Notes under the pieces: generated by a model
What the model was told of the DNA's origin: nothing
What the model saw: the letters and a program-made list of their open reading frames with translations, nothing else
Database searches by the model: none
In this document: positions 1 through 64,000 of the stretch, one piece after another
How positions within the stretch are numbered: the stretch's first letter is position 1
Layout of the letters: the number at the start of each line of letters is the position of its first letter
Translations under genes and position numbers: made by a program
Source of the DNA: Roseivirga sp.
Lineage (GTDB): Bacteria > Bacteroidota > Bacteroidia > Cytophagales > Cyclobacteriaceae
DNA: 64,000 bases
Direction: 5' to 3'
NCBI GenBank assembly: GCA_029262895.1
Contig: JAJCYM010000090.1
Coordinates: 1 to 64,000, forward strand

Positions 1-455
1 GCTTCGTCTATCGTTTCAAATTCTCTATGCTTCGCAGTTCTGAGTTTTCCTGTTATTGCTTCGACCGCTTCGCGAGACATCCCAATTTTTAACCCGAAAG
101 GCAAGTCCTGCCCACTGTCCTTAAAAAGCTCTTTATCATTAATATTGTATAGTCTCTTCAAGGCCACCGCCTGGCCAAAGGCTATACCAAGAACCTCCGT
201 GACGCCATTTACCTTGTTGTAATCATGATCATAAACCATCCCAAATCTAGGCAAAGCAACTCCGTAGTAACGGGAATCACTATCACGGCTCAACGCTACA
301 CCATCGTTTTCATCTGACCAGTCATTGATTACTTTGACCTTATATGATTTTCCAAGAGCTTCAAGATACTGGTTAGTCTGAGACCAACTCAATGGCCCTA
401 AAAGCATCAATAATACAATGATGGGTAACTTTAGATTGGTTTTCAGATTCACCAT
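1..455 (-). CDS. Secreted protein of unknown function, 3' end beyond the window
   Basis: The minus-strand frame opens with ATG at 455-453 and stays open for 151 codons to the window edge, so the C-terminus is missing. The first 25 residues are a basic start followed by a hydrophobic run ending in SWSQ, a plausible signal peptide cleaved after the Ser/Gln region. I do not recognise the family. The visible part contains a region of SRDSDSRYYGVALP type and later an acidic/basic C-terminal stretch. The upstream lipoprotein gene ends one base before this ATG (TGA-T-ATG), so the two are very probably co-transcribed and perhaps translationally coupled. It is inferred to be exported. Confidence 0.7.
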   Translation of the reverse strand, partial: MVNLKTNLKLPIIVLLMLLGPLSWSQTNQYLEALGKSYKVKVINDWSDENDGVALSRDSDSRYYGVALPRFGMVYDHDYNKVNGVTEVLGIAFGQAVALKRLYNINDKELFKDSGQDLPFGLKIGMSREAVEAITGKLRTAKHREFETIDE

Positions 456-456
456 A

Positions 457-1218
457 TCAGTCTTCACATTTGGGTTCATTCCCTTCAATTATTTCGGTAT
501 GATAGGCCACAGAATTTTGGAAAATAATGGCATACCTTTTTTGGTCTATGTTGACCAAATCGACATATCGGCTGGTGCCCTGAATTAGTCCGTTGCCAAC
601 GCCTGTTGTATTGAAGGCATCCAAAGTATATCCAGAACCTGAGTTAGAAGTAGCTACAGGGGTGGTTATAGTTCCATCCGGGCCACAAATAAAAACGTAG
701 GTCTCATCTACCGCTTGCCCCCGATCCATGCTTACAAAGAAGTCGCTATTAGTTCTAAAATCACCAAATGCCTGACTGAGGTTAAAAAATGCTGGTCTCC
801 TAAGGGCGAACTCTTGTATGAAATTTTCATGGCCAGCTATTCCGGAAATCTGCCATGTTGCAGCTTGCATTAATGGCGCAAGACTGCCTGGCTCGGCATC
901 AAGACTAAACACTTGTTCTGAAGAAGAACTAAGTGGTCTACCATTAATTGAGACAGTTCCAGAACTGATTTTATTGCCTCCGGGTTGATCAAATAAGACT
1001 GCCCGCACTGCCACTCTAAAGGTGTCGGCCGAAACACCGACTGCAGCATTGAGCCATTCCACAGAATGAATGAAGACTCCATCTACTTGGTCAACATTGA
1101 GTACGTATTGGAGCTCGGGGAAAGGATTATTTGGCTTAGCACATTTTTCAGTACAGCCGGTTGTTAAAATCATGCAACATGCCAAACCTAGCAACGCTAA
1201 TTGGATTCTGAGTTTCAT
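457..1218 (-). CDS. Lipoprotein of unknown function
   Basis: This 253-residue protein begins with a short hydrophobic signal segment and a lipobox (LTTGC, Cys22), so it is predicted to be a lipid-anchored envelope protein. After Cys22 it has a second Cys (TEKC) and a soluble domain rich in beta-type sequence; no enzyme motif is visible and I do not recognise the family. It is the first gene of a two-gene minus-strand unit with the exported protein that starts at 455. Its 5' region is shared with the divergent histidine kinase gene and holds the GGCAAATGCC dyad, so it may belong to the regulon of that kinase and its partner regulator; this is inference from position. Confidence 0.75.
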   Translation of the reverse strand: MKLRIQLALLGLACCMILTTGCTEKCAKPNNPFPELQYVLNVDQVDGVFIHSVEWLNAAVGVSADTFRVAVRAVLFDQPGGNKISSGTVSINGRPLSSSSEQVFSLDAEPGSLAPLMQAATWQISGIAGHENFIQEFALRRPAFFNLSQAFGDFRTNSDFFVSMDRGQAVDETYVFICGPDGTITTPVATSNSGSGYTLDAFNTTGVGNGLIQGTSRYVDLVNIDQKRYAIIFQNSVAYHTEIIEGNEPKCED

Positions 1219-1258
1219 TTGAATTCAAACTACTTTAGATACCAAAAAAGCCCAATAA

Positions 1259-1268
1259 GGCAAATGCC
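1259..1268. promoter_or_regulatory. Candidate operator, perfect dyad GGCA-AA-TGCC
   Basis: The intergenic region between the divergent lipoprotein and histidine kinase genes carries CAATAAGGCAAATGCCGT. An almost identical string, CAATAGGGCAAATGCCCT, occurs at 5832-5850 before the cupredoxin-like gene that ends next to the response regulator. Two-fold symmetry with a 2-base centre suits a dimeric NarL/LuxR-type regulator, and one is encoded at 4417-5061. The assignment to that protein is inference. Confidence 0.4.
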
Positions 1269-1312
1269 GTATATTAGATGCAGATCATTCGGCTTTACTT
1301 TGTCTTGGTCAG

Positions 1313-4300
1313 GTGCATTACTTAAGAGCTAAACATATTCTGTGTTCATCACTACTTACCCTCTTCCTACAGGTAGGGTTGATGGGACAATCAGGTCAAT
1401 ATAGATTCAAACATATTGACTTAACTGATGGGCTGTCTCAAAACACGGTCAACGATGTATTTCAGGATAGCGAAGGCTATCTATGGATAGCGACACAAGA
1501 CGGTTTAAACCGGTATGATGGCTATGATATCAAGCAGTACTTACCGAGTCGATCAGACAGCACAAGTATTTCGGACAATTTTATCTGGAATATCACTGAG
1601 GACAGTGCCGGTAACCTATGGATGTGTTCTAGAAATGCCGCAAACCGGCTAAACAAACAAACTGGTCAGTTTACTAAATACATGACCAGGGAAGGCATTA
1701 GCCCCACTTCCATCATTCATCAAGCAGGTATGACACTTGTTTTAGCTGGAGATGGTATTTATAAAATAGCCACGGAAGAAGAGCCCATACCAGCCATTGA
1801 CAGCCTGAATAATTATTCGAAAACTACATTTGACGAGCCTGACATAATACCATTCGCCATTAGCTCGTATAAAGATTCACAGATTCTCGTCTTTGCCGAG
1901 CAGGGGGTAATAATCATATCAGAAGATGGACAGGAGTTCATTCCTTTCACCCTAGACCCAGGTTCCTTTGTTATGCTTGACAATAGGATCATTGAGATGT
2001 TCAGTCAACGGTTTATTCTGGGCACGGCTAATGGCCTTTTTTCTTTTGATCCAGCCCAACGAAAAATCAGTCCATACTTACAAGACCTGATCCAGGAGCC
2101 TTGTCATGCGCTTACTTTTGGCCCACGTGGAAATCTTTGGGTTTCCACCAACAATGGTATTAAGATCATTGACACCGAAAACAAGGTCTTCAAGGATTTC
2201 AATCCAATTGGAGATGAATCTGCCATTCTTAGTTCAGAAATAATATTTTCTATTTACAAAGGCACCAATGACATGCTATGGTTGGGTACTTCCAACAATG
2301 GCCTTTATGTCTATGACGTGGAACTAGATAAATTCAAGTTTCTCAATGGTCAAAATGGCTTAGCGTCTACAATGATTTGGAGCATTTTTGAGGTAAGTCA
2401 GAATGAATATTGGCTTGGCACTGAAGCTGGTGTAAGCATTGTCAAGAAAAAGCCAAACACATCCTTTACCTCGAACCTCTTTTTACCCGAGAGCATCGAG
2501 AGTATAACCAATCTGCAAGCAACTTGGCTTGAAGGAACACGAGTCAATGCCCTGTTTGTCGATGATTTAGGTAATAAATGGTTGGGGGTTCAAAATTCGG
2601 GTATTTTTATTCTTGATAGAAATAATCGGTTGATTAAGAATCTTGTTTTTAACAATGGCAATCCCATTTCGAATCAAATTAGCTCTATTGTAAGTGCACA
2701 AGGCAAATATTGGGTAACCACATTTAATGGGGTTTATACGGTAAATAGCAACTACACAATCGAAGCGCGTTTCGAACCGAAGGAATTTGAATCCGGGTAT
2801 TTTTTCAGAGCGTATGTTGATACAAACGGTCATTTGTGGTTTGGCACCAACCTTGGCTTTTTTAAATACCAGCCCAGCCAAGAAAAAATGACTCACTACA
2901 GTTATGATGCAAACGCGGAAGCGAGCCCGGGCTTCTATTTTGTCAATGACTTTAGTGAAGACTCGAGTGGTAATTTTTGGTTGGCAACCTTTGGGGGTGG
3001 CATGGATCTCTTTGACAGAAGCACTGGCAAATATCAACACTTCACTACGGAGCAGGGACTGGCAAACAATGTAGTGTCTTCACTTCTGACAGACAATCAA
3101 TCTAATGTATGGCTCGGCACAAACCGTGGTATTTCACGATTCAATCCAGCGGACTCCTCCTTTGTGAATTTCGATACAGAAGACGGCCTTGTTTTCAATG
3201 AAACCGCCATTAATTCTCGATTCAAAAATGCAGCCGGAGAAATGTTCTTCGGCACAGCAGGAGGCTTGATAGTGTTTCACCCGGATAGCGTCCGGAAAAA
3301 CACCATGATAGATGCTCCTAAATTGACTTGCCTCTTGGTAAACTATAGTCAATCCGAGACAGCTTTTGAACAAGGCAAATCCTTGCAAATCTTCCCCAGG
3401 GATAAGGTCATCACCTTCGAATTTGCCTCGCTGGTTTTTCGGAATGCCAGCAAAGTGCAGTATGAATTTAAGATAGATGGAATAGATGAGGGCTGGGGTA
3501 CTACCGATGCTAATAACAGACGAGCTACCTATTCCACCCTCCCCTTCGGTACACATACTTTTAAGGTCCGGGCAAGAGATATATTTGGCAATTTGAGTGA
3601 AGAAACTAGCCTTATGCTTGTTGTAAACCCGCCTTTTTGGCTCACTTGGTGGTTTATCACTGCAAGTAGCCTGCTGGTAATATTCACTGTGATTCTAACT
3701 GTTAGAAAGTTCTTTAAAGTGCGAATGAAATCTCAACTCCGGGAATTGGAAATGAAACAAAAGGTGCAATCCGAAAGGGAGCGTATTTCCAGAGATTTAC
3801 ATGACAATGTAGGCTCACAGATCACCCATATCATTTCTTCTTTGGACAATATGACCTATCAGGCCGAGAAGGAAGAAGTGGATGGCAAGAAGTTAGAAGA
3901 CCTAAGCGATTTTGCACGCTCCACCATGCACCATTTGAGAGAGACGATTTGGGTAGTCAATAAAGATGCCATAAGCCTATCTGAATTTGCGGATAAAGCC
4001 AAGGACCATGGAAAAAGAGTTACGGAACATATAGCACTTGAATACACCGTAAAACTAAGTGGATCAGGAGAATATAGGCTTAACCCATCCGTTGCCATGA
4101 ACTTATTCAGGGTTTTTCAAGAAGCCTTCAACAATGCAGTAAAGCATGCTTCAGCCACTAAAATTATGGTAGATGTTTCAAGTCTCGACAATCAAATTTC
4201 CCTTAGTATAAATGACAATGGAGCAGGCTTTAATGGTGCAAAACGTGAAGGGCACTATGGCATTTCAAACATGCAGGAAAGAGCAGAGGAAATGAATGGC

Positions 4301-4384
4301 ACCTTGGATATTCAAAGCTCAAATAACGGTACCACCATCCTTATAAAAATTCAGAAAACAGAAACTAGGTCAAATGCCTCATAG
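1313..4384 (+). CDS. Two-component sensor histidine kinase with periplasmic beta-propeller and Y_Y_Y domain
   Basis: The 1023-residue protein has a signal peptide (residues 1-25), a long run of two-component-regulator propeller repeats (roughly 30-690; repeated LWIGT/GLNRYD-type signatures), a Y_Y_Y domain (about 700-765), one membrane helix (about 778-800), and a cytoplasmic kinase. The dimerisation/phosphoacceptor segment is HisKA_3 type (ERISRDLHDNVGSQ, His830), followed by an HATPase domain with N-box FQEAFNNAVKH and a DNGAGF glycine box. In this family the propeller binds an extracellular ligand, often a glycan breakdown product, but here no polysaccharide-utilisation genes are adjacent, so the ligand is unknown. 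The response regulator gene follows 32 bases later. Unlike Bacteroides hybrid systems it lacks a fused receiver and AraC domain. Confidence 0.95.
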   Translation: MHYLRAKHILCSSLLTLFLQVGLMGQSGQYRFKHIDLTDGLSQNTVNDVFQDSEGYLWIATQDGLNRYDGYDIKQYLPSRSDSTSISDNFIWNITEDSAGNLWMCSRNAANRLNKQTGQFTKYMTREGISPTSIIHQAGMTLVLAGDGIYKIATEEEPIPAIDSLNNYSKTTFDEPDIIPFAISSYKDSQILVFAEQGVIIISEDGQEFIPFTLDPGSFVMLDNRIIEMFSQRFILGTANGLFSFDPAQRKISPYLQDLIQEPCHALTFGPRGNLWVSTNNGIKIIDTENKVFKDFNPIGDESAILSSEIIFSIYKGTNDMLWLGTSNNGLYVYDVELDKFKFLNGQNGLASTMIWSIFEVSQNEYWLGTEAGVSIVKKKPNTSFTSNLFLPESIESITNLQATWLEGTRVNALFVDDLGNKWLGVQNSGIFILDRNNRLIKNLVFNNGNPISNQISSIVSAQGKYWVTTFNGVYTVNSNYTIEARFEPKEFESGYFFRAYVDTNGHLWFGTNLGFFKYQPSQEKMTHYSYDANAEASPGFYFVNDFSEDSSGNFWLATFGGGMDLFDRSTGKYQHFTTEQGLANNVVSSLLTDNQSNVWLGTNRGISRFNPADSSFVNFDTEDGLVFNETAINSRFKNAAGEMFFGTAGGLIVFHPDSVRKNTMIDAPKLTCLLVNYSQSETAFEQGKSLQIFPRDKVITFEFASLVFRNASKVQYEFKIDGIDEGWGTTDANNRRATYSTLPFGTHTFKVRARDIFGNLSEETSLMLVVNPPFWLTWWFITASSLLVIFTVILTVRKFFKVRMKSQLRELEMKQKVQSERERISRDLHDNVGSQITHIISSLDNMTYQAEKEEVDGKKLEDLSDFARSTMHHLRETIWVVNKDAISLSEFADKAKDHGKRVTEHIALEYTVKLSGSGEYRLNPSVAMNLFRVFQEAFNNAVKHASATKIMVDVSSLDNQISLSINDNGAGFNGAKREGHYGISNMQERAEEMNGTLDIQSSNNGTTILIKIQKTETRSNAS

Positions 4385-4416
4385 ACCTATTGATAACTAT
4401 TTGGTAGCTTGAAGAA

Positions 4417-5061
4417 ATGAAAATAAGAGTTGGTCTTGTCGAAGATAACCTAGATCTGGTTCAATCAATCACTACTAAGTTGGGCATGTTTGACGATGTG
4501 GTGCTCGTCTTTACAGCAAAGAATGGAATTGAGGTCATAGACGCTCTCAAAGACCATGAGGTGGATTTGCTACTTATGGATATCAATATGCCAGCAATGA
4601 ACGGTATTGAGGCCACCTCCCGAATTAGAAAGCAATATCCGGATATCAAAATCATCATTCACACGGTTTTTGATGATAATGACAAGATTTTTGAATCTAT
4701 ATTGGCGGGAGCCTCGGGCTACCTGCTCAAGGATGAAAAGCCCGAGAGGCTTATTGAGGGCATGGAAGAAGCGATGGAAGGCGGTGCACCTATGAGCAGA
4801 AGCATTGCGGCCAAGGCCCTTCAATTGATTAGAAAAACATCGGATGAAAAACGAAAGGATTACAACCTAACCAGGAGAGAATTAGAGATTCTCAATGCGC
4901 TTGCCAATGGGCAGACCTACCAGGAGATCGCCCTTGACCTCCATATTAGCCCCAAAACCGTACGAAAGCATATTGAAAACATCTATCAAAAACTCCAGGT
5001 ACACAATAAGGTAGATGCCGTGAGGCTGGCTATCAAACACAACATTATCGGCAACAGATAA
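4417..5061 (+). CDS. Response regulator, NarL/FixJ (LuxR-HTH) family
   Basis: This 214-residue protein has a receiver domain (1-120) with acidic pocket (VEDN), phosphoacceptor Asp55 in LLLMDINMP and a conserved Lys in LLKDEKPE, and a C-terminal LuxR-type helix-turn-helix (about 150-212, LTRRELEILNALANG and ISPKTVRKHIENIYQKL). Length and order are standard for the family. It directly follows the HisKA_3 kinase gene on the same strand, the usual arrangement for a cognate pair, so phosphotransfer from His830 of that kinase to Asp55 is inferred. It ends one base from the end of the convergent cupredoxin-like gene. The nearby GGCAAATGCC dyads are candidate target sites. Confidence 0.95.
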   Translation: MKIRVGLVEDNLDLVQSITTKLGMFDDVVLVFTAKNGIEVIDALKDHEVDLLLMDINMPAMNGIEATSRIRKQYPDIKIIIHTVFDDNDKIFESILAGASGYLLKDEKPERLIEGMEEAMEGGAPMSRSIAAKALQLIRKTSDEKRKDYNLTRRELEILNALANGQTYQEIALDLHISPKTVRKHIENIYQKLQVHNKVDAVRLAIKHNIIGNR

Positions 5062-5062
5062 C

Positions 5063-5800
5063 CTATTTCCTCTTTGGAGCCTTAAAGGAGAAGTCAAGTG
5101 TGGCGTTCCCTCCGGCAATAGTAACCGTTCCTGTCATGGCAGGCAATCTTTCATGCCAGGCTCTCACCTGAAAAGTGCCATCTGGTAAATTATCTAATCT
5201 GAATTTCCCGTCCTTGCCAGTAACCGCGTAAAAAGGATGATCAAGCACAGTCATAAATACCCTTTCCCAAGGATGAACATCATCCTTAATGGCAAATACA
5301 TCTTCGGTTTCATTGAATACCAAAGTAGCCTCTTTATAGGTTGGGGGCATACCAATATTGAACTCCCTATTCACTTTAGGGAGTCCATGAACATTGTGCA
5401 AGATGCCGTCACTATTCACAAACTTCACTTGTTGCCCCTTCCCAACCGCTATCACGCGAGGTACATACATACACTTGTCAAATGTCACTACAGCAGGGGT
5501 GGAAAGAGGCGCATAACTACCTTGTGGAGGATTTTGGATGGTTATCAATATATTCGCAAGCCCTTTATCAGCACCTATTTCCAACATGGGATTTGGAACG
5601 CTTTCTGGATTTTTTTGGCTGCATGCGGGATCAGCATTCATATCCAGCGGCCTGAGCTTAGGAATTCGATCATCAAAAGTCACGCGTCCCTCAACTCGAT
5701 AAGTCTTAACATCTGAGTTTGCCGTTAGCAAGAATCCGGTGACGAAGAAAATCATCGTTGCCAAACTGGCAAGTCCTGTAATCAGTTTATTCAAAAGCAT
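5063..5800 (-). CDS. Secreted cupredoxin-like protein with carboxypeptidase-regulatory-type C-terminus
   Basis: The 245-residue protein has an N-terminal membrane/signal segment (8-27), a plastocyanin-like region with CMYVPRV (Cys110) and SDGILHNVH (His135, His138), then VHPWERVFMTVLDHPFYAVTG and a beta-sandwich tail of the carboxypeptidase-regulatory type (DGKFRLDNLPDGTFQVRAW). Proteins of this group that I know carry CDVHPWM in the copper loop; here the Cys and Met positions read Asp173 and Glu179, so a type-1 copper site is probably not complete. It is predicted to be exported and membrane-anchored or periplasmic. It converges on the response regulator gene, and its promoter region holds a dyad shared with the kinase promoter, which suggests joint control. 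Confidence 0.75.
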   Translation of the reverse strand: MLLNKLITGLASLATMIFFVTGFLLTANSDVKTYRVEGRVTFDDRIPKLRPLDMNADPACSQKNPESVPNPMLEIGADKGLANILITIQNPPQGSYAPLSTPAVVTFDKCMYVPRVIAVGKGQQVKFVNSDGILHNVHGLPKVNREFNIGMPPTYKEATLVFNETEDVFAIKDDVHPWERVFMTVLDHPFYAVTGKDGKFRLDNLPDGTFQVRAWHERLPAMTGTVTIAGGNATLDFSFKAPKRK

Positions 5801-5836
5801 AAATGGAATTTAACTATCTCAGATCTTAGGTTCAAT

Positions 5837-5850
5837 AGGGCAAATGCCCT
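5837..5850. promoter_or_regulatory. Candidate operator, perfect 14-base dyad AGGGCA-AA-TGCCCT
   Basis: The dyad lies about 37 bases upstream of the ATG of the cupredoxin-like gene. Including flanks it matches the 1254-1270 site at 16 of 18 positions (CAATARGGCAAATGCCST). Shared sequence, symmetry and location before genes surrounding one regulator make it a plausible binding site for the 4417-5061 regulator. Confidence 0.4.
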
Positions 5851-5998
5851 AAAAATCAACAGCATACTTTCGCAGCAATATATCAACTAAGCTATAGCTA
5901 ATTCCGTAAAAACTCAGGGTCGGCCAAGCAATTATGTCGTTCGCATGAAATAAAATTCGCATTTTTCAGTATCATTATAGAGGGTTAAAAATTATCGT

Positions 5999-7027
5999 TT
6001 GAAAATTCACCGCTTGATTGTTCTTGGTTGCCTATGTGCTCTCGTTTCCTTGCAAGCGGTAAAGGCACAAAGGCTTAGCAAAACAGAAGCCGAAGAAGTC
6101 ATGTGGGATTATCTGGAAAAGTACACTCCGGATCGTTTTCAAATGATGCAAAATCTCAAAACCAGACCCACCAAATTTCAATTGGGCATTACAACGGTAA
6201 CTTTAGCAAGTGAAGCACCGGCAGTCGCCTGGGTGGATGAATTGACCTCGGATGGTGTGTTAAAGTCTCTTAACACAATAGTCCATGAAACTGTACACGG
6301 TTTTACCTCCTCATGGCCCTTTGTTTTGCTTGGAAGCGATGCGAACGTAAAATATAGATTCAGCGATAATTATTCAGCCTATTATTTGGCCCAGGATGAA
6401 GTATATCTTGTAAAACACACCAAAGTATTTAACAGCAACAAAATAGCCCCGCACATACCTGAATCCCTTAAAACCTTCCGATATGACCCCTACATCTATC
6501 CAATAAGTGAAGACTTGGGAAGTCAGGTTCAAGGAATTTACGGTTTAATGGACGAATGGAATGCGTACTATCATGGCACAAAAACGGCCTATAACTTATT
6601 TGATCATTATCAAGAATTGGCCAAGAACGAACCAGAGATTTACCTGGAGCACATATCAGATTTGGCGGGTACCTACTTCGCCTATTATGAGTTCAAATAC
6701 TATATCCTCAGCTACATGATTTTGGCCAGAAATAAGTATCCGGAAGTTTATTCTGACATTTTGACCAACTATGAGCTGAGAAATGCTTACCGGGCTGTTG
6801 ATGAAAAATTTGACGCCCTAATTGGTGATTTTCAGCTTCGCCTTGACAATCTCGTTGAATCGGTAAATTCTGAGTCTGGCTCAACAAGGGTTGCTGAACG
6901 AAATGGGTATTATTTTATTGGAAGAAAAGGTGTGGGCCTTTTTGTAAAAGAAAGAGATAGCCTGAAGAAAGAATTGGCCAAAGATGAGTTTATGGAAATG
7001 GATAGAATCTTAAAACCAATGAATTAG
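5999..7027 (+). CDS. Secreted protein with HExxH motif, putative zinc metallopeptidase
   Basis: The frame begins at a TTG; this start is chosen because it adds a good signal peptide (KIHRLIVLGCLCALVSLQAVKAQ region) and no ATG lies between it and residue 35. The mature part has VHETVHGF (His96-Glu97-x-x-His100), the zinc-binding signature of gluzincin/metzincin peptidases, and downstream a GLMDEWNAYYHG segment where Glu186 could be the third ligand. It is rich in aromatic residues. I do not recognise a named family, so peptidase activity is inference from the motif. Total length is 342 residues. It stands alone between the cupredoxin-like gene and the formylglycine-generating enzyme gene; both it and the next gene are exported. 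Confidence 0.7.
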   Translation: MKIHRLIVLGCLCALVSLQAVKAQRLSKTEAEEVMWDYLEKYTPDRFQMMQNLKTRPTKFQLGITTVTLASEAPAVAWVDELTSDGVLKSLNTIVHETVHGFTSSWPFVLLGSDANVKYRFSDNYSAYYLAQDEVYLVKHTKVFNSNKIAPHIPESLKTFRYDPYIYPISEDLGSQVQGIYGLMDEWNAYYHGTKTAYNLFDHYQELAKNEPEIYLEHISDLAGTYFAYYEFKYYILSYMILARNKYPEVYSDILTNYELRNAYRAVDEKFDALIGDFQLRLDNLVESVNSESGSTRVAERNGYYFIGRKGVGLFVKERDSLKKELAKDEFMEMDRILKPMN

Positions 7028-7124
7028 ACGGTTCAACTTTTAGCTTGCTGAGAGATACAATATTATCAACTTCTATCGCTGATCCTACCTCCTATCAAAT
7101 CCCAATCTGAATTGGAATTTTAAA

Positions 7125-8222
7125 TTGACTAACTTATTTTTCACAAAATCGAACGTGAGAAAAACGCTCCCATATTTTAACCTACTTGCCTTACTCTTCA
7201 TTGGTTGGAGCTGCTCCAGCAATGGCTCCAAAAACAGCACATTTGAGCCCTTAGAAAAGGAGAAAGTAAACTCGATTGATCAAAAAGAAATGGTTTGGAT
7301 TCCCAATGGTCAATTTCAGATGGGGGCCAATCAAGATGGGGAATATCGCAGAGAATATCCCGCACACCTGGTAGAAGTGCAAGGATTTTGGATGGATAAA
7401 ACTGAAGTTACCAATAAAGAATTCAAGCGTTTTGTAGACGCCACCAACTACGTTACGGTGGCTGAACGTCCAATTTCCTGGGAAGAAATTAAAAAGCAAG
7501 TGCCTCCCGGTACCCCAAAACCTGCCGATAGTGTATTGATGCCCGGAGCCATGGTTTTTATACCAACCGAAACTGTTAATAATCTGCATGACTTTTCGCA
7601 ATGGTGGAAATGGACCATTGGAGCAAGTTGGAAGACACCTGAAGGACCGGGTAGCTCTATTGATGACCTTATGGACCATCCTGTGATTCATGTAAGCCAT
7701 GAAGACGCCCTCGCCTATTGCAAATGGGCAGGCAAAAGGCTTCCCACAGAGGCTGAATGGGAATTTGCGGCCAGAGGCGGACTTGAAGCAAAGCGTTTCA
7801 CATGGGGGGATGAGGACCCCTTACAAAACCCCAAGCTTGCCAACATCTGGCAGGGTGAGTTTCCTTCAAAAGATACGGGAGCCGATGGCTTTACAGGCAC
7901 AGCTCCGGTTGGAAGTTATGCGCCCAATGGCTATGGTCTGCTCGATATGACTGGCAATGTCTGGGAATGGGTCAGTGACCTATTCAATGAAAATTACTAC
8001 ACAGAACTGGCCAGCATGACGGTATGCAAAAACCCTGAAGGTCCGGAGAGGAGTTTCGATAGCCGCGATCCCTATGCAGTAAAATATGTCAACAAGGGCG
8101 GTTCATTTCTCTGCCATGTCTCCTATTGTGAAAACTATAGACCAAGTGCACGCGAGGGCACCACCCCCGATTCCGGCATGTCACATTTAGGATTCCGAAC
8201 TGTTTCAGATCAACCCGATTAG
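7125..8222 (+). CDS. Formylglycine-generating enzyme family lipoprotein
   Basis: This 365-residue protein starts with TTG, the only start that gives a signal peptide with lipobox (WSC at about residue 30). The body is an FGE-sulfatase (SUMF1) domain: MVWIPNGQFQMGA, FWMDKTEVTNKEFKRF, RLPTEAEWEFAARGG, DMTGNVWEWVSD, and near the end GGSFLCHVSYC followed by TPDS and LGFR. Cys330 and Cys335 correspond to the two catalytic cysteines of human FGE, which many paralogues such as PvdO or EgtB lack, so genuine conversion of sulfatase Cys to formylglycine is plausible. A substrate sulfatase is not encoded in this window. The lipoprotein signal places it in the envelope, where oxidising copper-dependent chemistry could occur; that location is inferred. 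Confidence 0.9.
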   Translation: MTNLFFTKSNVRKTLPYFNLLALLFIGWSCSSNGSKNSTFEPLEKEKVNSIDQKEMVWIPNGQFQMGANQDGEYRREYPAHLVEVQGFWMDKTEVTNKEFKRFVDATNYVTVAERPISWEEIKKQVPPGTPKPADSVLMPGAMVFIPTETVNNLHDFSQWWKWTIGASWKTPEGPGSSIDDLMDHPVIHVSHEDALAYCKWAGKRLPTEAEWEFAARGGLEAKRFTWGDEDPLQNPKLANIWQGEFPSKDTGADGFTGTAPVGSYAPNGYGLLDMTGNVWEWVSDLFNENYYTELASMTVCKNPEGPERSFDSRDPYAVKYVNKGGSFLCHVSYCENYRPSAREGTTPDSGMSHLGFRTVSDQPD

Positions 8223-8311
8223 TCTAGAAATATTCATCCTTTTCTAACCCTCCTTACGATGAGTTCGAATGAAGATTTTGCCAGAAACATAAAAATTCTG
8301 CTCAGGACGTC

Positions 8312-8363
8312 ATTCCAGAATTTTTCTTCCAAAATTTCAAAAAGGAAGAAAAATATCTGGAAT
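8312..8363. repeat. Long imperfect hairpin downstream of the FGE gene
   Basis: Arms at 8312-8330 and 8344-8363 are complementary over 18-19 bases with one bulged base (TTCCAGAATTTTTCTTCC against GGAAGAAAAATATCTGGAA), around a 13-base A/T-rich loop. It sits in the 253-base gap between two convergent genes, just before a second hairpin, and may help end transcription or stabilise 3' ends. Confidence 0.6.
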
Positions 8364-8387
8364 CTCCTCATTTGAATTTTTGAGATA

Positions 8388-8432
8388 CCGGATAAAATAG
8401 TCCATATGGAAAATTATGGACTATTTTTCCGG
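8388..8432. terminator. Bidirectional intrinsic terminator
   Basis: A stem of 13 uninterrupted pairs (AAAATAGTCCATA / TATGGACTATTTT) extends through a CCGGA/TCCGG base with one bulge, closing an 8-base loop. It lies between the convergent FGE gene and S9 peptidase gene, and has A or T runs at both shoulders, so it could terminate from either side. Confidence 0.65.
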
Positions 8433-8475
8433 CATGACGGCTTTCTTCAATCGTACTCGAGCCTGCACAGACCAG

Positions 8476-10506
8476 TTAATTTGGCATATGTGCCTTAAAC
8501 CACGTGAGAATCCGGTCAGAAACATCCATTAAAAGCTTTGGTTCTCTGGGTCCATGTGGAGTTCTTGGATAAACCACCATCTCGGTATCAACTCCTAATC
8601 TCTGTAATGCGCGGTAAAACTCCTGACCCTGCGTGAAAGGAACCCTCAGATCATTTTGACCATGAATCACCTGAGTCGGGGTAGTCACATTCTTGATTTG
8701 ATAAATGGCTGAATGTTTCTCATAAGTCTCAAAATCGTTGAAAAATTCATCTCCCATATGGCCAACCAGGTAATCCTGAATATCGGTAGTGGTGACCATG
8801 CTGACCAAGTTAGGTAAACCTGCTCCCATACTGGCAGCTTTAAATCGACTGGTTTTGGTTACTGCAAAGCTGGTCATATAGCCGCCATAACTCCATCCCA
8901 TCAAGAATTGTCTTTCCGGATCACCAATCCCCATTTCAATCACCTTATCCACTCCCGTAACTACATCATCAAAATCTCCAAAGCCCCAATCCCTGAAATT
9001 CGCATATCGAAAATCCTTGCCATAACCCGTACTTCCTCTGGGGTTGGGCTTAATGGTAGCATAACCCTGTTGCGCGAAATACTCTGTCATGTATATACCG
9101 GGACGCCCATTAAAGTCTTGAGAAAAAACACCCGCAGGGCCACCATGCACCTGAAGTATAATTGGGTATTTCTTGCCAGCTTCATAGTTGGCTGGATAGG
9201 TCAACAAACCTTCAACCTCCAGACCATCCTTTGATTTCCAAGTAATAAGCTCGGTTTTGGCCAACTTGGGCATTTCGAGTTCATCATTGATATGGCTAAG
9301 CTGCTGGTTCTTAAAGTCCTTTGTAGATGAAGTATAAACCTCTGGTGGGCTTTCTAAATTCTGATGCACATAAGACATCGTTTCCATGTTTTTATCGAAA
9401 GCCACCGCGCGGAAAGTACCTTGCTGTGATTTTGTAATCACTGAAGGTTTGTCTTTGCTGCCAATACTCAAGTTGTCTCCACTAGTCATCACTGTAGCGC
9501 GATTTCCACGAATGGGTACAGTCATAACCTGAACCGTGGTTCCGATGTTCTCCGATACAACCAGGCTCTTACCATCAGGTGTCCAATCAATAAGATTAGC
9601 ACTGCGATCAGGTGTTTCCATCAATTTTTTGGAGGTTCCACCAGAGCTGGGAACCACATACAGGTCACCAAGTCCAATAGGCTCAGATTTGCCGCCAGAT
9701 GATACATAAGCAATGGATTTACCGTCAGGTGAAAATTTTGGATTACCATCAGTGCCAGGCCTATTTACTACTGTTTTGATTGCTCCGCTATCAGCAGGCA
9801 CAATAGAGATATCGGTGTTCATAAATCCTGTATTGATATTCGTGTCTTCCTGATGTGCAAATACGATTTGACTACCATCAGGAGACCAGTCAAAGGAGTT
9901 TACAGTGAAGTCTCCTGAGGTAATCTGCTTTGCCTCATGCTTCTCATCCCCTTTTCCAAGATTGACCACATAGAGATGATTGAATTTGAAGTTCTGATCA
10001 ACCAGGATCACATCTGTCTTCTCCTTTTTGTTTTTCTTTTCTTCAGCCGTTTGTGGATCACGCATGCGATAGGCAATTTTTGAGCCATTAGGAGACCATT
10101 GGAATGAACTTACACCACTCTCGGCATTTGTGATTTGCTCCGGTTCCCCTCCAAAAACACGCATCATCCAAACCTGATTTTTACCTCCCCTTGACGAGGT
10201 AAAGGCAATCTTCTTCCCATCGGGAGAAAATGTTGGGGAACCACTTGATTTTTCACCCCTGGTATATTGTTCATTAAAAGAGCCATCAGCCGCTGCCACC
10301 CAAATCTGGCTATTGTATTCAGATTTCTCCCCTTCCATAAGTGGGGTTCTCACTACATAGGCTACATACTTGCCATCCGGAGAAATGGCCGTTTGACTTA
10401 ATGCTTTGATTTTCATGCTGAATTCCGGAGTCCATTCCAAATCCTGTGCAGAAACAGAAATGGTGAATAAGATGAGTAGTGAAACAATTAAAGAGCGGGT
10501 TTTCAT
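8476..10506 (-). CDS. S9 family prolyl oligopeptidase-like serine peptidase, secreted
   Basis: The frame is open to 10554, but the start at 10506 is preferred because MKTRSLIVSLLILFTISVSAQ is a clean signal peptide; this gives 676 residues. The N-terminal two-thirds is a WD40-like (PD40) beta-propeller with repeated SPDGKKIAFTS-type units, and the C-terminal alpha/beta-hydrolase domain has GWSYGGY (nucleophile Ser539), Asp619 in IHGQNDLRVP and His651 in TPHGP. This is the usual layout of dipeptidyl-peptidase IV/acylaminoacyl-peptidase relatives, which release di- or oligopeptides from peptides too large for transporters. Predicted location is the periplasm. It is transcribed alone, divergent from hutU, and ends at the strong hairpin terminator. 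Confidence 0.95.
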   Translation of the reverse strand: MKTRSLIVSLLILFTISVSAQDLEWTPEFSMKIKALSQTAISPDGKYVAYVVRTPLMEGEKSEYNSQIWVAAADGSFNEQYTRGEKSSGSPTFSPDGKKIAFTSSRGGKNQVWMMRVFGGEPEQITNAESGVSSFQWSPNGSKIAYRMRDPQTAEEKKNKKEKTDVILVDQNFKFNHLYVVNLGKGDEKHEAKQITSGDFTVNSFDWSPDGSQIVFAHQEDTNINTGFMNTDISIVPADSGAIKTVVNRPGTDGNPKFSPDGKSIAYVSSGGKSEPIGLGDLYVVPSSGGTSKKLMETPDRSANLIDWTPDGKSLVVSENIGTTVQVMTVPIRGNRATVMTSGDNLSIGSKDKPSVITKSQQGTFRAVAFDKNMETMSYVHQNLESPPEVYTSSTKDFKNQQLSHINDELEMPKLAKTELITWKSKDGLEVEGLLTYPANYEAGKKYPIILQVHGGPAGVFSQDFNGRPGIYMTEYFAQQGYATIKPNPRGSTGYGKDFRYANFRDWGFGDFDDVVTGVDKVIEMGIGDPERQFLMGWSYGGYMTSFAVTKTSRFKAASMGAGLPNLVSMVTTTDIQDYLVGHMGDEFFNDFETYEKHSAIYQIKNVTTPTQVIHGQNDLRVPFTQGQEFYRALQRLGVDTEMVVYPRTPHGPREPKLLMDVSDRILTWFKAHMPN

Positions 10507-10670
10507 AAGGTCATTTTTGGTTGATAAGTGAATATAAGGATAAACCCCAATCACCTGCTCCTGAATTATTCAAATGGCCTAACCAGTAAAAATCTCCTTT
10601 TGATAAAAAAAGGCATATAAACCCTATCCATTTTTCTCCTAACTTTGAGCCGAAATCAACCAAGATTGCA

Positions 10671-12668
10671 TTGAGTTTCTCCCAAGATCAGATCAAAGAA
10701 GGCATCCCAAATGTGCTACCTGATTATCCGAAGTTTGACCCTGAAATAAGTCGGGCGCCAAAACGAAAGGACATTCTTAGCAAGGATGAAAAAAAATTGG
10801 CCCTCCAAAATGCGCTAAGATATTTCCCGGTGGAGTGGCACGAGCAATTGGCTTCTGAGTTTTTGAAGGAATTGGAAGACTACGGGCGCATTTACATGTA
10901 CCGGTTTATGCCTCAGGAAGATATGTATGCCAGGTCTATTGATGACTACCCTGGCAATAGCCTACAGGCCAGGTCCATTATGGTTATGATTCAAAACAAT
11001 CTGGATCCAAGGGTGGCGCAACACCCATACGAGTTGATCACCTACGGTGGAAATGGTGCTGTTTTTCAAAATTGGGCACAGTACAGGCTTACGATGCAGT
11101 ATTTGTCTCAGATGTCGGACGAACAGACACTTGTGATGTATTCGGGCCATCCTATGGGGCTTTTTCCGTCACACAAAGACGCTCCAAGAGTGGTGGTGAC
11201 CAACGGCATGATGATTCCCAACTATTCCAAGCCGGATGATTGGGAAAAATTTAACGCTTTAGGCGTTAGCCAATACGGACAAATGACTGCTGGTTCTTAT
11301 ATGTATATAGGGCCCCAAGGCATCGTGCATGGCACAACAATTACTGTACTCAACGCAGCCAGGATGAAAACCTCCTCTGGTGATTTTGGAGGTTTGCTAT
11401 TTGTGACTTCTGGTTTAGGCGGTATGAGTGGTGCACAACCCAAAGCAGCAAAAATCGCTGGTGTCATCTCCGTTACGGCAGAAGTCAACGCAAAGGCTGC
11501 TTATAAAAGACATGAGCAAGGTTGGGTAGACGAGGTAGTTGAAGACATCAATCTGTTAATCGAAAAAGTTAAAAAGGCCAAGGCAGAAAAATCAAATACC
11601 TCATTTGCCTACTTAGGCAACATTGTAGACGTGTGGGAGAAATTTGATGAGGCCAATTTGTTTATCGACTTTGGATCTGATCAAACCTCTTTACACAACC
11701 CTTTTGCAGGAGGCTATTATCCGGTTGAAATGAGTTTTGATGAGGCCAACGACATGATGGCTTCCGACCCAACCGAATTCAAGGAGCAAATTTATTCCAC
11801 GCTTAGAAGGCATGCTTCTGCTGTGAATAAACACACCGTTAAAGGCACCTACTTCTTTGATTATGGCAATGCCTTTCTCCTGGAAGCTTCCCGCGCTGGT
11901 GCAGATGTTATGGCTGAGGACGGTATCCGGTTTAGATACCCCTCTTACGTGCAGGACATTATGGGTCCTATGTGCTTTGATTATGGCTTCGGCCCTTTCC
12001 GTTGGGTTTGTGCCTCCGGCAAACCTGAGGACCTACAGAAGACTGATCAGATTGCTGCAGATGTGCTGTCTGAAATATTGGCTACGGCACCTGAAGAAAT
12101 CAGACCTCAGCTCCAGGACAATCTCCATTGGGTAAAAGAGGCTCAAAACAATAAGTTGGTTGTGGGCTCACAAGCACGAATACTCTATGCAGATGCCGAG
12201 GGCCGAATGAAAATCGCCAAAGCCTTTAATGATGCCATCGCGGATGGTAAAATTGGCCCTGTGGTACTGGGACGAGATCATCATGATGTTTCCGGGACTG
12301 ATTCTCCCTATCGTGAGACCTCCAATATCTACGATGGTTCCAGCTTTACGGCAGATATGGCAGTTCAGAATTTTGTTGGGGACGGTTTTAGAGGAGCCAC
12401 CTGGATTTCCTTGCACAATGGCGGTGGCGTTGGCTGGGGCGAAGTGATTAATGGTGGGTTTGGTATGCTGCTCGATGGATCACAAGATGCTGAAAGGCGT
12501 TTAAAAAGCATGCTGCATTGGGACGTGAATAACGGCATCGCCAGAAGAAATTGGGCCAGAAACCCACATGCCATTAGTACAATTCAGAGGGCCATGGATT
12601 CTGAGCCGAATTTGAAAGTCACCTTACCTCATCTTGTAGAAGACAACATTATCAACGACCTCTTTTAA
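10671..12668 (+). CDS. hutU: Urocanate hydratase
   Basis: This 665-residue enzyme is urocanase, which adds water to urocanate to form imidazolonepropionate using tightly bound NAD as electrophile. Recognisable segments include YGGNGAVFQNWAQYRLTMQ, MYSGHPMGLFPS, SGLGGMSGAQPKAA, GPFRWVCASGKPEDL, GRDHHDVSGTDSPYRET and NGGGVGWGEVINGG. The length is that of the long Bacteroidota form, about 100 residues more than the Pseudomonas enzyme. The start is TTG at 10671; no ATG is in frame upstream. A TAACTTTG at 10640-10647 fits the Bacteroidota -7 promoter element. hutI begins two bases after the stop codon, so the two form an operon. hutH and hutG are not in the window. Confidence 0.97.
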   Translation: MSFSQDQIKEGIPNVLPDYPKFDPEISRAPKRKDILSKDEKKLALQNALRYFPVEWHEQLASEFLKELEDYGRIYMYRFMPQEDMYARSIDDYPGNSLQARSIMVMIQNNLDPRVAQHPYELITYGGNGAVFQNWAQYRLTMQYLSQMSDEQTLVMYSGHPMGLFPSHKDAPRVVVTNGMMIPNYSKPDDWEKFNALGVSQYGQMTAGSYMYIGPQGIVHGTTITVLNAARMKTSSGDFGGLLFVTSGLGGMSGAQPKAAKIAGVISVTAEVNAKAAYKRHEQGWVDEVVEDINLLIEKVKKAKAEKSNTSFAYLGNIVDVWEKFDEANLFIDFGSDQTSLHNPFAGGYYPVEMSFDEANDMMASDPTEFKEQIYSTLRRHASAVNKHTVKGTYFFDYGNAFLLEASRAGADVMAEDGIRFRYPSYVQDIMGPMCFDYGFGPFRWVCASGKPEDLQKTDQIAADVLSEILATAPEEIRPQLQDNLHWVKEAQNNKLVVGSQARILYADAEGRMKIAKAFNDAIADGKIGPVVLGRDHHDVSGTDSPYRETSNIYDGSSFTADMAVQNFVGDGFRGATWISLHNGGGVGWGEVINGGFGMLLDGSQDAERRLKSMLHWDVNNGIARRNWARNPHAISTIQRAMDSEPNLKVTLPHLVEDNIINDLF

Positions 12669-12670
12669 CT

Positions 12671-13900
12671 ATGAAGAAGCTTTTTACAAACATCGGCCAG
12701 CTGGTACAGGTCAGGGAGGAATCTTCGGCAATCATTCGTGGGTTAATGATGAGTAAGTTGCCCACTTTGGACAATGCCTATTTATTGATCGAAGATGGGA
12801 TTATTCAGAGCTATGGGCTTATGGCCGATCTGGCGCCTATTCAAGTTGATGAAACCATTGATCTCCTAGGTAGGATGATAATGCCCACCTTTGTAGACAG
12901 TCATACACACCTCGTTTTCGCTGCTAATCGTGAAGAAGAATTTGTGATGAAGATCAAGGGAATGGACTATCAATCCATAGCCGATGCCGGTGGTGGCATT
13001 CTCAACTCCGCTAAAAAGCTTCAGGCTGCATCAGAAGATGAACTCTTTGAAGCCGCCTCCCTCAGACTGAAACAGGTGATCAAACAGGGTACGGGGGCTA
13101 TTGAGATCAAAAGTGGTTATGGACTGACCACGGAGGCAGAGATTAAAATGCTTCGTGTCATAGCCCGATTAAAAGACGAATTTCCAATTCCGATCAAAGC
13201 AACATTTTTAGGTGCGCATGCATTTCCTCATGCGGATCACGGCAAGTATATAACTGCCATAAAGCATGAAATGCTGCCTGAAATATACTCTTCAGGTTTA
13301 GCCGATTATATAGATACTTTCTGCGAGGAAGGTTATTACTCTCCTGAGCAAATGGAAGACATACTTGCTACAGCCAGCAAGTATGAACTCAAACCCAAGG
13401 TGCATGTCAACCAATTCAATTCTATTGGTGGTATTGAAGTGGCCGTCTCAGCCGGAGCGCTTTCCGTAGACCATCTGGAAGTGTTAACCGATGATGAAAT
13501 CAACCTGCTAAAGGATTCTGATACCATTCCCGTTGCTTTGCCGGGTTGCTCCTTTTTTATCAATATTCCTTTTTCACCGGCAAGAAAAATGATTGAAAGC
13601 GGCCTCCCTCTGGTGCTTGCCTCTGACTTTAATCCAGGCTCAGCACCTTCATTCAATATGTCGTTTATTAACAGCCTCGCCTGTATAAAGATGAAATTGC
13701 TTCCTGAAGAAGCCATTAATGCTACCACCTACAATGCAGCTTTTGCCTTAGAACTTGAGCAAGAGGTGGGCAGCATTACAGAAGGTAAACGCGCCAATTT
13801 TATCGTCAGTAAAACCGAAATGACCCCGGCTACCATCGCCTATAATTTTGGGGTGGACTGGATTGATCAGGTCTACATCAATGGAGAAGAATTTGGGTAG
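12671..13900 (+). CDS. hutI: Imidazolonepropionase
   Basis: The 409-residue amidohydrolase opens imidazolone-5-propionate to formiminoglutamate, the third step of histidine degradation. Visible family features are the metal-binding DSHTHLVF near residue 77, IKSGYGLTTEAEIKML, the GAHAFP segment, VHVNQFNSIGG, and SDFNPGSAP with the catalytic/metal Asp near residue 318. Length is typical. It follows hutU with a 2-base gap and acts directly on its product in the cytoplasm. Its end is 16 bases from the convergent lipoprotein gene, with no obvious terminator hairpin. Confidence 0.97.
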   Translation: MKKLFTNIGQLVQVREESSAIIRGLMMSKLPTLDNAYLLIEDGIIQSYGLMADLAPIQVDETIDLLGRMIMPTFVDSHTHLVFAANREEEFVMKIKGMDYQSIADAGGGILNSAKKLQAASEDELFEAASLRLKQVIKQGTGAIEIKSGYGLTTEAEIKMLRVIARLKDEFPIPIKATFLGAHAFPHADHGKYITAIKHEMLPEIYSSGLADYIDTFCEEGYYSPEQMEDILATASKYELKPKVHVNQFNSIGGIEVAVSAGALSVDHLEVLTDDEINLLKDSDTIPVALPGCSFFINIPFSPARKMIESGLPLVLASDFNPGSAPSFNMSFINSLACIKMKLLPEEAINATTYNAAFALELEQEVGSITEGKRANFIVSKTEMTPATIAYNFGVDWIDQVYINGEEFG

Positions 13901-13915
13901 GCAGGAAGGCCAAGG

Positions 13916-14527
13916 TTAGTTTATAGTGAATACCTCATTGGGTTCTTGTAAGCCCCTATGAACCTCAAATTGCAGTAATCCGGCACTCAGACTATATCTG
14001 ATGGCCACGACATCTCCAATATCAACACATTCTTCTGGAAATCTGCAAGCGGAGTTAGGATCAAAGGATCTTTGGAAAACATCCTCATGCAGCATACCAT
14101 TCACTGTCAACGAAGATGGGGTCTGTTGAGAAAAACCCGGAGTTGGGCTGAGCGGTGATCTTAGTGTTAAAAATTGTTCATCAATGGTGATCTCCAAATC
14201 TGGTACATCATCTACCTTCCTCATTTTGATGTCTATGCTTCGTATACTCCCTTCTAAACGCGAAAAGTGAATCTCCTGACTGATAATGCATGCGCCCTCT
14301 CCACCGAAGAGGTTAGTGCATTTCTTGGCGTTGAGTTTACTATTAATCGCTCCGGCCCTAAAAGCAGCGGTACCTTGCAGATTGCTCGAAAAACGCAGTT
14401 CGTCTCCCTCATTGTATACCATTAAATCGTTCTCATCCTCTGAAAACTCGCTATTGCACTTATCGCAGCATCCGGATACGGCCAGGATAATTAATCCTAC
14501 AGCAAAGACGTTTTTTATATAGCTCAT
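13916..14527 (-). CDS. Lipoprotein of unknown function
   Basis: The frame opens at 14542 but the ATG at 14527 gives a more normal signal peptide, MSYIKNVFAVGLIILAVSGC with lipidated Cys20, followed by CDKC. The remaining roughly 180 residues have no motif I know; the segment around Cys residues ACRFPEECVDIG suggests a disulfide-stabilised extracellular beta domain. It is a single minus-strand gene between hutI (convergent) and the DUF4139 gene (divergent). The style (lipobox, Cys pair, small beta domain) resembles the 457-1218 lipoprotein, but I cannot show homology. Confidence 0.7.
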   Translation of the reverse strand: MSYIKNVFAVGLIILAVSGCCDKCNSEFSEDENDLMVYNEGDELRFSSNLQGTAAFRAGAINSKLNAKKCTNLFGGEGACIISQEIHFSRLEGSIRSIDIKMRKVDDVPDLEITIDEQFLTLRSPLSPTPGFSQQTPSSLTVNGMLHEDVFQRSFDPNSACRFPEECVDIGDVVAIRYSLSAGLLQFEVHRGLQEPNEVFTIN

Positions 14528-14624
14528 ATGTTTATGCAACATTGTTACATAAAGCTAACGCCTTTAAGCAAAAAAGATACTTATACGATATGAGAATTGT
14601 CCACTGAATGACTAACCTGCCCAA

Positions 14625-14642
14625 TTAAGCCACTTGCCTTAA
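14625..14642. promoter_or_regulatory. Candidate 18-base dyad in a divergent promoter region
   Basis: TTAAGCCACTTGCCTTAA is palindromic except for one pair. It lies between a lipoprotein gene and the DUF4139 gene. It is shaped like the GGCAAATGCC sites at 1259 and 5837 (an AAG...TTGCC arrangement) but the centre differs, so membership in the same family is uncertain. Confidence 0.25.
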
Positions 14643-14756
14643 TCCAAACCAGCAGTTGCCCGTACATTTTTTCTTTCCATTTATGGAATCCCCATAATCT
14701 CCGCATCATTAGACCAAACGATGTTCGCATCGCATTCAAAACTAAACTACTAGACC

Positions 14757-16733
14757 ATGAAGAAACTAACCCTAACCCTCCTTATGCTCTGTGCTATCAT
14801 GTATAGCCAGGGCCAGGAAGAAGTCGATTCCAAAATTGAATCTGTAAAAGTCTTTATCAAAGGTGCTGAAGTTGTGAGGACTGCCTCAGTCAGTTTGAAG
14901 AAAGGTAAAAATGAGCTCAAGCTTTCGAAGCTATCTGCCAATCTGGATTCCAAAACCATTCAAATTTCCGGAGAGAATTTTAAGATTCTTTCGGTAAGAC
15001 ACAGCCCTGATTTTGTGGAAAATGAGAACACACCAGAAAACATCCAAACACTGGTTTCAGAAAAAGATATACTTCTCGACTCAATCGCTTTGTTGGATGT
15101 ACAGTTAAAAATTCTTTTGGAAAGACATACTATGCTCTTAAGTAATATGAGCCTAATTGGCGATTCCGGCATCAAAAATGAAGATTTCAAAGAAGCCATG
15201 AAATATTTTGATGAGCGATTCGAAAAAATATCCATTGATCAGTTTCTAAAAGAAAAAGAGCGGACTAAACTGATCCAGAGAATTGAAAATCTGTATAACC
15301 AAATCCGTAGTGCAGCAGGCAAGGTGAAAGACCCGCCATCAAATATTTTACTTACCCTGGATTCTGAAACAGACCAAGAGGTAAAATTAAAAATCGCCTA
15401 TTCCATTTCTGAGGCAGGTTGGTTTCCGGCTTATGATATTCGAGCCGTCAATACCTCCTCACCTATTGAGCTGACTTATAAAGCCCGCGTTTATCAAAAC
15501 TCAGGGGTGGATTGGAAAAATGTAAAACTTAGTATTTCCTCAGGTGATATCGAATCCAGCGGCACTGCACCCAAGCTATTGCCATACTATATCGGAAACA
15601 ATAGTTATCAAAGATCAGAGTATATTTATGGATCAACTAACAACAACCAAAGAGCCGGCTACTATGATCCCTCTATAACCGGTATTTCTGGTAGAGTAAC
15701 TGACGAATCAGGCCTCGGCTTACCGCAGGTTTCAGTGATCCTTAAGGGTTCTACTCAAGGAGTGGCTACTGGTGTGAATGGTTATTATAATCTGCAGATT
15801 CCTCCTGGTGGTGGCACTTTGATCTACAGATTTCTTGGTTATGGAACACAGGAAGTAGCAGTAGGAAATCAGAACGTCATTAATGTGAAATTGAAAGAGG
15901 ACGTAGGCGACTTAGGTGAAGTAGTGGTCACGGCATTTGGCATCGAGAAAGAAAAACGTAGTTTGGGATATTCCGTGGCAACTCTCAGTGCCGATCAGTT
16001 ATTCCCTGGTCAAAAGTCATCAAGCAACGTAGTAATTCGAGGCACGAGTACGGTGAGTGGTCCTAGCGCCAGGCCAAAGAGAGAAACCAAGACCACTAAC
16101 ATTATGGCCAGTCAAATTAATTACCAAACGACTTTTGTCTATAATATTGACATACCCTACGATGTGCCTTCCACCGGTGAGCCACAGGTAGTTCATATGA
16201 TTTCCAAAGAAATGGAAACGGAATACGTGTATTATTCCGCACCTAAGCTCAAAGAGCAAGCCTACCTCGTGGCCAAAATCTCTGATTGGGCGGAGCTTAA
16301 TTTGATCGATGGAGAATCCAACCTCTACTTTGAAAATAGCTTTGTGGGTAAATCCATTATTGATACCAATGTAGGTATGGACACCCTCAATTTGTCCTTG
16401 GGAAAAGACGAAGGTATTATAGTCAATCGAGAGCGAATGAAGGATTTCGAGGAGAATAAATTCCTAAGTAACAAGAAGCGTGAGGAACGACACTGGCTGA
16501 TCACTGTGGTCAATACCAAATCGGACACTGTCAACATCAAGCTGAATGATCAAATTCCTGTGCCGGTCAAATCCAACTTTAAAGTCAGCATTATTGACAT
16601 TTCAGAAGCCAAACACAAAAAGGAGTCTGGCCTGCTTACCTGGGACTTAAAACTAGCACCAGGGGAGAAAAAGGAACTCCGGGTTCGATATTATGTCGAT
16701 CAACCGAAAGATTCAGATGTCATCGTACATTGA
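14757..16733 (+). CDS. DUF4139 (mucoidy-inhibitor MuiA-like) secreted protein with inserted SusC-type N-terminal domain
   Basis: The 658-residue protein has a signal peptide (1-20), a DUF4140-type beta domain (25-90), a coiled-coil section (95-190) and a DUF4139 domain that starts near 200 (YSISEAGWFPAYDIRAVNTSSPIELTYKARVYQNSGVDWKNVKLSISSG region) and resumes near 450 to the end. Between them, about 307-435, sits a carboxypeptidase-D-regulatory-like domain (ISGRVTDESGLGLPQVSVIL) followed by GEVVVTAFGIEKEKRSLGYS and SSNVVIRGTSTVSG, which is the start of a SusC/RagA TonB-dependent receptor including the beginning of the plug. No barrel follows. The DUF4139 role is not established; surface or periplasmic location is inferred from the signal peptide. 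Confidence 0.85.
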   Translation: MKKLTLTLLMLCAIMYSQGQEEVDSKIESVKVFIKGAEVVRTASVSLKKGKNELKLSKLSANLDSKTIQISGENFKILSVRHSPDFVENENTPENIQTLVSEKDILLDSIALLDVQLKILLERHTMLLSNMSLIGDSGIKNEDFKEAMKYFDERFEKISIDQFLKEKERTKLIQRIENLYNQIRSAAGKVKDPPSNILLTLDSETDQEVKLKIAYSISEAGWFPAYDIRAVNTSSPIELTYKARVYQNSGVDWKNVKLSISSGDIESSGTAPKLLPYYIGNNSYQRSEYIYGSTNNNQRAGYYDPSITGISGRVTDESGLGLPQVSVILKGSTQGVATGVNGYYNLQIPPGGGTLIYRFLGYGTQEVAVGNQNVINVKLKEDVGDLGEVVVTAFGIEKEKRSLGYSVATLSADQLFPGQKSSSNVVIRGTSTVSGPSARPKRETKTTNIMASQINYQTTFVYNIDIPYDVPSTGEPQVVHMISKEMETEYVYYSAPKLKEQAYLVAKISDWAELNLIDGESNLYFENSFVGKSIIDTNVGMDTLNLSLGKDEGIIVNRERMKDFEENKFLSNKKREERHWLITVVNTKSDTVNIKLNDQIPVPVKSNFKVSIIDISEAKHKKESGLLTWDLKLAPGEKKELRVRYYVDQPKDSDVIVH

Positions 16734-16812
16734 CCCGGGTGGGGTAATGGAGGCCGTTGTTGGTTCCAGCACAGATAACCCTTCCTTACCCCTAATTCTA
16801 ATCCGGAAATTC

Positions 16813-17505
16813 CTAATGGTCTTCCAGGATAAATCCCTTGCCATGTACATTGGTGATTTTGATATTCGGGTCCGCACTGAGGTATTTTCGAAGTTTGGAA
16901 ATAAACACATCCATACTTCTTCGATTAAAGTAGTCCGTTTCTCCCCAGAGTTGTTTCAAGGTTAGCTTACGATCCAATAATTTACCCTTGTGCAAACAAA
17001 GCTGTCGTAATATTTCTGCCTCCTTGGTGGTTATGCCTTGTCTCGTTCCATTTCTGGAGAGTGTTTGGTTAGTGAAATCAAAGGAATATGATCCGATTTC
17101 AAATTCAGATTGCATATCCTTTTGAGCGGTGAAAGAGCTTCTTTTGATGATTGCATTGATTCTGGCAATCAACTCTTCCTCATCCACTGGTTTTACGATG
17201 TAATCGTCTGCTCCTACTTTGAATCCTTTTAACTTATCGACTTTTAGAGACTTGGCTGTCAAAAACACCAAGGGTAGGTTTGGAGCCACCGCTTTGATCT
17301 CTTCCGCCAGTGTGAAGCCATCCATTTTCGGCATCATAATATCCAATACACACAAATCAAATTCTCCATCTTGAAAGGCCCGAAGCCCGAGTTCACCATC
17401 CTTTGCCCAGGTAACCTCAAAGTCATGCATGGCTAGGTACTCCTTCAAAATATAACCGAGGTTATTATCATCTTCAACGAGCAATATTTTGGTTTTATCG
17501 CTCAT
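16813..17505 (-). CDS. Response regulator, OmpR/PhoB family
   Basis: This 230-residue regulator has a receiver domain with acidic residues LLVEDD, phosphoacceptor Asp55 (LCVLDIMMPKMDG) and KPVDEEEL, and a C-terminal winged helix (about 130-228; ISKLRKYLSADPNIKITNVHGKGF recognition-helix/wing region). The upstream kinase gene overlaps its start by 4 bases (ATGA), so the two are translationally coupled partners. OmpR/PhoB-type regulators bind direct repeats with about one helical turn spacing; such an array of TTAAC repeats lies upstream of the kinase gene at 18866-18923 and suggests autoregulation. Confidence 0.95.
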   Translation of the reverse strand: MSDKTKILLVEDDNNLGYILKEYLAMHDFEVTWAKDGELGLRAFQDGEFDLCVLDIMMPKMDGFTLAEEIKAVAPNLPLVFLTAKSLKVDKLKGFKVGADDYIVKPVDEEELIARINAIIKRSSFTAQKDMQSEFEIGSYSFDFTNQTLSRNGTRQGITTKEAEILRQLCLHKGKLLDRKLTLKQLWGETDYFNRRSMDVFISKLRKYLSADPNIKITNVHGKGFILEDH

Positions 17506-18827
17506 AGACCTGAGGGTAAAAAGACGTTAAATTCACTACCGACATTCCGTTGACTTTTGAGACTAATACGCCCTTTATGGGCATCCACTACACTTTTTAC
17601 ATAGCTAAGGCCGAGTCCAAAACCTTTTACATTATGGACATTACCTGATTCGGCACGGTAGAACTTGTCGAATATAAAACGTTGAGCCTCTTTGCCCATA
17701 CCAATGCCATTGTCTCTTACTGAGAGCCTCACTCCCTCAGTTTCGTCCACCGTAGTAATCACAATCTCGGGACTCGCGTCAGTGTACTTTTGAGCGTTGT
17801 CCAGGAGGTTGTAAATGATGTTATTCAAATGCGTTTCATCCGCATATATAACATTCCGCTCAGCATCAAGCTCAAGTCGGATTTCCCCACCTCGCTCATT
17901 GATAATCAACTCAAAACTCTTGGCCACCTTAATGATCAAAGCATGTAAGTCTATTTCTCTCTTTTCAAGCTTGAAATTACCCGAATCTATCAGCGCCATT
18001 TGCAAGACTTTATCCACCTGGCTCTTAAGTCTTTTGCCTTCATTATCAATCAGCTCGGTATATTTTGTGAGCTTCTCGTTTCCTTTGACTTCTTCTGATT
18101 TCCTTAAAAGTCCAGAAGCCAGCGATATTGAGAAGATTGGAGTTTTGAACTCATGGGTAAGGTTATTGATAAAATCATTCTTTAACTGGGATAGTTTCTT
18201 TTGCTTATTCAGCGTAATCACCGTATATGAAAAAGCCAGAATTATGACAACGAGTAGCAGGATTGTGATTCGCAGCATTGCAGCATTTTCACCAGCGAAA
18301 TTGGGGTAGTGAAAACTTACATCAAAAGCAGTGTATTCGCCAGCCCCATGCTCTCCATGTCCCTGACCTACATCTGGGCCACAAAGGCACATGAAATGGT
18401 CAGCCTTAATAACATCTTTCAAAAATGGGTCTTCCTCCAATTCTTCGTCCTCCATATAAAATTGACAACGATGATCCGATTGTAACACCCCCCTTATTTC
18501 ATACTCAATCCTAAGACTGTTTCTCTCAAACACCCGATCAACTTTGTTTTTAAGCTCTGTCAGAATTTCAGATTCGGGAGGCCTCTCAAAAGAGGAAATA
18601 ACAAACTCTTCTCTCCCTTCAAAGCTATTGACCTGTTCAACCCATTTTGCATCGCCTTTAATCACCTCTCTGATCCCAATGAAGTATTCATTGATCGTAA
18701 GGTTAAACTGCTGTCTATACACTTCGACATCAGTCTTGAATATTCGTAGCTGCACATAAACCAGGCCTGCCATCGAGGCAGCAACGGCAATCAGAACCAG
18801 ATATATGGTGATTTTCGAGAATCTCAA
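17502..18827 (-). CDS. Sensor histidine kinase (HisKA type) with Cys/His-rich periplasmic sensor
   Basis: The frame is open from an ATG at 18878, but a TTG at 18827 gives MRFSKITIYLVLIAVAAS, a typical first membrane helix for these kinases, and keeps the TTAAC operator array outside the coding region; I prefer it (441 residues). Helix one spans about 5-27 and helix two about 185-205. The periplasmic sensor between them has Cys121 and HFMCLCGPDVGQGHGEHG (Cys147, Cys149 and clustered His), suggestive of metal or redox sensing. The kinase has THEFKTPIFS with His225, an N-box NIIYNLLDNAQKY, DNGIGM and FGLGLSYVKSVV. It overlaps the response regulator gene by 4 bases. Confidence 0.92.
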   Translation of the reverse strand: MRFSKITIYLVLIAVAASMAGLVYVQLRIFKTDVEVYRQQFNLTINEYFIGIREVIKGDAKWVEQVNSFEGREEFVISSFERPPESEILTELKNKVDRVFERNSLRIEYEIRGVLQSDHRCQFYMEDEELEEDPFLKDVIKADHFMCLCGPDVGQGHGEHGAGEYTAFDVSFHYPNFAGENAAMLRITILLLVVIILAFSYTVITLNKQKKLSQLKNDFINNLTHEFKTPIFSISLASGLLRKSEEVKGNEKLTKYTELIDNEGKRLKSQVDKVLQMALIDSGNFKLEKREIDLHALIIKVAKSFELIINERGGEIRLELDAERNVIYADETHLNNIIYNLLDNAQKYTDASPEIVITTVDETEGVRLSVRDNGIGMGKEAQRFIFDKFYRAESGNVHNVKGFGLGLSYVKSVVDAHKGRISLKSQRNVGSEFNVFLPSGL

Positions 18828-18865
18828 GCTTAAAAAATTTATGCAAATTAATGAATAATGTAGCC

Positions 18866-18923
18866 TTAAAACGCTCATTAACCTTTCATTAACATATTTA
18901 ACGGGTCATTAACAGCGCTTAAC
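18866..18923. promoter_or_regulatory. Array of TTAAC direct repeats, candidate OmpR/PhoB-type operator
   Basis: TTAAC occurs five times on the plus strand at 18878, 18889, 18898, 18909 and 18919 (steps 11, 9, 11, 10), preceded by TTAAA at 18866. Three copies are the longer CATTAAC. The array fills the gap between the kinase-regulator pair and the divergent rhodanese gene. PhoB/PhoP-type regulators recognise this kind of helically phased direct repeat, so binding by the 16813-17505 regulator is inferred. Confidence 0.55.
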
Positions 18924-19043
18924 ATCTCCTTCGCCCAACCTCACTCCACAGCCTTCTACATTTGAACAAAAATTATGTTCAGCAATTCAAATAAAGCAAC
19001 AATAAGTAATCACCATCTCGGTGATCCTTATAATCCAACAATT

Positions 19044-19661
19044 ATGAATAAATCAGTAAACCTGAAAAGGCTCCTTCTAATCACAGGGGTTATTATGGCT
19101 TTGTTTCTTTTGGTCAAGGAATCAGGCACTGCACAAACTGTCGTAAAGCAAAACAGTGAACAGGCTGTTCCGCAAATCAAAGAGTATAAATGCACTCCCT
19201 GTGGCTGCTCTGAAGATGATACGATCGTCCACGAACCTGGAAAATGTAAGAAGTGCGGTATGGCATTGATCAATATTCATGACCCAAACGAAGGCTTGAA
19301 TTATACAAACCTCACTGCCCAGGAAGTGTGTAAGCTAATTGAAACAAATCCAGAACTCATATTGCTGGATGTGCGCTCAACGGCAGAATTCAACAGCAAG
19401 ACTTCCCCACTCGGTAGGTTTAAGAAGGCCATTAACATCCCGATCATGGAAATCAATAATAGAATTGCTGAGCTGGAAATCTATAAGGACAAGGAGATTC
19501 TTGTTTACTGTTCTATCAGCGCAAGAAGCCCAAGGGTCAGTAAAATACTTGCCGATAGTGGGTATAAAAAAATTCGGAATCTGATGGGCGGATTAAACAA
19601 TTGGCACCAACAATCTTCTTCTGAGCTTCCTTGTCAAGCATCTGCAATCCAAAAATTTTAA
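19044..19661 (+). CDS. Exported heavy-metal-binding-domain plus rhodanese protein
   Basis: The open frame reaches back to 18975, but ATG at 19044 gives a normal membrane/signal segment (MNKSVNLKRLLLITGVIMALF) and is chosen; 205 residues. After the helix comes YKCTPCGCSEDD...GKCKKCGMALI (Cys50, 53, 55, 68, 71), matching the short heavy-metal-binding domain that precedes metal-efflux proteins, although the usual CPMHP is CTPCGC here. Residues 90-190 are a rhodanese domain with LLDVRSTAEF and active-site loop YCSISARS (Cys156). Rhodaneses move sulfane sulfur via a Cys persulfide. One base separates it from the downstream PLP enzyme, which could supply or use that sulfur. Divergent from the two-component pair. 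Confidence 0.85.
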   Translation: MNKSVNLKRLLLITGVIMALFLLVKESGTAQTVVKQNSEQAVPQIKEYKCTPCGCSEDDTIVHEPGKCKKCGMALINIHDPNEGLNYTNLTAQEVCKLIETNPELILLDVRSTAEFNSKTSPLGRFKKAINIPIMEINNRIAELEIYKDKEILVYCSISARSPRVSKILADSGYKKIRNLMGGLNNWHQQSSSELPCQASAIQKF

Positions 19662-19662
19662 T

Positions 19663-21105
19663 TTGAAAAAGGTCATCAACTTTCTTCCGTTCTTTCTAAG
19701 GTCAAAAGAGAACAATCAGACTAATGTCTATGCACAATTCTTAGACAGACATCCAGCTTATGCCGAAACTGAGTCTATTGATGAGCTGCGGGATAAGGAT
19801 TTTTCCAGGTTGGATAAACAGGAACATACTTATTTGGACGTAACAGGAGGTCAGCTCTTTGGTGACAGTCAGCTCAAAAAGCATCAGGAGTTTCTTTCAA
19901 GTACAGTTCTAGGCAATCCACATTCCATCAACCCTAGCTCAGCTCTTGCTGAAAAGCACATTGGAAGCACAAGAAAAAAGGTACTTGAATTCTTCAATGC
20001 GGGCGAAGACTATATCTGCGTTTTCAGCGCAAACGCTTCAGCAGCATTAAAAACCGTAGGCGAGTGTTATCCATTTGACGAAAATGGGCACCTACTAATG
20101 ACGGTTGATAATCATAACTCTGTGAACGGAATTCGTGAGTTTGCCCGTGAAAAAAATTGTCCCTTTCAGTACTCACCTATCCATCAAAACCTAAGGATTG
20201 ATGAGGCCGCTTTACAAGCAAATCTTGAAAGTGTGAAAGGCCGCAATAAGCTTCTGGCTTTTCCAGCGCAGTCCAATGTATCCGGGGTGAAACACAATTT
20301 AGACATGATTAAGGAAGCACAATCTTTCGGTTGGGATGTGTTGCTGGATGCTGCAGCCTTTGTACCAAGTGATCGCCTTGATTTACAAAAATATCAACCA
20401 GAGTTTGTTGCTGTTTCTTTCTATAAAATATTCGGTTACCCGACAGGGCTGGGTGCCTTGTTAATCAAAAAATCAGCTTATTCAAAACTGAAAAAACCCT
20501 CATTTGCAGGCGGTACGATCACGATTGTTTCTGTTCAGGGAGATGGGCATTACCTGGAAAAAGAAGCCGCTCGCTTTGAAGAGGGCACAGTCAACTACCT
20601 GGAAATTCCTGCTATCAAAACTGGTTTGGAATACATAGAGCAGATTGGTATAGACAAAATCAAAACTCGTGTAGCCTGCCTCACTGAATATTTACTCACT
20701 GAGTTACAAGCCCTCAAACATGACAATGGCCAACCACTTATTGAAATTTATGGCCCTCAAACTGGCGCAAAACGAGGGGGAACTCTGGTGATGAATTTCT
20801 TTGATCGGGATGGAAAGCTATGTGACTTCAGCACCATTGAAAAAGCAGCATATCAGAAGAATATTTCGATTCGCACAGGTTGTTTTTGTAATCCGGGTAT
20901 AGACGAAACCAATCACAACCTTCAGAAAGACAAGTTGAAAGCCTATTTTAAAAGGAGCGGTGAAAAGGACTATTTCGATTTAATCGATTTTATTGGGCAG
21001 AAGCGAGGGGCAGTGAGAGTTTCCGTTGGCTATATCAATAACTTCAAGGACATCCGTTCCTTTATTTCCTTTTGTACTGTGCATTTGAACAAGGCAGCAA
21101 CTTAA
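19663..21105 (+). CDS. Class V aminotransferase-fold protein, MOCOS/cysteine-desulfurase-like
   Basis: The 480-residue protein starts with TTG one base after the rhodanese stop, so the pair is an operon. It has the NifS-like PLP fold: FSANASAALKTVGE, DNHNSVNGIREFA, the AFPAQSNVSG segment, DAAAFVP, and SFYKIFGYPTGLGALL with Lys255 as the expected PLP Schiff-base lysine. Near the end RTGCFCNPG (Cys407, Cys409) is the signature of the N-terminal domain of eukaryotic molybdenum-cofactor sulfurase rather than of IscS/SufS. It lacks the C-terminal MOSC domain of MOCOS. It is likely to transfer sulfur from cysteine, perhaps to the neighbouring rhodanese; the acceptor is unknown. Predicted cytoplasmic, whereas the rhodanese has an export signal, an unresolved mismatch. 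Confidence 0.85.
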   Translation: MKKVINFLPFFLRSKENNQTNVYAQFLDRHPAYAETESIDELRDKDFSRLDKQEHTYLDVTGGQLFGDSQLKKHQEFLSSTVLGNPHSINPSSALAEKHIGSTRKKVLEFFNAGEDYICVFSANASAALKTVGECYPFDENGHLLMTVDNHNSVNGIREFAREKNCPFQYSPIHQNLRIDEAALQANLESVKGRNKLLAFPAQSNVSGVKHNLDMIKEAQSFGWDVLLDAAAFVPSDRLDLQKYQPEFVAVSFYKIFGYPTGLGALLIKKSAYSKLKKPSFAGGTITIVSVQGDGHYLEKEAARFEEGTVNYLEIPAIKTGLEYIEQIGIDKIKTRVACLTEYLLTELQALKHDNGQPLIEIYGPQTGAKRGGTLVMNFFDRDGKLCDFSTIEKAAYQKNISIRTGCFCNPGIDETNHNLQKDKLKAYFKRSGEKDYFDLIDFIGQKRGAVRVSVGYINNFKDIRSFISFCTVHLNKAAT

Positions 21106-21133
21106 CCTCATTACATCCCCATTTAAACCAGAT

Positions 21134-22147
21134 TTAAAAAGTCTGCCTCAACTCAAAGGTCTTTCTCATCCGATCAATAAGTTTGTTTGACTCCTCAAAA
21201 TTCAAGGTCTGCTGTCCATCGGAATAGGCTTCTTCAGGCTTTTCATGGGTCTCATAAATTACGCCATCAGCCCCGGCCATAATGCTTGCCAAGGCAATGG
21301 GTTCTACATGATGTCTTATGCCGATGCCGTGCGAAGGGTCGGCAATCACAGGTAAGTGCGTTTTCTCCTTAAGTACCGGTATGGCATTCAGGTCCATGGT
21401 ATTTCTGGTAGCGTTCTCATACGTGCGAATGCCTCTTTCACAAAGTAGCAAACGCTCATTACCAGCACTAAAAACATACTCTGCTGAGTAAAGCAGCTCA
21501 TCGATAGTGCCTGAAATACCACGTTTGATCATCACTGGTTTGTCTGTATTCTTACCCAATTCATCCAATAGATTGAAGTTTTGGGTATTTCTGGCCCCTA
21601 CCTGATAAACGTCCACATAGGGATCCATCTCTGCAATCTGAGATACCTGCATCACTTCTGTCACTATTTTAATGCCCGCTTCTTTCGCTAGGTCATACCA
21701 CAACTTCAGACCGTCAATGCCCAAACCACGAAAAGAGTAAGGAGAACTTCTGGGCTTGTAGACACCTCCGCGCATAATACGAATGCCTTGTGCCTTGAGG
21801 TGATCAATAGTTTTTTTGATCTGCTCTTCGCCTTCAATAGAGCAGGGACCCGCCATGATTCTGAAACCACCTTCTTCAATTTTTACTCCGTCTCCCAGAT
21901 CTATGATCGTAGGTTTCACTTTCCATTTTCGAGAAACTAACTTATAATCATCAGAAACAATATGAATGTCTTTGATCCCTTCCATATGTCCAATGGAGCG
22001 GATGTCAAAGTCGTTTTTACCCGTTCCGATAAGGTAATCACCCTTTTGGGTTTTCACTTCAGTAGCCTTGTATTTCAAGTCCTTCACTTGCTTAAATATG
22101 GACTCCTTGTTGGCTTCGTTTATGTCTTTTTCTAGTTGTATAATCAT
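21134..22147 (-). CDS. aroF: 3-deoxy-7-phosphoheptulonate synthase (DAHP synthase, type I-beta)
   Basis: The 337-residue enzyme condenses phosphoenolpyruvate and erythrose 4-phosphate, the first step of the shikimate pathway. Residues 1-75 form the ferredoxin-like regulatory domain of Thermotoga-type DAHP synthases; the barrel has MAGPCSIEGEEQI, RGGVYKPRSSPYSFRG, DVYQVGARNTQN, KPVMIKRG, ICERGIRTYE-like LLCERGIRTYE, and DPSHGIGIRHHV. There is no chorismate mutase fusion. It is the last gene of the trp operon, 22 bases after trpA, so supply of precursor is tied to tryptophan demand through the attenuator at the operon front. The symbol aroF is used for this family generally. Confidence 0.95.
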   Translation of the reverse strand: MIIQLEKDINEANKESIFKQVKDLKYKATEVKTQKGDYLIGTGKNDFDIRSIGHMEGIKDIHIVSDDYKLVSRKWKVKPTIIDLGDGVKIEEGGFRIMAGPCSIEGEEQIKKTIDHLKAQGIRIMRGGVYKPRSSPYSFRGLGIDGLKLWYDLAKEAGIKIVTEVMQVSQIAEMDPYVDVYQVGARNTQNFNLLDELGKNTDKPVMIKRGISGTIDELLYSAEYVFSAGNERLLLCERGIRTYENATRNTMDLNAIPVLKEKTHLPVIADPSHGIGIRHHVEPIALASIMAGADGVIYETHEKPEEAYSDGQQTLNFEESNKLIDRMRKTFELRQTF

Positions 22148-22169
22148 CTTATTAGTTTCGAGTTACTAG

Positions 22170-22958
22170 CTACGAGCTTCGAGTTTCGCTTATTATTGAT
22201 GTGACAAACTGACCAATGCGGCCAGACAGATTTTGGCTTGTATTTATTGCTTTTATAAAAGCACTTCCGATAATGGCTCCGTTGGCATTTTGACAGGCCT
22301 TATCAAAGGTTTTAGCATTTGATATCCCAAAACCAATGAGGGTTGGGTTCTTTAAATTCATCTGCTTTACCCTTTCAAAGTAAGCTGACTGATCCTCTGA
22401 AATATCGGCCTTAGCACCTGTGGTACTTGTTGACGAAACCATATAGATAAACCCATTTGAATTGGCATCGATATCTCTGATTCTCACCTCTGAAGTCTGA
22501 GGAGTGATTAGAAAAATATTGTAGAGTCCATGCTTTTCGAAAAGTGGTTTGTACGTTTCCAAATACTCTTGCATTGGCAGATCCGGTAAAATAAGCCCGT
22601 CAATACCTATACTTTCACATTCCTGACAAAACCGTTCTACTCCAAATTGTATAATAGGGTTGATATAACCCATCATCACTATGGGTAGATCAACCTTTCT
22701 CCTGATATCTTTAAGCTGATCAAAAAGGACTTTCAAAGTCATTCCATTGGCGAGAGCGACTCCATTACTTTCCTGAATGGTAGGTCCATCAGCCACCGGA
22801 TCTGAAAAAGGAATGCCAATTTCAATCATATCTGCCCCTGATTTTTCCAGGTTTTCAATGATGCTGACGGTGTCATTCAGTTGAGGGTAACCCGCAGTAA
22901 AATACACATTAAGTATGCGTTCCCTTTTATTCTGAAATAGTTGATCTATTCTGTTCAT
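22170..22958 (-). CDS. trpA: Tryptophan synthase alpha chain
   Basis: The 262-residue protein cleaves indole-3-glycerol phosphate to indole and glyceraldehyde 3-phosphate and hands indole to TrpB. Catalytic Glu46 (MIEIGIPFSDP) and Asp57 (VADGPTIQ) keep the 11-residue spacing of the Salmonella enzyme. The frame continues upstream to 23057 but that part is the hairpin repeat, so ATG at 22958 is chosen (MNRIDQLFQNKRERILNVYF). The last few codons (SETRSS) run into a TCGAGTT-repeat rich spacer, so the C-terminus may be extended by repeat DNA. Three long hairpins separate it from trpB. Confidence 0.96.
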   Translation of the reverse strand: MNRIDQLFQNKRERILNVYFTAGYPQLNDTVSIIENLEKSGADMIEIGIPFSDPVADGPTIQESNGVALANGMTLKVLFDQLKDIRRKVDLPIVMMGYINPIIQFGVERFCQECESIGIDGLILPDLPMQEYLETYKPLFEKHGLYNIFLITPQTSEVRIRDIDANSNGFIYMVSSTSTTGAKADISEDQSAYFERVKQMNLKNPTLIGFGISNAKTFDKACQNANGAIIGSAFIKAINTSQNLSGRIGQFVTSIISETRSS

Positions 22959-22971
22959 TTTTTCTTCTGTT

Positions 22972-23017
22972 AGACCAGGCAGGTTTCTTGCCCCGTGGCA
23001 AGAAACCTGCCTGGTCT
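22972..23017. repeat. Intra-operon hairpin 1 (trpB-trpA)
   Basis: Arms at 22972-22992 and 22997-23017 pair perfectly over 21 bases around loop CCGT. The inner 10 bases (TTTCTTGCC/GGCAAGAAA) are the same as in hairpin 3, and the outer bases differ. It is preceded by TCTGTTAGA, a tag found before all three hairpins. Confidence 0.8.
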
Positions 23018-23046
23018 TGACTGCTAATTCATTTTTTCTGTTAACT

Positions 23047-23091
23047 AGGTTTGTCAACTTTTTGGCGTTGCGTCAAAAAGTTGACAAACCT
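23047..23091. repeat. Intra-operon hairpin 2 (trpB-trpA)
   Basis: Arms at 23047-23067 and 23071-23091 pair over 21 positions, with one G-T pair, around a TTG loop. The stem sequence (AGGTTTGTCAACTTTTTG) is different from hairpins 1 and 3, but the upstream tag TCTGTTA is shared. Confidence 0.8.
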
Positions 23092-23095
23092 CTGT

Positions 23096-23143
23096 TAGAT
23101 CAGACAGCTTTCTTGCCCCATGGCAAGAAAGCTGTCTGATCTA
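23096..23143. repeat. Intra-operon hairpin 3 (trpB-trpA)
   Basis: A perfect stem of 22 pairs (23096-23117 with 23122-23143) closes the loop CCAT. The inner part equals hairpin 1; the outer part (AGATCAGACAGC) differs by compensated changes on both arms. It ends 8 bases before the trpB stop codon region, with no T-run typical of a terminator. Confidence 0.8.
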
Positions 23144-23150
23144 TAATCTT

Positions 23151-24332
23151 CTAATACTTCCCCCATTGGATATAAGTATCCAGATCTTTGTCTCCTCTGC
23201 CGGAAAGGTTAATGACTACAACATCCTCAGTCTTAAATTCCAACTGATCCAAGGCGGCAAAAGCATGTGCAGATTCTATGGCCGGAATAATCCCTTCTAA
23301 CTTACTCAGGGCAATACCAGCTTCCATGGCCTCGTCATCAGTAGCACTTAGAAACCTGGCCCTGCCAGTCTCAAAGAGATGCGCATGCACCGGTCCGATT
23401 CCAGGATAATCAAGCCCTGCTGAGATGGAATAAGGCTCTACCACCTGGCCATCATCTGTCTGCATCAATATGGTTTTGCTGCCGTGAAGCACACCCGGCC
23501 TTCCCAAGGTGGTGGTGGCAGCGGATTGACCAGTATTATTCCCTTTGCCTGCCGCCTCCACAGCCACCAACTGCACCTCCTCCTGATCATAGTAATGGTA
23601 AAAAGCACCGGCCGCATTGCTCCCTCCTCCGACACAGGCAATCACATAGTCAGGATTCTCCCGGCCAATCTCAGATTGCAATTGTGATTTCATTTCCTTA
23701 CTGATCACCGATTGAAATCGGGCAACCATTTCCGGATAAGGATGTGGGCCCACCACAGAACCAATGATATAATGTGTATCGGTTGGATTATTAATCCAGT
23801 GCCTCATGGCTTCGTTAGTGGCATCTTTCAGGGTTCTGCTGCCACTCTTTGCCGGCCTGACTTCGGTGCCCAATATCCGCATGCGCTCTACATTTGGCTT
23901 TTGTCTGGCCATGTCCACCTCGCCCATATATACTATGCACTCTACTCCCATTAACGCGCAGACTGTTGCTGTGGCCACTCCGTGCTGTCCGGCTCCCGTC
24001 TCGGCAATTATCTTCTTTTTGCCCAGCCTTTGCGCCAGCAAAATCTGTCCGACAGTGTTATTCACTTTATGGGCTCCGGTATGACAAAGGTCTTCCCGCT
24101 TCAGGTATATTTTGGCACCATATTTTTCCGACAATCTATTAGCCAGGTACAGCGGAGTAGGTCTTCCAACATAATCCTTTAAAAGCCGGTTGAATTGCTT
24201 TTGAAATTCAGGTTCTGCAAGTATAGCCTCATAATTCTGTCGCAACTCTTCCACATTGGGGTATAGCATTTCAGGAATATATGCTCCTCCAAAATTTCCG
24301 TAATACCCTCTATCGTCAACTTTCACCTTCAT
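23151..24332 (-). CDS. trpB: Tryptophan synthase beta chain
   Basis: This 393-residue PLP enzyme joins indole and serine to make tryptophan. PLP Lys89 is in HTGAHKVNN, the phosphate loop is GGGSNAAG, and the KRED and ETGAGQHG segments are those of the TrpB1 type that complexes with TrpA. Length is typical. Its ATG overlaps the trpF stop by 4 bases. The three hairpins after its stop codon separate it from trpA, unusual because trpB and trpA normally overlap or abut for equal expression of the alpha2beta2 complex. Confidence 0.98.
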
Positions 24333-24946
24333 AGTAGTTCTCTAAGTCGTTTCAATTCTTCTATATCCTTCAGTCCAGGTTCTACTTCGAATCTGGAATT
24401 CACATCAATGGCATAAATGTTTATTCCCTTCATTGCCTTTAGGGCGCTAATGTCATTCGGGCTAATACCTCCACTTAAAAAGAAAGGCACCTTTTGATCA
24501 TAAGCCTGCAATAAGTTCCAATCAAACTTTCTCCCGGTTCCACCCTTTTGCTTTGATTTGGTATCGAAGAGGAAGAAATCTACGAAAGGGTGATAGGCCG
24601 ACAGGCTTCCAAAATCGAAATCTTCATCCACTCCAAATGCTTTGATGGTTTTGATGCCAAGAGCGAAAAGCTCTGCTACATACTCAGGTGTTTCTTCTCC
24701 GTGCAATTGAACATAGTCTAGGCCGAATTTTTGAACCTGTTTTAAGACCTCATTCAAATTTTTGTCTACAAATACGCCTACCTTTTTCGTAGTGGAAGGA
24801 AAGCGCATTAATTGTTTACAGTCTAATTGTGAACCTACAAACCTTGGCGATTTGTCATAAAAAATAAAGCCCAAATAGTCTGGATTGAGCTTTAGCGCTT
24901 GCTCAATATTAGCCTTATCCCGCATACCACAGACCTTTAGTCTCAT
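24329..24946 (-). CDS. trpF: Phosphoribosylanthranilate isomerase
   Basis: The 205-residue TIM barrel performs the Amadori rearrangement of phosphoribosylanthranilate to CdRP. Features are [14 protein letters not shown] (catalytic Cys6), [31 protein letters not shown] with the catalytic Asp, [12 protein letters not shown] and [16 protein letters not shown] (DxNSxxExxPGxKD signature). It is a free-standing monofunctional enzyme, not fused to TrpC as in E. coli. It overlaps trpB by 4 bases and begins 8 bases after trpC. Confidence 0.97.
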
Positions 24947-24954
24947 AACCCTGA

Positions 24955-25758
24955 TTAATTTTTGACCTCTAACCTCTTTAATAAATCCATGAATTTTGCG
25001 GCTGTCCTGTCTGGTCTGGCCGTCTTCATAAATGTCTCACCCATCAAAAACCCTCGAAAACCATAGGCTCTCAACTCAGCAATCGCCTCCGGATTGCTTA
25101 TTCCACTCTCAGATACTTTCAGGAATTTATCGGGGATCAGGCTGGCCAGAGACTTGGAGATTTCAATGTCTGTTTCAAAAGTCTTTAGGTTCCTGTTGTT
25201 CACCCCAACTACGTCAAGGTATTCATTCAGATTACCATTTAACTCTTCCTGATTATGCACTTCCATCAATACTTCGAGCCCGAGAGATTTGGCAAATTGA
25301 GCCAGACCTAACAACCTGGATGGTTCCAAAACTGAGGCTATCAACAATATCGCATCCGCCCCAATTGATTTAGCCTCAATAAGTTGATATTCATCAACTA
25401 TAAAGTCTTTGCGAAGAATTGGACAGAAATTGTATTTCCTGGCCGTTACCAAATCGCTGTTCTTCCCACCAAAAAACTCAGTATCGGTTAATATTGACAA
25501 AGCAGAAGCACCTGCCTGCATATAGCCAATGGTCGTTTTCTCAACATCAGCATGCTTATTGATCATACCTTTGGAAGGAGACTTCCTTTTGAACTCCGCA
25601 ATGATTCCGGTTTTATCTTCGCGCAGTAAGTACTTTTTCAGGGAAGCTGGTTTTCCTTCGAAATACACGCTTTGCTCCAAGAGTTTGGTCGGAAATAATT
25701 CCTTTCTTTCGGCTACTTCCTTCTTCTTATGGGCTATTATTTTTTCTAGTATATCCAT
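24955..25758 (-). CDS. trpC: Indole-3-glycerol phosphate synthase
   Basis: The enzyme closes CdRP to indole-3-glycerol phosphate with loss of CO2. ATG at 25758 is chosen (MDILEKIIAHKKKEVAERK); the open frame to 25782 adds bases from the hairpin repeat. Motifs are IIAEFKRKSPSKG with the catalytic Lys, ILTDTEFFGG, PILRKDFIVDEYQL, VVGVNNRNLKTFETD, VSESGI and GFLMGETFM. 267 residues, monofunctional. It is separated from trpD by a 70-base spacer filled by an imperfect hairpin. Confidence 0.97.
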   Translation of the reverse strand: MDILEKIIAHKKKEVAERKELFPTKLLEQSVYFEGKPASLKKYLLREDKTGIIAEFKRKSPSKGMINKHADVEKTTIGYMQAGASALSILTDTEFFGGKNSDLVTARKYNFCPILRKDFIVDEYQLIEAKSIGADAILLIASVLEPSRLLGLAQFAKSLGLEVLMEVHNQEELNGNLNEYLDVVGVNNRNLKTFETDIEISKSLASLIPDKFLKVSESGISNPEAIAELRAYGFRGFLMGETFMKTARPDRTAAKFMDLLKRLEVKN

Positions 25759-25762
25759 TCTT

Positions 25763-25825
25763 AGTCGATGGTCGATAGTCAATGGTCGATAGCCGCAATG
25801 GACTATTGACCATGGTCTATCGACT
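25763..25825. repeat. Intra-operon imperfect hairpin (trpD-trpC)
   Basis: Arms 25763-25787 and 25801-25825 pair at 20 or more of 25 positions, several as G-T pairs, with a 13-base loop. The left arm contains repeated GGTCGATAG units. It occupies almost the whole trpD-trpC spacer and extends into the optional N-terminal extension of TrpC. Confidence 0.65.
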
Positions 25826-25828
25826 GAT

Positions 25829-26815
25829 TTATAATTCCAATATCTTTTTAAATGCTCTTAAGGCTGCTCCTGATTTCAGGGACTCCCTGGCCCTTTCAAT
25901 GGCCTCTTGTATTTCATATCCTTTGCCACATTCCAATGCCAGTGCGGCATTGGCGATCACCACGTTATTTTGCTCGGTTGTGCCCTCTCCTTTCAGAATG
26001 CCTTCAAAAATTCGGGCTGCGTCCTCAACCGTATCACCACCAAAGATGCTTTCGGGCAAAATGGTCTTCATCCCTAGATCCTGAGGAGCTACTATTTGTT
26101 CAGATTGGTTGGAGAGTTTTTTAAACTTGCCTGTCAACGATACCTCGTCATAACCATCAAGTGCATGTAGAATTACAAAGTCCTTGTCTGCTTTTTGGTA
26201 GAGGTATCCGTAGAGTCGCGCCAGCTCCAAACTGAATACGCCAACCAGTTGTTTCTTCGGAAACGAAGGGTTCACCATCGGACCCAGCATATTAAAGAAG
26301 GTCTTCACACCAAGGTCTTTTCGAATCGGAGCTACATTTTTCATGGCAGGATGAAACAAGGGAGCATGCAAAAAACAAATGCCGCTTTCATCCAGGCTCT
26401 TTTTGAGTCTACCAATGTCATTGGTGAATTCATAACCAAAATGCGCCATTAGGTTGGAAGAGCCAGAAATTGATGAAACCCCATTGTTCCCGTGTTTGGC
26501 AACATTCTGACCAGCGCCCGCCACAATAAATGAGGCCAAAGTGGAAATATTGAATGTATTCTTCCCATCACCTCCTGTACCGCATAAATCTATGGCCTCG
26601 TATTCAGGTATATCCACAGGAACGCAAAGCTCTAGCATGGCATCTCTGAACCCTTCAAGCTCTTCCACAGTAATACTTCGCATCAGATATACTGTGAGAA
26701 AAGCTGCCACCTGGCTTTGGTTGTATTTGCCTTGCGCCAGATTGATCAAGATTTCCTTAGCCGTTTTCTTATCCAGCGATTTGTATTCTATCAGTTGATT
26801 TAGTATTGCTTTCAT
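25829..26815 (-). CDS. trpD: Anthranilate phosphoribosyltransferase
   Basis: The 328-residue enzyme transfers phosphoribose from PRPP to anthranilate. Motifs are CGTGGDGKNTFNIST (PRPP loop, GTGGD), KHGNNGVSS with the following SGSSNLMAHFG, and HDGxDE-like HALDGYDEVSLTG near residue 215. Length is typical. It is not fused to TrpG. Its ATG overlaps the trpG stop by 4 bases. A hairpin follows its stop codon before trpC. Confidence 0.97.
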   Translation of the reverse strand: MKAILNQLIEYKSLDKKTAKEILINLAQGKYNQSQVAAFLTVYLMRSITVEELEGFRDAMLELCVPVDIPEYEAIDLCGTGGDGKNTFNISTLASFIVAGAGQNVAKHGNNGVSSISGSSNLMAHFGYEFTNDIGRLKKSLDESGICFLHAPLFHPAMKNVAPIRKDLGVKTFFNMLGPMVNPSFPKKQLVGVFSLELARLYGYLYQKADKDFVILHALDGYDEVSLTGKFKKLSNQSEQIVAPQDLGMKTILPESIFGGDTVEDAARIFEGILKGEGTTEQNNVVIANAALALECGKGYEIQEAIERARESLKSGAALRAFKKILEL

Positions 26816-27381
26816 CCTTCGATCCAGTTTTTCAAAAGTTGATGACCATGTTCAGTCATGATCGATTCCGGGTGAAACTGCACACCTTTCACATCATATT
26901 GCTTGTGTGAGATGGCCATCACCTGACCCAGTTCATCTATGGCCGTTACATCCAGTTGTTCTCCCAAGGCGTTGGGATCAATGCCCCACGAATGATAATG
27001 GCAGATGTCGTATTCAGTAGGCAAGCCCTTAAACAAACGGTCGTTGGCACTCACTTTCAGTCTTCCGGAAACTCCATGCAATACAGTCTCCATATTATAA
27101 ATCCTGGCTCCGTATGCTTCTGCGATAGCTTGATGTCCGAGGCACACGCCAAGGATTCTCTTTGACTGCCCATATCGTTCAATTAACTGGGCCATTATTC
27201 CGGCCTCCTTGGGGATTCCGGGCCCGGGCGATAGCAGAATGGCATCATAGGAATCAGTCTCCTCTGAAGAAATCGCATCATTTCTATGTACATCCATCCT
27301 ATCTCCATAACCTAGCTCTCTGATATAATGCACCAGGTTGTAGGTAAACGAATCGTAATTATCGAGCACTAGTATTTTCAT
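26812..27381 (-). CDS. trpG: Anthranilate synthase component II (glutamine amidotransferase)
   Basis: This 189-residue class I amidotransferase supplies ammonia from glutamine to TrpE. The catalytic triad is visible: Cys80 in LGVCLGHQAIAEAYG, His170 and Glu172 in GVQFHPESIMTEHG; the oxyanion segment is LLSPGPGIPKEAG. It overlaps both trpE and trpD by 4 bases, so TrpE, TrpG and TrpD are translationally coupled. In some bacteria this subunit also serves PabB; a pabB is not in the window. Confidence 0.97.
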   Translation of the reverse strand: MKILVLDNYDSFTYNLVHYIRELGYGDRMDVHRNDAISSEETDSYDAILLSPGPGIPKEAGIMAQLIERYGQSKRILGVCLGHQAIAEAYGARIYNMETVLHGVSGRLKVSANDRLFKGLPTEYDICHYHSWGIDPNALGEQLDVTAIDELGQVMAISHKQYDVKGVQFHPESIMTEHGHQLLKNWIEG

Positions 27382-28787
27382 CTTATCTCCTCCGCCCTCC
27401 TGATCGCCTGACGTAAAGCCGCCAGTTTATTATTCACTTCTTCCAACTCCGATTCCTTTTGACTCTTAGCCACAACTCCTGCTCCGGCCTGATAAAACAA
27501 AGTATTGTCCTTACTTAAAAAAGATCTGATCACTATGGCGTGATTGAAATCCCCATTAAAGCCCATAAAGCCAATTGCTCCTCCGTAGAACCCTCTCCTT
27601 GTCGATTCATATTCATTGATCAATTGCATGGCCCGAACCTTGGGTGCTCCTGATAAGGTGCCGGCTGGGAATGTCCCTGCAATCATGGATGTTGATTTCA
27701 TGCCCTCCTGCAATGTGCCGGTAACTTGAGATACCAAATGGATTACATGGGAGAAATACTGTACCTCTTTGTAAGTCTCTACCTTCACATCTGTGCCTGC
27801 ACGGCTCAGGTCATTTCTGGCCAAATCCACTAACATCACATGTTCCGAATTCTCCTTTGGATCGTCCAACAGTTTTTTTGCCAGATCAGCATCGGCTTCA
27901 TCATTACCGGTCCTTTTAAAGGTTCCTGCAATCGGATGAATTGTGGCCTTGTCTTCTTTTATAACCAATTGAGCTTCTGGTGAAGACCCAAAAATCTTGA
28001 AGCTACCGTAGTCAAAATAAAAGAGATAGGGAGATGGATTAACTGATCTTAAAGACCTGTAAACATTAAATTCATCCCCGCTAAAACCCTGCTGAAATCT
28101 CCTTGACAATACCATCTGAAAGACATCTCCTCTATGGCAGTGGTCAATACCTTTTTGAATCATTTCAAGAAATTGATCATCCATATAGTTGGACTCTTCC
28201 GCCTGGGAAGTATGGAATTCATAAGAAGGGTAATTCTTATTGTTGACAAGGTTCACCAAGGATTCAAGGCCTTTTGACTCCTCTCCTTCAGGGCAATGTT
28301 CAAAAATATATAGCTCGTTTTTGAAATGATCTATGGCAATCACATAGCGATAAACATGATACAGAATATCTGGAATATCGTATTCATTGTTCTTACCTGC
28401 CGAAACCGGAATAGATTCAAAATATTGAACTGCATCATAGCCTATATAACCAAAAATGCCATTATTAATAAACTTATGGTCATGAGGAGCAGGTTCAAAA
28501 TAAGCGGCAAAAGCTTCTAGCTTCTCAATAACTTCTCTTCCTTCTACATACTTTTCCTCAGCATCCCGCCCAGGCAGTTGCTGCTTAAATCTGCCTTCCA
28601 TCACTTCAAATGAAGCAATAGGGTCACAGCAGATATAGGAAAAGCTATTTTCACTACCATGATAGTCCGAGCTCTCAAGCAAAAGTGGATGCTGAAACTT
28701 ATCTCTGAGTTTCAGGTAGATACTCACAGGCGTTACTGTGTCAGCCAGTAGCTTGGTGTAAGTTGTATTTAGTTTTATCCTTGACAT
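27378..28787 (-). CDS. trpE: Anthranilate synthase component I
   Basis: TrpE converts chorismate to anthranilate with ammonia from TrpG. The frame opens at 28817, but that ATG touches the T-run of the attenuator, whereas ATG 28787 (MSRIKLNTTYTKLL) fits the family N-terminus and follows a purine-rich AGAAGAGAAG; 469 residues. The tryptophan feedback motif LLLESSDYHG is present, and the chorismate-binding half has DVFQMVLSRRF, SPSPYLFYFDYG-like NPSPYLFYFDYG, PIAGTFKRT, HVMLVDLARNDLSR, GTLSGAPKVRAMQLI and YGGAIGFMG. It overlaps trpG by 4 bases. Expression is expected to be set by the leader peptide and terminator directly upstream. Confidence 0.97.
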   Translation of the reverse strand: MSRIKLNTTYTKLLADTVTPVSIYLKLRDKFQHPLLLESSDYHGSENSFSYICCDPIASFEVMEGRFKQQLPGRDAEEKYVEGREVIEKLEAFAAYFEPAPHDHKFINNGIFGYIGYDAVQYFESIPVSAGKNNEYDIPDILYHVYRYVIAIDHFKNELYIFEHCPEGEESKGLESLVNLVNNKNYPSYEFHTSQAEESNYMDDQFLEMIQKGIDHCHRGDVFQMVLSRRFQQGFSGDEFNVYRSLRSVNPSPYLFYFDYGSFKIFGSSPEAQLVIKEDKATIHPIAGTFKRTGNDEADADLAKKLLDDPKENSEHVMLVDLARNDLSRAGTDVKVETYKEVQYFSHVIHLVSQVTGTLQEGMKSTSMIAGTFPAGTLSGAPKVRAMQLINEYESTRRGFYGGAIGFMGFNGDFNHAIVIRSFLSKDNTLFYQAGAGVVAKSQKESELEEVNNKLAALRQAIRRAEEIR

Positions 28788-28817
28788 TTCATTCTTCTCT
28801 TCTGAAAATTTGGACAT

Positions 28818-28847
28818 AAAAAAAGCCCGCAGGAACTGCGGGCTTTT
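28818..28847 (-). terminator. trp attenuator terminator
   Basis: On the minus strand AAAAGCCCGCAG-TTC-CTGCGGGCTTTTTTT forms a 12-pair stem with a 3-base loop followed by seven T, a strong intrinsic terminator. It lies after the leader peptide and ends at base 28818, directly before the open frame of trpE, so it must be read through for the operon to be expressed. The leader segment GGAACT (28896-28901) is complementary to AGTTCC across the terminator apex (28832-28837) and could act in an alternative fold. Confidence 0.85.
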
Positions 28848-28884
28848 GATTGTCTATATGTTGACTTTACAAATTGCTTTTGTT

Positions 28885-28909
28885 CACGTTATCGGAGTTC
28901 CGTTACGTG
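28885..28909 (-). promoter_or_regulatory. Leader hairpin overlapping the trpL stop codon
   Basis: On the minus strand CACGT...CGG-AACT-CCG...ACGTG folds into a stem of 5 plus 3 pairs with an internal loop. It starts one codon after the three Trp codons and includes the stop codon, the position of the 1:2 pause hairpin in classical trp leaders. A ribosome stalled at the Trp codons would prevent it from forming. Confidence 0.5.
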
Positions 28910-28945
28910 CCACCACCAAGCATTATGTGAAGTATAGTTTCTCAT
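28889..28945 (-). CDS. trpL: trp operon leader peptide, 18 residues with WWW
   Basis: Between the promoter and the terminator before trpE the minus strand encodes MRNYTSHNAWWWHVTELR and a TAA stop. Three consecutive Trp codons (TGG TGG TGG, 10-12) in an 18-codon frame are the hallmark of a ribosome-mediated attenuation leader: when charged tRNA-Trp is scarce, stalling at these codons changes the downstream RNA fold and lets transcription enter trpE. The ATG is only 8 bases after the -7 promoter element, so the transcript is nearly leaderless. Position, Trp content, hairpin and terminator agree; function is inferred from them. Confidence 0.85.
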   Translation of the reverse strand: MRNYTSHNAWWWHVTELR

Positions 28946-28953
28946 TGTTGCTT

Positions 28954-28984
28954 CAAATGTATAAAAGGAAATTTTTAAAGCAAA
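28954..28984 (-). promoter_or_regulatory. trp operon promoter, Bacteroidota type
   Basis: On the minus strand TTTG (28984-28981), 19 bases, then TACATTTG (28961-28954) match the TTTG / TAnnTTTG pattern of the primary sigma factor of Bacteroidota with standard spacing. Transcription would start within a few bases of the trpL ATG. Confidence 0.65.
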
Positions 28985-29115
28985 TGGAAAATCAAAAATT
29001 CAGTCAGAATAAATTTGTTTATGGACAGTTGGGTGACCGTTTTGCCGCTTCCATCAACAAGGGCGAGGAGCCAAAGAACAGTTAGCCAGATAAATTTCTT
29101 GAATTTGAGCCCGAA

Positions 29116-30108
29116 CTATTTTAGTCGTTTAAGAATCATTTTTGCCTCTGTATCATTGGCATTGCGGGCTATGATTTGCTCATAGATTTCTACCGCCTTA
29201 TTCTTCTCTCCCAGAAAGGCATGTGCTTTTGCCTTGTCTTTGTACAGACCAGCATTCTTTGGAAATTTTTCAATAGCCATTTCTAAAAAAGCAATTGCCT
29301 CTTTAAAATGATATTTCTGTATCAGCCTCTTCGCTGTTAGCCCTTCAATAAAAGAATTCATTTCTATTCCAGAGGTCACCTCCTCAAACTTCGCCTTTCC
29401 GTCATCAGCCCCATTTTTCACATAGGCATTTACAACTTCGTTCATAGAGGCAGAAATCTCCCCTGATCCCCATTTGAAGGTATTGGGTTGTTGAGCCACC
29501 ATGGCGAAGCTAATTTTCACTTCTTCTGAGAGGACTTTCTCACCCCATCTTCCACCGTGTACATCAAAATCATTTCGATCTATCGTGATTTCACCTTTGA
29601 AGCCAATAACAAGGTTACTCCAAAAAGGATCTATGAATCTCTTTTGGGTTTGTTCAAAGGGTACACGCACCTCTTTCGTTTTGCCCTTTATGGTTAAGTC
29701 ACCAATGGCAAACATCTTTTTTCCTTTTTTCTCAATGCTCTTGCTCTCGAATGTTAGGAATCGGTGATTTTCTGTATCGAAGAAGTTGCCAGTTTTTAAA
29801 TCTTTATCACGAAATGAGCTACCTGTATTGATGGAATTTGCGTCAATAATTAAGGATATTGCTGTTTTTGTCAGGTCTTTTTCATTGTACAGAATTGTGC
29901 CGGAATACTGACCGAATGTGCCTTCTACATCACTGAAACCAAAGAAACCAATGGCAAAGGACAGTTTGCTATGGGCTTTGTCAATCCCAAAAACTTCAAC
30001 ATCCAATCCTGGAATATGTTTGACCTCATTCGGCCAGAAAGTTGGGTCTTGTGCTTTGGAAATAAAGAATGTGCTCAGTAAAAGTGTTGTCAGTATCAGG
30101 CGTTTCAT
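29116..30108 (-). CDS. Secreted YceI-like protein with C-terminal TPR
   Basis: The 330-residue protein has a signal peptide (1-19), then a YceI lipocalin-like domain (about 35-205: DKAHSKLSFAIGFFGFSDVEGTFG, NSINTGSSFRDKDLKTGNFFDTENHRFLTFES, KSEV-like IDRNDFDVHGGRWGEKVLSEEVKI). YceI folds bind long isoprenoid lipids. Residues about 245-330 form tetratricopeptide-type helices (AIAFLEMAIEKFPKNAGLYKDKAKAHAFLGEKNKAVEIYEQII). The combination suggests a periplasmic protein with a partner-binding tail; the role is not known. It is a single gene preceding the trp operon on the same strand, followed by the LytTR regulator upstream. Confidence 0.9.
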   Translation of the reverse strand: MKRLILTTLLLSTFFISKAQDPTFWPNEVKHIPGLDVEVFGIDKAHSKLSFAIGFFGFSDVEGTFGQYSGTILYNEKDLTKTAISLIIDANSINTGSSFRDKDLKTGNFFDTENHRFLTFESKSIEKKGKKMFAIGDLTIKGKTKEVRVPFEQTQKRFIDPFWSNLVIGFKGEITIDRNDFDVHGGRWGEKVLSEEVKISFAMVAQQPNTFKWGSGEISASMNEVVNAYVKNGADDGKAKFEEVTSGIEMNSFIEGLTAKRLIQKYHFKEAIAFLEMAIEKFPKNAGLYKDKAKAHAFLGEKNKAVEIYEQIIARNANDTEAKMILKRLK

Positions 30109-30199
30109 GTTTTCTATTTTTTTAGCATAGAAACGGCTTTGAATGAGTTGTAGAAAGCAAGTGGGACGAATCTTACTTATTCTGTGATGAATTGAAGGT

Positions 30200-31045
30200 T
30201 TAGCTCCGCGCGATAACCGGCAGTAGGTTTTCTCTATAAGCCTTGGTAGAGGTCAGCTGCTTTCCGTTTTTCAATTTCAGCAGATATTCACCTTGATAGA
30301 GATGCTGAAAGCTATCCAGATAGTCGAGGTTAATCATTGATGAACGATGTACACGAATGAAGGGCAAATCCATTTTCTTCTCCAATTCACTCATAGTTTC
30401 TCTTAGTCTGAATTGCCCCACCGTGGTTTGGAGGTTAATGTAATTGCCTGAAGCCTCAAAACTCACTATATCTTTTACGGGAATCAGCTTATAGGCGCCA
30501 TCAACACGTACCTTTAACTGGTTTATTTTGCTGTCGGGACGCTCTTCCTTGATTGAAGTTTTTGTCACTTTACTTTTTCGGTAATAGCTCAAGGCAAAGA
30601 GAACAACAACAATTAGCCAATAGGTAATGAAACCAGTTACTGCACTTTCAAGAACTACCAGCTTGAATGCTGATAAAACCATGAGAGGATCAACAGAATC
30701 AAAGAACTGCATGTTGGTCAGGTATCTCGCACCAAAGTCGACAATAAGGGCCAACCATCTGTGCAAAATTGCCAATGGTACACTAAAGATTAAATGGGCT
30801 AAAAAGACTTTTCCAATCTTGTCACCCGAAAAGTCGAAACGCTTATAAAAACGAATAATCAATGGGGTGAACAATGCCCAAACCAAGCTACCAGACCCTT
30901 GAAAGAAAAGATTCTGAACCCAGAATGAAATTCCAAATTCACGAAGTTGACCCAGCGAAGAACGCGTTGTGAGCAGTATGGTCAGAATCACCCAAAAAGC
31001 GGCTATCACCCAAATTCGATTTCTTTTTTTAAAGAGCAATTCCAT
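30200..31045 (-). CDS. Membrane-anchored LytTR DNA-binding regulator
   Basis: The 281-residue protein has four predicted membrane helices (about 12-32, 42-65, 75-95, 120-150) and a C-terminal LytTR domain (about 175-275: VRVDGAYKLIPVKDIVSFEASGNYINLQT, MSELEKKMDLPFIRVHRSSMINLDYLDSF, GEYLLKLKNGKQL). LytTR domains bind DNA direct repeats; here the receiver domain is replaced by a membrane part, so the signal is presumably membrane-derived. A second protein of this layout is encoded at 51486. It is monocistronic; targets are unknown. Confidence 0.9.
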   Translation of the reverse strand: MELLFKKRNRIWVIAAFWVILTILLTTRSSLGQLREFGISFWVQNLFFQGSGSLVWALFTPLIIRFYKRFDFSGDKIGKVFLAHLIFSVPLAILHRWLALIVDFGARYLTNMQFFDSVDPLMVLSAFKLVVLESAVTGFITYWLIVVVLFALSYYRKSKVTKTSIKEERPDSKINQLKVRVDGAYKLIPVKDIVSFEASGNYINLQTTVGQFRLRETMSELEKKMDLPFIRVHRSSMINLDYLDSFQHLYQGEYLLKLKNGKQLTSTKAYRENLLPVIARS

Positions 31046-31174
31046 GGTTATACTAACAGACGCATTATCGATTCTGCGGGTTAACTTATCAGTGTCTTTT
31101 TGCTGACTATTCTAAAACCATACGAGACTGACTGTACAGGCCCATCCATTAAAACCTAGGTTATCTGATTTCCT

Positions 31175-32503
31175 TTAGGAGACATCCATGAGTTTCCTCT
31201 CTCGGTAAACATACATCCAAGAGTAGATGGTTACTGCGGCAGCCAAAATGATGATTACATATTGAGACCAGCCCTCAAAGGCAAAAGTAGCTGAGACTGC
31301 TGAAAAACTGGCTTTGAAAACATTAATCAAACCTAAGACCGAAGCAACAAAAACTGTTAGCATCATGGCAAGATTAATAAGCCTTGAATTTAAATGATCG
31401 CGAACGAGCGAGCGGTTGTTAGAGACTATCCATAAAAAGATGGCCAGGATTGGCAGTATAAAGCCGTTGGCCGCTTGAGCCAATATAATTACTGGTACAG
31501 GTCTCACGCTAGTCAAGCCAAAAACTAATCCCGTGAGCAACACAAAGCCCCATGCCATTCTGTATTTCTTACCCTTCTCATCCCAGTTATTAGTATCTGG
31601 AGAAACAGACTTTAAAGTGATCGCTGCGGCCAATGGCGCTGTAATGCTGGACGTAAATCCGGCAGCAAATAGTCCAACGGCAAATACGATTGCCATCCAA
31701 CTACCATTGATTCGGGTCAGTGCGTCAGCCAGGTTCTGGAAACTGAATCCTCCTTCAACAGAAGTTCCTGCCAACACTATACCCATGGAGATAAGGCCCC
31801 CGAGCACTACGGCTATTGACAAGCCGAATCGCATAGACTTCACTTCCTGGCCTTTAGCCAAACCTGAGCCCATAAAAATGTTGTAGGGTACAATGGTTGT
31901 CCCAACCAAGCCCAAAGTGATGAGAATGGAGCCATCAGGAAATGACGGAATAAAGAGACCTTTGGTAAGCTCCCCCGCATCGATCGGATTGCTGAATCCA
32001 GCGATCAAAAAAGCGAAGCCCATCACTGCCACAACCAATCCCATAATATTGGCCACGGTCTTAATCTTTCCAATCCATAAAACAGTAAAACATGCGGCAA
32101 CAATAACCAGAGTAAATATGGACCTGTCAATTCCGGTGATCATCAAGGCTATACCCGAAATGGCACCCAGAATATTTCCAGCTTCATAAGCAGCGCAACC
32201 CAAAAAAACAGAAATGGCCAAAAACCAAGCTATCCCTTTAGATTTAAACCTGTGAAGTACCAATTGGCCAAGATTTCGGCCAGAGGCTATTGAAACCCTG
32301 GCGGCAGACTCCTGAAGTACCAGACAGGCGAAAGTGGAAAAAAGTAACGCCCATAAAAGGCTATAGCCATAACCTGCCCCTGCAGCAGATGCAGTGGTAA
32401 CTGTACCAGGACCAATAAAGGCCGCGGCAATCACCATCCAAAAAAGCACACTCAGAAATCTAGACTTCATCCGAGGAAGATAGGAAAAGATTGGCAATTG
32501 CAT
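31175..32503 (-). CDS. NRAMP-superfamily transporter lacking canonical metal ligands
   Basis: The 442-residue integral membrane protein has about eleven helices and the NRAMP order of motifs, but the key residues are changed. Helix 1 reads GPGTVTTASAAGAGYGYS; where NRAMP has DPGN this protein has Gly42-Ala-Gly-Tyr45, and in helix 6 the MPH of NRAMP is VPY (Val205, Tyr207 in IVPYNIFMGS). Asp, Asn and Met are the ligands for transition metal in DraNramp-type structures, so Mn/Fe transport is doubtful and another ion or solute is likely. ATG at 32470 is an alternative start. It is divergent from ddl, with 97 bases between starts. Confidence 0.85.
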   Translation of the reverse strand: MQLPIFSYLPRMKSRFLSVLFWMVIAAAFIGPGTVTTASAAGAGYGYSLLWALLFSTFACLVLQESAARVSIASGRNLGQLVLHRFKSKGIAWFLAISVFLGCAAYEAGNILGAISGIALMITGIDRSIFTLVIVAACFTVLWIGKIKTVANIMGLVVAVMGFAFLIAGFSNPIDAGELTKGLFIPSFPDGSILITLGLVGTTIVPYNIFMGSGLAKGQEVKSMRFGLSIAVVLGGLISMGIVLAGTSVEGGFSFQNLADALTRINGSWMAIVFAVGLFAAGFTSSITAPLAAAITLKSVSPDTNNWDEKGKKYRMAWGFVLLTGLVFGLTSVRPVPVIILAQAANGFILPILAIFLWIVSNNRSLVRDHLNSRLINLAMMLTVFVASVLGLINVFKASFSAVSATFAFEGWSQYVIIILAAAVTIYSWMYVYRERKLMDVS

Positions 32504-32600
32504 GACCTAAATGAATTTGACAATCACTCTTAAAAAATCTCTCTACAGATATGAATTTTCGAGAGGCTTAGCGTTATTGGATAAACGATTTTTTAAACCC

Positions 32601-33668
32601 ATGCCCAAACTTAAAGTAGCGCTCATTTTTGGAGGAAAATCCACCGAACATCAAATCTCTGTGCTTTCAGCTACCAGCATTCTGGAGAAAATAGATAAGC
32701 AGAAGTATGATCTACGATTAGTTAAAATCGATATCAAAGGCAATTGGTTTCTCTTGCCCGGGTTGGATATCACGGAAGCATCCACCCATCCAATTACCCT
32801 TATTCCAGGAACGAACGGAGCTAACATTCTGAATACTTCGACAGGACAGGTTCTGGATGAAATTGATGTAGCATTCCCTGTTCTCCACGGTGTCTTTGGG
32901 GAAGACGGAACTATCCAGGGGCTTTTTAAAATGGTCAATGTGGCCTTTGTTGGTTGCGGAGTATTCGCCTCCTCGGCCTGTATGGATAAAGATTATACCA
33001 AACGCATTTTAAGAGACGCTGACATTGCCATTGCTCCATACGTGACCTTAACGCGCGCGGATCAAATGACATTTGAGGAAGTAGACAGGAAACTGGGTGC
33101 GCCCTTATTTATCAAACCAGCAAGCCTGGGTTCTTCCGTTGGCGTGAAAAAGGTTAATAACAAGGAAGAATTTGACATCGCATTGAGAGAGGGTTTTGAG
33201 TTTGATGTCAAGGTCATAGTTGAACCCAATATTGAAGGCCGAGAAATTGAATGTGCGGTTTTAGGCAATGAGCATCCAAAGGGTTCTCTGCCTGGTGAAA
33301 TTGTTACGCAGTCTGAATTTTATTCTTTTGAATCAAAGTATGTGGATAAAGACGATGCAGCCATACAAATTCCAGTTGATCTACCCGATGATCAGATTAA
33401 GTTGATTCGCGAAACAGCCGTAAGAGCTTATCAGGCTTTAGGTTGCGAAGGACTGGCCCGAGTTGACTTCTTCCTCACCAGTGATGGTGCGGCAATGATC
33501 AATGAAATCAATACCATACCGGGTTTTACAAACATTAGCATGTATCCAAAAATGTGGGAAGCAACCGGTATTGGTTACACGGAGCTTTTGGACCACCTGA
33601 TTGAATTAGGACTGGAGCGCTATCAGAAAGAACAAGGGCTCAAAACAGTTTCACCAGAGTCGCTTTAA
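32601..33668 (+). CDS. ddl: D-alanine--D-alanine ligase
   Basis: Ddl makes D-Ala-D-Ala for peptidoglycan. ATG 32601 is chosen because MPKLKVALIFGGKSTEHQISVLSA is the family N-terminus (the open frame begins at 32511 but adds unrelated basic sequence). The 355 residues have VLHGVFGEDGTIQGLF, the ATP-grasp lysine segments APLFIKPASLGSSVGV, IEGREIECAVLG, CEGLARVDFF and NEINTIPGFTNISMYPK with the Mg-binding Glu/Asn. Length is that of the larger DdlA/VanA-related form. It acts in the cytoplasm and stands alone. Confidence 0.96.
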   Translation: MPKLKVALIFGGKSTEHQISVLSATSILEKIDKQKYDLRLVKIDIKGNWFLLPGLDITEASTHPITLIPGTNGANILNTSTGQVLDEIDVAFPVLHGVFGEDGTIQGLFKMVNVAFVGCGVFASSACMDKDYTKRILRDADIAIAPYVTLTRADQMTFEEVDRKLGAPLFIKPASLGSSVGVKKVNNKEEFDIALREGFEFDVKVIVEPNIEGREIECAVLGNEHPKGSLPGEIVTQSEFYSFESKYVDKDDAAIQIPVDLPDDQIKLIRETAVRAYQALGCEGLARVDFFLTSDGAAMINEINTIPGFTNISMYPKMWEATGIGYTELLDHLIELGLERYQKEQGLKTVSPESL

Positions 33669-33778
33669 AAAAGAGGCTCAGCAAATCGCTGAAGACGATA
33701 AGGCTGGAGATGTAGTTGACGACTAATTTAATTGCCTCAAATCACATAACTTACTGCTGTTATGATCGTCTTTCCGGT

Positions 33779-34771
33779 ATGAAAATAGGCATCATCGGTG
33801 GAACTGGAATGCTGGGCCACCACATCGCCATAGCCGCCCAACTCCGCAATTATGAAGTAGTTGTTATTCATCGACCTTCCTCAAATCTCGAGCAAATCGC
33901 TGACCTTCAATACGAAGGACGTATTGCAGATTTAAACAACCGCGGAGCGCTTATCAGAGCTTGCCAGGGCCTCGATGTTCTGGTAAACGCAGCAGCTTAT
34001 TATCCGACCCTCCCAGTTCCATTATCACAAGAAGTCAAAACGGCACGCAACCAAATGATTCATTTCTTGGATGCCATAAAAGAAGCCGAAGTGCCCAAGG
34101 CCATGTACCTTGGCGGAGCCATTGCCATACCAAAAAACAAAGCAGGTCTTGGTAATGAAGAACTTTTCTATGATGAAATTTCTCCTGCTGCCGCCCCATA
34201 TATACACGTGAAATGGCTCATGGACAAAATGGCACGACAAGCCGCACAGGATGGAATTCCTGTCACCATTGGTATTCCTCCCATGACCTTTGGTGAATAC
34301 GACTATGGTCCAACAACCGGAAGGCTCATTGTTGACCTCGCCAACCAAACGCTACCTGCCTATATAAAAGGTGATAGGAATGTAGTCTATGCCGGAGATG
34401 CCGGTCGAGGCTTGTTGGCCGTTGCTGAAAGAGGCAAACCCGGAGAACGTTACTTGATTACAGGACATAATACGAGCACTTCGGAACTCGTCCAGACTAT
34501 TTGTGAAACCGCCAAAGTTCCGGAACTCAAAAAGGTACTTCCCCTTCGGTTGGCAAAGTTGATTTCCAAAATCCAGGAAACCCGCTATCAATTGTTTCGC
34601 GGCAATGCTCCCACACTTTCTTCTACTGCCGTGGCGGTTTTGGCTGGTGGCCAACACTTGGCTGGTGAAAAGGCCAAGGAAGAGTTAAGTTATGTCCCTG
34701 AATTAGAAATCAAAGATGCTGTTGGCAGGGCTTATCGATGGTTTGTTAAAGAGGGCTATATCAAGTCCTAA
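33779..34771 (+). CDS. NAD(P)-dependent epimerase/dehydratase family protein (extended/atypical SDR)
   Basis: ATG 33779 places the Rossmann motif at the start: MKIGIIGGTGMLGHHIA (GxxGxxG). The frame extends to 33716 but the added residues do not fit the family. 330 residues, with VLVNAAAYYP and YIHVKWLMDK (catalytic Tyr-x3-Lys replaced by an H-V-K-W arrangement; the tyrosine may be Tyr142 region), then GDAGRGLLAVAERGKPGERYLITG. This resembles dihydroflavonol-reductase-like or NmrA-like SDRs. The substrate is unknown. It is transcribed in the same direction as ddl with a 110-base gap. Confidence 0.85.
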   Translation: MKIGIIGGTGMLGHHIAIAAQLRNYEVVVIHRPSSNLEQIADLQYEGRIADLNNRGALIRACQGLDVLVNAAAYYPTLPVPLSQEVKTARNQMIHFLDAIKEAEVPKAMYLGGAIAIPKNKAGLGNEELFYDEISPAAAPYIHVKWLMDKMARQAAQDGIPVTIGIPPMTFGEYDYGPTTGRLIVDLANQTLPAYIKGDRNVVYAGDAGRGLLAVAERGKPGERYLITGHNTSTSELVQTICETAKVPELKKVLPLRLAKLISKIQETRYQLFRGNAPTLSSTAVAVLAGGQHLAGEKAKEELSYVPELEIKDAVGRAYRWFVKEGYIKS

Positions 34772-34851
34772 ATGCTAAGGAAAGGTTAAAAGTGTTAATG
34801 GGCTGAAGATCAGGAAACTGATTTTGTAAATTTTCATTCAAAGTCCGCCTT

Positions 34852-35295
34852 ATGAAACACATTATTCTCACCGTCCTCCTCCTATTTAGTATTTCAGTCT
34901 ATGGTCAAGAACTGACTCCTGAACAAAAGGCCGTCAAAGCTGAAGTGTTGAAAACCTATATCATCCCACTTTATGGAGGTGGTTCATTGGACGACTTAAA
35001 GGCAGGCCTTCACGAGGATTTTAACATGTATGTGCTTTATGAAGGTCAATTCAGTAAACGCTCCAAGAAAATGTGGATGGATAAAATGGATGAAGTCAGA
35101 AGTCGACCAAAGAAAGCAGGACCAAAGGCAAAAAACACCTGGAACTTCCTGATGATTGATATTACTGGTCAAACGGCAGTTGCCAAGGTCGAGGTCTTCC
35201 GAAATGGCAAGCTCAATTTCACCGATTATCTGACCTTGTACAAGTTTGAAGACCAAGGTTGGAAATTGCTGAGTAAGTTTTTCACATCTCATTAA
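34852..35295 (+). CDS. Secreted NTF2-like protein (putative lumazine-binding type)
   Basis: The 147-residue protein has a signal peptide (1-19, MKHIILTVLLLFSISVYGQ) and one NTF2-like domain (KAEVLKTYIIPLYGGGSLDDLKAGLHEDFNM ... TGQTAVAKVEVFRNGKLNFTDYLTLYKFEDQGWKLLSKFF). This cone-shaped fold binds small hydrophobic ligands or lacks enzymatic activity; without conserved catalytic residues the function cannot be told. It lies between the SDR gene and the cupin gene on the same strand. Five small NTF2-like genes occur in the window. Confidence 0.85.
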   Translation: MKHIILTVLLLFSISVYGQELTPEQKAVKAEVLKTYIIPLYGGGSLDDLKAGLHEDFNMYVLYEGQFSKRSKKMWMDKMDEVRSRPKKAGPKAKNTWNFLMIDITGQTAVAKVEVFRNGKLNFTDYLTLYKFEDQGWKLLSKFFTSH

Positions 35296-35336
35296 ATCCG
35301 CACATCTTTGGTTTATCATTATAGCCGCGGACAAAG

Positions 35337-35693
35337 ATGAACCTTAAAGACCAATTCACAGACATCCCCTTCTTCTCTCCAAAAGTAGTTGCTGAGGTTA
35401 ACGATGTTTTTGTAAAAGCTGCAAAAATCAAAGGACAGGAAGTCCCCTGGCATAATCACGCCAATGAAGATGAGCTGTTCTATATTGTTGAGGGAAGTCT
35501 GCTTTTCGAAGTAGAAAATGAGCCAAGTTTTACCATGAACAAGGGAGATCTCTTTGTAGTCAAAAAGGGAGTCAACCATCGCGTATCCTCAGAAGAAGAA
35601 TGTCTGATCATGCTTGTCGAGCCAAAATCTACAGCGCACACAGGTAAAGTAGCATCGGCCATTAGCAAATCAATCGAAGAGCAGCACTACTAA
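35337..35693 (+). CDS. Cupin domain protein
   Basis: The 118-residue protein is a single cupin barrel: PWHNHANEDELFYIVEGSLLFEV (motif 1 with His and Glu metal ligands) and GDLFVVKKGVNHRVSS (motif 2 with His). Length is typical of small cupins that bind a metal and a small substrate. It lies 41 bases after the NTF2-like gene and may be co-transcribed. No specific reaction can be given. Confidence 0.88.
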   Translation: MNLKDQFTDIPFFSPKVVAEVNDVFVKAAKIKGQEVPWHNHANEDELFYIVEGSLLFEVENEPSFTMNKGDLFVVKKGVNHRVSSEEECLIMLVEPKSTAHTGKVASAISKSIEEQHY

Positions 35694-35805
35694 AGGTCCG
35701 TAAAGTGAAAACCGGAATTCATCAATTCAGCAGCTTCATAGATCAATTGTACTTCATTTAAACAAACAGCTTTAATAGATTTGCACTCATAAACTCACAT
35801 GGTCA

Positions 35806-36849
35806 ATGAAAAAGCTTATCTCTAATATCACGTTTCGGTTGTCATTCTGCCTCCTTTTGGCTTTATCCCTTGTTTCCTGCAGTGATGGTGATGATGACAG
35901 TCCCAGTCCAGAACCAGGAATTGATCTTACCGGCAAGATTGTTATTCCAGCCTCCACTGCAGATACGGTGCTCTTTTTCAACTCAGTGGACAATGTCTCA
36001 CTACCTGTCTTTATTTCCTTCCCATCTACCGCTTCCAATTCCCTCCCTGCCACAGTTGTAATGCACGGTTCAGGAGGTAATTGGAAAGATGAAGACACTG
36101 ATGATGATGGTATCGATGATGTGATCACAGAATGGGAACTGTCCAGTCAGAACAAGCAGTGGAAAGCCATCTTTGATAGTGAGAACATTGTTTCGGCCTT
36201 TCCGGGTAGCTACTATCGCAGAGGGACTGTAGAAAATAAAGGTGACTGGAAGAATCCCCCACTTCAGTTTCAAATCAGCGCATCATTCGTCAGAAACTAT
36301 GATGCCTATGGAGCATTGGAAGTGCTAAGGAAATTGGTCAGGGCTGATGGAACACCTATAATTGAATCTGATAATGCTGCAATTCTCGGATTTTCTCATG
36401 GGGGTACTACGGTGCAGAGTACATTGTTTGACACCAGTATTGTACCAGATGCATGGGAATGGTCTCAGTCTTATAGTGGCACTACATATACCAATGAACT
36501 GAGAACACCTGCCCCACTCCCAGCGGCAGGTGGTTTTGTAGCGGGTGTCATGTATTACCCCGGCTCCTTTCACAATAGTTACTATGGCAACCCATGTTCT
36601 GGCACCAGTATCTTTCGTACTTATGCCGATTTTATGATCCACCTTCCTTCTGAGGATGGTTTGACAGCTAATTCAAATTGCATGATCGAGACGGTCAATA
36701 CCAATGGTGGTGGAACTGCCACGGTACATAATTATGAAGGCGCTGACCATGGATTTGATGGAGAAGATTCAGGTATCGATGGAAATGCAAGCACATTGGC
36801 CAGACAGAGAACAATGGACTACCTGAAAGATAAGCTCGGAGTCAACTAA
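35806..36849 (+). CDS. Lipoprotein alpha/beta hydrolase (dienelactone-hydrolase-like)
   Basis: The 347-residue protein has a signal peptide ending in SLVSC (Cys25) and an acidic linker (DGDDDSPSPEP). The catalytic part has PATVVMHGSGGNW (oxyanion region), nucleophile Ser197 in ILGFSHGGT, and His315 in EGADHGFDG, an order usual for dienelactone-hydrolase-family serine hydrolases. A DTDDDGIDD stretch follows the HG motif and may bind calcium. Predicted to be anchored at the cell surface or periplasm and to act on esters of unknown type. It is a single gene ahead of the ECF sigma factor gene. Confidence 0.88.
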   Translation: MKKLISNITFRLSFCLLLALSLVSCSDGDDDSPSPEPGIDLTGKIVIPASTADTVLFFNSVDNVSLPVFISFPSTASNSLPATVVMHGSGGNWKDEDTDDDGIDDVITEWELSSQNKQWKAIFDSENIVSAFPGSYYRRGTVENKGDWKNPPLQFQISASFVRNYDAYGALEVLRKLVRADGTPIIESDNAAILGFSHGGTTVQSTLFDTSIVPDAWEWSQSYSGTTYTNELRTPAPLPAAGGFVAGVMYYPGSFHNSYYGNPCSGTSIFRTYADFMIHLPSEDGLTANSNCMIETVNTNGGGTATVHNYEGADHGFDGEDSGIDGNASTLARQRTMDYLKDKLGVN

Positions 36850-36900
36850 AACCTTACATCTGAAATTCGTATTATATAGGAGTTTCAAGATTAGGTTTTA

Positions 36901-37695
36901 ATGACAAGTCCATACCTCCAGGAATACCTTACTTTCCAAAAAGAGCTACGCTCATTCATCTACAGACTTGTCGCCCATCGACAGGAAACTGAAGATATTG
37001 TTCAGGAAACCTACTTGAAAGTGGTCAGGAAAATTGACTCTTTCAAGGGAGAAGGCAGTTTTAAAGCGTGGGTTTTTACCATCGCAGCCAATTTGGCCAA
37101 AGACAGCCTGAAAGCCCGACAGAGATGGGGTGAAGATTGGATGGAAGTGGTAAAAGATGCACATGTCGAAGACAAAACCCTTTTGGCTAAAAAGTTTGAG
37201 GTAAGTCGGACATCGGAGCATGGTAAGTACGTGATTAGGGAGCATATCAATTACTGCTTCAATTGTGTGTCCAAGACATTATTACTCACCAATCAAATCT
37301 GCCTGCTACTGAAAGAGGTCTACAACTTTAAAATTCAGGAGATTACTTTGATCACTGGCCTATCTGAAGGGAAAGTGAAGCACGCCATTGCCAATTCGCG
37401 AAGTGATATGAACCGTATCTTCAAGAAACGCTGTGCTCTCGTGAATAAAGAAGGGGTCTGTCATCAATGCACCGGGCTCAACAATCGTTTCAATCCTGAC
37501 CAAAATACGCAGGAGGAGGCCAACAAAATCAAAATGATTCGTGAAAGCAGGCGCAAAAATCATGACGAACTGCTAAATCTTCGTTTGCAACTTGTCAAGG
37601 GCATAGACCCATTGGAAGCTGAGGGTACAGACCTCCACAATTATCTAATTGAAAACTCGCCCGAATGGGCCAAATCCAGACTGGAAACTCAATAG
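36901..37695 (+). CDS. ECF-type RNA polymerase sigma factor with Cys-rich extension
   Basis: The 264-residue protein has sigma2 (about 10-75: AHRQETEDIVQETYLKVVRKI, FKAWVFTIAANLAKDSLK) and sigma4 (about 115-172: LLLKEVYNFKIQEITLITGLSEGKVKHAIANSRSDM). It has two CxxC pairs, Cys119/Cys122 (YCFNC) before sigma4 and Cys187/Cys190 (GVCHQC) after it, plus Cys134 and Cys178, and a basic coiled C-terminal extension of about 65 residues. A zinc or redox site is plausible by inference. No anti-sigma gene is adjacent; the VOC gene follows at 100 bases. Confidence 0.9.
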   Translation: MTSPYLQEYLTFQKELRSFIYRLVAHRQETEDIVQETYLKVVRKIDSFKGEGSFKAWVFTIAANLAKDSLKARQRWGEDWMEVVKDAHVEDKTLLAKKFEVSRTSEHGKYVIREHINYCFNCVSKTLLLTNQICLLLKEVYNFKIQEITLITGLSEGKVKHAIANSRSDMNRIFKKRCALVNKEGVCHQCTGLNNRFNPDQNTQEEANKIKMIRESRRKNHDELLNLRLQLVKGIDPLEAEGTDLHNYLIENSPEWAKSRLETQ

Positions 37696-37795
37696 TATTA
37701 CATTGAAAACCTGTCACTTATAGTTTTTTTCGTCCGTTTTTAATGACCTAAAAGTCTTATTGATACAAGTCTTTATAAACATTAAAAACAAAAAA

Positions 37796-38167
37796 ATGAA
37801 AAACGTAATTAATTGGTTTAACATCCCATCCACAGATTTTCAACGTGCTGTGAACTTTTACAATAACATACTGCAAATCGAGATGATGGTCATGCCGGGA
37901 CCTGACGGTCATGAATCTGCCTATTTTTCCAATCCACAAGACGGTGGAGTAAGTGGTTCAATTGATTCAAATCCACAAAAGTCACCATCGGCTGACGGCA
38001 CTACTGTGTTCTTTGATGTCAATGGCCAAATGGACGAAGTTCTGGATCGAGTCAATAGCCAAGGTGGTCAGGTTGTGATGCCAAAAACCTCGATAGGCGA
38101 ATTTGGTAACATAGCCATGGCTATGGATTCGGAAGGCAATATGATCGCCTTTCATTCTGCTGAATAA
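37796..38167 (+). CDS. VOC (glyoxalase/bleomycin-resistance-like) protein
   Basis: ATG 37796 (MKNVINWFNIPSTDFQRAVNFYN) is chosen over a TTG frame start at 37760. The 123-residue protein is a single beta-alpha-beta-beta-beta unit repeated twice, with IEMMVMPGPDGHESAYF and GGQVVMPKTSIGEFGNIAMAMDSEGNMIAFHS, the latter a common ending of VOC proteins of the glyoxalase type (Glu/His metal positions partly present). Similar to the 56467 VOC gene. Function not assigned. A hairpin terminator follows. Confidence 0.88.
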   Translation: MKNVINWFNIPSTDFQRAVNFYNNILQIEMMVMPGPDGHESAYFSNPQDGGVSGSIDSNPQKSPSADGTTVFFDVNGQMDEVLDRVNSQGGQVVMPKTSIGEFGNIAMAMDSEGNMIAFHSAE

Positions 38168-38174
38168 TTTGATC

Positions 38175-38202
38175 AAGAGAGGGGTCTCACCACTCCTCTC
38201 TT
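38175..38202 (+). terminator. Terminator-like hairpin after the VOC gene
   Basis: AAGAGAGGGG and CTCCTCTCTT pair at 9 of 10 positions around an 8-base loop, followed by a T-containing run. It lies 8 bases after the VOC stop codon. Confidence 0.5.
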
Positions 38203-38326
38203 GTCACTAAACCTTTTTACCCTCTCCATTCACAAGACCTTATTCATAATAGATAATTTATTTTAGTCATAAACATTATATAAATTCTTATATTAATTCT
38301 TTCATTTAAAATTGACCCACGCAAAA

Positions 38327-39886
38327 ATGACAGAATCAGAAAATCCTTCGAATAGTCTCGATCACTTCGAGAATGTTGTAGTGCTTATGCTCGAAAACAG
38401 GTCATTTGATAACCTTCTGGGTTATCTCTACCCAAACGGCTCGCCCGGAGGCCAGCCTTTTGAAGGTCTACAAACGGGTGACTATGCCAACCCTGTACCA
38501 CCTCGAGCCCAGGGCTACGACCAGCATAAATCAATAGCGCCACAAAGAGCAGCAGATTATCACCAACCTTACCCAGATCCGGGAGAGGAATATCAACATG
38601 TCAACACACAACTCACCAATTACATAAGTCCAGGCAATGTTGATGTGGAAGCTTATAAAATGAAGCCGCCCTATAACAGTCCTAGTCCGTTTCCGTATCC
38701 TGCTCCGATGAACGGTTTTGTAAACGACTATGTGAGTAACCTTTTTGCAACATATGGCAAGGCGCCCACCTTCAATCAATATGAGGTTATCATGCAATGT
38801 TTTCAGAACGATCAAGTACATGTGCTATCGACCCTGGCTCAGCACTTCGCGGTGTTTGATCACTGGCATTGTTCTGTGCCCAGCCAAACATGGTGTAATC
38901 GAGCCTTCTGGAATGCCGGAACCTCAGGTGGTAAAGTGATCAATGCACTGGATGAGCATGGAAGCGGCATTGAAGGCATTGCCTTTGACGTATTGGACAT
39001 GGCTTCCTGGATTAAAAACGTCTGGTCCAAACCAACCATTTTTGATCGGATGTCGGAAAAGGGCGTAAGCTGGGGCGTTTATGCGCCTAAGGCCTATGAA
39101 AGCCTGACCAATATTATCCATGGGATTTTTACAAGACACCCACTACACCTGCATAATTTCAGCACCTTTCTTACAGATTTAGAAAATTGTTCTCTGCCAC
39201 AATATTCATTTCTTGAACCACAGTTTCTGGATCAACACAATGACCAGCACCCCTCGGCAGCTGGTGATCCTGATAGGGTTGGAACCGTTTTACTCGGGGA
39301 AGAGCTGATTCTTCAAGTCTACAATGCCATCAAAAACAGTAAAGAATACCGGGATAAAACCCTCTTTATCATTACTCATGATGAGCATGGAGGCTGTTTT
39401 GATCATGTTAGCCCACCAAGTGCGATACCCCCGCAACCTGGAATGGAAGGACAACTTGGTTTTGAATTCAATAGGCTTGGTGTAAGAGTACCCATGGTCA
39501 TGGTATCCTCATACATCCAACCCAATACCATTGTTAGTGACAATTTTGATCACACTTCCTTTATTAAAACAGCATGCAACAAATGGGGACTTGAAGGCTT
39601 AACCGATCGAGATAAAAATGCCAATTCTTTTGAAGCAGTGTTCTCCTCAAAGATGCGAGATAAATGGCCGGAAATAGAGATTGATCCAAATCTATTGAAT
39701 AGTGATGCACCCCCACCAGATATGAGCAATGACCCCCTAAACGATTTACAAAAATCGATTCTGGCCGGTGTTCAGTTCATCGCTAAGCAAGACAAAGATG
39801 GCGTGGCCGCAGAAACCGAAAAAGTCATTTCTACTGTGGGTGAGGCTGTGAGTTTTATTGAAAGCGTTAAAGACAAGCTTTTGTAA
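38327..39886 (+). CDS. Phosphoesterase family protein (phospholipase C/acid phosphatase type)
   Basis: ATG 38327 is chosen over a TTG at 38312; 519 residues. The start VVVLMLENRSFDNLLGYLYP carries the Glu-Asn metal site of the AcpA/phospholipase-C family, and later HWHCSVPSQTWCNRAFWNAGTS, FIITHDEHGGCFDHVSPPSAIP and GVRVPMVMVSSYIQPNTIVSDNFDHTSFIKT contain the remaining His/Asp ligands. The last 60 residues are acidic/helical and unfamiliar. No signal peptide is evident, odd for a family usually exported. It hydrolyses phosphodiester or phosphomonoester substrates; the substrate is unknown. Confidence 0.93.
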   Translation: MTESENPSNSLDHFENVVVLMLENRSFDNLLGYLYPNGSPGGQPFEGLQTGDYANPVPPRAQGYDQHKSIAPQRAADYHQPYPDPGEEYQHVNTQLTNYISPGNVDVEAYKMKPPYNSPSPFPYPAPMNGFVNDYVSNLFATYGKAPTFNQYEVIMQCFQNDQVHVLSTLAQHFAVFDHWHCSVPSQTWCNRAFWNAGTSGGKVINALDEHGSGIEGIAFDVLDMASWIKNVWSKPTIFDRMSEKGVSWGVYAPKAYESLTNIIHGIFTRHPLHLHNFSTFLTDLENCSLPQYSFLEPQFLDQHNDQHPSAAGDPDRVGTVLLGEELILQVYNAIKNSKEYRDKTLFIITHDEHGGCFDHVSPPSAIPPQPGMEGQLGFEFNRLGVRVPMVMVSSYIQPNTIVSDNFDHTSFIKTACNKWGLEGLTDRDKNANSFEAVFSSKMRDKWPEIEIDPNLLNSDAPPPDMSNDPLNDLQKSILAGVQFIAKQDKDGVAAETEKVISTVGEAVSFIESVKDKLL

Positions 39887-39954
39887 AATTTATATTCATT
39901 AATCACAATAAGTACTGATTGTCAATTAATTACATCTACTTCTTATTTATTAAA

Positions 39955-40029
39955 ACTACAATTTAGGTAAAAATGTAACCTTTCTGCTTGGACGGAGTAT
40001 TCATATTAGCTACGTTTAAGGTAAATATA
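39955..40029 (+). promoter_or_regulatory. Tandem 21-base boxes in front of the first PadR gene
   Basis: Box 1 (39955-39975) begins ACTACAATTTAGGTAAAAAT and box 2 (40009-40029) begins GCTACGTTTAAGGTAAATAT, with starts 54 bases apart. The second PadR gene has two very similar boxes at the same 54-base distance, and the third has CTACAATTTAG as an inverted pair. They are candidate PadR operators. Confidence 0.45.
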
Positions 40030-40034
40030 AAACC

Positions 40035-40370
40035 ATGGGTAAATATCAACTCGGAGAATTTGAAGAAATCGTGATGCTCACTGTAGCCATCCTTCACGGT
40101 GAGGCCTATGGAATCGCCATCATCAATGAAATGGAGTCAAGACTGAATCGGTCAGTCAGCATTGGTTCTCTTCAAACAGTGCTTAGAAGGTTAGAGTCCA
40201 AGGGGTATTTGGACTCAAAACTGGGTGAAAGCACAAAGGTACGTGGGGGAAAGCGAAAGCGATTTTTCTCAGTCACCGCCCAAGGTAAAAAGGCGATGAG
40301 TGAGAGCAAAGAACAAAGGATGGGGCTCTGGAATGCCATTCCCAGCGATTTTGTCCTTAACGACAATTAA
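40035..40370 (+). CDS. PadR family transcriptional regulator
   Basis: The 111-residue winged-helix protein starts MGKYQLGEFEEIVMLTVAILHGEAYGIAI and has the wing sequence KVRGGKRKRFFSVTAQGKKAM, as in the PadR N-terminal domain; it is the short form lacking the long dimerisation domain. It overlaps the permease gene by 1 base (TAATG), so the two are co-translated. Homologues normally repress genes for transporters; here the target is inferred to be its own operon through the boxes upstream. Paralogues at 43508 and 59202. Confidence 0.94.
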   Translation: MGKYQLGEFEEIVMLTVAILHGEAYGIAIINEMESRLNRSVSIGSLQTVLRRLESKGYLDSKLGESTKVRGGKRKRFFSVTAQGKKAMSESKEQRMGLWNAIPSDFVLNDN

Positions 40371-43045
40371 TGAAGTCTCAAACAAACATTAGCCCACCAA
40401 CCCTTTGGTTAAAGTTCTTTCGGTGGTTCTGTAGGCCAGAATATGCCGAAGATCTGGAAGGTGATATTCTGGAACGCTTTGACGAAAGGTTGGAGAAGCA
40501 TAGCCGCTCCAAGGCAAAAAGGTTATTCATTCTAGACGTTTTGAGATTATTGCGTCCGGGACTGGTCAAGAAAATAGAAGGAAATCAATCACTCAACAAT
40601 TACGGTATGTTCAAGAATTATTTTAAAACAGCAAGAAGGAATCTATTAAGGCAAAAGACATATTCCATCATAAAAATTGGTGGTTTTGCCTTGGGCATCG
40701 CTGTTTGTCTACTGATTTCGCTGTTCATCAAAGATGAATTCAGCTATGATCAACACATTCCCGACAAAGAAAACCTGTTTATGGCGGTGCGGGGGTATAA
40801 TGAAAATGGAAACATAGAAAAATACACGTGGTTTCCTTCACCTTATGCGAATGCCATTTTGGAAGATTACCCAGAGGTAATTCAATCAGGCAAAATGATC
40901 TTTTCAGAGGGTTTTGGAGCTGGAAATGCCAATATCCGAAAGGCTAGTGAAGTCACTAATTATTACGAAGATGGCTTTGCGTTCGCCAGCCAATCCATAA
41001 TGGAGATTTTCAATTATCCGATGGTCTATGGAGATGCTAAAAATGCATTAAAGGAGCCAAACAGTATTATTTTGACTAAGCGGAAGGCAGATTTACTATT
41101 TCCCGGAGTGAATCCCGTTGGAGAAGTAGTAGTCATTGATGATAACACAGAAGCACCGTATATGATTGGCGGTGTTATGGAAGATCTTCCCGCTAACAGC
41201 ACAGTGAAATTCAATTACCTACGGAGCCTTGAAGACTATAGGTTCTGGGACGGAGAAGACAAATCTTGGGGTTCGAACAATTATCAGGTTTTCGTAAAAT
41301 TATTGCCCAACACTAATCTCAATGAACTGATCCCCAAACTTAAATACATTGATGAAAAATATCTTTTACCAGAATATTTAGAAGCTGGTTATTCTGATGC
41401 AGAAGAGGCAATTGAAACAATGAGCACTTCGTTGCTTCCAATCGCAGATTTGCATTTGAAAAGCGCGGACATTGGAGACCCTTTTGAAAAAAGTGATATA
41501 AAAATCGTGAGAATTTTTGGGTTAATCGCCCTGTTTATTCTAGGACTTGCCTGTATCAATTTCATCAACTTATCAACCGCCAAATCAGCGAACCGGGCAA
41601 AGGAGGTTGGACTGAGAAAGACTATAGGCTCAACAAAAAAACATCTTATCACTCAATTTCTGACAGAGTCTATACTATATAGTCTTTTGTCCTTTGCACT
41701 TGCCATTGGCATCTCCTCACTCCTCTTACCCTACTTTAATCAACTGGCAGCGAAGTCTTTATATTTACCATGGTCCAGTTACTGGTTTGTGCCAATCCTA
41801 GCTCTTGGTAGTTTACTAATTGGTTTGATTGCCGGCTTATATCCAGCATTCTACCTGTCTTCGTTCAGGCCTGCGGCAGTTTTGAAAGGGAAACTAAGTA
41901 TGGGAAGCAAAAGCTCTAAACTTAGAAACTCTTTAGTGGTCTTTCAATTTACGGCTTCGATTATACTGATAATTGGCACGTTTGTGGTCAGCAAGCAAAT
42001 GCAGTATATCCTAAATAAGAAAGTAGGCTTCAACAAGGATCAAGTGATTTTAGTACAAAGCCCGTATCTTCTAGGTGATAACCTGGAAGCTTTCAAAAAT
42101 GCACTGCGGACAATTCCAGAGGTGAAATCTACCTCATACACCAACTATCTACCCATTTCTGGAGCTAACCAAAATGGAAACGTTTGGTGGAATGATGGTC
42201 GGACAAAAATTGACGCCAGTATTTCTGGTCAGAACTGGATAATTGATCATGAGTATATTGAGACCCTCGGAATGAACCTCATAGACGGGCGCAACTTTTC
42301 AAGAGAGCTCAGAACGGATTCTGCTGCCATGATCATCAATGAAACCATGGCAAAGCAGCTTGGTATTGCTGATAGTCCATTAGGCCAGAGGATCACTAAC
42401 AGGTCTAGTAATAGACTTATATATACCGTGATCGGAGTGGTAGAGGACTTTCACTTTCAATCATTGACAGCACCAGTTGGTGCTTTAGCCATGAGGCTCG
42501 GAAAAAATTACGTTACGGCTTCAGTCAAATTAAACACCAATAACTTATCAGCTACTACAGCACAAATCCAACACATATGGGACGAAATGGCTCCTGGTCA
42601 ACCTTTCATATATGAATTCCTGGATCAACGCTTTGGAAACATGTACAGTGAAACTATTCGAACTAGAAACATACTAACTTCATTTTCAATGCTAGCAGTC
42701 ATTATTGCTTGTCTCGGGTTATTTGGTTTGTCTGTCTTTATGGTTGAACAACGCGGCAAAGAAATCAGTGTACGAAGAGCTCTTGGGGCAAAAATGAGCC
42801 AAATCATACAAATGTTAGGGATGAACTTTATGAAGCCGATATTTCTGGCACTCCTATTGGCAATTCCTGTTGCGTGGTATATCATGAAAGGATGGTTGAA
42901 TGGCTTCGAGTACAATACAGGCCTTAGCGTTAGTTTATTTGCTTTCGCTGGGTTAACAGCACTATCCATTGCTCTGATTACAATCAGTTTCCAATCGATC
43001 AAAGCTGGCCTTACGAATCCAGTTGACGGACTTAGAAATGAATAG
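40370..43045 (+). CDS. FtsX/MacB-type ABC transporter permease with N-terminal prefix domain
   Basis: The 891-residue protein begins with an approximately 80-residue soluble prefix (LWLKFFRWFCRPEYAEDLEGDILERF) found on permeases that follow PadR genes, then helix 1 (about 100-120), a periplasmic MacB-type domain (about 130-380), three helices (390-520, with LACINFINLSTAKSANRAKEVGLRKTIGS), a second periplasmic domain and a final three-helix FtsX block ending in NPVDGLRNE. It is thus a fused pair of MacB-like permease halves. No ATPase gene is within reach. Such proteins act as efflux or signalling permeases; the substrate is unknown. Confidence 0.93.
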   Translation: MKSQTNISPPTLWLKFFRWFCRPEYAEDLEGDILERFDERLEKHSRSKAKRLFILDVLRLLRPGLVKKIEGNQSLNNYGMFKNYFKTARRNLLRQKTYSIIKIGGFALGIAVCLLISLFIKDEFSYDQHIPDKENLFMAVRGYNENGNIEKYTWFPSPYANAILEDYPEVIQSGKMIFSEGFGAGNANIRKASEVTNYYEDGFAFASQSIMEIFNYPMVYGDAKNALKEPNSIILTKRKADLLFPGVNPVGEVVVIDDNTEAPYMIGGVMEDLPANSTVKFNYLRSLEDYRFWDGEDKSWGSNNYQVFVKLLPNTNLNELIPKLKYIDEKYLLPEYLEAGYSDAEEAIETMSTSLLPIADLHLKSADIGDPFEKSDIKIVRIFGLIALFILGLACINFINLSTAKSANRAKEVGLRKTIGSTKKHLITQFLTESILYSLLSFALAIGISSLLLPYFNQLAAKSLYLPWSSYWFVPILALGSLLIGLIAGLYPAFYLSSFRPAAVLKGKLSMGSKSSKLRNSLVVFQFTASIILIIGTFVVSKQMQYILNKKVGFNKDQVILVQSPYLLGDNLEAFKNALRTIPEVKSTSYTNYLPISGANQNGNVWWNDGRTKIDASISGQNWIIDHEYIETLGMNLIDGRNFSRELRTDSAAMIINETMAKQLGIADSPLGQRITNRSSNRLIYTVIGVVEDFHFQSLTAPVGALAMRLGKNYVTASVKLNTNNLSATTAQIQHIWDEMAPGQPFIYEFLDQRFGNMYSETIRTRNILTSFSMLAVIIACLGLFGLSVFMVEQRGKEISVRRALGAKMSQIIQMLGMNFMKPIFLALLLAIPVAWYIMKGWLNGFEYNTGLSVSLFAFAGLTALSIALITISFQSIKAGLTNPVDGLRNE

Positions 43046-43406
43046 TGACAAAATCATCCAGGCCCTATTTGATTTTTCAGATCAAATCAGGTATGCCGCA
43101 GTCTATCATAATGATCACCTGGTCTATAAGCAAAGGCAAGGTGATGTATCAAATACCTCCTCCTCAGAAACCGACCGATATGAAGAGTTATTGGTAAACC
43201 CTACCCTACTCAAACTTGCTAAGCAAAGGGGTAATATCGACTGTGGTGGTCTCGACTATCTGATCATTCGCTACGGCAACTTTTATCAACTGGTACATGC
43301 CCTGACCGATGGTCATATTTCAATCTGTCTAGACCTCGAAACGGATCTCAACTCAACACCCGAGAAAATTTTAAAGTTCTTAAAACCTTATTTGTCAACA
43401 GGTTAA
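43038..43406 (+). CDS. Small protein of unknown function, possible roadblock-like fold
   Basis: The start is ATG 43038, which overlaps the last 8 bases of the permease gene (ATGAATAG); 122 residues. No recognised signature. The order IRYAAVYHNDHLVYKQ, a helix with LLVNPTLLKLAKQRG, then LDYLIIRYGNFYQLVHAL and HISICLDLETD is reminiscent of roadblock/longin-type alpha-beta proteins, which is only a shape guess. It is cytoplasmic by sequence. The overlap ties it to the permease operon; the other PadR modules lack a counterpart. Confidence 0.75.
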   Translation: MNSDKIIQALFDFSDQIRYAAVYHNDHLVYKQRQGDVSNTSSSETDRYEELLVNPTLLKLAKQRGNIDCGGLDYLIIRYGNFYQLVHALTDGHISICLDLETDLNSTPEKILKFLKPYLSTG

Positions 43407-43427
43407 AGACTTTTTTTAATTATTTTT

Positions 43428-43502
43428 ACTACAATCTAGATAAATATGTAACATTCTTCACTGCAAGTGTGTCTTATAATTACTACTTTCTAGATAAATA
43501 TC
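43428..43502 (+). promoter_or_regulatory. Tandem 21-base boxes in front of the second PadR gene
   Basis: Box 1 (43428-43448) begins ACTACAATCTAGATAAATAT and box 2 (43482-43502) begins ACTACTTTCTAGATAAATAT, again 54 bases apart, the same distance as before the 40035 gene. Box 1 of the two promoters agrees at 17 of 20 leading positions. Confidence 0.5.
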
Positions 43503-43507
43503 AGATC

Positions 43508-43846
43508 ATGGGAAAAAATCACTTAGGAGAATTCGAGGAAATCGTCATGCTGACTGTAGCCATTTTACATGGCGAAGCTTATGGTGTCGCGATCATCGAA
43601 GAAATGGAAAGTCGCCTTAATCGCACAGTCAGTATAGGCTCTTTGCAAGTAGTCTTAAAGCGGCTTGAACAAAAAGGTTATGTAAGCTCAGAATTTGGTG
43701 AGGCAACAAATATCCGCGGTGGAAAACGGAAGCGTTTTTTCACGCTCACCAACCTTGGTAAGGGTCTTCTTAAAACTTCAAGAGACCAACGGTTATCGCT
43801 TTGGGACGCTGCCCCGGATTACGCCTTGAAAGCCATCAGCATTTGA
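43508..43846 (+). CDS. PadR family transcriptional regulator
   Basis: ATG 43508 matches the paralogues (MGKNHLGEFEEIVMLTVAILHGEAYGVAI); the longer frame from 43469 overlaps the operator box. The 112-residue protein is close to the 40035 PadR (shared ESRLNRxVSIGSLQxVLxRLExKGY), so the two modules look like a duplication. Its permease gene starts 8 bases after the stop codon. Confidence 0.93.
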   Translation: MGKNHLGEFEEIVMLTVAILHGEAYGVAIIEEMESRLNRTVSIGSLQVVLKRLEQKGYVSSEFGEATNIRGGKRKRFFTLTNLGKGLLKTSRDQRLSLWDAAPDYALKAISI

Positions 43847-43854
43847 ATCAAAAA

Positions 43855-46458
43855 ATGAAATCAAATCACCATAGCCCTCCTTCAATCCTCCTGAAGTTTT
43901 TCAGATGGTTCTGCGACCCCAATTTGGTCGAAGACATTGAAGGGGATATGGTGGAACGTTTCGAAAAAAGAATAGAAAACAAAGGTCATAAAAAAGCAAG
44001 GCGCTTGTTCGTCAGAGATGTATTCCAACTGCTCCGGCCCGGAATCATCAAATCATTTTCAGGTCATCAAAAACTCAATCAAATCGACATGTTAAAACAC
44101 AATCTACTTATCAGCTTCAGAAGTTTTATGCGCTATAAAAGTGCATTTCTCATCAATCTCATTGGTTTATCAAGCGGACTCGCATGCACGCTCTTTATCT
44201 ATTTATGGGTGCAGGATGAAAGAGGTATTGACAAATTTCATACGAACGATGCAAATCTCTATCAGGTCATTACGCACCATGAGGAGTCAGGTGCTATAAG
44301 AACTCAAGATGATACGCAAGGCATATTGGCCGAAGCATTGGAAAAAGAAGTGCCGGAAATCGAAATGGCCTTGCAGAGCACACCGGCTTTTTGGTTTGGT
44401 GATATGCCCTTGACCATTGGGGATAAAACCATTAAAGCTCCAGGCAAATTTGTAGACAAACGATATTTTGAAATGTTCACATTTCCGCTGATTGATGGAA
44501 CAGCCGAATCAGTGTTAGCCTCAAAAGAATCCATTGTGCTTTCAGAATCTCTGGCAAAAAGCCTTTTCAATACTACTGAAGGGCTTATTGGTAAGACATT
44601 GCATTGGCAACTTCTGAATATGGAAAGGACGTATCAAATTGGTGGTGTTTTTGAAGATGTGCCGGCCAACTCAACCGAGACTTTTGATTTTGTAATGTCC
44701 TATGAAGTATTCAGTGATATTGTCGGGGATGGCATGCAATGGGGCAATTATAATGCACTCACTTATGTAACCCTCAAACCAAATGTAGATGTGGACCATT
44801 TGAATGAAAAGCTTGCCCCTTTTGTCAAGAACAAGGTATCCTGGTCGAATGTTACTCCCTCCCTACGCCCCTATTCAGATAAGTATCTCTATTCTAAATA
44901 TGAAAATGGAGTACAAGCCGGAGGAAGGATCGAATACGTCAAATTGTTCTCCATTATCTCCATCATCATACTAATAATTGCCTGTATCAATTTCATGAAT
45001 CTTTCCACCGCCAAAGCCTCACGAAAGGCCAAAGAGGTAGGTGTGAAAAAGGCCATAGGTGCTCAAAGAAAGACACTGATTTTTCAATACATGGAGGAAT
45101 CATTTCTCATGACCTTTGTAGCAATTGTTCTGGCCATTGGGTTGGTATTACTATTCCTCCCACAGTTTAACGACCTCACCAATAAACAGATCTCGTTAGT
45201 CTTTGATACCAACTTAGTCAAGGCCTTAGGCGCTGTTTTAGTCATTACAGGCTTTATCGCAGGAAGTTACCCTGCGTTGTACCTTTCAGGACTAAATTCG
45301 ATTACTGCCCTGAAGGGGAAAATGAAATCATCCATAGCTGAATTATGGGCTCGAAAAGGTCTTGTTGTTTTCCAGTTTACTATCTCTATAATTCTTATCG
45401 TCTCTGTGTTGATCGTGCATAAACAAATCGATTTTGTGCAAAACAAAAATCTGGGCTACGAAAAAGAGAATCTTGTACTCTTCGCCAATGAAGGCAAGGT
45501 GGCTACCAACCATGACGCATTTATTGACAGGGTGAAAGCACTACCCGGAGTTGTCAATGCATCGAGTACAGCGCATACCATAATCAATGGTGGAAGCACA
45601 ACTACCGGACTTACCTGGGAGGGTCAAAACCCTGAAATAGAAACTTCTTTTGGGAACATCTCTGTATTTCATGATTTTATTGAAACCTTGGGTGTTGAGG
45701 TCATCGCTGGTCGTAGTTTCTCTAATGAATTAGTCTCAGACAGCTCCAAATTGATATTGAATGAGAAGGCCATCGAGGTGATTGGAATGACTGACCCTGT
45801 TGGTAAAATGGTAAATCTCTGGGGGCAAGACATGCAAATCATTGGTGTTGTGAAAGACTTTCACTTTCAATCATTACATGAGACTGTTACGCCAATGTTC
45901 TTCAAACTAGATCCAAGTTTTTTAACCAACATTGTGGTTAGAATAGAGGCTGGTCAGGAAAGAACTGTTGTCGATAGAATAGAGAGTGTATATAAGGAAT
46001 ACAATCCTGATTTCGATTTTAACTTCACATTTCTTGATCAGGATTACGCACAGCAATACGCCTCTGAAAGGCGCATCTCGACCTTATCAAGGTGTTTTGG
46101 TGGCATAGCCATCATCATCTCTTGTTTGGGTCTCTTTGGCCTGGCAGCTTTTACAGCAGAGAGAAAATCAAAAGAAATTGGCGTAAGAAAGGCACTTGGA
46201 GCAAGTAGTGTCAGCATTGTACGATTGTTGTCAAATGAGTTCAACAAGATGGTGGGCTTGGCGGTTCTTATCGCGCTTCCACTCAGTTATTATCTAATCT
46301 CCGGTTGGCTGGAAGGCTTTGCCTATCAAATCGATTTGAAGGTTTGGTATTTCCTTGGTGCCGGGGCAGCTGCGCTCTTTATTGCATGGCTTACCGTTGG
46401 ACTACAGACATTCAAAGCTGCAAAGATCAATCCTTCGCAGAGTTTAAGAAGCGAATAG
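43855..46458 (+). CDS. FtsX/MacB-type ABC transporter permease with N-terminal prefix domain
   Basis: ATG 43855 is chosen because MKSNHHSPPSILLKFFRWFCDP matches the prefix domain of the other permeases; 867 residues. It has the same layout as the 40370 protein: prefix, helix near 100-120, MacB periplasmic domain, FtsX block with CINFMNLSTAKASRKAKEVGVKKAIGA, second periplasmic domain, C-terminal block with GVRKALGAS and ending INPSQSLRSE. Clearly a diverged paralogue. The upstream PadR gene is 8 bases away. Confidence 0.93.
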   Translation: MKSNHHSPPSILLKFFRWFCDPNLVEDIEGDMVERFEKRIENKGHKKARRLFVRDVFQLLRPGIIKSFSGHQKLNQIDMLKHNLLISFRSFMRYKSAFLINLIGLSSGLACTLFIYLWVQDERGIDKFHTNDANLYQVITHHEESGAIRTQDDTQGILAEALEKEVPEIEMALQSTPAFWFGDMPLTIGDKTIKAPGKFVDKRYFEMFTFPLIDGTAESVLASKESIVLSESLAKSLFNTTEGLIGKTLHWQLLNMERTYQIGGVFEDVPANSTETFDFVMSYEVFSDIVGDGMQWGNYNALTYVTLKPNVDVDHLNEKLAPFVKNKVSWSNVTPSLRPYSDKYLYSKYENGVQAGGRIEYVKLFSIISIIILIIACINFMNLSTAKASRKAKEVGVKKAIGAQRKTLIFQYMEESFLMTFVAIVLAIGLVLLFLPQFNDLTNKQISLVFDTNLVKALGAVLVITGFIAGSYPALYLSGLNSITALKGKMKSSIAELWARKGLVVFQFTISIILIVSVLIVHKQIDFVQNKNLGYEKENLVLFANEGKVATNHDAFIDRVKALPGVVNASSTAHTIINGGSTTTGLTWEGQNPEIETSFGNISVFHDFIETLGVEVIAGRSFSNELVSDSSKLILNEKAIEVIGMTDPVGKMVNLWGQDMQIIGVVKDFHFQSLHETVTPMFFKLDPSFLTNIVVRIEAGQERTVVDRIESVYKEYNPDFDFNFTFLDQDYAQQYASERRISTLSRCFGGIAIIISCLGLFGLAAFTAERKSKEIGVRKALGASSVSIVRLLSNEFNKMVGLAVLIALPLSYYLISGWLEGFAYQIDLKVWYFLGAGAAALFIAWLTVGLQTFKAAKINPSQSLRSE

Positions 46459-46584
46459 TCGCCATTGTTCATGGCCTTACAAACAAACGATATCTCCTTT
46501 GTGAAGACACAAACAAGGGCAAAACTCGCCCTCTGAATAACCATTCTTAATCAACATTCTAATAACTCTGCTTCTCTAACACTT

Positions 46585-47349
46585 ATGAAAATAATCAAAA
46601 CACTTCTGATCCTGATACTTAGTTCAACCTGCAGTTTTGGCCAAGTTGATCAATCGGATTTAACCAAAACTATTCTTTATCAGGACAGTCTGTTCTGGAC
46701 TACATATAATACTTGCGATATAGATGGGATGGAAGAATTTCTAACAGAAGACCTGGAATTCTATCATGACAAAGCAGGGCTAACCAAAGGTTTGTCAAAA
46801 TTCACTGAGTCGGTAAAAAATGGTTTGTGCAGCAATCTCAATTCCCTTTTAAAACGTGAAGCCGTTGAGGGCACAGTTCAGGTTTTTCAGCTCAGCAATT
46901 TCGGAGCAATAATCTCTGGAGAGCACATTTTTTATAGGAATGAAAAGGGTAAAAACGAGTTAGCAGAAGAATCAGCCCGATTCACTCACATTTGGAAGCT
47001 TGAAAATGATAAATGGAAGATGAGTCGGGTTTTAAGTTATGATCATCAACCTGTACCCTATCAAAACAAGAAAACTGCAATTACTGTATCTGAAAAAATC
47101 CTCACCGGCTATGTCGGCAAATACAACGCCCCACAAACTGGCGAGGTGACCATCTCGAAGAATGACAATGGTTTGGAAATGCAAGCAGGGAAAATGCAAA
47201 TGACCCTATACCCTCAATCTAAAACTCTCTTTTTTCACAAAAAAAGCAGTCTGACCTTCGAATTTGTTGAGGATGTCAATGGCTCAGTAATCAAGATGAT
47301 TGTAAGAGAGAATGGGAATATTGTTGAGGAGGCGAAGAAAATCAAATAA
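46585..47349 (+). CDS. Secreted NTF2-like protein with C-terminal DUF3471-like domain
   Basis: The 254-residue protein has a signal peptide (1-19), an NTF2/DUF4440-type domain (about 28-155: YQDSLFWTTYNTCDIDGMEEFLTEDLEFYHDK, FTHIWKLENDKWKMSRVLSYDHQP) and a C-terminal beta domain (about 165-250: ILTGYVGKYNAPQTGEVTISKNDNGLEMQAGK) like those that follow beta-lactamase-fold proteins. No catalytic residues are evident. It may bind a ligand at the envelope. It follows the permease gene after 126 bases. Confidence 0.85.
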   Translation: MKIIKTLLILILSSTCSFGQVDQSDLTKTILYQDSLFWTTYNTCDIDGMEEFLTEDLEFYHDKAGLTKGLSKFTESVKNGLCSNLNSLLKREAVEGTVQVFQLSNFGAIISGEHIFYRNEKGKNELAEESARFTHIWKLENDKWKMSRVLSYDHQPVPYQNKKTAITVSEKILTGYVGKYNAPQTGEVTISKNDNGLEMQAGKMQMTLYPQSKTLFFHKKSSLTFEFVEDVNGSVIKMIVRENGNIVEEAKKIK

Positions 47350-47501
47350 GCAAGGTTAGGGTTTCTTCTACTGTCCTTTACAGCTTGAGGAGCGAGTAAT
47401 TGACTGTCGTTGCGAACACTTGCGCCATAACTTCAGCGTTGGAGCAGAGAGTTTATCGGCCAATTTAGGCAGGGCACGATCACAGTAATCTCTCAGAAAA
47501 T

Positions 47502-47569
47502 CGTCATTGTGGGGCACTAAGCAATCTGTTTGTTCGAGCGGATAAATTGTTTCGTAACTCGCAATAACG
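47502..47569. repeat. Decayed inverted-repeat element (CGTCATTG...CAATAACG)
   Basis: The element runs from CGTCATTGTGGGGCACTAAG to GTAACTCGCAATAACG; both ends, read inward, agree at about 20 of 29 positions. It resembles the small palindromic elements ending in GTCATTGCGAG that are common between genes of Bacteroidota, here with many changes. The identification is by resemblance only. Confidence 0.45.
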
Positions 47570-47601
47570 GCTGCCTCTTGCAGTCAGCCTAATATACTTT
47601 C

Positions 47602-47628
47602 TTTCGCAGGTTCTCTGAATCTGTAAGA
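47602..47628. repeat. Dispersed palindrome, degenerate copy
   Basis: TTTCGCAGGTTCTCTGAATC followed by TGTAAGA corresponds to the better copies at 54848 and 58450 (TGTCGCAGGTTCTCTGAACC family) with a few changes in the right arm. It lies in the gap upstream of the PIG-L gene. Confidence 0.5.
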
Positions 47629-47746
47629 GTACGGCAACTATTAATTTTTATATGCAATAATCCCCTCTTCCCTAAGTTAATCAGGAGCTTTGTGACACTT
47701 CATTTTACAAAGGTGTTGGCTGGCAGTAGTAAAAAAACACACTTGT

Positions 47747-48634
47747 ATGAAAATGAATGAATTGATAGGATTGGCTGTCGTAACCTTAACCATCACAGCA
47801 TGTTCTGATAAACCCTCAATTGAAGAGCTTAAATATTTTGCAGCTACGGAGACCTATCCTGAAGACCTCTATTTAGATACTGTGACCAATAAAAAAGCCT
47901 TGATAATAGTTGCCCACGATGACGATGACTGTGCGATATCAGGCACAATATCCAAGCTAACTGAAAATGGCTGGACGATAAAGCAGTTAAGCCTTCAATC
48001 TCATATCGACCCAACTACTGGCAAAAATGCGGCACATATTATCTGTGAAGGCAACGAACTCATTTTGGAAGATGGACTGTATCGTTTAGGGTTAGACACC
48101 ATGAAAAACGCCTATCTCCCTATCCCTTATAAGGAAATTGAAAAGCAGTTTCTTCGGGAGAAGGTGGCTAAGGCCTTAATGGCAAAAGTAAATGAATTTA
48201 ATCCCTCGGTATTGTTCACACTCGATAATGTTAAAGGTGGTTACGGACATCCTGAACACATATTCATTAGTCAATTGGTAGTAGACTTGTTTGAGGAAGG
48301 TAAAATCAACAATCAAAAAATATACCAATCGGTATATACTAATCACATGGAAAAAGAAATTGTTGACACATGGCTAAAAGCTAAAATGGAAAAATGGGGT
48401 TATCCTAACGCTAGTACAATAGCCAATGAACTATACAATATAGACGGCATGCCTGAGCCTGATGTACAGATTAACATTAGTAAGTATGGTACAAACAAAA
48501 TGAAATATTTGAGGGCATACTCAGAAGATGTAAAGAAGAATTTAAGAAAATTTATTCCCTACTATGAAGAGTTTGACGCTGAACAATATTTTTCAGTGTT
48601 CGACAGGGAATTTTTTAGAGTGATAGAAAAATAG
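47747..48634 (+). CDS. PIG-L family deacetylase, lipoprotein
   Basis: The 295-residue protein starts at ATG 47747 (ATG 47753 is an alternative) with a short signal ending in ITACS (Cys19). Residues 50-65 read LIIVAHDDDDCAISG, equivalent to the AHPDDE metal/catalytic motif with His57, Asp59, Asp60 and Asp61 instead of Glu, and GHPEHIFISQLV supplies His168 and His171. Such zinc enzymes remove acetyl groups from amino sugars such as GlcNAc-containing lipids or thiols. The lipobox puts this one in the envelope. The substrate is not known. Confidence 0.88.
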   Translation: MKMNELIGLAVVTLTITACSDKPSIEELKYFAATETYPEDLYLDTVTNKKALIIVAHDDDDCAISGTISKLTENGWTIKQLSLQSHIDPTTGKNAAHIICEGNELILEDGLYRLGLDTMKNAYLPIPYKEIEKQFLREKVAKALMAKVNEFNPSVLFTLDNVKGGYGHPEHIFISQLVVDLFEEGKINNQKIYQSVYTNHMEKEIVDTWLKAKMEKWGYPNASTIANELYNIDGMPEPDVQINISKYGTNKMKYLRAYSEDVKKNLRKFIPYYEEFDAEQYFSVFDREFFRVIEK

Positions 48635-49041
48635 TACCGTATTGTTGGCTGGTTACCGTTGGTTAGCCGGCATTCATTGGGGATACATCCTGTACAACTC
48701 CATCAAAACAAAGAGATTTACTCCCATATTGAGGAAAGTTCTTTTCACAAGATCAAAACCTTGTTATCTTGATTAAGATATAAAGGGCATAAACGCATTT
48801 GTGTTTAGCCCTACCCTAGACACAAATATCTCCACGATGAAAATTAACAGCGCTTTATTACTCCTGATGGCAGGGTTATATACTTTATGATTTTGTCACT
48901 ATCCAATCAACATGGATTTCAATGCACAAAATCTAGTATATTTCAAGCCTTCGTAGTCATCGCTGAGTGAATTGAGGTGAATCAGTGTGATTGCGCTCCT
49001 ATACAAGCGGGACACTTAAAGCCTTTTTACCTTCCTACCCT
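48635..49041. other. 407-base gap with a possible gene remnant
   Basis: Apart from a 17-codon frame at 48837-48890 (MKINSALLLLMAGLYTL, stop) that looks like the first part of a signal peptide cut off by a stop, I see no coding sequence, terminator or promoter with good support. The region is A/T-rich. The frame may be a broken lipoprotein or secreted-protein gene. Confidence 0.35.
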
Positions 49042-49551
49042 ATGAAGATTTGTAAATCCTTAATGCTCCTAACAGTTGCAATTCTATTCGGATGCACTCA
49101 GGTCTCCAAACAAAAGCCTCCTAATCAATTCACCGGACTTTGGTCATTACTTGCGATGGAGCAAATGGATCCTGAAACAGGAGAATGGCATCAATTTAAA
49201 AATGGAATGCAGGGGTATATACTTTATGATGACAAGGACAATATGGCCATTCATTTGACCACAGTAGGATATGAGGCTACTGATCTAAGGTTTCCAAATT
49301 TCACTGACTCCATTTCAATCGAAGCACTCAAGCATCTTACTGGATCCTATGTCTATTTCGCAAAATATTCTGTTGACGTAGAAAAGGGCATCGTTGAACA
49401 TGCGAGAATTTCGCATTCCAATCCCGGCCAATGGAACGATATCGTTCCTAGAAGATATACCATTCGCGGAGACACTTTGACCCTCATGCCCTTAGATGAA
49501 GAAATTCCTGAAAGGTTGATTTGGATAATGTCTGCGTCTGGTAAGAGATAA
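49042..49551 (+). CDS. Lipocalin-like lipoprotein
   Basis: ATG 49042 gives the lipobox ILFGC (Cys18), so it is preferred to the frame start at 48991; 169 residues. NQFTGLWSLLAMEQMDPETGEW, GMQGYILYDDKDNMAIHLTT and RRYTIRGDTLTLMPLDEEIPERLIWI match the lipocalin-like domain of small Bacteroidota proteins, a beta-barrel for hydrophobic ligands. Substrate unknown. It precedes the two TetR genes by 68 bases but no evidence ties them together. Confidence 0.82.
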   Translation: MKICKSLMLLTVAILFGCTQVSKQKPPNQFTGLWSLLAMEQMDPETGEWHQFKNGMQGYILYDDKDNMAIHLTTVGYEATDLRFPNFTDSISIEALKHLTGSYVYFAKYSVDVEKGIVEHARISHSNPGQWNDIVPRRYTIRGDTLTLMPLDEEIPERLIWIMSASGKR

Positions 49552-49618
49552 AGCGCACTGAATTCATTTTATCAGGATGGTTAACCTTTAACCCCACCAC
49601 ATTCAATATGCGAACTTT

Positions 49619-50215
49619 ATGAGTTTGTCTTATATTGTCCAACAAATGAGACCTAAAGAATTCAACCGAAACTCTGTCTTAGAAAAGTGTATCGTTCTTT
49701 TTTGGAGTGAGGGATTTAACGGAACCGGAATCCAGAAGATTGTTGATCTGACCAATGTGAACCGGTACTCTCTCTATGATGAGTATGGCGATAAGGAAGG
49801 AATACTCATTGCTTCTCTGAAACTCTATGAAGAGAGGCATATTGACTGGGAACTGTTATCGAGCCCCTTGTCCATAGGAGATACCTTGTATCAATTTTAC
49901 CTAAGCTTTTACAATCCATTGAAGCATAACAATCATCCTTTGGGTTGCTATATTTCATCCATGGCCATGGAGCTTAGAGAGACGGATACCATGCAAACTT
50001 TTTTCAATGAGTATTTGGATCGGCTAAAGCATAAATTCTCACAAGCTCTCAATGAAAATTCAAGTCTTGAAGCCAAGGAACTCGAAACTGGTGCCCAGCG
50101 ACTCACCACTTTTTATTGTATCAGCATGGGTATGTATGTGATTTTCTCTCAAGAAGAAACGGAAAAGTACCTTCGAAACAATTTAAATTTGATCGTCCAA
50201 TGTCTAAACCGGTAA
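49619..50215 (+). CDS. TetR family transcriptional regulator (first of a pair)
   Basis: The 198-residue protein has a TetR-type N-terminal helix-turn-helix (VLEKCIVLFWSEGFNGTGIQKIVDLTNVNRYSLYDEYGDKEGIL, residues 18-62) and a helical ligand-binding part. The recognition region has the variant NRYSLYDEYGDK, in place of the usual STFYYHFKSK. It ends 16 bases inside the next TetR gene, so both are made from one message. Signals and targets are unknown; the two may form a heterodimer or control the SnoaL-like gene opposite. Confidence 0.88.
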   Translation: MSLSYIVQQMRPKEFNRNSVLEKCIVLFWSEGFNGTGIQKIVDLTNVNRYSLYDEYGDKEGILIASLKLYEERHIDWELLSSPLSIGDTLYQFYLSFYNPLKHNNHPLGCYISSMAMELRETDTMQTFFNEYLDRLKHKFSQALNENSSLEAKELETGAQRLTTFYCISMGMYVIFSQEETEKYLRNNLNLIVQCLNR

Positions 50216-50766
50216 ACCACGAATTACTTATCAAAAAAGCCGTTCCAATATTCTGGGAGAATGGTTACAGGGCCGTTTCTTATCAGGATTTAGCGGAAGG
50301 AATGGGAATAAGCAAGTCGTTCTTATACAATCAATGGGGCAAGGAACAGCTCTTATTGGATAGTATAGATAGTTACTTATCAGAAACGATCGACCCGGTT
50401 TTTGACTTTATCGAACATAGCGAAAAGGGGGTTCAAGCCATTAGGGAAGTTTACCATGAGGTAGCCAATTCAAATTTTCAAGACGACCCCTGCACTTGTA
50501 TGCTTATGAATATCGCCTTGGAGCTAAAACAGGAAGTGGAAAACCTCACCCCTGTATATGAACAATTTCTCAAAAACATGAGACACTCCTATAGTGCAGC
50601 CCTGCATCGCACCTATAAAGATGGAGGGATTAAAGACAGAAATAAAATTCCTGATTACGTTGAAATGTTGGTAGGGCTGATGTTCGGCCTCAATTTAATT
50701 CTGCATTACAAACCAAGTGAGGAACTTATCGTCTATATCGACTCCTTCTTTGATCTTATAGAATGA
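50200..50766 (+). CDS. TetR family transcriptional regulator (second of a pair)
   Basis: ATG 50200 is chosen (MSKPVNHELLIKKAVPIFWENGYRAVSYQDLAEGMGISKSFLYNQWGKEQLL), since the longer frame from 50116 lies inside the previous gene; 188 residues. The HTH aligns with the first gene of the pair, and the C-terminal halves share the pattern of a Cys-rich segment (NFQDDPCTCMLMNIALEL versus HPLGCYISSMAMEL), so they are ancient paralogues. The start codon overlaps the upstream gene by 16 bases. A hairpin terminator follows. Confidence 0.88.
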   Translation: MSKPVNHELLIKKAVPIFWENGYRAVSYQDLAEGMGISKSFLYNQWGKEQLLLDSIDSYLSETIDPVFDFIEHSEKGVQAIREVYHEVANSNFQDDPCTCMLMNIALELKQEVENLTPVYEQFLKNMRHSYSAALHRTYKDGGIKDRNKIPDYVEMLVGLMFGLNLILHYKPSEELIVYIDSFFDLIE

Positions 50767-50792
50767 CTGAGAAGAGACCTTGCTAAACACAT

Positions 50793-50822
50793 AAAAGCAG
50801 GCATCAAACGAAGCCTGCTTTT
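50793..50822. terminator. Bidirectional hairpin terminator
   Basis: AAAAGCAGGC and GCCTGCTTTT form a perfect 10-pair stem around a 10-base loop with A and T runs on both shoulders, between the TetR pair and the convergent SnoaL-like gene. Confidence 0.75.
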
Positions 50823-50844
50823 CTATTTTTGGTGATAACTAGTC

Positions 50845-51264
50845 CTACTCCATCCAGCCTAATTCCCGCAAGGTCCATGGGGCATTCCAAATTTTGATCA
50901 TACTGGCCACTTTCCCCTCATCGTTCATTTTTAGGGAATAAACATAATGGGCATGTGTGGTTTTATTCGTTGGAGGAACAGGGCCTCCCTCTCCCGTATG
51001 CGTTGCCTTATAGGTAGCAAAAAAGAGAGCAGTGTTGGTGGTTTCATCATAGCTGGAAGCATGTAAATCGTAACTGCACCCTGGCGCGAGAGTCCCGAAC
51101 CCAGCCATCCATCCTACATACTCTTCAACTGTTTTCATTTCTACCAGGGGCTCACACTGCCCTCCGAAAGTAGCATTTTCAGCTACATAGTCTTTACAGG
51201 CTTCCCATCCACCTAGTGATTCACAGTTGTGAAAGAATTTTTGAGCATTTTCGAATGAAGTCAT
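50845..51264 (-). CDS. SnoaL/NTF2-like protein, cytoplasmic
   Basis: The 139-residue protein has no signal peptide and is a single NTF2-like domain of SnoaL type (NAQKFFHNCESLGGWEACKDYVAENATFGG, EMKTVEEYVGWMAGFGTLAPGCSYDLHASSYDE, THAHYVYSLKMNDEGKVASMIKIWNAPWTLRELGW). Some relatives are polyketide cyclases or ester-type isomerases, but no catalytic residue is certain. It is convergent with the TetR pair and separated from them by a terminator, with its own promoter region of about 220 bases upstream. Confidence 0.85.
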   Translation of the reverse strand: MTSFENAQKFFHNCESLGGWEACKDYVAENATFGGQCEPLVEMKTVEEYVGWMAGFGTLAPGCSYDLHASSYDETTNTALFFATYKATHTGEGGPVPPTNKTTHAHYVYSLKMNDEGKVASMIKIWNAPWTLRELGWME

Positions 51265-51485
51265 AATCTTTTAGTTTTCGTTGTTTATGCTTCAATATTA
51301 TCGCCTGTCGCTCGGGGCTTAAATACAATCGTTCAGAAACTCCCTTCGAATTCCAATTCAAGGGTTTCATTAAAAATTAAACGCATGTTTTGTTAGATAA
51401 GCATCATGTATGCGGTTGACTTTCACATTTATCGAAAATTCTCTGACAAGCTTTCGGAGATTAGAAAGGAAAGTATCTTTGTGCC

Positions 51486-52340
51486 ATGCCTGAAGCTCCG
51501 GCAATTCAAAAATCGAAAATGTGGCCAAAAAGTTGGGCCATCTACATTGAAATAATTGCCATTATTTTATTGGCCATATTTTCAATGTCACTGCAGTATG
51601 ACAGGCTCGACTCTACCATTTTTCTAAGTGCTCAATTGGGAGTACGGATTTTGGGAAGTTTGTGCATATGGTTTGGAAACAAGTTCGCTCTGGAATATAT
51701 ACTTCAGTCCAGAATTGACTCCAATAAGGTCTCCCAGTTCTTGCCTCTTGAATTAACTGCTGCCTCTTTAGCCGTAACATCGATCACCTATATCATTTTT
51801 TATCCGATCGTCAGCTATCTCAACGACTGGAGTTTTGTGCTGGCCAATTTTCTTGAAGGGCTCTTTATCACTAGTGGCCTCAGTTTGCTAATTGTGGTCT
51901 TTTATGCTGGTATTCAAATATGGAAGTCCTGGTGGAGCGATGGCGAATTCCTGTTCCAAAAAACTACGACAAGAAACCAAAGAAGCTCAATAAATAGTAT
52001 CACAATTAAAAATTCTAGAGGAGCCATCAATATGGAACTTCAGAAGGTACTCTATTTTATCAGCGAAGCCAAGATCACATTTCTGGTAGACAATTCTGGC
52101 AAAAAGATGATCACCCAATACAATCTTTCTGAATTGGAAGACATACTCGATGGCCGCTTCTTTAGATTGAACAGAAGAATTCTGGTTAGCCGTCAGGTGG
52201 TTTCCCAAATCAAAAAACTTCCCAACCACAGACTTCTCGTGACGATTGATCAGCCCAATGAAAGTCACAACGAGACCATCAGTCGGTATAAGTCCACCCG
52301 ATTCAAGGAATGGTTCGATAGCAACACTGTAGCTGAATGA
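51486..52340 (+). CDS. Membrane-anchored LytTR DNA-binding regulator
   Basis: The 284-residue protein has four membrane helices (about 17-37, 48-68, 92-112, 122-147) followed by a LytTR domain (about 175-275: SITIKNSRGAINMELQKVLYFISEAKITFLV, DGRFFRLNRRILVSRQVVSQI, HRLLVTI). The layout is the same as the 30200-31045 protein, though sequences differ greatly. A sensor role for the membrane part is inferred. The gene stands between the SnoaL-like gene (divergent, about 220 bases apart) and the CPBP protease gene. Confidence 0.87.
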   Translation: MPEAPAIQKSKMWPKSWAIYIEIIAIILLAIFSMSLQYDRLDSTIFLSAQLGVRILGSLCIWFGNKFALEYILQSRIDSNKVSQFLPLELTAASLAVTSITYIIFYPIVSYLNDWSFVLANFLEGLFITSGLSLLIVVFYAGIQIWKSWWSDGEFLFQKTTTRNQRSSINSITIKNSRGAINMELQKVLYFISEAKITFLVDNSGKKMITQYNLSELEDILDGRFFRLNRRILVSRQVVSQIKKLPNHRLLVTIDQPNESHNETISRYKSTRFKEWFDSNTVAE

Positions 52341-52443
52341 TCATTCGGTATAAATTCAATGACCATTCGGTTTTTGATCCGCATTAATCCATAGAATACG
52401 CTGGATAGCCCCGGTTATTTGTTCCAAACAAATTATTGGCACA

Positions 52444-53067
52444 ATGAACAAAAAATCACTTATCGGTTTAATCTTATTTCTAGGATTCCCTTTTTTATTG
52501 CAGCTATTACCTCTCGACTTAATGTTGGGGGAAGTCGCTTTTTGGATACTCCTTTTAGGCATCCTTTTATGGATCTATTTTGTAGAGAAGCGAACAATTG
52601 CCTCCATCGGATGGAAAAAAATAACATCCAAAACTGTCTTTGCCGGAATAGCACTCGGAATCTTAGTTTTCATCCTTTTAGGCGTTTTCACTACGGCCAT
52701 TCGGGCAATTGGTCTTGAGCTTAACCAGGATACAGCACAATTATTTGTAAACCAACCCCTTCCTGTGCTTTTGTTAGTCGCGCTAAGGGCTGCGGTAGTT
52801 GAAGAAGTGCTTTTCCGCGGATACGCTTTTGAGCGGATATACGGCATTACCAAGTCTAAATGGCTTGCCGGGCTTGTGCCGGTGATCCTTTTTATGTTAG
52901 TACACTTATCCTGGGGAGTTGGGCATCTCGTGTTCGTATTCTTTGCTGCTGGGCTATTCATGCTCGTGTATATTTCAAAAAGAAACCTGCCATTGCTTAT
53001 GATCGCCCATTTAACAACTGATGTTATTACAGTAATTTTATTGCCTTTGCTCCTGGCATCTCAGTAA
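52444..53067 (+). CDS. CPBP family intramembrane metalloprotease
   Basis: The 207-residue polytopic protein carries the motifs of CAAX prenyl-protease/bacteriocin-processing-like enzymes: EEVLFRGYAFERI (Glu120-Glu121-x3-Arg125), a His154 in LVHLSWG, and LMIAHLTTDVI (His189). These residues form a zinc site in the membrane. Length is at the small end for the family. Substrates of bacterial members include peptide precursors or self-immunity. It follows the LytTR regulator gene by 103 bases. Confidence 0.9.
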   Translation: MNKKSLIGLILFLGFPFLLQLLPLDLMLGEVAFWILLLGILLWIYFVEKRTIASIGWKKITSKTVFAGIALGILVFILLGVFTTAIRAIGLELNQDTAQLFVNQPLPVLLLVALRAAVVEEVLFRGYAFERIYGITKSKWLAGLVPVILFMLVHLSWGVGHLVFVFFAAGLFMLVYISKRNLPLLMIAHLTTDVITVILLPLLLASQ

Positions 53068-53488
53068 GCCAGGTTACTTTAGATAACTATAGTTCTTAAT
53101 TATTATCTGATTACGTTTTCTTGAAATGTCGTTCATTTGATATGGAGAATTCGCAAATATGAACGGATTGAAGAAATTCAAAGTCAACCCTTCCAGAGTC
53201 TGAGATTGAGTAAAAATTCAATACATCATAAGCAAGGGTCTGATTCACAATCCGATTTGTATATTGGCATGGAACCTCAGGGTTTATACTAATTCAATTA
53301 TGAGATGTCCTTAATAGAAATTAAATTATTATCGTTTGATTAAGGCGAGAAATGAGGGCATAGCATCGCTATGGCTGATTTTCTCAACGAAGAACAAGCG
53401 GTAAGAAATGATTTATATGGGTCATATTATACTTGATTTGGTATTACTCTTTTACCTAAGCCCATGAACACGTCAAAAGGAACAATTT
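53068..53488. other. 421-base gap with a hairpin and no supported gene
   Basis: No coding frame is supported. The only structured part is the imperfect hairpin at 53347-53385. The 100 bases before the next ATG are A/T-rich, where a promoter may lie, but I find no match to the full TTTG / TAnnTTTG pattern. Confidence 0.4.
53347..53385. repeat. Imperfect hairpin in the gap before the saccharopine dehydrogenase-like gene
   Basis: Arms of 18 bases (53347-53364 and 53368-53385) pair at 13 positions, with perfect GCATAGC/GCTATGG-type pairing next to the 3-base loop. The sequence around it (GAGAAATGAGGGCATAGC) looks like a small dispersed element; I cannot name it. Confidence 0.4.
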
Positions 53489-54814
53489 ATGAAACGAGTA
53501 TTAGTATTAGGAACAGGATTCGTAGTCAAACCTCTGGTCGATTACTTTATTGATAAATGTAAATATGAGGTACTCGTTGCGAGTAGGGACAACAATCACT
53601 CAGGATTGATTATAGCAGGAAGGTCGCTGGGGAAACGGGTTTTGTGGAATGCTAAACCACCGTATGAGGAGCTAAATGGAATGGTAAAAGGGGTTGATCT
53701 GGTAGTGAGTATGCTACCTCCAAGCATGCACCTTATTGTAGCCGAGGCATGCCTGAAGCATGGTATAAATATGGTGACTACCTCCTACATCAGTCCTGAA
53801 ATGGGGGCGTTGGACGAAAGGGCCAAAGATGCTGGGATTATTATTTTAAACGAAATTGGAGAAGATCCAGGGATGGATCATATGGGTGCCATGCATATGA
53901 TCAATCAGGTGAATGAAGAAGGCGGCAAAATCAAGTCCTTCAAATCATACGGATCAGGAATTCCCTCCTTCGAACACAACAATAACCCCTATGGGTACAA
54001 GTTTTCCTGGAGCCCTCGTGGATTGCTCAAAGCAGCACAGACCCCGGCCGTTTATATAGAAAATGGAGACAAAGTAGAAATCTCAGGTGAGGATTTGTTT
54101 GAGAGTAGCTGGCTGGTAGACGTTAAGGGCCTTGGAACATTCGAAACCTATCCAAACCGAGACAGCACTAATTACATCCAAAATTATGGCCTGGAAGGTA
54201 TTTCAGATTTTTATAGAGGGCTTCTGAGACATCCCGGCTACTGCAACTCTGTTCAGAGCATGAAAGACCTTAATCTGTTAGATGATGAGCGTACTAATGA
54301 CCTGCAAGGCCAGACTTATAAGGCGTTTACAGTTTCACTTATTGGAGGAGATAAAGATACCGATGTAAGACAAGCCGTGGCGGACAAACTTACGCTCAAG
54401 GTTTCATCTGACATTATAAAGCAGCTAGGTTGGCTGGGCATTTTTGATGAGGTCATCATTCCACTCTCTAAAGGAACCAACGCAGATGTGCTTTTGCATC
54501 TGATGGAAGAAAAAATGAGCTATGAAGAACATGAGAAAGACATGATCATTGTTCACAATGAAGCTGAGATTGAATTCAATAACCGAATGGAAAAAAGAAC
54601 GGCAACAATGAAAGTGGAAGGAAGGCCCTATGGGCATTCGGCCATGGCAAGGGCGGTTTCGCTTCCAGCGGCTATTGCCTCGAGGTTGATTATGGAAGGC
54701 ACAATACGTACAAAAGGCGTTTGTATGCCAACAGCGGAGGAAATTTATAAACCCGTACTGCTCGAACTTGCGGAAAACGGCTATAAGTTTGAGCTGAGGA
54801 CAGAAGTGATCTAA
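53489..54814 (+). CDS. Saccharopine dehydrogenase family oxidoreductase
   Basis: The 441-residue protein begins MKRVLVLGTGFVVKPLVDYF, the Rossmann motif of saccharopine reductases/dehydrogenases, with VVSMLPPSMHLIVAEACLKHGINMVTTSYISPEMGALD and GEDPGMDHMGAMHMINQV typical of the family. It may interconvert saccharopine and lysine-derived aldehyde plus glutamate, using NAD(P). Length matches the fungal Lys9-type half rather than the bifunctional plant enzyme. There is no second lysine-catabolism gene next to it, so its pathway is unresolved. Transcribed alone. Confidence 0.9.
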   Translation: MKRVLVLGTGFVVKPLVDYFIDKCKYEVLVASRDNNHSGLIIAGRSLGKRVLWNAKPPYEELNGMVKGVDLVVSMLPPSMHLIVAEACLKHGINMVTTSYISPEMGALDERAKDAGIIILNEIGEDPGMDHMGAMHMINQVNEEGGKIKSFKSYGSGIPSFEHNNNPYGYKFSWSPRGLLKAAQTPAVYIENGDKVEISGEDLFESSWLVDVKGLGTFETYPNRDSTNYIQNYGLEGISDFYRGLLRHPGYCNSVQSMKDLNLLDDERTNDLQGQTYKAFTVSLIGGDKDTDVRQAVADKLTLKVSSDIIKQLGWLGIFDEVIIPLSKGTNADVLLHLMEEKMSYEEHEKDMIIVHNEAEIEFNNRMEKRTATMKVEGRPYGHSAMARAVSLPAAIASRLIMEGTIRTKGVCMPTAEEIYKPVLLELAENGYKFELRTEVI

Positions 54815-54847
54815 GGGCAAACGGTGTGAGTGCCTGACCAACCCCAT

Positions 54848-54875
54848 CTGTCGCAGGTTCTCCGAACCTGTGACA
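54848..54875. repeat. Dispersed palindrome, good copy
   Basis: CTGTCGCAGGTTCTCCGAACCTGTGACA is a 12-pair hairpin (one G-T pair) with a 3-base loop. Its reverse complement is found, with one change, at 58450. Other degenerate copies are at 47602 and 58331. The copy lies 34 bases after the saccharopine-dehydrogenase-like gene. Confidence 0.65.
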
Positions 54876-55053
54876 ACTTATGAACTCAATAATTCTAATC
54901 AAGAAAAATCACATAACCTATGTACAGAGTCATTATTCCCTTCTTAGTTATAGCTTACAAGAACTTACAATTAAGTCTAAACTATTGATTTTCATCAGGA
55001 ACATTTCAAGAACTTCCTTCAAACAATATTCAACCGAAAATTCATAAACAAAC

Positions 55054-55087
55054 GGGTCGGCTCAGTAGTAACTGAGCCGACCCTTTT
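55054..55087. terminator. Strong hairpin terminator
   Basis: GGGTCGGCTCAGT and ACTGAGCCGACCC form a perfect 13-pair stem around AGTA, followed by TTTT. It lies in a 358-base gap between the saccharopine-dehydrogenase-like gene and the small minus-strand membrane gene. The gap also contains a 22-codon frame from 54920 that I do not treat as a gene. Confidence 0.7.
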
Positions 55088-55172
55088 CAACTTTACCTTA
55101 AGAAACACTGAGTGTTATATCTTATTCATATCTCATATATTCTTCCCAATGCATAATTGCTAAACATAAAAG

Positions 55173-55457
55173 TCAACCATACATTAATTTTTTATAATAT
55201 TTAAAAGGAACAATAAAAATCATTTCGCTTCGGGAAAATTTATAGGTTATACCCAATGCTCGCAACCTGAATTTGTTCATTACTGGTCTGTTTATTAAAA
55301 TGTCTAGTAGGCCAGCCATCATGAGCCATTCAACTGATATGTAATCGAACTTCCAAAGAAGAATGAAAATTAAGATTAACATGTTTGATATTAACAAAAA
55401 ACCTATTGGCTTTTTAAAAAGCGCATAAAACGGATTAGAATCATTATCTCTAGACAT
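55173..55457 (-). CDS. Small two-helix membrane protein
   Basis: The 94-residue protein has two predicted membrane helices (about 16-33 and 42-60) with charged ends; no known family. It lies 24 bases after the stop of the lipoprotein gene at 55482 on the same strand, so they are likely co-transcribed. The regional A/T richness is higher than in the neighbouring genes, as for acquired DNA. The context of a lipoprotein with a hydrophobic tail plus a small membrane protein recalls toxin-immunity or bacteriocin gene pairs, but this is only inference. Confidence 0.65.
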   Translation of the reverse strand: MSRDNDSNPFYALFKKPIGFLLISNMLILIFILLWKFDYISVEWLMMAGLLDILINRPVMNKFRLRALGITYKFSRSEMIFIVPFKYYKKLMYG

Positions 55458-55481
55458 AATTTAGGTTTATCCTATCACTAG

Positions 55482-56201
55482 TTATTGAATAAGTTCCAAA
55501 ATTCCACAAGCTGCTATTGTCGCTGGAATAAAAAACCCTTCGGTTGCAGCTGTAGCGGCAACAACAAATGCCGTATCAATAAGTGTATTACCAGTGGGTG
55601 ACCAAATAGCACCTACGCAATCAGCTGTATCATTAAACCAATCCACAAAATTATCTGTGAAATCACTCCACCAACCATACTCGGTATAAGTCGGTGATTT
55701 CAAAAGTTCTTTGCTCCCATCATCATTCGATATTAAATGGACTTCTAAATCTCCGGACAATCCATACAATTTGCTGTCAATAGATTTATCCGCATCGTTG
55801 AAAACGCTTTCACTAAAGTATGCAAACGAAACTTCACCATTAAGATTAAATTCAAAATTCAACAATACATTGGGATTGCTTGAGTTGATAACCCCAAATG
55901 CTGATTTGCTGGCTCCTTTAAATTCTATAGACAGTTCTTGAAGGTTTTTAATTATGTATTGGTCCAAATCAAATTTTTTGACTTCAACATTTTGAGTGCC
56001 TCCTTCAAGGTTGGCACTATTTTTTGAGTTCTGAATTGACCTAACTTTCGATATATATTGATTTACACTTTCTTGAAGTTCATTTGAAGCAGCCTCAAGT
56101 CTTATTACGGGTTCTTCACTTGGTGACGGAGCATCCTGATCCTGACAGGCAGAGAATACACAAATGACCAAGCATAACAGTAACAATTTTTTTATTTTCA
56201 T
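55482..56201 (-). CDS. Lipoprotein with hydrophobic Cys-containing C-terminus
   Basis: The 239-residue protein has a signal peptide with lipobox (FSAC, Cys19), a soluble middle of about 150 residues, and a hydrophobic Ala/Val-rich tail (about 195-239) with a pair of Cys (ADCVGAIWSP ... IAACGILELIQ). The tail is typical of membrane-active peptides rather than of an enzyme. I do not know the family. A 2-TM protein follows directly. The preceding 265-base A/T-rich region (56202-56466) holds no gene, and probably the promoter. Confidence 0.7.
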   Translation of the reverse strand: MKIKKLLLLCLVICVFSACQDQDAPSPSEEPVIRLEAASNELQESVNQYISKVRSIQNSKNSANLEGGTQNVEVKKFDLDQYIIKNLQELSIEFKGASKSAFGVINSSNPNVLLNFEFNLNGEVSFAYFSESVFNDADKSIDSKLYGLSGDLEVHLISNDDGSKELLKSPTYTEYGWWSDFTDNFVDWFNDTADCVGAIWSPTGNTLIDTAFVVAATAATEGFFIPATIAACGILELIQ

Positions 56202-56466
56202 AAATCAGATTAATTAAGGTTTAAATAAAAAATATAAAATATTTATTTTAAAATCAAAATTTAATATTTATATATTAATATTTAAATCTATCGAAATTTA
56301 CTCAGTTAACTAGTTTTTATTATGTATAATATTTAACCAATAACTCTTTTTATAAAGTATATGATATTGCTCAATTGACTCATTGGCCCAACCTACTAAA
56401 GTTCAGCCTATTGAATGGCTTCATAGGCACAAAGGCCCTACCATTGGATTGACATCCAAAATCAAT

Positions 56467-56865
56467 TTAGTCTTGCATCACAGCTCTAATATGCTCTTGA
56501 TATTCCATGGCGCAAACAATATTACCTTCTGTATCCTTGAATTTAATTAACCAGCCCACATAAGGGATCTCTGTTTTGGGCATCAAGATTTTGCCTCCGT
56601 TCTGGGAAACCAATTCAGCGATTTCGTCAACATTATCGACCGAAATACTACACTCAAAACCAATCACCTTTTCATCCGTCATTTGGTACTTACGGTCCTG
56701 CAAGGCCCCAATCAAATGCCCTGATTCTGAATCATTCGACTTGATCTGTTGGAAGTCATCCTGACCATAGCTATTGTAACCCCATTGGAAAACTTTATTG
56801 TAAAAGCCTCTGGCTCTTTCCATATCCTCTGTGAAAATGGCAAAGTGTGTGAGTTTATTATCCAT
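56467..56865 (-). CDS. VOC (glyoxalase/bleomycin-resistance-like) protein
   Basis: This 132-residue cytosolic protein (MDNKLTHFAIFTEDMERARGFYNKVFQWGYN) belongs to the vicinal-oxygen-chelate superfamily; VIGFECSISVDNVDEIAELVSQNGGKILMPKTEIPYVGWLIKFKDTEGNIVCAMEYQ is the second half. It is related to the 37796 protein by the GGKILMPKTEI/GGQVVMPKTSI segment. The substrate is unknown. It is the last of a three-gene minus-strand group with the NTF2-like lipoprotein and AraC genes. Confidence 0.88.
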   Translation of the reverse strand: MDNKLTHFAIFTEDMERARGFYNKVFQWGYNSYGQDDFQQIKSNDSESGHLIGALQDRKYQMTDEKVIGFECSISVDNVDEIAELVSQNGGKILMPKTEIPYVGWLIKFKDTEGNIVCAMEYQEHIRAVMQD

Positions 56866-56879
56866 GATTATCCTCCTCG

Positions 56880-57359
56880 TTATTTTTTAGTTGAACTATG
56901 CCCTATTAGAAAACGCCAAACGCCTTCCTCCTTTTGCATTTGGGCCGTCATGGCTCCATTGATGCTGAATTCGAATCCGGAAGTCAAGACCATATCTTGC
57001 TCATATTCCACATAAAGCATAGCTGAGTGCTTATTGAAAACCTCAACTCTTTTGCCAAGAAGTCTCATCTCCATCGATTTTACAGAATCGAAAAGCCCAT
57101 TCATTGAAGCCATCAATGTTGTCTTGTTCGGGTATTGCACTTGTCCATCCTCAACCCAATAAAATCTTGAGTCATCAGAGTAAAAATCACCTACACCAAC
57201 AGTTGAACCAGATTTAAGCAGTGCTACAAATACATCATAGCGAGCTTGCACTTCTTCGTTGATGGCCGACTTATCTATCTCTACTGATTCAGACTTTGAA
57301 TCACAGGAAGCCATACTAAGTAGGAGTATCAAGGCTAACAATTTATAGTAATGTTTCAT
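56880..57359 (-). CDS. NTF2-like lipoprotein
   Basis: The 159-residue protein has a lipobox (SMASC, Cys19) and one NTF2-like/SnoaL domain (VQARYDVFVALLKSGSTVGVGDFYSDDSRFYWVEDGQVQYPNKTTLMASMNGLFDSV, ending MQKEEGVWRFLIGHSS). A close relative lies at 58509 with the same ending (HMQKEDGEWKFVTGDDQ), so the two are duplicates. It is 1 base downstream of the AraC gene on the same strand; possible targets of the AraC protein. Confidence 0.85.
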   Translation of the reverse strand: MKHYYKLLALILLLSMASCDSKSESVEIDKSAINEEVQARYDVFVALLKSGSTVGVGDFYSDDSRFYWVEDGQVQYPNKTTLMASMNGLFDSVKSMEMRLLGKRVEVFNKHSAMLYVEYEQDMVLTSGFEFSINGAMTAQMQKEEGVWRFLIGHSSTKK

Positions 57360-57360
57360 A

Positions 57361-58230
57361 TCAGATGTCTATAATAGCTTCTGCCGTTTTACTGGTCAAT
57401 GTCTTGTATATCTCTGTGCGTAAGGTATAGAAGTTCGACTGCGCGCAGGAGATAATTTTGAGTTCCTTCTCAAAGGCCTTTACCTTGCCAGGAGCAAGAC
57501 CTAGCAATTCCTGATAAGACCTATTCATATGGGCACTATCCCAAAAACCAGCATCAATCGCACTCTGTGAAAGCTGTTTACCCTGAAGCACCAGATTTAA
57601 AGAATCCACCACCTTCATCCAGAGCAAAAAATTCTGAATCGGCTGACCCACCTGTGCCTTAAACAAATACCTAAGCCTGCTTTCCGAAAGGCAAACATGA
57701 TCTGCAATAGTGCTGACCTTCATTTGGCGAGATGGAGCATTGACAATAAAATCCACAGCTTTTGAGATGCGCTCATCAATTCGTTGAGGCACCTTCAGTT
57801 TGATCAAATGTTCAAAGATTGTTTGACAGCCATTGAATAACCGATGGCAATCACTGGACACCAATAGCTTTTTAAAAAAATCATTACTGAGATTTCTGAT
57901 TCCTGTAGACGCCAAATCAGCTATCCCTTCTTTCTCTAAGAACTTATTGACTAACTGAACAGCATATTCGCTGTCTTTGTCCAGATAGATAAAAAGCTGA
58001 ATACTTCCGCAGCTATCAAGTTGATGCATATGTGCATCCTTGATTATAGCAGCCTTGTAACTGGTCCATTCGGTGTTTGCATCTTTGAGTTTAAACTCCC
58101 TGTCAATATCAAAGACTAATTGAAGCGTATTGTGCAAATGTGGATCGGTATGGAATGACGTACCCCAAAACATGCAGATGCCATTCCAGACATAGAGTGC
58201 TGAGGTATCTCCTTCATTTCCTTTGTGCAT
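57361..58230 (-). CDS. AraC family transcriptional regulator
   Basis: The 289-residue protein has an N-terminal sensor part (1-180) and a C-terminal AraC HTH (about 187-275: QMKVSTIADHVCLSESRLRYLFKAQVGQPIQNFLLWMKV, FWDSAHMNRSYQELLGLAPGKVKAF). The N-terminal half has a cupin-like WNGICMFWGTSFHTDPHLHNTLQLV pattern for ligand binding. It overlaps no gene; the NTF2-like lipoprotein gene begins 1 base after its stop. It probably controls these downstream genes. Confidence 0.9.
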   Translation of the reverse strand: MHKGNEGDTSALYVWNGICMFWGTSFHTDPHLHNTLQLVFDIDREFKLKDANTEWTSYKAAIIKDAHMHQLDSCGSIQLFIYLDKDSEYAVQLVNKFLEKEGIADLASTGIRNLSNDFFKKLLVSSDCHRLFNGCQTIFEHLIKLKVPQRIDERISKAVDFIVNAPSRQMKVSTIADHVCLSESRLRYLFKAQVGQPIQNFLLWMKVVDSLNLVLQGKQLSQSAIDAGFWDSAHMNRSYQELLGLAPGKVKAFEKELKIISCAQSNFYTLRTEIYKTLTSKTAEAIIDI

Positions 58231-58330
58231 TCTCGGGTTCTTGAATCGACAAGATACAAGAATCTGAAAAGGGTGAATTGTACAATCTGACTATAATTAT
58301 CGTCAATTCTCTGGCAGATCCCTTCTCCCC

Positions 58331-58356
58331 TCTCGCAGATTCTCCGAACTAGTGAG
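58331..58356. repeat. Dispersed palindrome, degenerate copy
   Basis: TCTCGCAGATTCTCCGAACT followed by AGTGAG is a partly eroded copy of the family whose better copies are at 54848 and 58450. It lies 119 bases upstream of the better copy in the same gap, which otherwise (58231-58508) holds no gene. Confidence 0.5.
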
Positions 58357-58449
58357 TATTATGGGCAACTGGACTCTGTCCAATTTCAGTTTACCCAACA
58401 AGTTTCATAAGTCTAATACTACACGGACGAAGTCCTAACCGTCATAGGA

Positions 58450-58476
58450 GTCACAGGTTCAGAGAACCTGCGACAG
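58450..58476. repeat. Dispersed palindrome, good copy
   Basis: GTCACAGGTTCAGAGAACCTGCGACAG is the reverse complement of the 54848 copy with one change in the loop. The hairpin has 11-12 pairs. It lies 33 bases from the stop codon of the lipoprotein gene at 58509, a location like that of the 54848 copy, after a gene end. Confidence 0.65.
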
Positions 58477-58508
58477 TCTGAGACCCTGTGACGGTCGGTT
58501 AGAGCTAG

Positions 58509-59030
58509 TTAGTCTTGGATTATTTCGACTCGCTGATCGTCACCGGTCACAAATTTCCATTCTCCATCCTCCTTCTGCATATGAATTAAGAAATTACCAA
58601 AATACTTTGTTTTGACACCCTTGCTATCTTTCATCAGCTGTTCATAGCTCATGAATACCATGACATGGGATTCATCTTTTACATGAACGCTTTTTGGGTA
58701 TATGGTTTTGATAGTGGTTAATTCATTGCCGGCATAATTCGTTTGAACGAATTTGGCCAAATCACCTGCCGAAGAAAATTCATTTTCAACCTGGATAGAG
58801 TCGATACCGCGCCTTACGATCCATTTAAAATTTTCGCTTTCGGAATAAAAGTCTTGGATATTGGCCAGGTCATGATTTTCCAATTTATTCCGATACTCAT
58901 CGAATTTGGCTTTCGCCTCTCTTCCAATTTTCTTTTCAGCATTGTTCAAATCACCCAGTGGACTCATACAGGATGTGAACGATAATACGGATGCGAGGAG
59001 AAGTAGGAATAATTTATTTGTCGCTTTCAT
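58509..59030 (-). CDS. NTF2-like lipoprotein
   Basis: The 173-residue protein has a lipobox (SFTSC, Cys21) and one NTF2-like domain (KAKFDEYRNKLENHDLANIQDFYSESENFKWIVRRG, VMVFMSYEQLMKDSKGVKTKYFGNFLIHMQKEDGEWKFV). It is a paralogue of the 56880 lipoprotein, with the same ending. It is transcribed away from the PadR gene at 59202. The protein probably acts as a small envelope ligand binder; no residue suggests catalysis. Confidence 0.85.
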   Translation of the reverse strand: MKATNKLFLLLLASVLSFTSCMSPLGDLNNAEKKIGREAKAKFDEYRNKLENHDLANIQDFYSESENFKWIVRRGIDSIQVENEFSSAGDLAKFVQTNYAGNELTTIKTIYPKSVHVKDESHVMVFMSYEQLMKDSKGVKTKYFGNFLIHMQKEDGEWKFVTGDDQRVEIIQD

Positions 59031-59128
59031 AAGGATAGAATTAAGTCTCCAGCATCACAAACTCGCTGCATCATAATAAAAACTCACAAGGGTCATACCC
59101 CTATTTTAAAAGCACCGATCTCATTTCC

Positions 59129-59185
59129 TACTAAAAAGTAGAACATATTAAATTTTCTTCTCTATATTTGTTCTACAATTTAGTA
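59129..59185. promoter_or_regulatory. Inverted repeat in front of the third PadR gene
   Basis: Arms TACTAAAAAGTAGAACA (59129-59145) and TGTTCTACAATTTAGTA (59169-59185) pair at 15 of 17 positions. A Bacteroidota -7 match, TATATTTG (59163-59170), lies between and against the right arm, so a bound protein would cover the promoter. The right arm contains CTACAATTTAG, shared with the boxes of the other two PadR promoters. Confidence 0.55.
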
Positions 59186-59201
59186 ACATAGATTAACTAC
59201 T

Positions 59202-59546
59202 ATGAAAGAAACACGACTTGGTGACTTCGAAGAAACCCTTCTCTTATTAGTTGGAATCCTGGATATGGAGGCATATGCTTTCAAGATTGCAGAGGAATTC
59301 GAAAGTCAGACCACACGAGCCACCTCCATCGGTGCAGTACATTCCACCCTCAATCGGCTGAGTGAGAAAGGCTTTCTCACTTCCGAAATGGGTGCTTCAA
59401 CCGCAGCACGTGGTGGCAGACGGAAACGCATATATACCATAACAGCATCTGGTCAGCGGACTTTGGAGGCTTCAAGAGACTTTAAAGTCTCGCTTTGGAA
59501 CCAGTTTCCCGCTTTTGCCGGAGCTAAACTGAATTTTAATGTGTAG
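59202..59546 (+). CDS. PadR family transcriptional regulator
   Basis: The 114-residue winged-helix protein (MKETRLGDFEETLLLLVGILDMEAYAFKIAEEFE, TAARGGRRKRIYTITASGQRTLEASRDFKVSLW) is a distant paralogue of the other two. It begins its own module with the permease genes after it. Its stop is 92 bases from the permease start because a palindromic element (59562-59622) lies between; in the other modules PadR and permease genes overlap or nearly touch. The paired-box operator upstream suggests autorepression. Confidence 0.93.
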   Translation: MKETRLGDFEETLLLLVGILDMEAYAFKIAEEFESQTTRATSIGAVHSTLNRLSEKGFLTSEMGASTAARGGRRKRIYTITASGQRTLEASRDFKVSLWNQFPAFAGAKLNFNV

Positions 59547-59561
59547 CCTACACCTAAGCCT

Positions 59562-59622
59562 TGTCCCCCTTTGGAGGGGGTTAGGGGGAGGACATCCCCC
59601 CTATAGTCCCCCCAAGGGGACA
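59562..59622. repeat. GC-rich palindromic element, copy 1
   Basis: The element runs from TGTCCCCCTTTGGAGGGGG to CCCCCCAAGGGGACA; the ends are inverted repeats (TGTCCCC...GGGGACA) with G- and C-runs inside. It is more GC-rich than its neighbourhood. Copy 2 is at 62287-62348, in the same position before the next permease gene. The size, ends and lack of coding sequence suit a non-autonomous mobile or repeat element. Confidence 0.65.
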
Positions 59623-59637
59623 CAGTTCTAATCAAGT

Positions 59638-62271
59638 TTGGATCAATCTAAAAAACATACCACCCCACCGCGTTTCGCAGAGCGATTTCTCCTCTGGTTC
59701 CTCAAGGCGGACCTTGCAGAAGAGGTATTGGGTGATCTGGACGAAAAATTTTATGTCACATTAGAAAAAAAGTCAGAACGCAGAGCCAGAAGGAATTATT
59801 GGTATCAGGTCTTCAATTACCTACGTCCCTTCGCATTTAAATTTTTCAGGTCAAAATACTCAAACAACACCACCATGATTAAGCACAACTTCAAAGTCAG
59901 CCTTAGACAGCTGATGAAAAACAAAGTCTACTCGTCCATTAATATAGGCGGATTGGCACTTGGCATGACAGTGGCCATGCTTATTGGTCTTTGGGTGACT
60001 GATGAACTCACCTACAACAAGAATCACGATAACTATAATAGTATCGTCCAAGTCCTTAGAAATGATTCTTGGAATGGCGAAATATCAACAAATAATTCTT
60101 TAACCACTGGCATGGGTACTCTGCTGTCTGAAAATTTTCGAAATCATTTCGAACAGGTAGCCATGGTTCGTGCTCGTATTGAACAGCGCACACTTTCCCA
60201 TGACGACAAAAAATTTACCCAACAAGGGTACTTCATGCAGCCAGAAGGTCCCGAAATGTTCAGTCTCCCGATGAAATACGGCAGCAGAGACGGATTGAAA
60301 GAATTGCGTTCCATCATGCTTTCTGAAAGCCTATCGAAGAAACTCTTTGGCGATACAAACCCAGTTAATGAAGTGGTCAGAATGAACGCTGAATGGGACT
60401 TAAAAGTCACTGGTGTATATGAAGACTTGCCAAAAAACTCTGAATTCAAAGCAGCCAGTTACTTCTCAACAATCGATTTTTATTTGGAAGGTTGGGCATC
60501 ACTCAATTCATGGAATAATTCCAACATGTATGTCTATGGCAAGCTCAACCCGGAGAGCAATATCGATGAAGTCTCCAGCCTTATTGATGATGCTTTTAAG
60601 GAAAGACTCGAGGCATCTGAAGAGGACAACAACCTGTTATTTTTTCTCAACCCTATGACTGAATGGCATTTAAACTCAGAATTTGTCGATGGCAAAAGAG
60701 TGACCAGTAAGACAACACTTTTTGTCTGGTTCTATGGCGCCATTGGGGCATTCGTACTCGTTTTAGCTTGTATCAATTTCATGAACCTCAGTACAGCGCG
60801 CTCGGAAAAAAGAGCTAAAGAGGTAGGTATCCGAAAAACCGTTGGATCGCTCCGAAGCCAGCTCATTGCGCAGTTCTATGTTGAGGCCTTGTTATACAGT
60901 TTTCTTGCATTTGGTCTTTCTTTGCTCCTTTTAAAGGCTTCATTGCCCTGGTTTAACCAAACCTCAGGCAAAGGTATTTCTCAACCTTGGGACAATGGTA
61001 GCTTTTGGTTACTGGCCATAGGTTTTATGCTTGTTACAGCTCTTTTGGCTGGTTCTTATCCAGCCGCCTACCTCTCTTCCTTTAGACCAATCAAGGCACT
61101 TAAGGGAACGTTCGCAGCTGGCAAAAGGGCGGCAATCCCTAGAAAAGTACTTGTGGTGTTTCAATTCACCATTTCGATCGTATTAATTATCGGCACGATT
61201 ACGGTGAACAATCAAATCCAATTTGCCAAAAACAGACCCGTGGGTTATTCACCCGAAGGCATGATTAGCTTAAGACCTGCCAGTCCAGAGTTCAATAAGA
61301 AACTTCCTGTACTCAAGGATGAGCTTGCACGAACTGGCTTTGTGGACGCGGTAGGTACATCAAATTATGCGGTGACCAGTACATTAGGCTGGAATGGAGG
61401 CTTTCAATGGGATGACGAGAATCCCAATACCACCAATATTTCTTTCAACACTATCAACATTTCCTATGACTATGCCGAAGCTGTGGGAATGGAGTTCATT
61501 GCAGGTCGTAATTTTTCCAGAGAGTTCCCAACAGATCAGAACGGTGTACTCATCAACAGGTCGGCCATGGAAAGGATGCAATTGCAAGATCCGGTCGGCA
61601 AAGTTTTAAGTTATAACCCAAGCTGGAAAGAGCTTGACCAATACACAGTTTTGGGTGTGGTCGAAGATATGATCAAAGGCTCTCCTTTTGAATCTACCAA
61701 CCAATCAGTCATGTTTCTGGGAAAAAGATTCTCGTGGCTCTACATTAGAATTGCTCAACATGCTAGTTTGAGCGAGGCTATTCCGGTTATTGAAGCAAAA
61801 TTCAATGAGGTCTATCCAGATGCTCCTTTCGATTTCCAATTTGCTGATGAAGAATATGCGAAAAAGTTTGAAGCAGAAGAACGCATTTCAAGTCTGGCAA
61901 AATTCTTTAGTGTTCTCGCCATCATCATCAGTTCACTTGGTCTTTTTGGCCTAGCCTCCTACGTAGCGGAGCAGCGCACAAAAGAAATTGGTATCAGGAA
62001 AGTTTTAGGTGCCTCTGTTTCAAACCTATGGAGCCTGCTATCCAAGGATTTCACACTGCTCGTCATCCTGTCATGCGTCATAGCAGTTCCTATTGCCTAT
62101 TCCGTATTAAGCGGCTGGCTTAGTGGTTATGAAGAGATCCGAACACCAATGTACTGGTGGGTATTTGCTGTAGCAGGTGCCGGAGCATTGTTGATCACTG
62201 TGGTCACGGTGAGTTTTCAGGCCATCAAAGCAGCGGTTGCTAATCCGGTAAAGTCTTTAAGGAGTGAGTAG
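59638..62271 (+). CDS. FtsX/MacB-type ABC transporter permease with N-terminal prefix domain
   Basis: The 877-residue protein starts with TTG at 59638 and has the PadR-linked prefix (FAERFLLWFLKADLAEEVLGDLDEKF), a helix near 95-120, a periplasmic MacB domain, an FtsX block with CINFMNLSTARSEKRAKEVGIRKTVGS, a second periplasmic domain and a C-terminal FtsX block with EIGIRKVLGASVSNLWS. It shares the prefix sequence and upstream element with the next permease gene. No ATPase gene is present in the window. Substrate unknown. Confidence 0.93.
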   Translation: MDQSKKHTTPPRFAERFLLWFLKADLAEEVLGDLDEKFYVTLEKKSERRARRNYWYQVFNYLRPFAFKFFRSKYSNNTTMIKHNFKVSLRQLMKNKVYSSINIGGLALGMTVAMLIGLWVTDELTYNKNHDNYNSIVQVLRNDSWNGEISTNNSLTTGMGTLLSENFRNHFEQVAMVRARIEQRTLSHDDKKFTQQGYFMQPEGPEMFSLPMKYGSRDGLKELRSIMLSESLSKKLFGDTNPVNEVVRMNAEWDLKVTGVYEDLPKNSEFKAASYFSTIDFYLEGWASLNSWNNSNMYVYGKLNPESNIDEVSSLIDDAFKERLEASEEDNNLLFFLNPMTEWHLNSEFVDGKRVTSKTTLFVWFYGAIGAFVLVLACINFMNLSTARSEKRAKEVGIRKTVGSLRSQLIAQFYVEALLYSFLAFGLSLLLLKASLPWFNQTSGKGISQPWDNGSFWLLAIGFMLVTALLAGSYPAAYLSSFRPIKALKGTFAAGKRAAIPRKVLVVFQFTISIVLIIGTITVNNQIQFAKNRPVGYSPEGMISLRPASPEFNKKLPVLKDELARTGFVDAVGTSNYAVTSTLGWNGGFQWDDENPNTTNISFNTINISYDYAEAVGMEFIAGRNFSREFPTDQNGVLINRSAMERMQLQDPVGKVLSYNPSWKELDQYTVLGVVEDMIKGSPFESTNQSVMFLGKRFSWLYIRIAQHASLSEAIPVIEAKFNEVYPDAPFDFQFADEEYAKKFEAEERISSLAKFFSVLAIIISSLGLFGLASYVAEQRTKEIGIRKVLGASVSNLWSLLSKDFTLLVILSCVIAVPIAYSVLSGWLSGYEEIRTPMYWWVFAVAGAGALLITVVTVSFQAIKAAVANPVKSLRSE

Positions 62272-62286
62272 CTTTCGCATGGTCAT

Positions 62287-62348
62287 TGTCCCCCGCTGGC
62301 GGGGGTGTAGGGGGTGGACATCCCCCCTAAAGTCCCCCCAAGGGGACA
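62287..62348. repeat. GC-rich palindromic element, copy 2
   Basis: TGTCCCCCGCTGGCGGGGG ... CCCCCCAAGGGGACA agrees with copy 1 at about 85 percent by eye, and the following 9 bases (CAGTTCTAA) are also shared. It lies between the end of the 59638 permease gene and the TTG start of the 62364 gene. Confidence 0.65.
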
Positions 62349-62363
62349 CAGTTCTAACATAAT

Positions 62364-64000
62364 TTGGATCGGTCGAAAAACCATATCACCCCACCACGCC
62401 TAGCACAGCGATTGCTATGCTGGTTTTTGAAAGAAGAACTGGCAGAAGAAGTGTTGGGGGATTTAGAGGAGAAATTTTACGTCACTTTAGAAAAAAAGTC
62501 AAAACGAAAGGCAAAAAGGAATTATTGGTATCAGGTCATTAGGTACATCAGACCCTTTGCGATTCGAAGAATAATAGTCAAACACTCAAATTCAACGACA
62601 ATGTATCGCCATTTTTTAAAAATATCATTGAGGAACTTATCAAGACATAAAGTCTTATCTGGAATTAAGATTGGAGGCTTCTCAATAGGAATAACAGCCT
62701 GCATTCTTATCTCGCTCTTCATCGCTCATGAAACAAGCTATGACAAGCGATACAAAGATGGCGATCAACTATTCAGAATTGCTAATGAATATTCGGACAC
62801 CGGCTATTTTGGCCGATGGACTAATCTCCAAGGGCCCTTCAAGCCTGTTTTAGAAGAGCATATCCCTGAAATAGAACAAATCAGTCGGGTTGTTTTATGG
62901 AAATGGGGCAATGTAGGTGAGAATCACGTTAGAAAAGTAGAAGCAACTCAAAACATCTATGAAGAAGGCTTCTTCTATTCCGACCCAGAGTTATTAGAAG
63001 TATTAGAAATCCCAATGATATACGGAGATCAGAAATTGGCGCTTTCATCTCCAAATCACATGGTCATTTCACAGCGCAAGGCTGACAAGTACTTCCCGAA
63101 TGAAAACCCAGTCGGTCGTCAGATGGTGCTCAATGACAACGCTAATACGACCTACACCATCGGTGGTGTAATGAAGGACTTCCCTTTGAATTCACATCTT
63201 CAGGGTGATTTTATTATGACCCTGAAAGGCAGGACGGTTGGCCCGGGAAGTTCAGACTGGTGCTGCTCCAACTATGACTTTTATGTTAAACTAACCGCGT
63301 CAGCTGATAAATCAGCTGTAGAAGAAAAACTGGTCACAATAAGGGACACCTATGTCATTGACCAATTAAAAGCTGCCAATGATGAGATCGAGGATATTCA
63401 AAACAACCAAAAGTACTATCTCCAACCCATCCAGAACATCTATTTAAATCAGGAAGAAGTTGGCGATCATATATCACACGGGTCAATATATGCTGTATGG
63501 GTTTTCGGAGCCATTGCAGGGGTCATCCTACTGCTCGCGTCCATTAACTTCATCAACCTTAGTACGGCCAAATCTATCAAACGAGCACAGGAAGTAGGTT
63601 TAAGGAAAGTTGTAGGCTCTTTCAGGTCTAATCTGATTCAGCAATTCCTATCAGAATCTATTGTATATAGTGTGCTCTCGATGATCCTTGGTATTATTTT
63701 AGCATACCTCTTTCTACCCACCTTCAATCAGATTGCAGATAAATCGCTTGTCATACCCTTAGGTACCTGGTGGTTCTTCCCGCTCCTATTATTAGCTGCA
63801 CTGGTCATCGGGGTGATTTCAGGAATCTACCCAGCATTTTATCTCTCGCACTTCAAACCAATTACGGTATTAAGAGGAAGTCTCACTTCGGGTAAAAAAG
63901 CAACATCCTTAAGAAGTGGCATGGTTGTCTTTCAATTTACAGCCACTATAATTCTTATTACTGGAGCGCTGGTCACTCATCAACAATTTGATCACTATAT
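62364..64000 (+). CDS. FtsX/MacB-type ABC transporter permease, 3' end beyond the window
   Basis: The frame starts with TTG at 62364, in the same place relative to the repeat element as the TTG of the 59638 gene, and stays open for 545 codons to the window edge. Visible parts are the prefix (RLAQRLLCWFLKEELAEEVLGDLEEKF), the first helix (about 85-120), a MacB periplasmic domain (about 130-365) and an FtsX block with SINFINLSTAKSIKRAQEVGLRKVVGS. The prefix is almost the same as in the preceding permease gene, the middle is closer to the 40370 protein in style, so the prefix and upstream element may have been duplicated or recombined onto a different permease body. Confidence 0.92.
   Translation, partial: MDRSKNHITPPRLAQRLLCWFLKEELAEEVLGDLEEKFYVTLEKKSKRKAKRNYWYQVIRYIRPFAIRRIIVKHSNSTTMYRHFLKISLRNLSRHKVLSGIKIGGFSIGITACILISLFIAHETSYDKRYKDGDQLFRIANEYSDTGYFGRWTNLQGPFKPVLEEHIPEIEQISRVVLWKWGNVGENHVRKVEATQNIYEEGFFYSDPELLEVLEIPMIYGDQKLALSSPNHMVISQRKADKYFPNENPVGRQMVLNDNANTTYTIGGVMKDFPLNSHLQGDFIMTLKGRTVGPGSSDWCCSNYDFYVKLTASADKSAVEEKLVTIRDTYVIDQLKAANDEIEDIQNNQKYYLQPIQNIYLNQEEVGDHISHGSIYAVWVFGAIAGVILLLASINFINLSTAKSIKRAQEVGLRKVVGSFRSNLIQQFLSESIVYSVLSMILGIILAYLFLPTFNQIADKSLVIPLGTWWFFPLLLLAALVIGVISGIYPAFYLSHFKPITVLRGSLTSGKKATSLRSGMVVFQFTATIILITGALVTHQQFDHY

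Follow-up and report, generated by a model that had tools for sequence, protein, structure and literature searches.

The trp attenuator of enterobacteria employs mutually exclusive II:III and III:IV hairpins (PMC1183508). In Bacteroidota, the Bacteroid-trp RNA (RF01692) was listed by Weinberg et al. in 2010 as a probable cis-regulatory RNA (PMC2864571; also PMC6414381), and Rfam describes the family as "Bacteroidete tryptophan peptide leader RNA." Comparative surveys by Lopatovskaya and others (cited in PMC4833913) and by Vitreschak and others (cited in PMC2864571) are also on record. Two further trp leaders, S. meliloti trpL (PMC7298713) and S. lividans trpL1 (MFAHSTRNWWWTAHPAAH; PMC8079986), are reported to be leaderless. 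In F. psychrophilum, the sigma-A -7 box TAnnTTTG is reported to span -12 to -5, leaderless mRNAs account for 5.5% of those with mapped starts, and there are clues for leader-peptide attenuation ahead of amino-acid operons (PMC9723704). A search of the open-licence literature found no description of the switch in the Bacteroidota trp leader, and it may be described elsewhere.

The window analyzed here is a stretch of 64,000 nucleotides from a contig of Roseivirga sp., and an original prediction had read a complete trp attenuator on its minus strand. Direct reading and translation found the promoter, the leader frame with three consecutive Trp codons, the hairpin overlapping the stop codon, and the terminator with its T run in place, coordinates included (Table 1). 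The interpretation as a trp attenuator is supported as well, since this anatomy before trpE is conserved in relatives (WWW frame and terminator at 18 of 18 genus loci). On the sequence evidence, the element is very probably a ribosome-mediated transcription attenuator of the trp operon, proposed to act through a loop-centred antiterminator, a reading to which we give a probability of roughly 0.83 and under which the operon would respond to tryptophan.

Table 1. Features of the trp leader and operon in the window
Feature	Position	Strand	Basis
Bacteroidota-type promoter: TTTG 28984-28981, 19-nt spacer, TACATTTG 28961-28954	28954..28984	minus	sequence read directly; kept in genus
Predicted 5' UTR, ~4 nt	28946..28949	minus	position of -7 box and spacing
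Leader peptide frame MRNYTSHNAWWWHVTELR, 18 codons; ATG 28945-28943, TAA 28891-28889	28889..28945	minus	read and translated
Three Trp codons in the leader MRNYTSHNAWWWHVTELR	28918-28910	minus	sequence
P1 hairpin, 28909-28900 with 28895-28885; encloses leader stop, overlaps B1	28885..28909	minus	folding and genus alignment
Candidate antiterminator segment B1 (CGUGAACA), pairs with terminator apex 28837-28830	28881..28888	minus	counterparts in relatives
Candidate of the original prediction, GGAACU, top of P1 stem and loop, pairs with 28837-28832	28896..28901	minus	sequence
Possible second antiterminator segment B2, GC 28877-28876 and UUUG 28873-28870; pairs with 28848-28842 (base of terminator 5' arm)	28870..28877	minus	masked folds with first or second Trp codon (W1 or W2) in A site; modest comparative support
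Intrinsic terminator, 12 pairs, 3-nt loop UUC; stem 28847-28821, T run 28824-28818	28818..28847	minus	terminator scan and conservation
trpE, start by homology at 28787 (ORF reaches ATG 28817)	27378..28787	minus	homology
trpG, trpD, trpC, trpF, trpB, trpA, in tight order	22170..27381	minus	gene calls
DAHP synthase (3-deoxy-7-phosphoheptulonate synthase), end of gene run	21134..22147	minus	NF006421, 393.0 bits, cut-off 335

The leader RNA folds at -39.3 kcal/mol compared to -23.8 +/- 3.3 kcal/mol in dinucleotide shuffles (z -4.7), a value reached by none of 200 shuffles. The gene upstream of the leader (29116-30108, minus strand) resembles a YceI family protein in its first part and TPR-type repeats in its second part. 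The -7 box and the leader ATG are separated by 8 nt. Among the 18 genus loci, this box is TAnnTTTG in 16 and TACATTAG in 2, lies 5-8 nt ahead of an in-frame start in all 18, and is preceded 19 nt upstream by TTTG in 17. The arrangement extends beyond the genus: of 101 representative leaders, 39 show TAnnTTTG at a distance of 4-9 nt from a downstream in-frame start, compared to a mean of 0.9 and a maximum of 3 in 100 shuffles. On the F. psychrophilum placement of the box (-12 to -5), a 4-nt gap would put the first transcribed base at the ATG itself. The suggestion in the original prediction that the transcript is nearly leaderless is therefore supported as a sequence pattern, from which the start site is predicted. 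That prediction had also placed the terminator directly before trpE, which holds for ATG 28817 and not for the start that aligns with relatives, ATG 28787-28785 at residue 11 of the ORF. Forty-two of 52 matches begin at residue 8-18, and the ATG adjoining the T run, 10 residues further upstream (28788-28817), is probably not the true start of trpE. The homology start leaves about 30 nt between the T run and trpE.

Conservation was examined first within the genus. trpE is present in 18 of the 19 genus genomes searched (Roseivirga or near, order Cytophagales in the NCBI taxonomy), and the trpE of Roseivirga thermotolerans (L123) is 77% identical to that of the window. Conservation of the WWW frame, which the original prediction had named as a test, was seen at 18 of 18 genus trpE loci, mostly as WWWHVTE, and the terminator likewise at 18 of 18. 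P1 and the terminator covary in the genus alignment, with four pairs changed on both sides (reached in 2 of 500 shuffles) and 14 cells (0 of 500). A plasmid search using the leader gave no match.

For the wider comparison, 59 relative genomes were searched, which yielded 52 trpE loci for reading. Of these order-level loci, 44 carry a short frame containing a Trp run, and 8 have no accepted leader. At L027, L032, L033, L039, L044, L046, and L052, no Trp-run leader lies within 500 nt; L039 retains a terminator-like hairpin. A phylum search added 29 loci besides the window's own, of which two (L068 and L069) repeat genomes G035 and G048 and the remaining 27 all carry a leader. Twenty further loci were added. 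Three belong to the class, and each has a leader; the other 17 were chosen by hand among 96 from other classes. Of these 17, L095 and L099 were set aside for want of a trpE match in the stretch, and 11 of the remaining 15 have a leader. Duplicates (L053, L068, and L069), L047, in which the frame was judged to lie within the upstream gene, and L097, in which no terminator was found, were left out of the counts. L004 and L019 were clipped stretches completed from their own loci, and L048 was counted twice. The latter (genome G029, 376-644, plus strand) carries two tandem trp attenuators before a single trpE, each with its own WWW leader and terminator.

A second set was drawn from at least 80 named loci. 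Among the matches listed, a Trp-run leader was found at 75 of 80; five loci without a leader, two without a terminator, and one duplicate were removed, and the 72 kept form 43 units by genus label or MAG, of which some genera may overlap with those of the first set. The distance from the Trp run to the start of the terminator is 46-96 nt in 85 of 85 first-set leaders and, among the matches listed, 48-80 nt in 71 of 72 second-set leaders, the exception being L130.

The pairing that could connect the leader to the terminator was measured as follows. For each leader, the short frame with the Trp run and the best terminator were picked independently, and the region downstream of the Trp codons was paired with the terminator to find the strongest contiguous helix, scored with Turner-type stacking energies. 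Contiguous helices were used because duplex folding with bulges blurred the signal (the window ranked 58 and 60 of 85). The control consisted of partners swapped between genera in 20,000 permutations. In wide windows, own partners paired better than swapped partners over the 58 units of the first set (z -8.0, 0/20000) and over the 28 units of the window's order (z -3.6, 4/20000). With the region corresponding to B1 (9-32 nt after the Trp run) against the terminator apex, windows chosen after the first set had been viewed, z was -7.3 (58 units), -7.5 (49 units of the class), and -5.4 (28 units of the order), each at 0/20000. The same windows, which were fixed beforehand only for this repeat, gave z -8.4 (0/20000) in the 43 second-set units (listed loci), in which three controls were null: 23 nt upstream against the apex, B2 against the apex, and B1 against the base of the stem.

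Addition of the top of the 3' arm to the target strengthened the signal (z -12.2 and -9.1). In sliding maps of all 101 units, which like the loop-centred target were defined after both sets had been viewed, the signal peaked with z -15.7 and -16.1 for the segment 12-31 nt downstream of the Trp run and with z -14.9 for the loop centre of the terminator, and windows starting upstream of the end of the Trp run stayed within |z| 1.6. A dinucleotide-shuffle control gave 0/300 for all units, for the order, for the rest of the class, and for the other classes. Helices of -9 kcal/mol or below are present in 91 of 101 units and missing in 10. In these 91 helices, the pairing segment starts a median of 19 nt after the last Trp codon (IQR 18-20), near the stop codon; at least six pairs are formed in 78 of 101 helices and at least three loop bases are used in 75 of 101. 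Helix start positions alone scarcely separate own from swapped pairs, as the segment is conserved. Several of the best helices reach 10-11 bp with sequences that differ between genera (L022, L036, L043, L146, and L048b), which points to compensatory change. Compensatory examples are GCGCGAACGG:CTGTTCGCGC in L022, AGTTCAGC:GCTGAACT in L028, GAGAGATTAG:CTGATCTCTC in L048b, and TTGTGAACAGC:GCTGTTCACAG in L043. These comparisons with relatives suggest that the operon is turned on through a grip on the apex of the terminator hairpin, where the textbook version takes its side.

The position of the peak distinguishes groups of leaders. In the window's order (28 units), it lies at the loop centre, with z -8.1 at -1, -6.9 at +2, and -0.5 at -10. 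The 22 Flavobacteriales-type leaders, which were picked by hand, show their best energy at +2, on the loop and the uppermost part of the 3' arm, and a low z of -2.8 that is probably due to their mutual resemblance. In contrast, the peak of nine trp units from other classes lies on the classical 5' arm, at -10 to -7 (z -3.7, -3.5); against this trend, L086 and L087 look like loop plus 3' arm. Long classical antiterminators, with 10-13 bp on the terminator 5' arm, are seen at L089, L091-L093, L096, and L098 of other classes. B1 against the base of the stem reached 2/20000 over all 58 units because other-class units use the 5' arm; it was weak in the class (893/20000) and disappeared in the second set.

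His leaders of the same class provide a further comparison. Forty-nine hisG loci were fetched and 33 examined, of which 19 have a short frame rich in His codons, with a terminator as well in 15. In 14 such units, the pairing 3-34 nt after the last His codon peaks 6 nt before the loop centre (z -3.7, 1/5000), and the loop-centred geometry was not found (z -1.6 at the loop centre, -0.1 for loop plus 3' arm); the apex window, into which part of the 5' arm falls, nevertheless gave 42/5000. The 5'-arm peaks of the other-class trp and his leaders indicate that the method is able to detect the classical geometry; in the window's order and class, the peak lies at the loop centre instead. The suspicion in the original prediction that the switching fold may be unusual is borne out. 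The loop-centred geometry looks particular to the trp leaders of this class.

A second segment, B2, looked attractive by eye as a partner for the base of the 5' arm. Permutation support was modest, at 94/20000 for 58 units, 77/20000 for 49 units, and 22/20000 in the second set (listed loci), and at 1100/20000 it was not convincing in the order.

In the mechanism that we propose, transcription would begin a few bases ahead of the leader ATG. When charged tRNA-Trp is ample, the ribosome would reach the stop codon and cover B1, so that the terminator forms and the polymerase halts before trpE. When tryptophan is scarce, the ribosome would stall on the Trp codons, cover the 5' arm of P1, and open this hairpin, leaving B1 free. 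The free B1 would then catch the apical loop and adjoining stem bases of the emerging terminator, the hairpin would not be finished in time, and trpEGDCFBA would be transcribed. If no ribosome is present, P1 and the surrounding rod would hide B1 and termination would be the default. The pairing in this class would be centred on the terminator loop rather than on the 5' arm.

The positions of the helices agree with this order of events. Given an assumed ribosome footprint of -12 to +15 around the P site, 87 of 91 strong helices are free when the last Trp codon is in the A site. When the stop codon is there instead, 72 of 91 are covered over half their length or more, and 19 of 91 are not. Antitermination during tryptophan shortage needs this order of states. 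When the window was folded only as far as the terminator loop, the apex paired upstream with a probability of 0.14 with no ribosome, 0.61, 0.63, and 0.56 with W1, W2, and W3 in the A site, respectively, and 0.03 with the ribosome at the stop codon. Over nine leaders, apex pairing ranges from 0.06 to 0.65 with no ribosome, from 0.33 to 0.93 when stalled, and from 0.00 to 0.45 at the stop codon, so the contrast is not clean in all of them, and L037 shows no gain from no ribosome to stalled. Thermodynamic folding alone was set aside as proof of the switch: once the full terminator is transcribed, it dominates every masked fold of the nine leaders (0.91-1.00), which implies that the choice would have to be kinetic.

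We consider it somewhat probable that the trp attenuators of class Bacteroidia, the window's included, share one design, in which the pairing segment, 12-31 nt downstream of the Trp codons, takes hold of the terminator at its apical loop and shoulders and keeps it from nucleating. This would replace the 5'-arm helix that his leaders of the class and, as a group, the trp leaders of other classes retain. Together with near-leaderless initiation, this would be a compact and distinct arrangement.

The window's own copy of the helix is weak, with a U.C mismatch and an A.A mismatch at its end, and its best contiguous helix is only 5 bp. The window has the loop UUCC instead of UUCA; this creates the U.C mismatch in the B1 helix and leaves the GGAACU helix as the longest contiguous one. 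Within the genus alone (18 loci), pairing is not stronger than in shuffles (z -0.8, 63/300) and the B1 helix shows no covariation. The six-base pairing of 28901-28896 with 28837-28832, the only candidate named by the original prediction, exists as described. It is possible, although we regard it as rather unlikely, that the attenuator is the same and that GGAACU, paired with AGUUCC and acting alone or in exchange with B1, is the antiterminator here. In the window and L011, the two members of the genus whose loop has UUCC, GGAACU forms the best contiguous helix, and 85.9% of its genus cells are paired, compared to 94.1% for B1. Two cells are changed on both sides, which 163 of 500 shuffles reach and which is no covariation.

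The masked folds bear on both candidates. With W3 in the A site, the window fold pairs AACU (28899-28896) with the apex; the ribosome at this codon covers only the GG of GGAACU, so that AACU could still pair. With W1 or W2 in the A site, the folds use GAAC 28885-28882, which pairs with GUUC 28836-28833, and not GGAACU, and GC and UUUG (28877-28870) join the base of the 5' arm. Furthermore, GGAACU lies 9-14 nt after the Trp run, whereas the pairing segment of other genera, at a median of 19 nt, corresponds to window positions 28888-28881 and not to the P1 loop.

An improbable alternative is that the loop-centred helix stabilizes or times the terminator, through a kissing or pseudoknot contact, instead of blocking it. 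In the Flavobacteriales-type leaders, most of the helix falls on the loop and the upper 3' arm, and only 0-2 bases of the 5' arm take part, so the lower stem need not open, and the full-length fold always retains the terminator. However, a segment that is free at the stall and covered at the stop codon in the proportions given above is the opposite of what an aid to termination would need when tryptophan is plentiful, and many helices take 2-6 stem bases. Control at the level of translation, in which the rod around the leader would govern entry to trpE and the hairpin would be no terminator in vivo, is very improbable: the ATG chosen by the ORF finder adjoins the T run, but the homology start lies 30 nt downstream of it, the terminator ends as far as 189 nt ahead of the trpE match at other loci, and the T run and terminator stem are conserved. 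A chance Trp run beside an ordinary terminator of the upstream gene, which is on the same strand and has no other minus-strand terminator in a scan of 28000-29500, is refuted by the conserved frame, the spacing between Trp run and terminator, and the partner-specific pairing.

The loop-centred antiterminator has several implications. First, in 91 of 101 units, the comparative map pins the switch helix down to a few bases, and it predicts the positions to mutate. Second, if the reading is true, there would be a second working geometry for ribosome-mediated attenuation, and the system would test whether blocking a hairpin at its loop suffices for antitermination. Third, the sequence rule would extend annotation to leaders that Rfam misses.

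Compared to the Bacteroid-trp RNA, the window element is found in the same phylum and before the same gene, and it likewise has a Trp-codon leader inside a long rod ahead of Bacteroidota trp genes. The RF01692 model gave no match up to E 10 in 28500-29300 of the window and none in L001, and nothing in Rfam scored above its cut-off in the window stretch. The model matched one of 59 relatives (G051) and 0 of 19 genus genomes, in searches whose filters lose weak matches, as well as 4 of 20 chosen sources, all Flavobacteriales-type leaders (L149, L191, L195, and L200), so that 16 of 20 were missed. It covers the rod and in one displayed match ends inside the 5' arm of the terminator, and therefore includes neither the whole terminator nor the switch helix.

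Compared to the enterobacterial attenuator (Trp_leader, RF00513), which scored 31.4 bits in the window, below the gathering cut-off of 41, the element shares the mechanism, as proposed, and the Trp codons. Two features differ: the window leader starts about 4 nt from the predicted transcript start, and the switch helix of the relatives is centred on the terminator loop. The his attenuators of the class also combine a leader peptide with a terminator and are present in the same genome. Before hisG (L120, about 2276-2161, minus strand, contig G000:C66) lie TATATTTG, 7 nt, MIELINTYYPGNAHHVHHFHHLS, and a short terminator-like hairpin, CTGGCGATAAGCCAG, with a T run, so that in this genome two amino-acid leaders start near a -7 box. 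S. meliloti trpL and S. lividans trpL1 likewise have a short Trp-codon leader, transcribed from the start codon itself or from a base adjoining it; they belong to other phyla, and their start sites are reported, whereas that of the window is predicted. Collectively, these comparisons place the element in a known kind, ribosome-mediated attenuation, which in this phylum already bears the name Bacteroid-trp RNA, and point to the loop-centred switching helix as the new part, with comparative support that is strong across the class and weak in the window's own copy.
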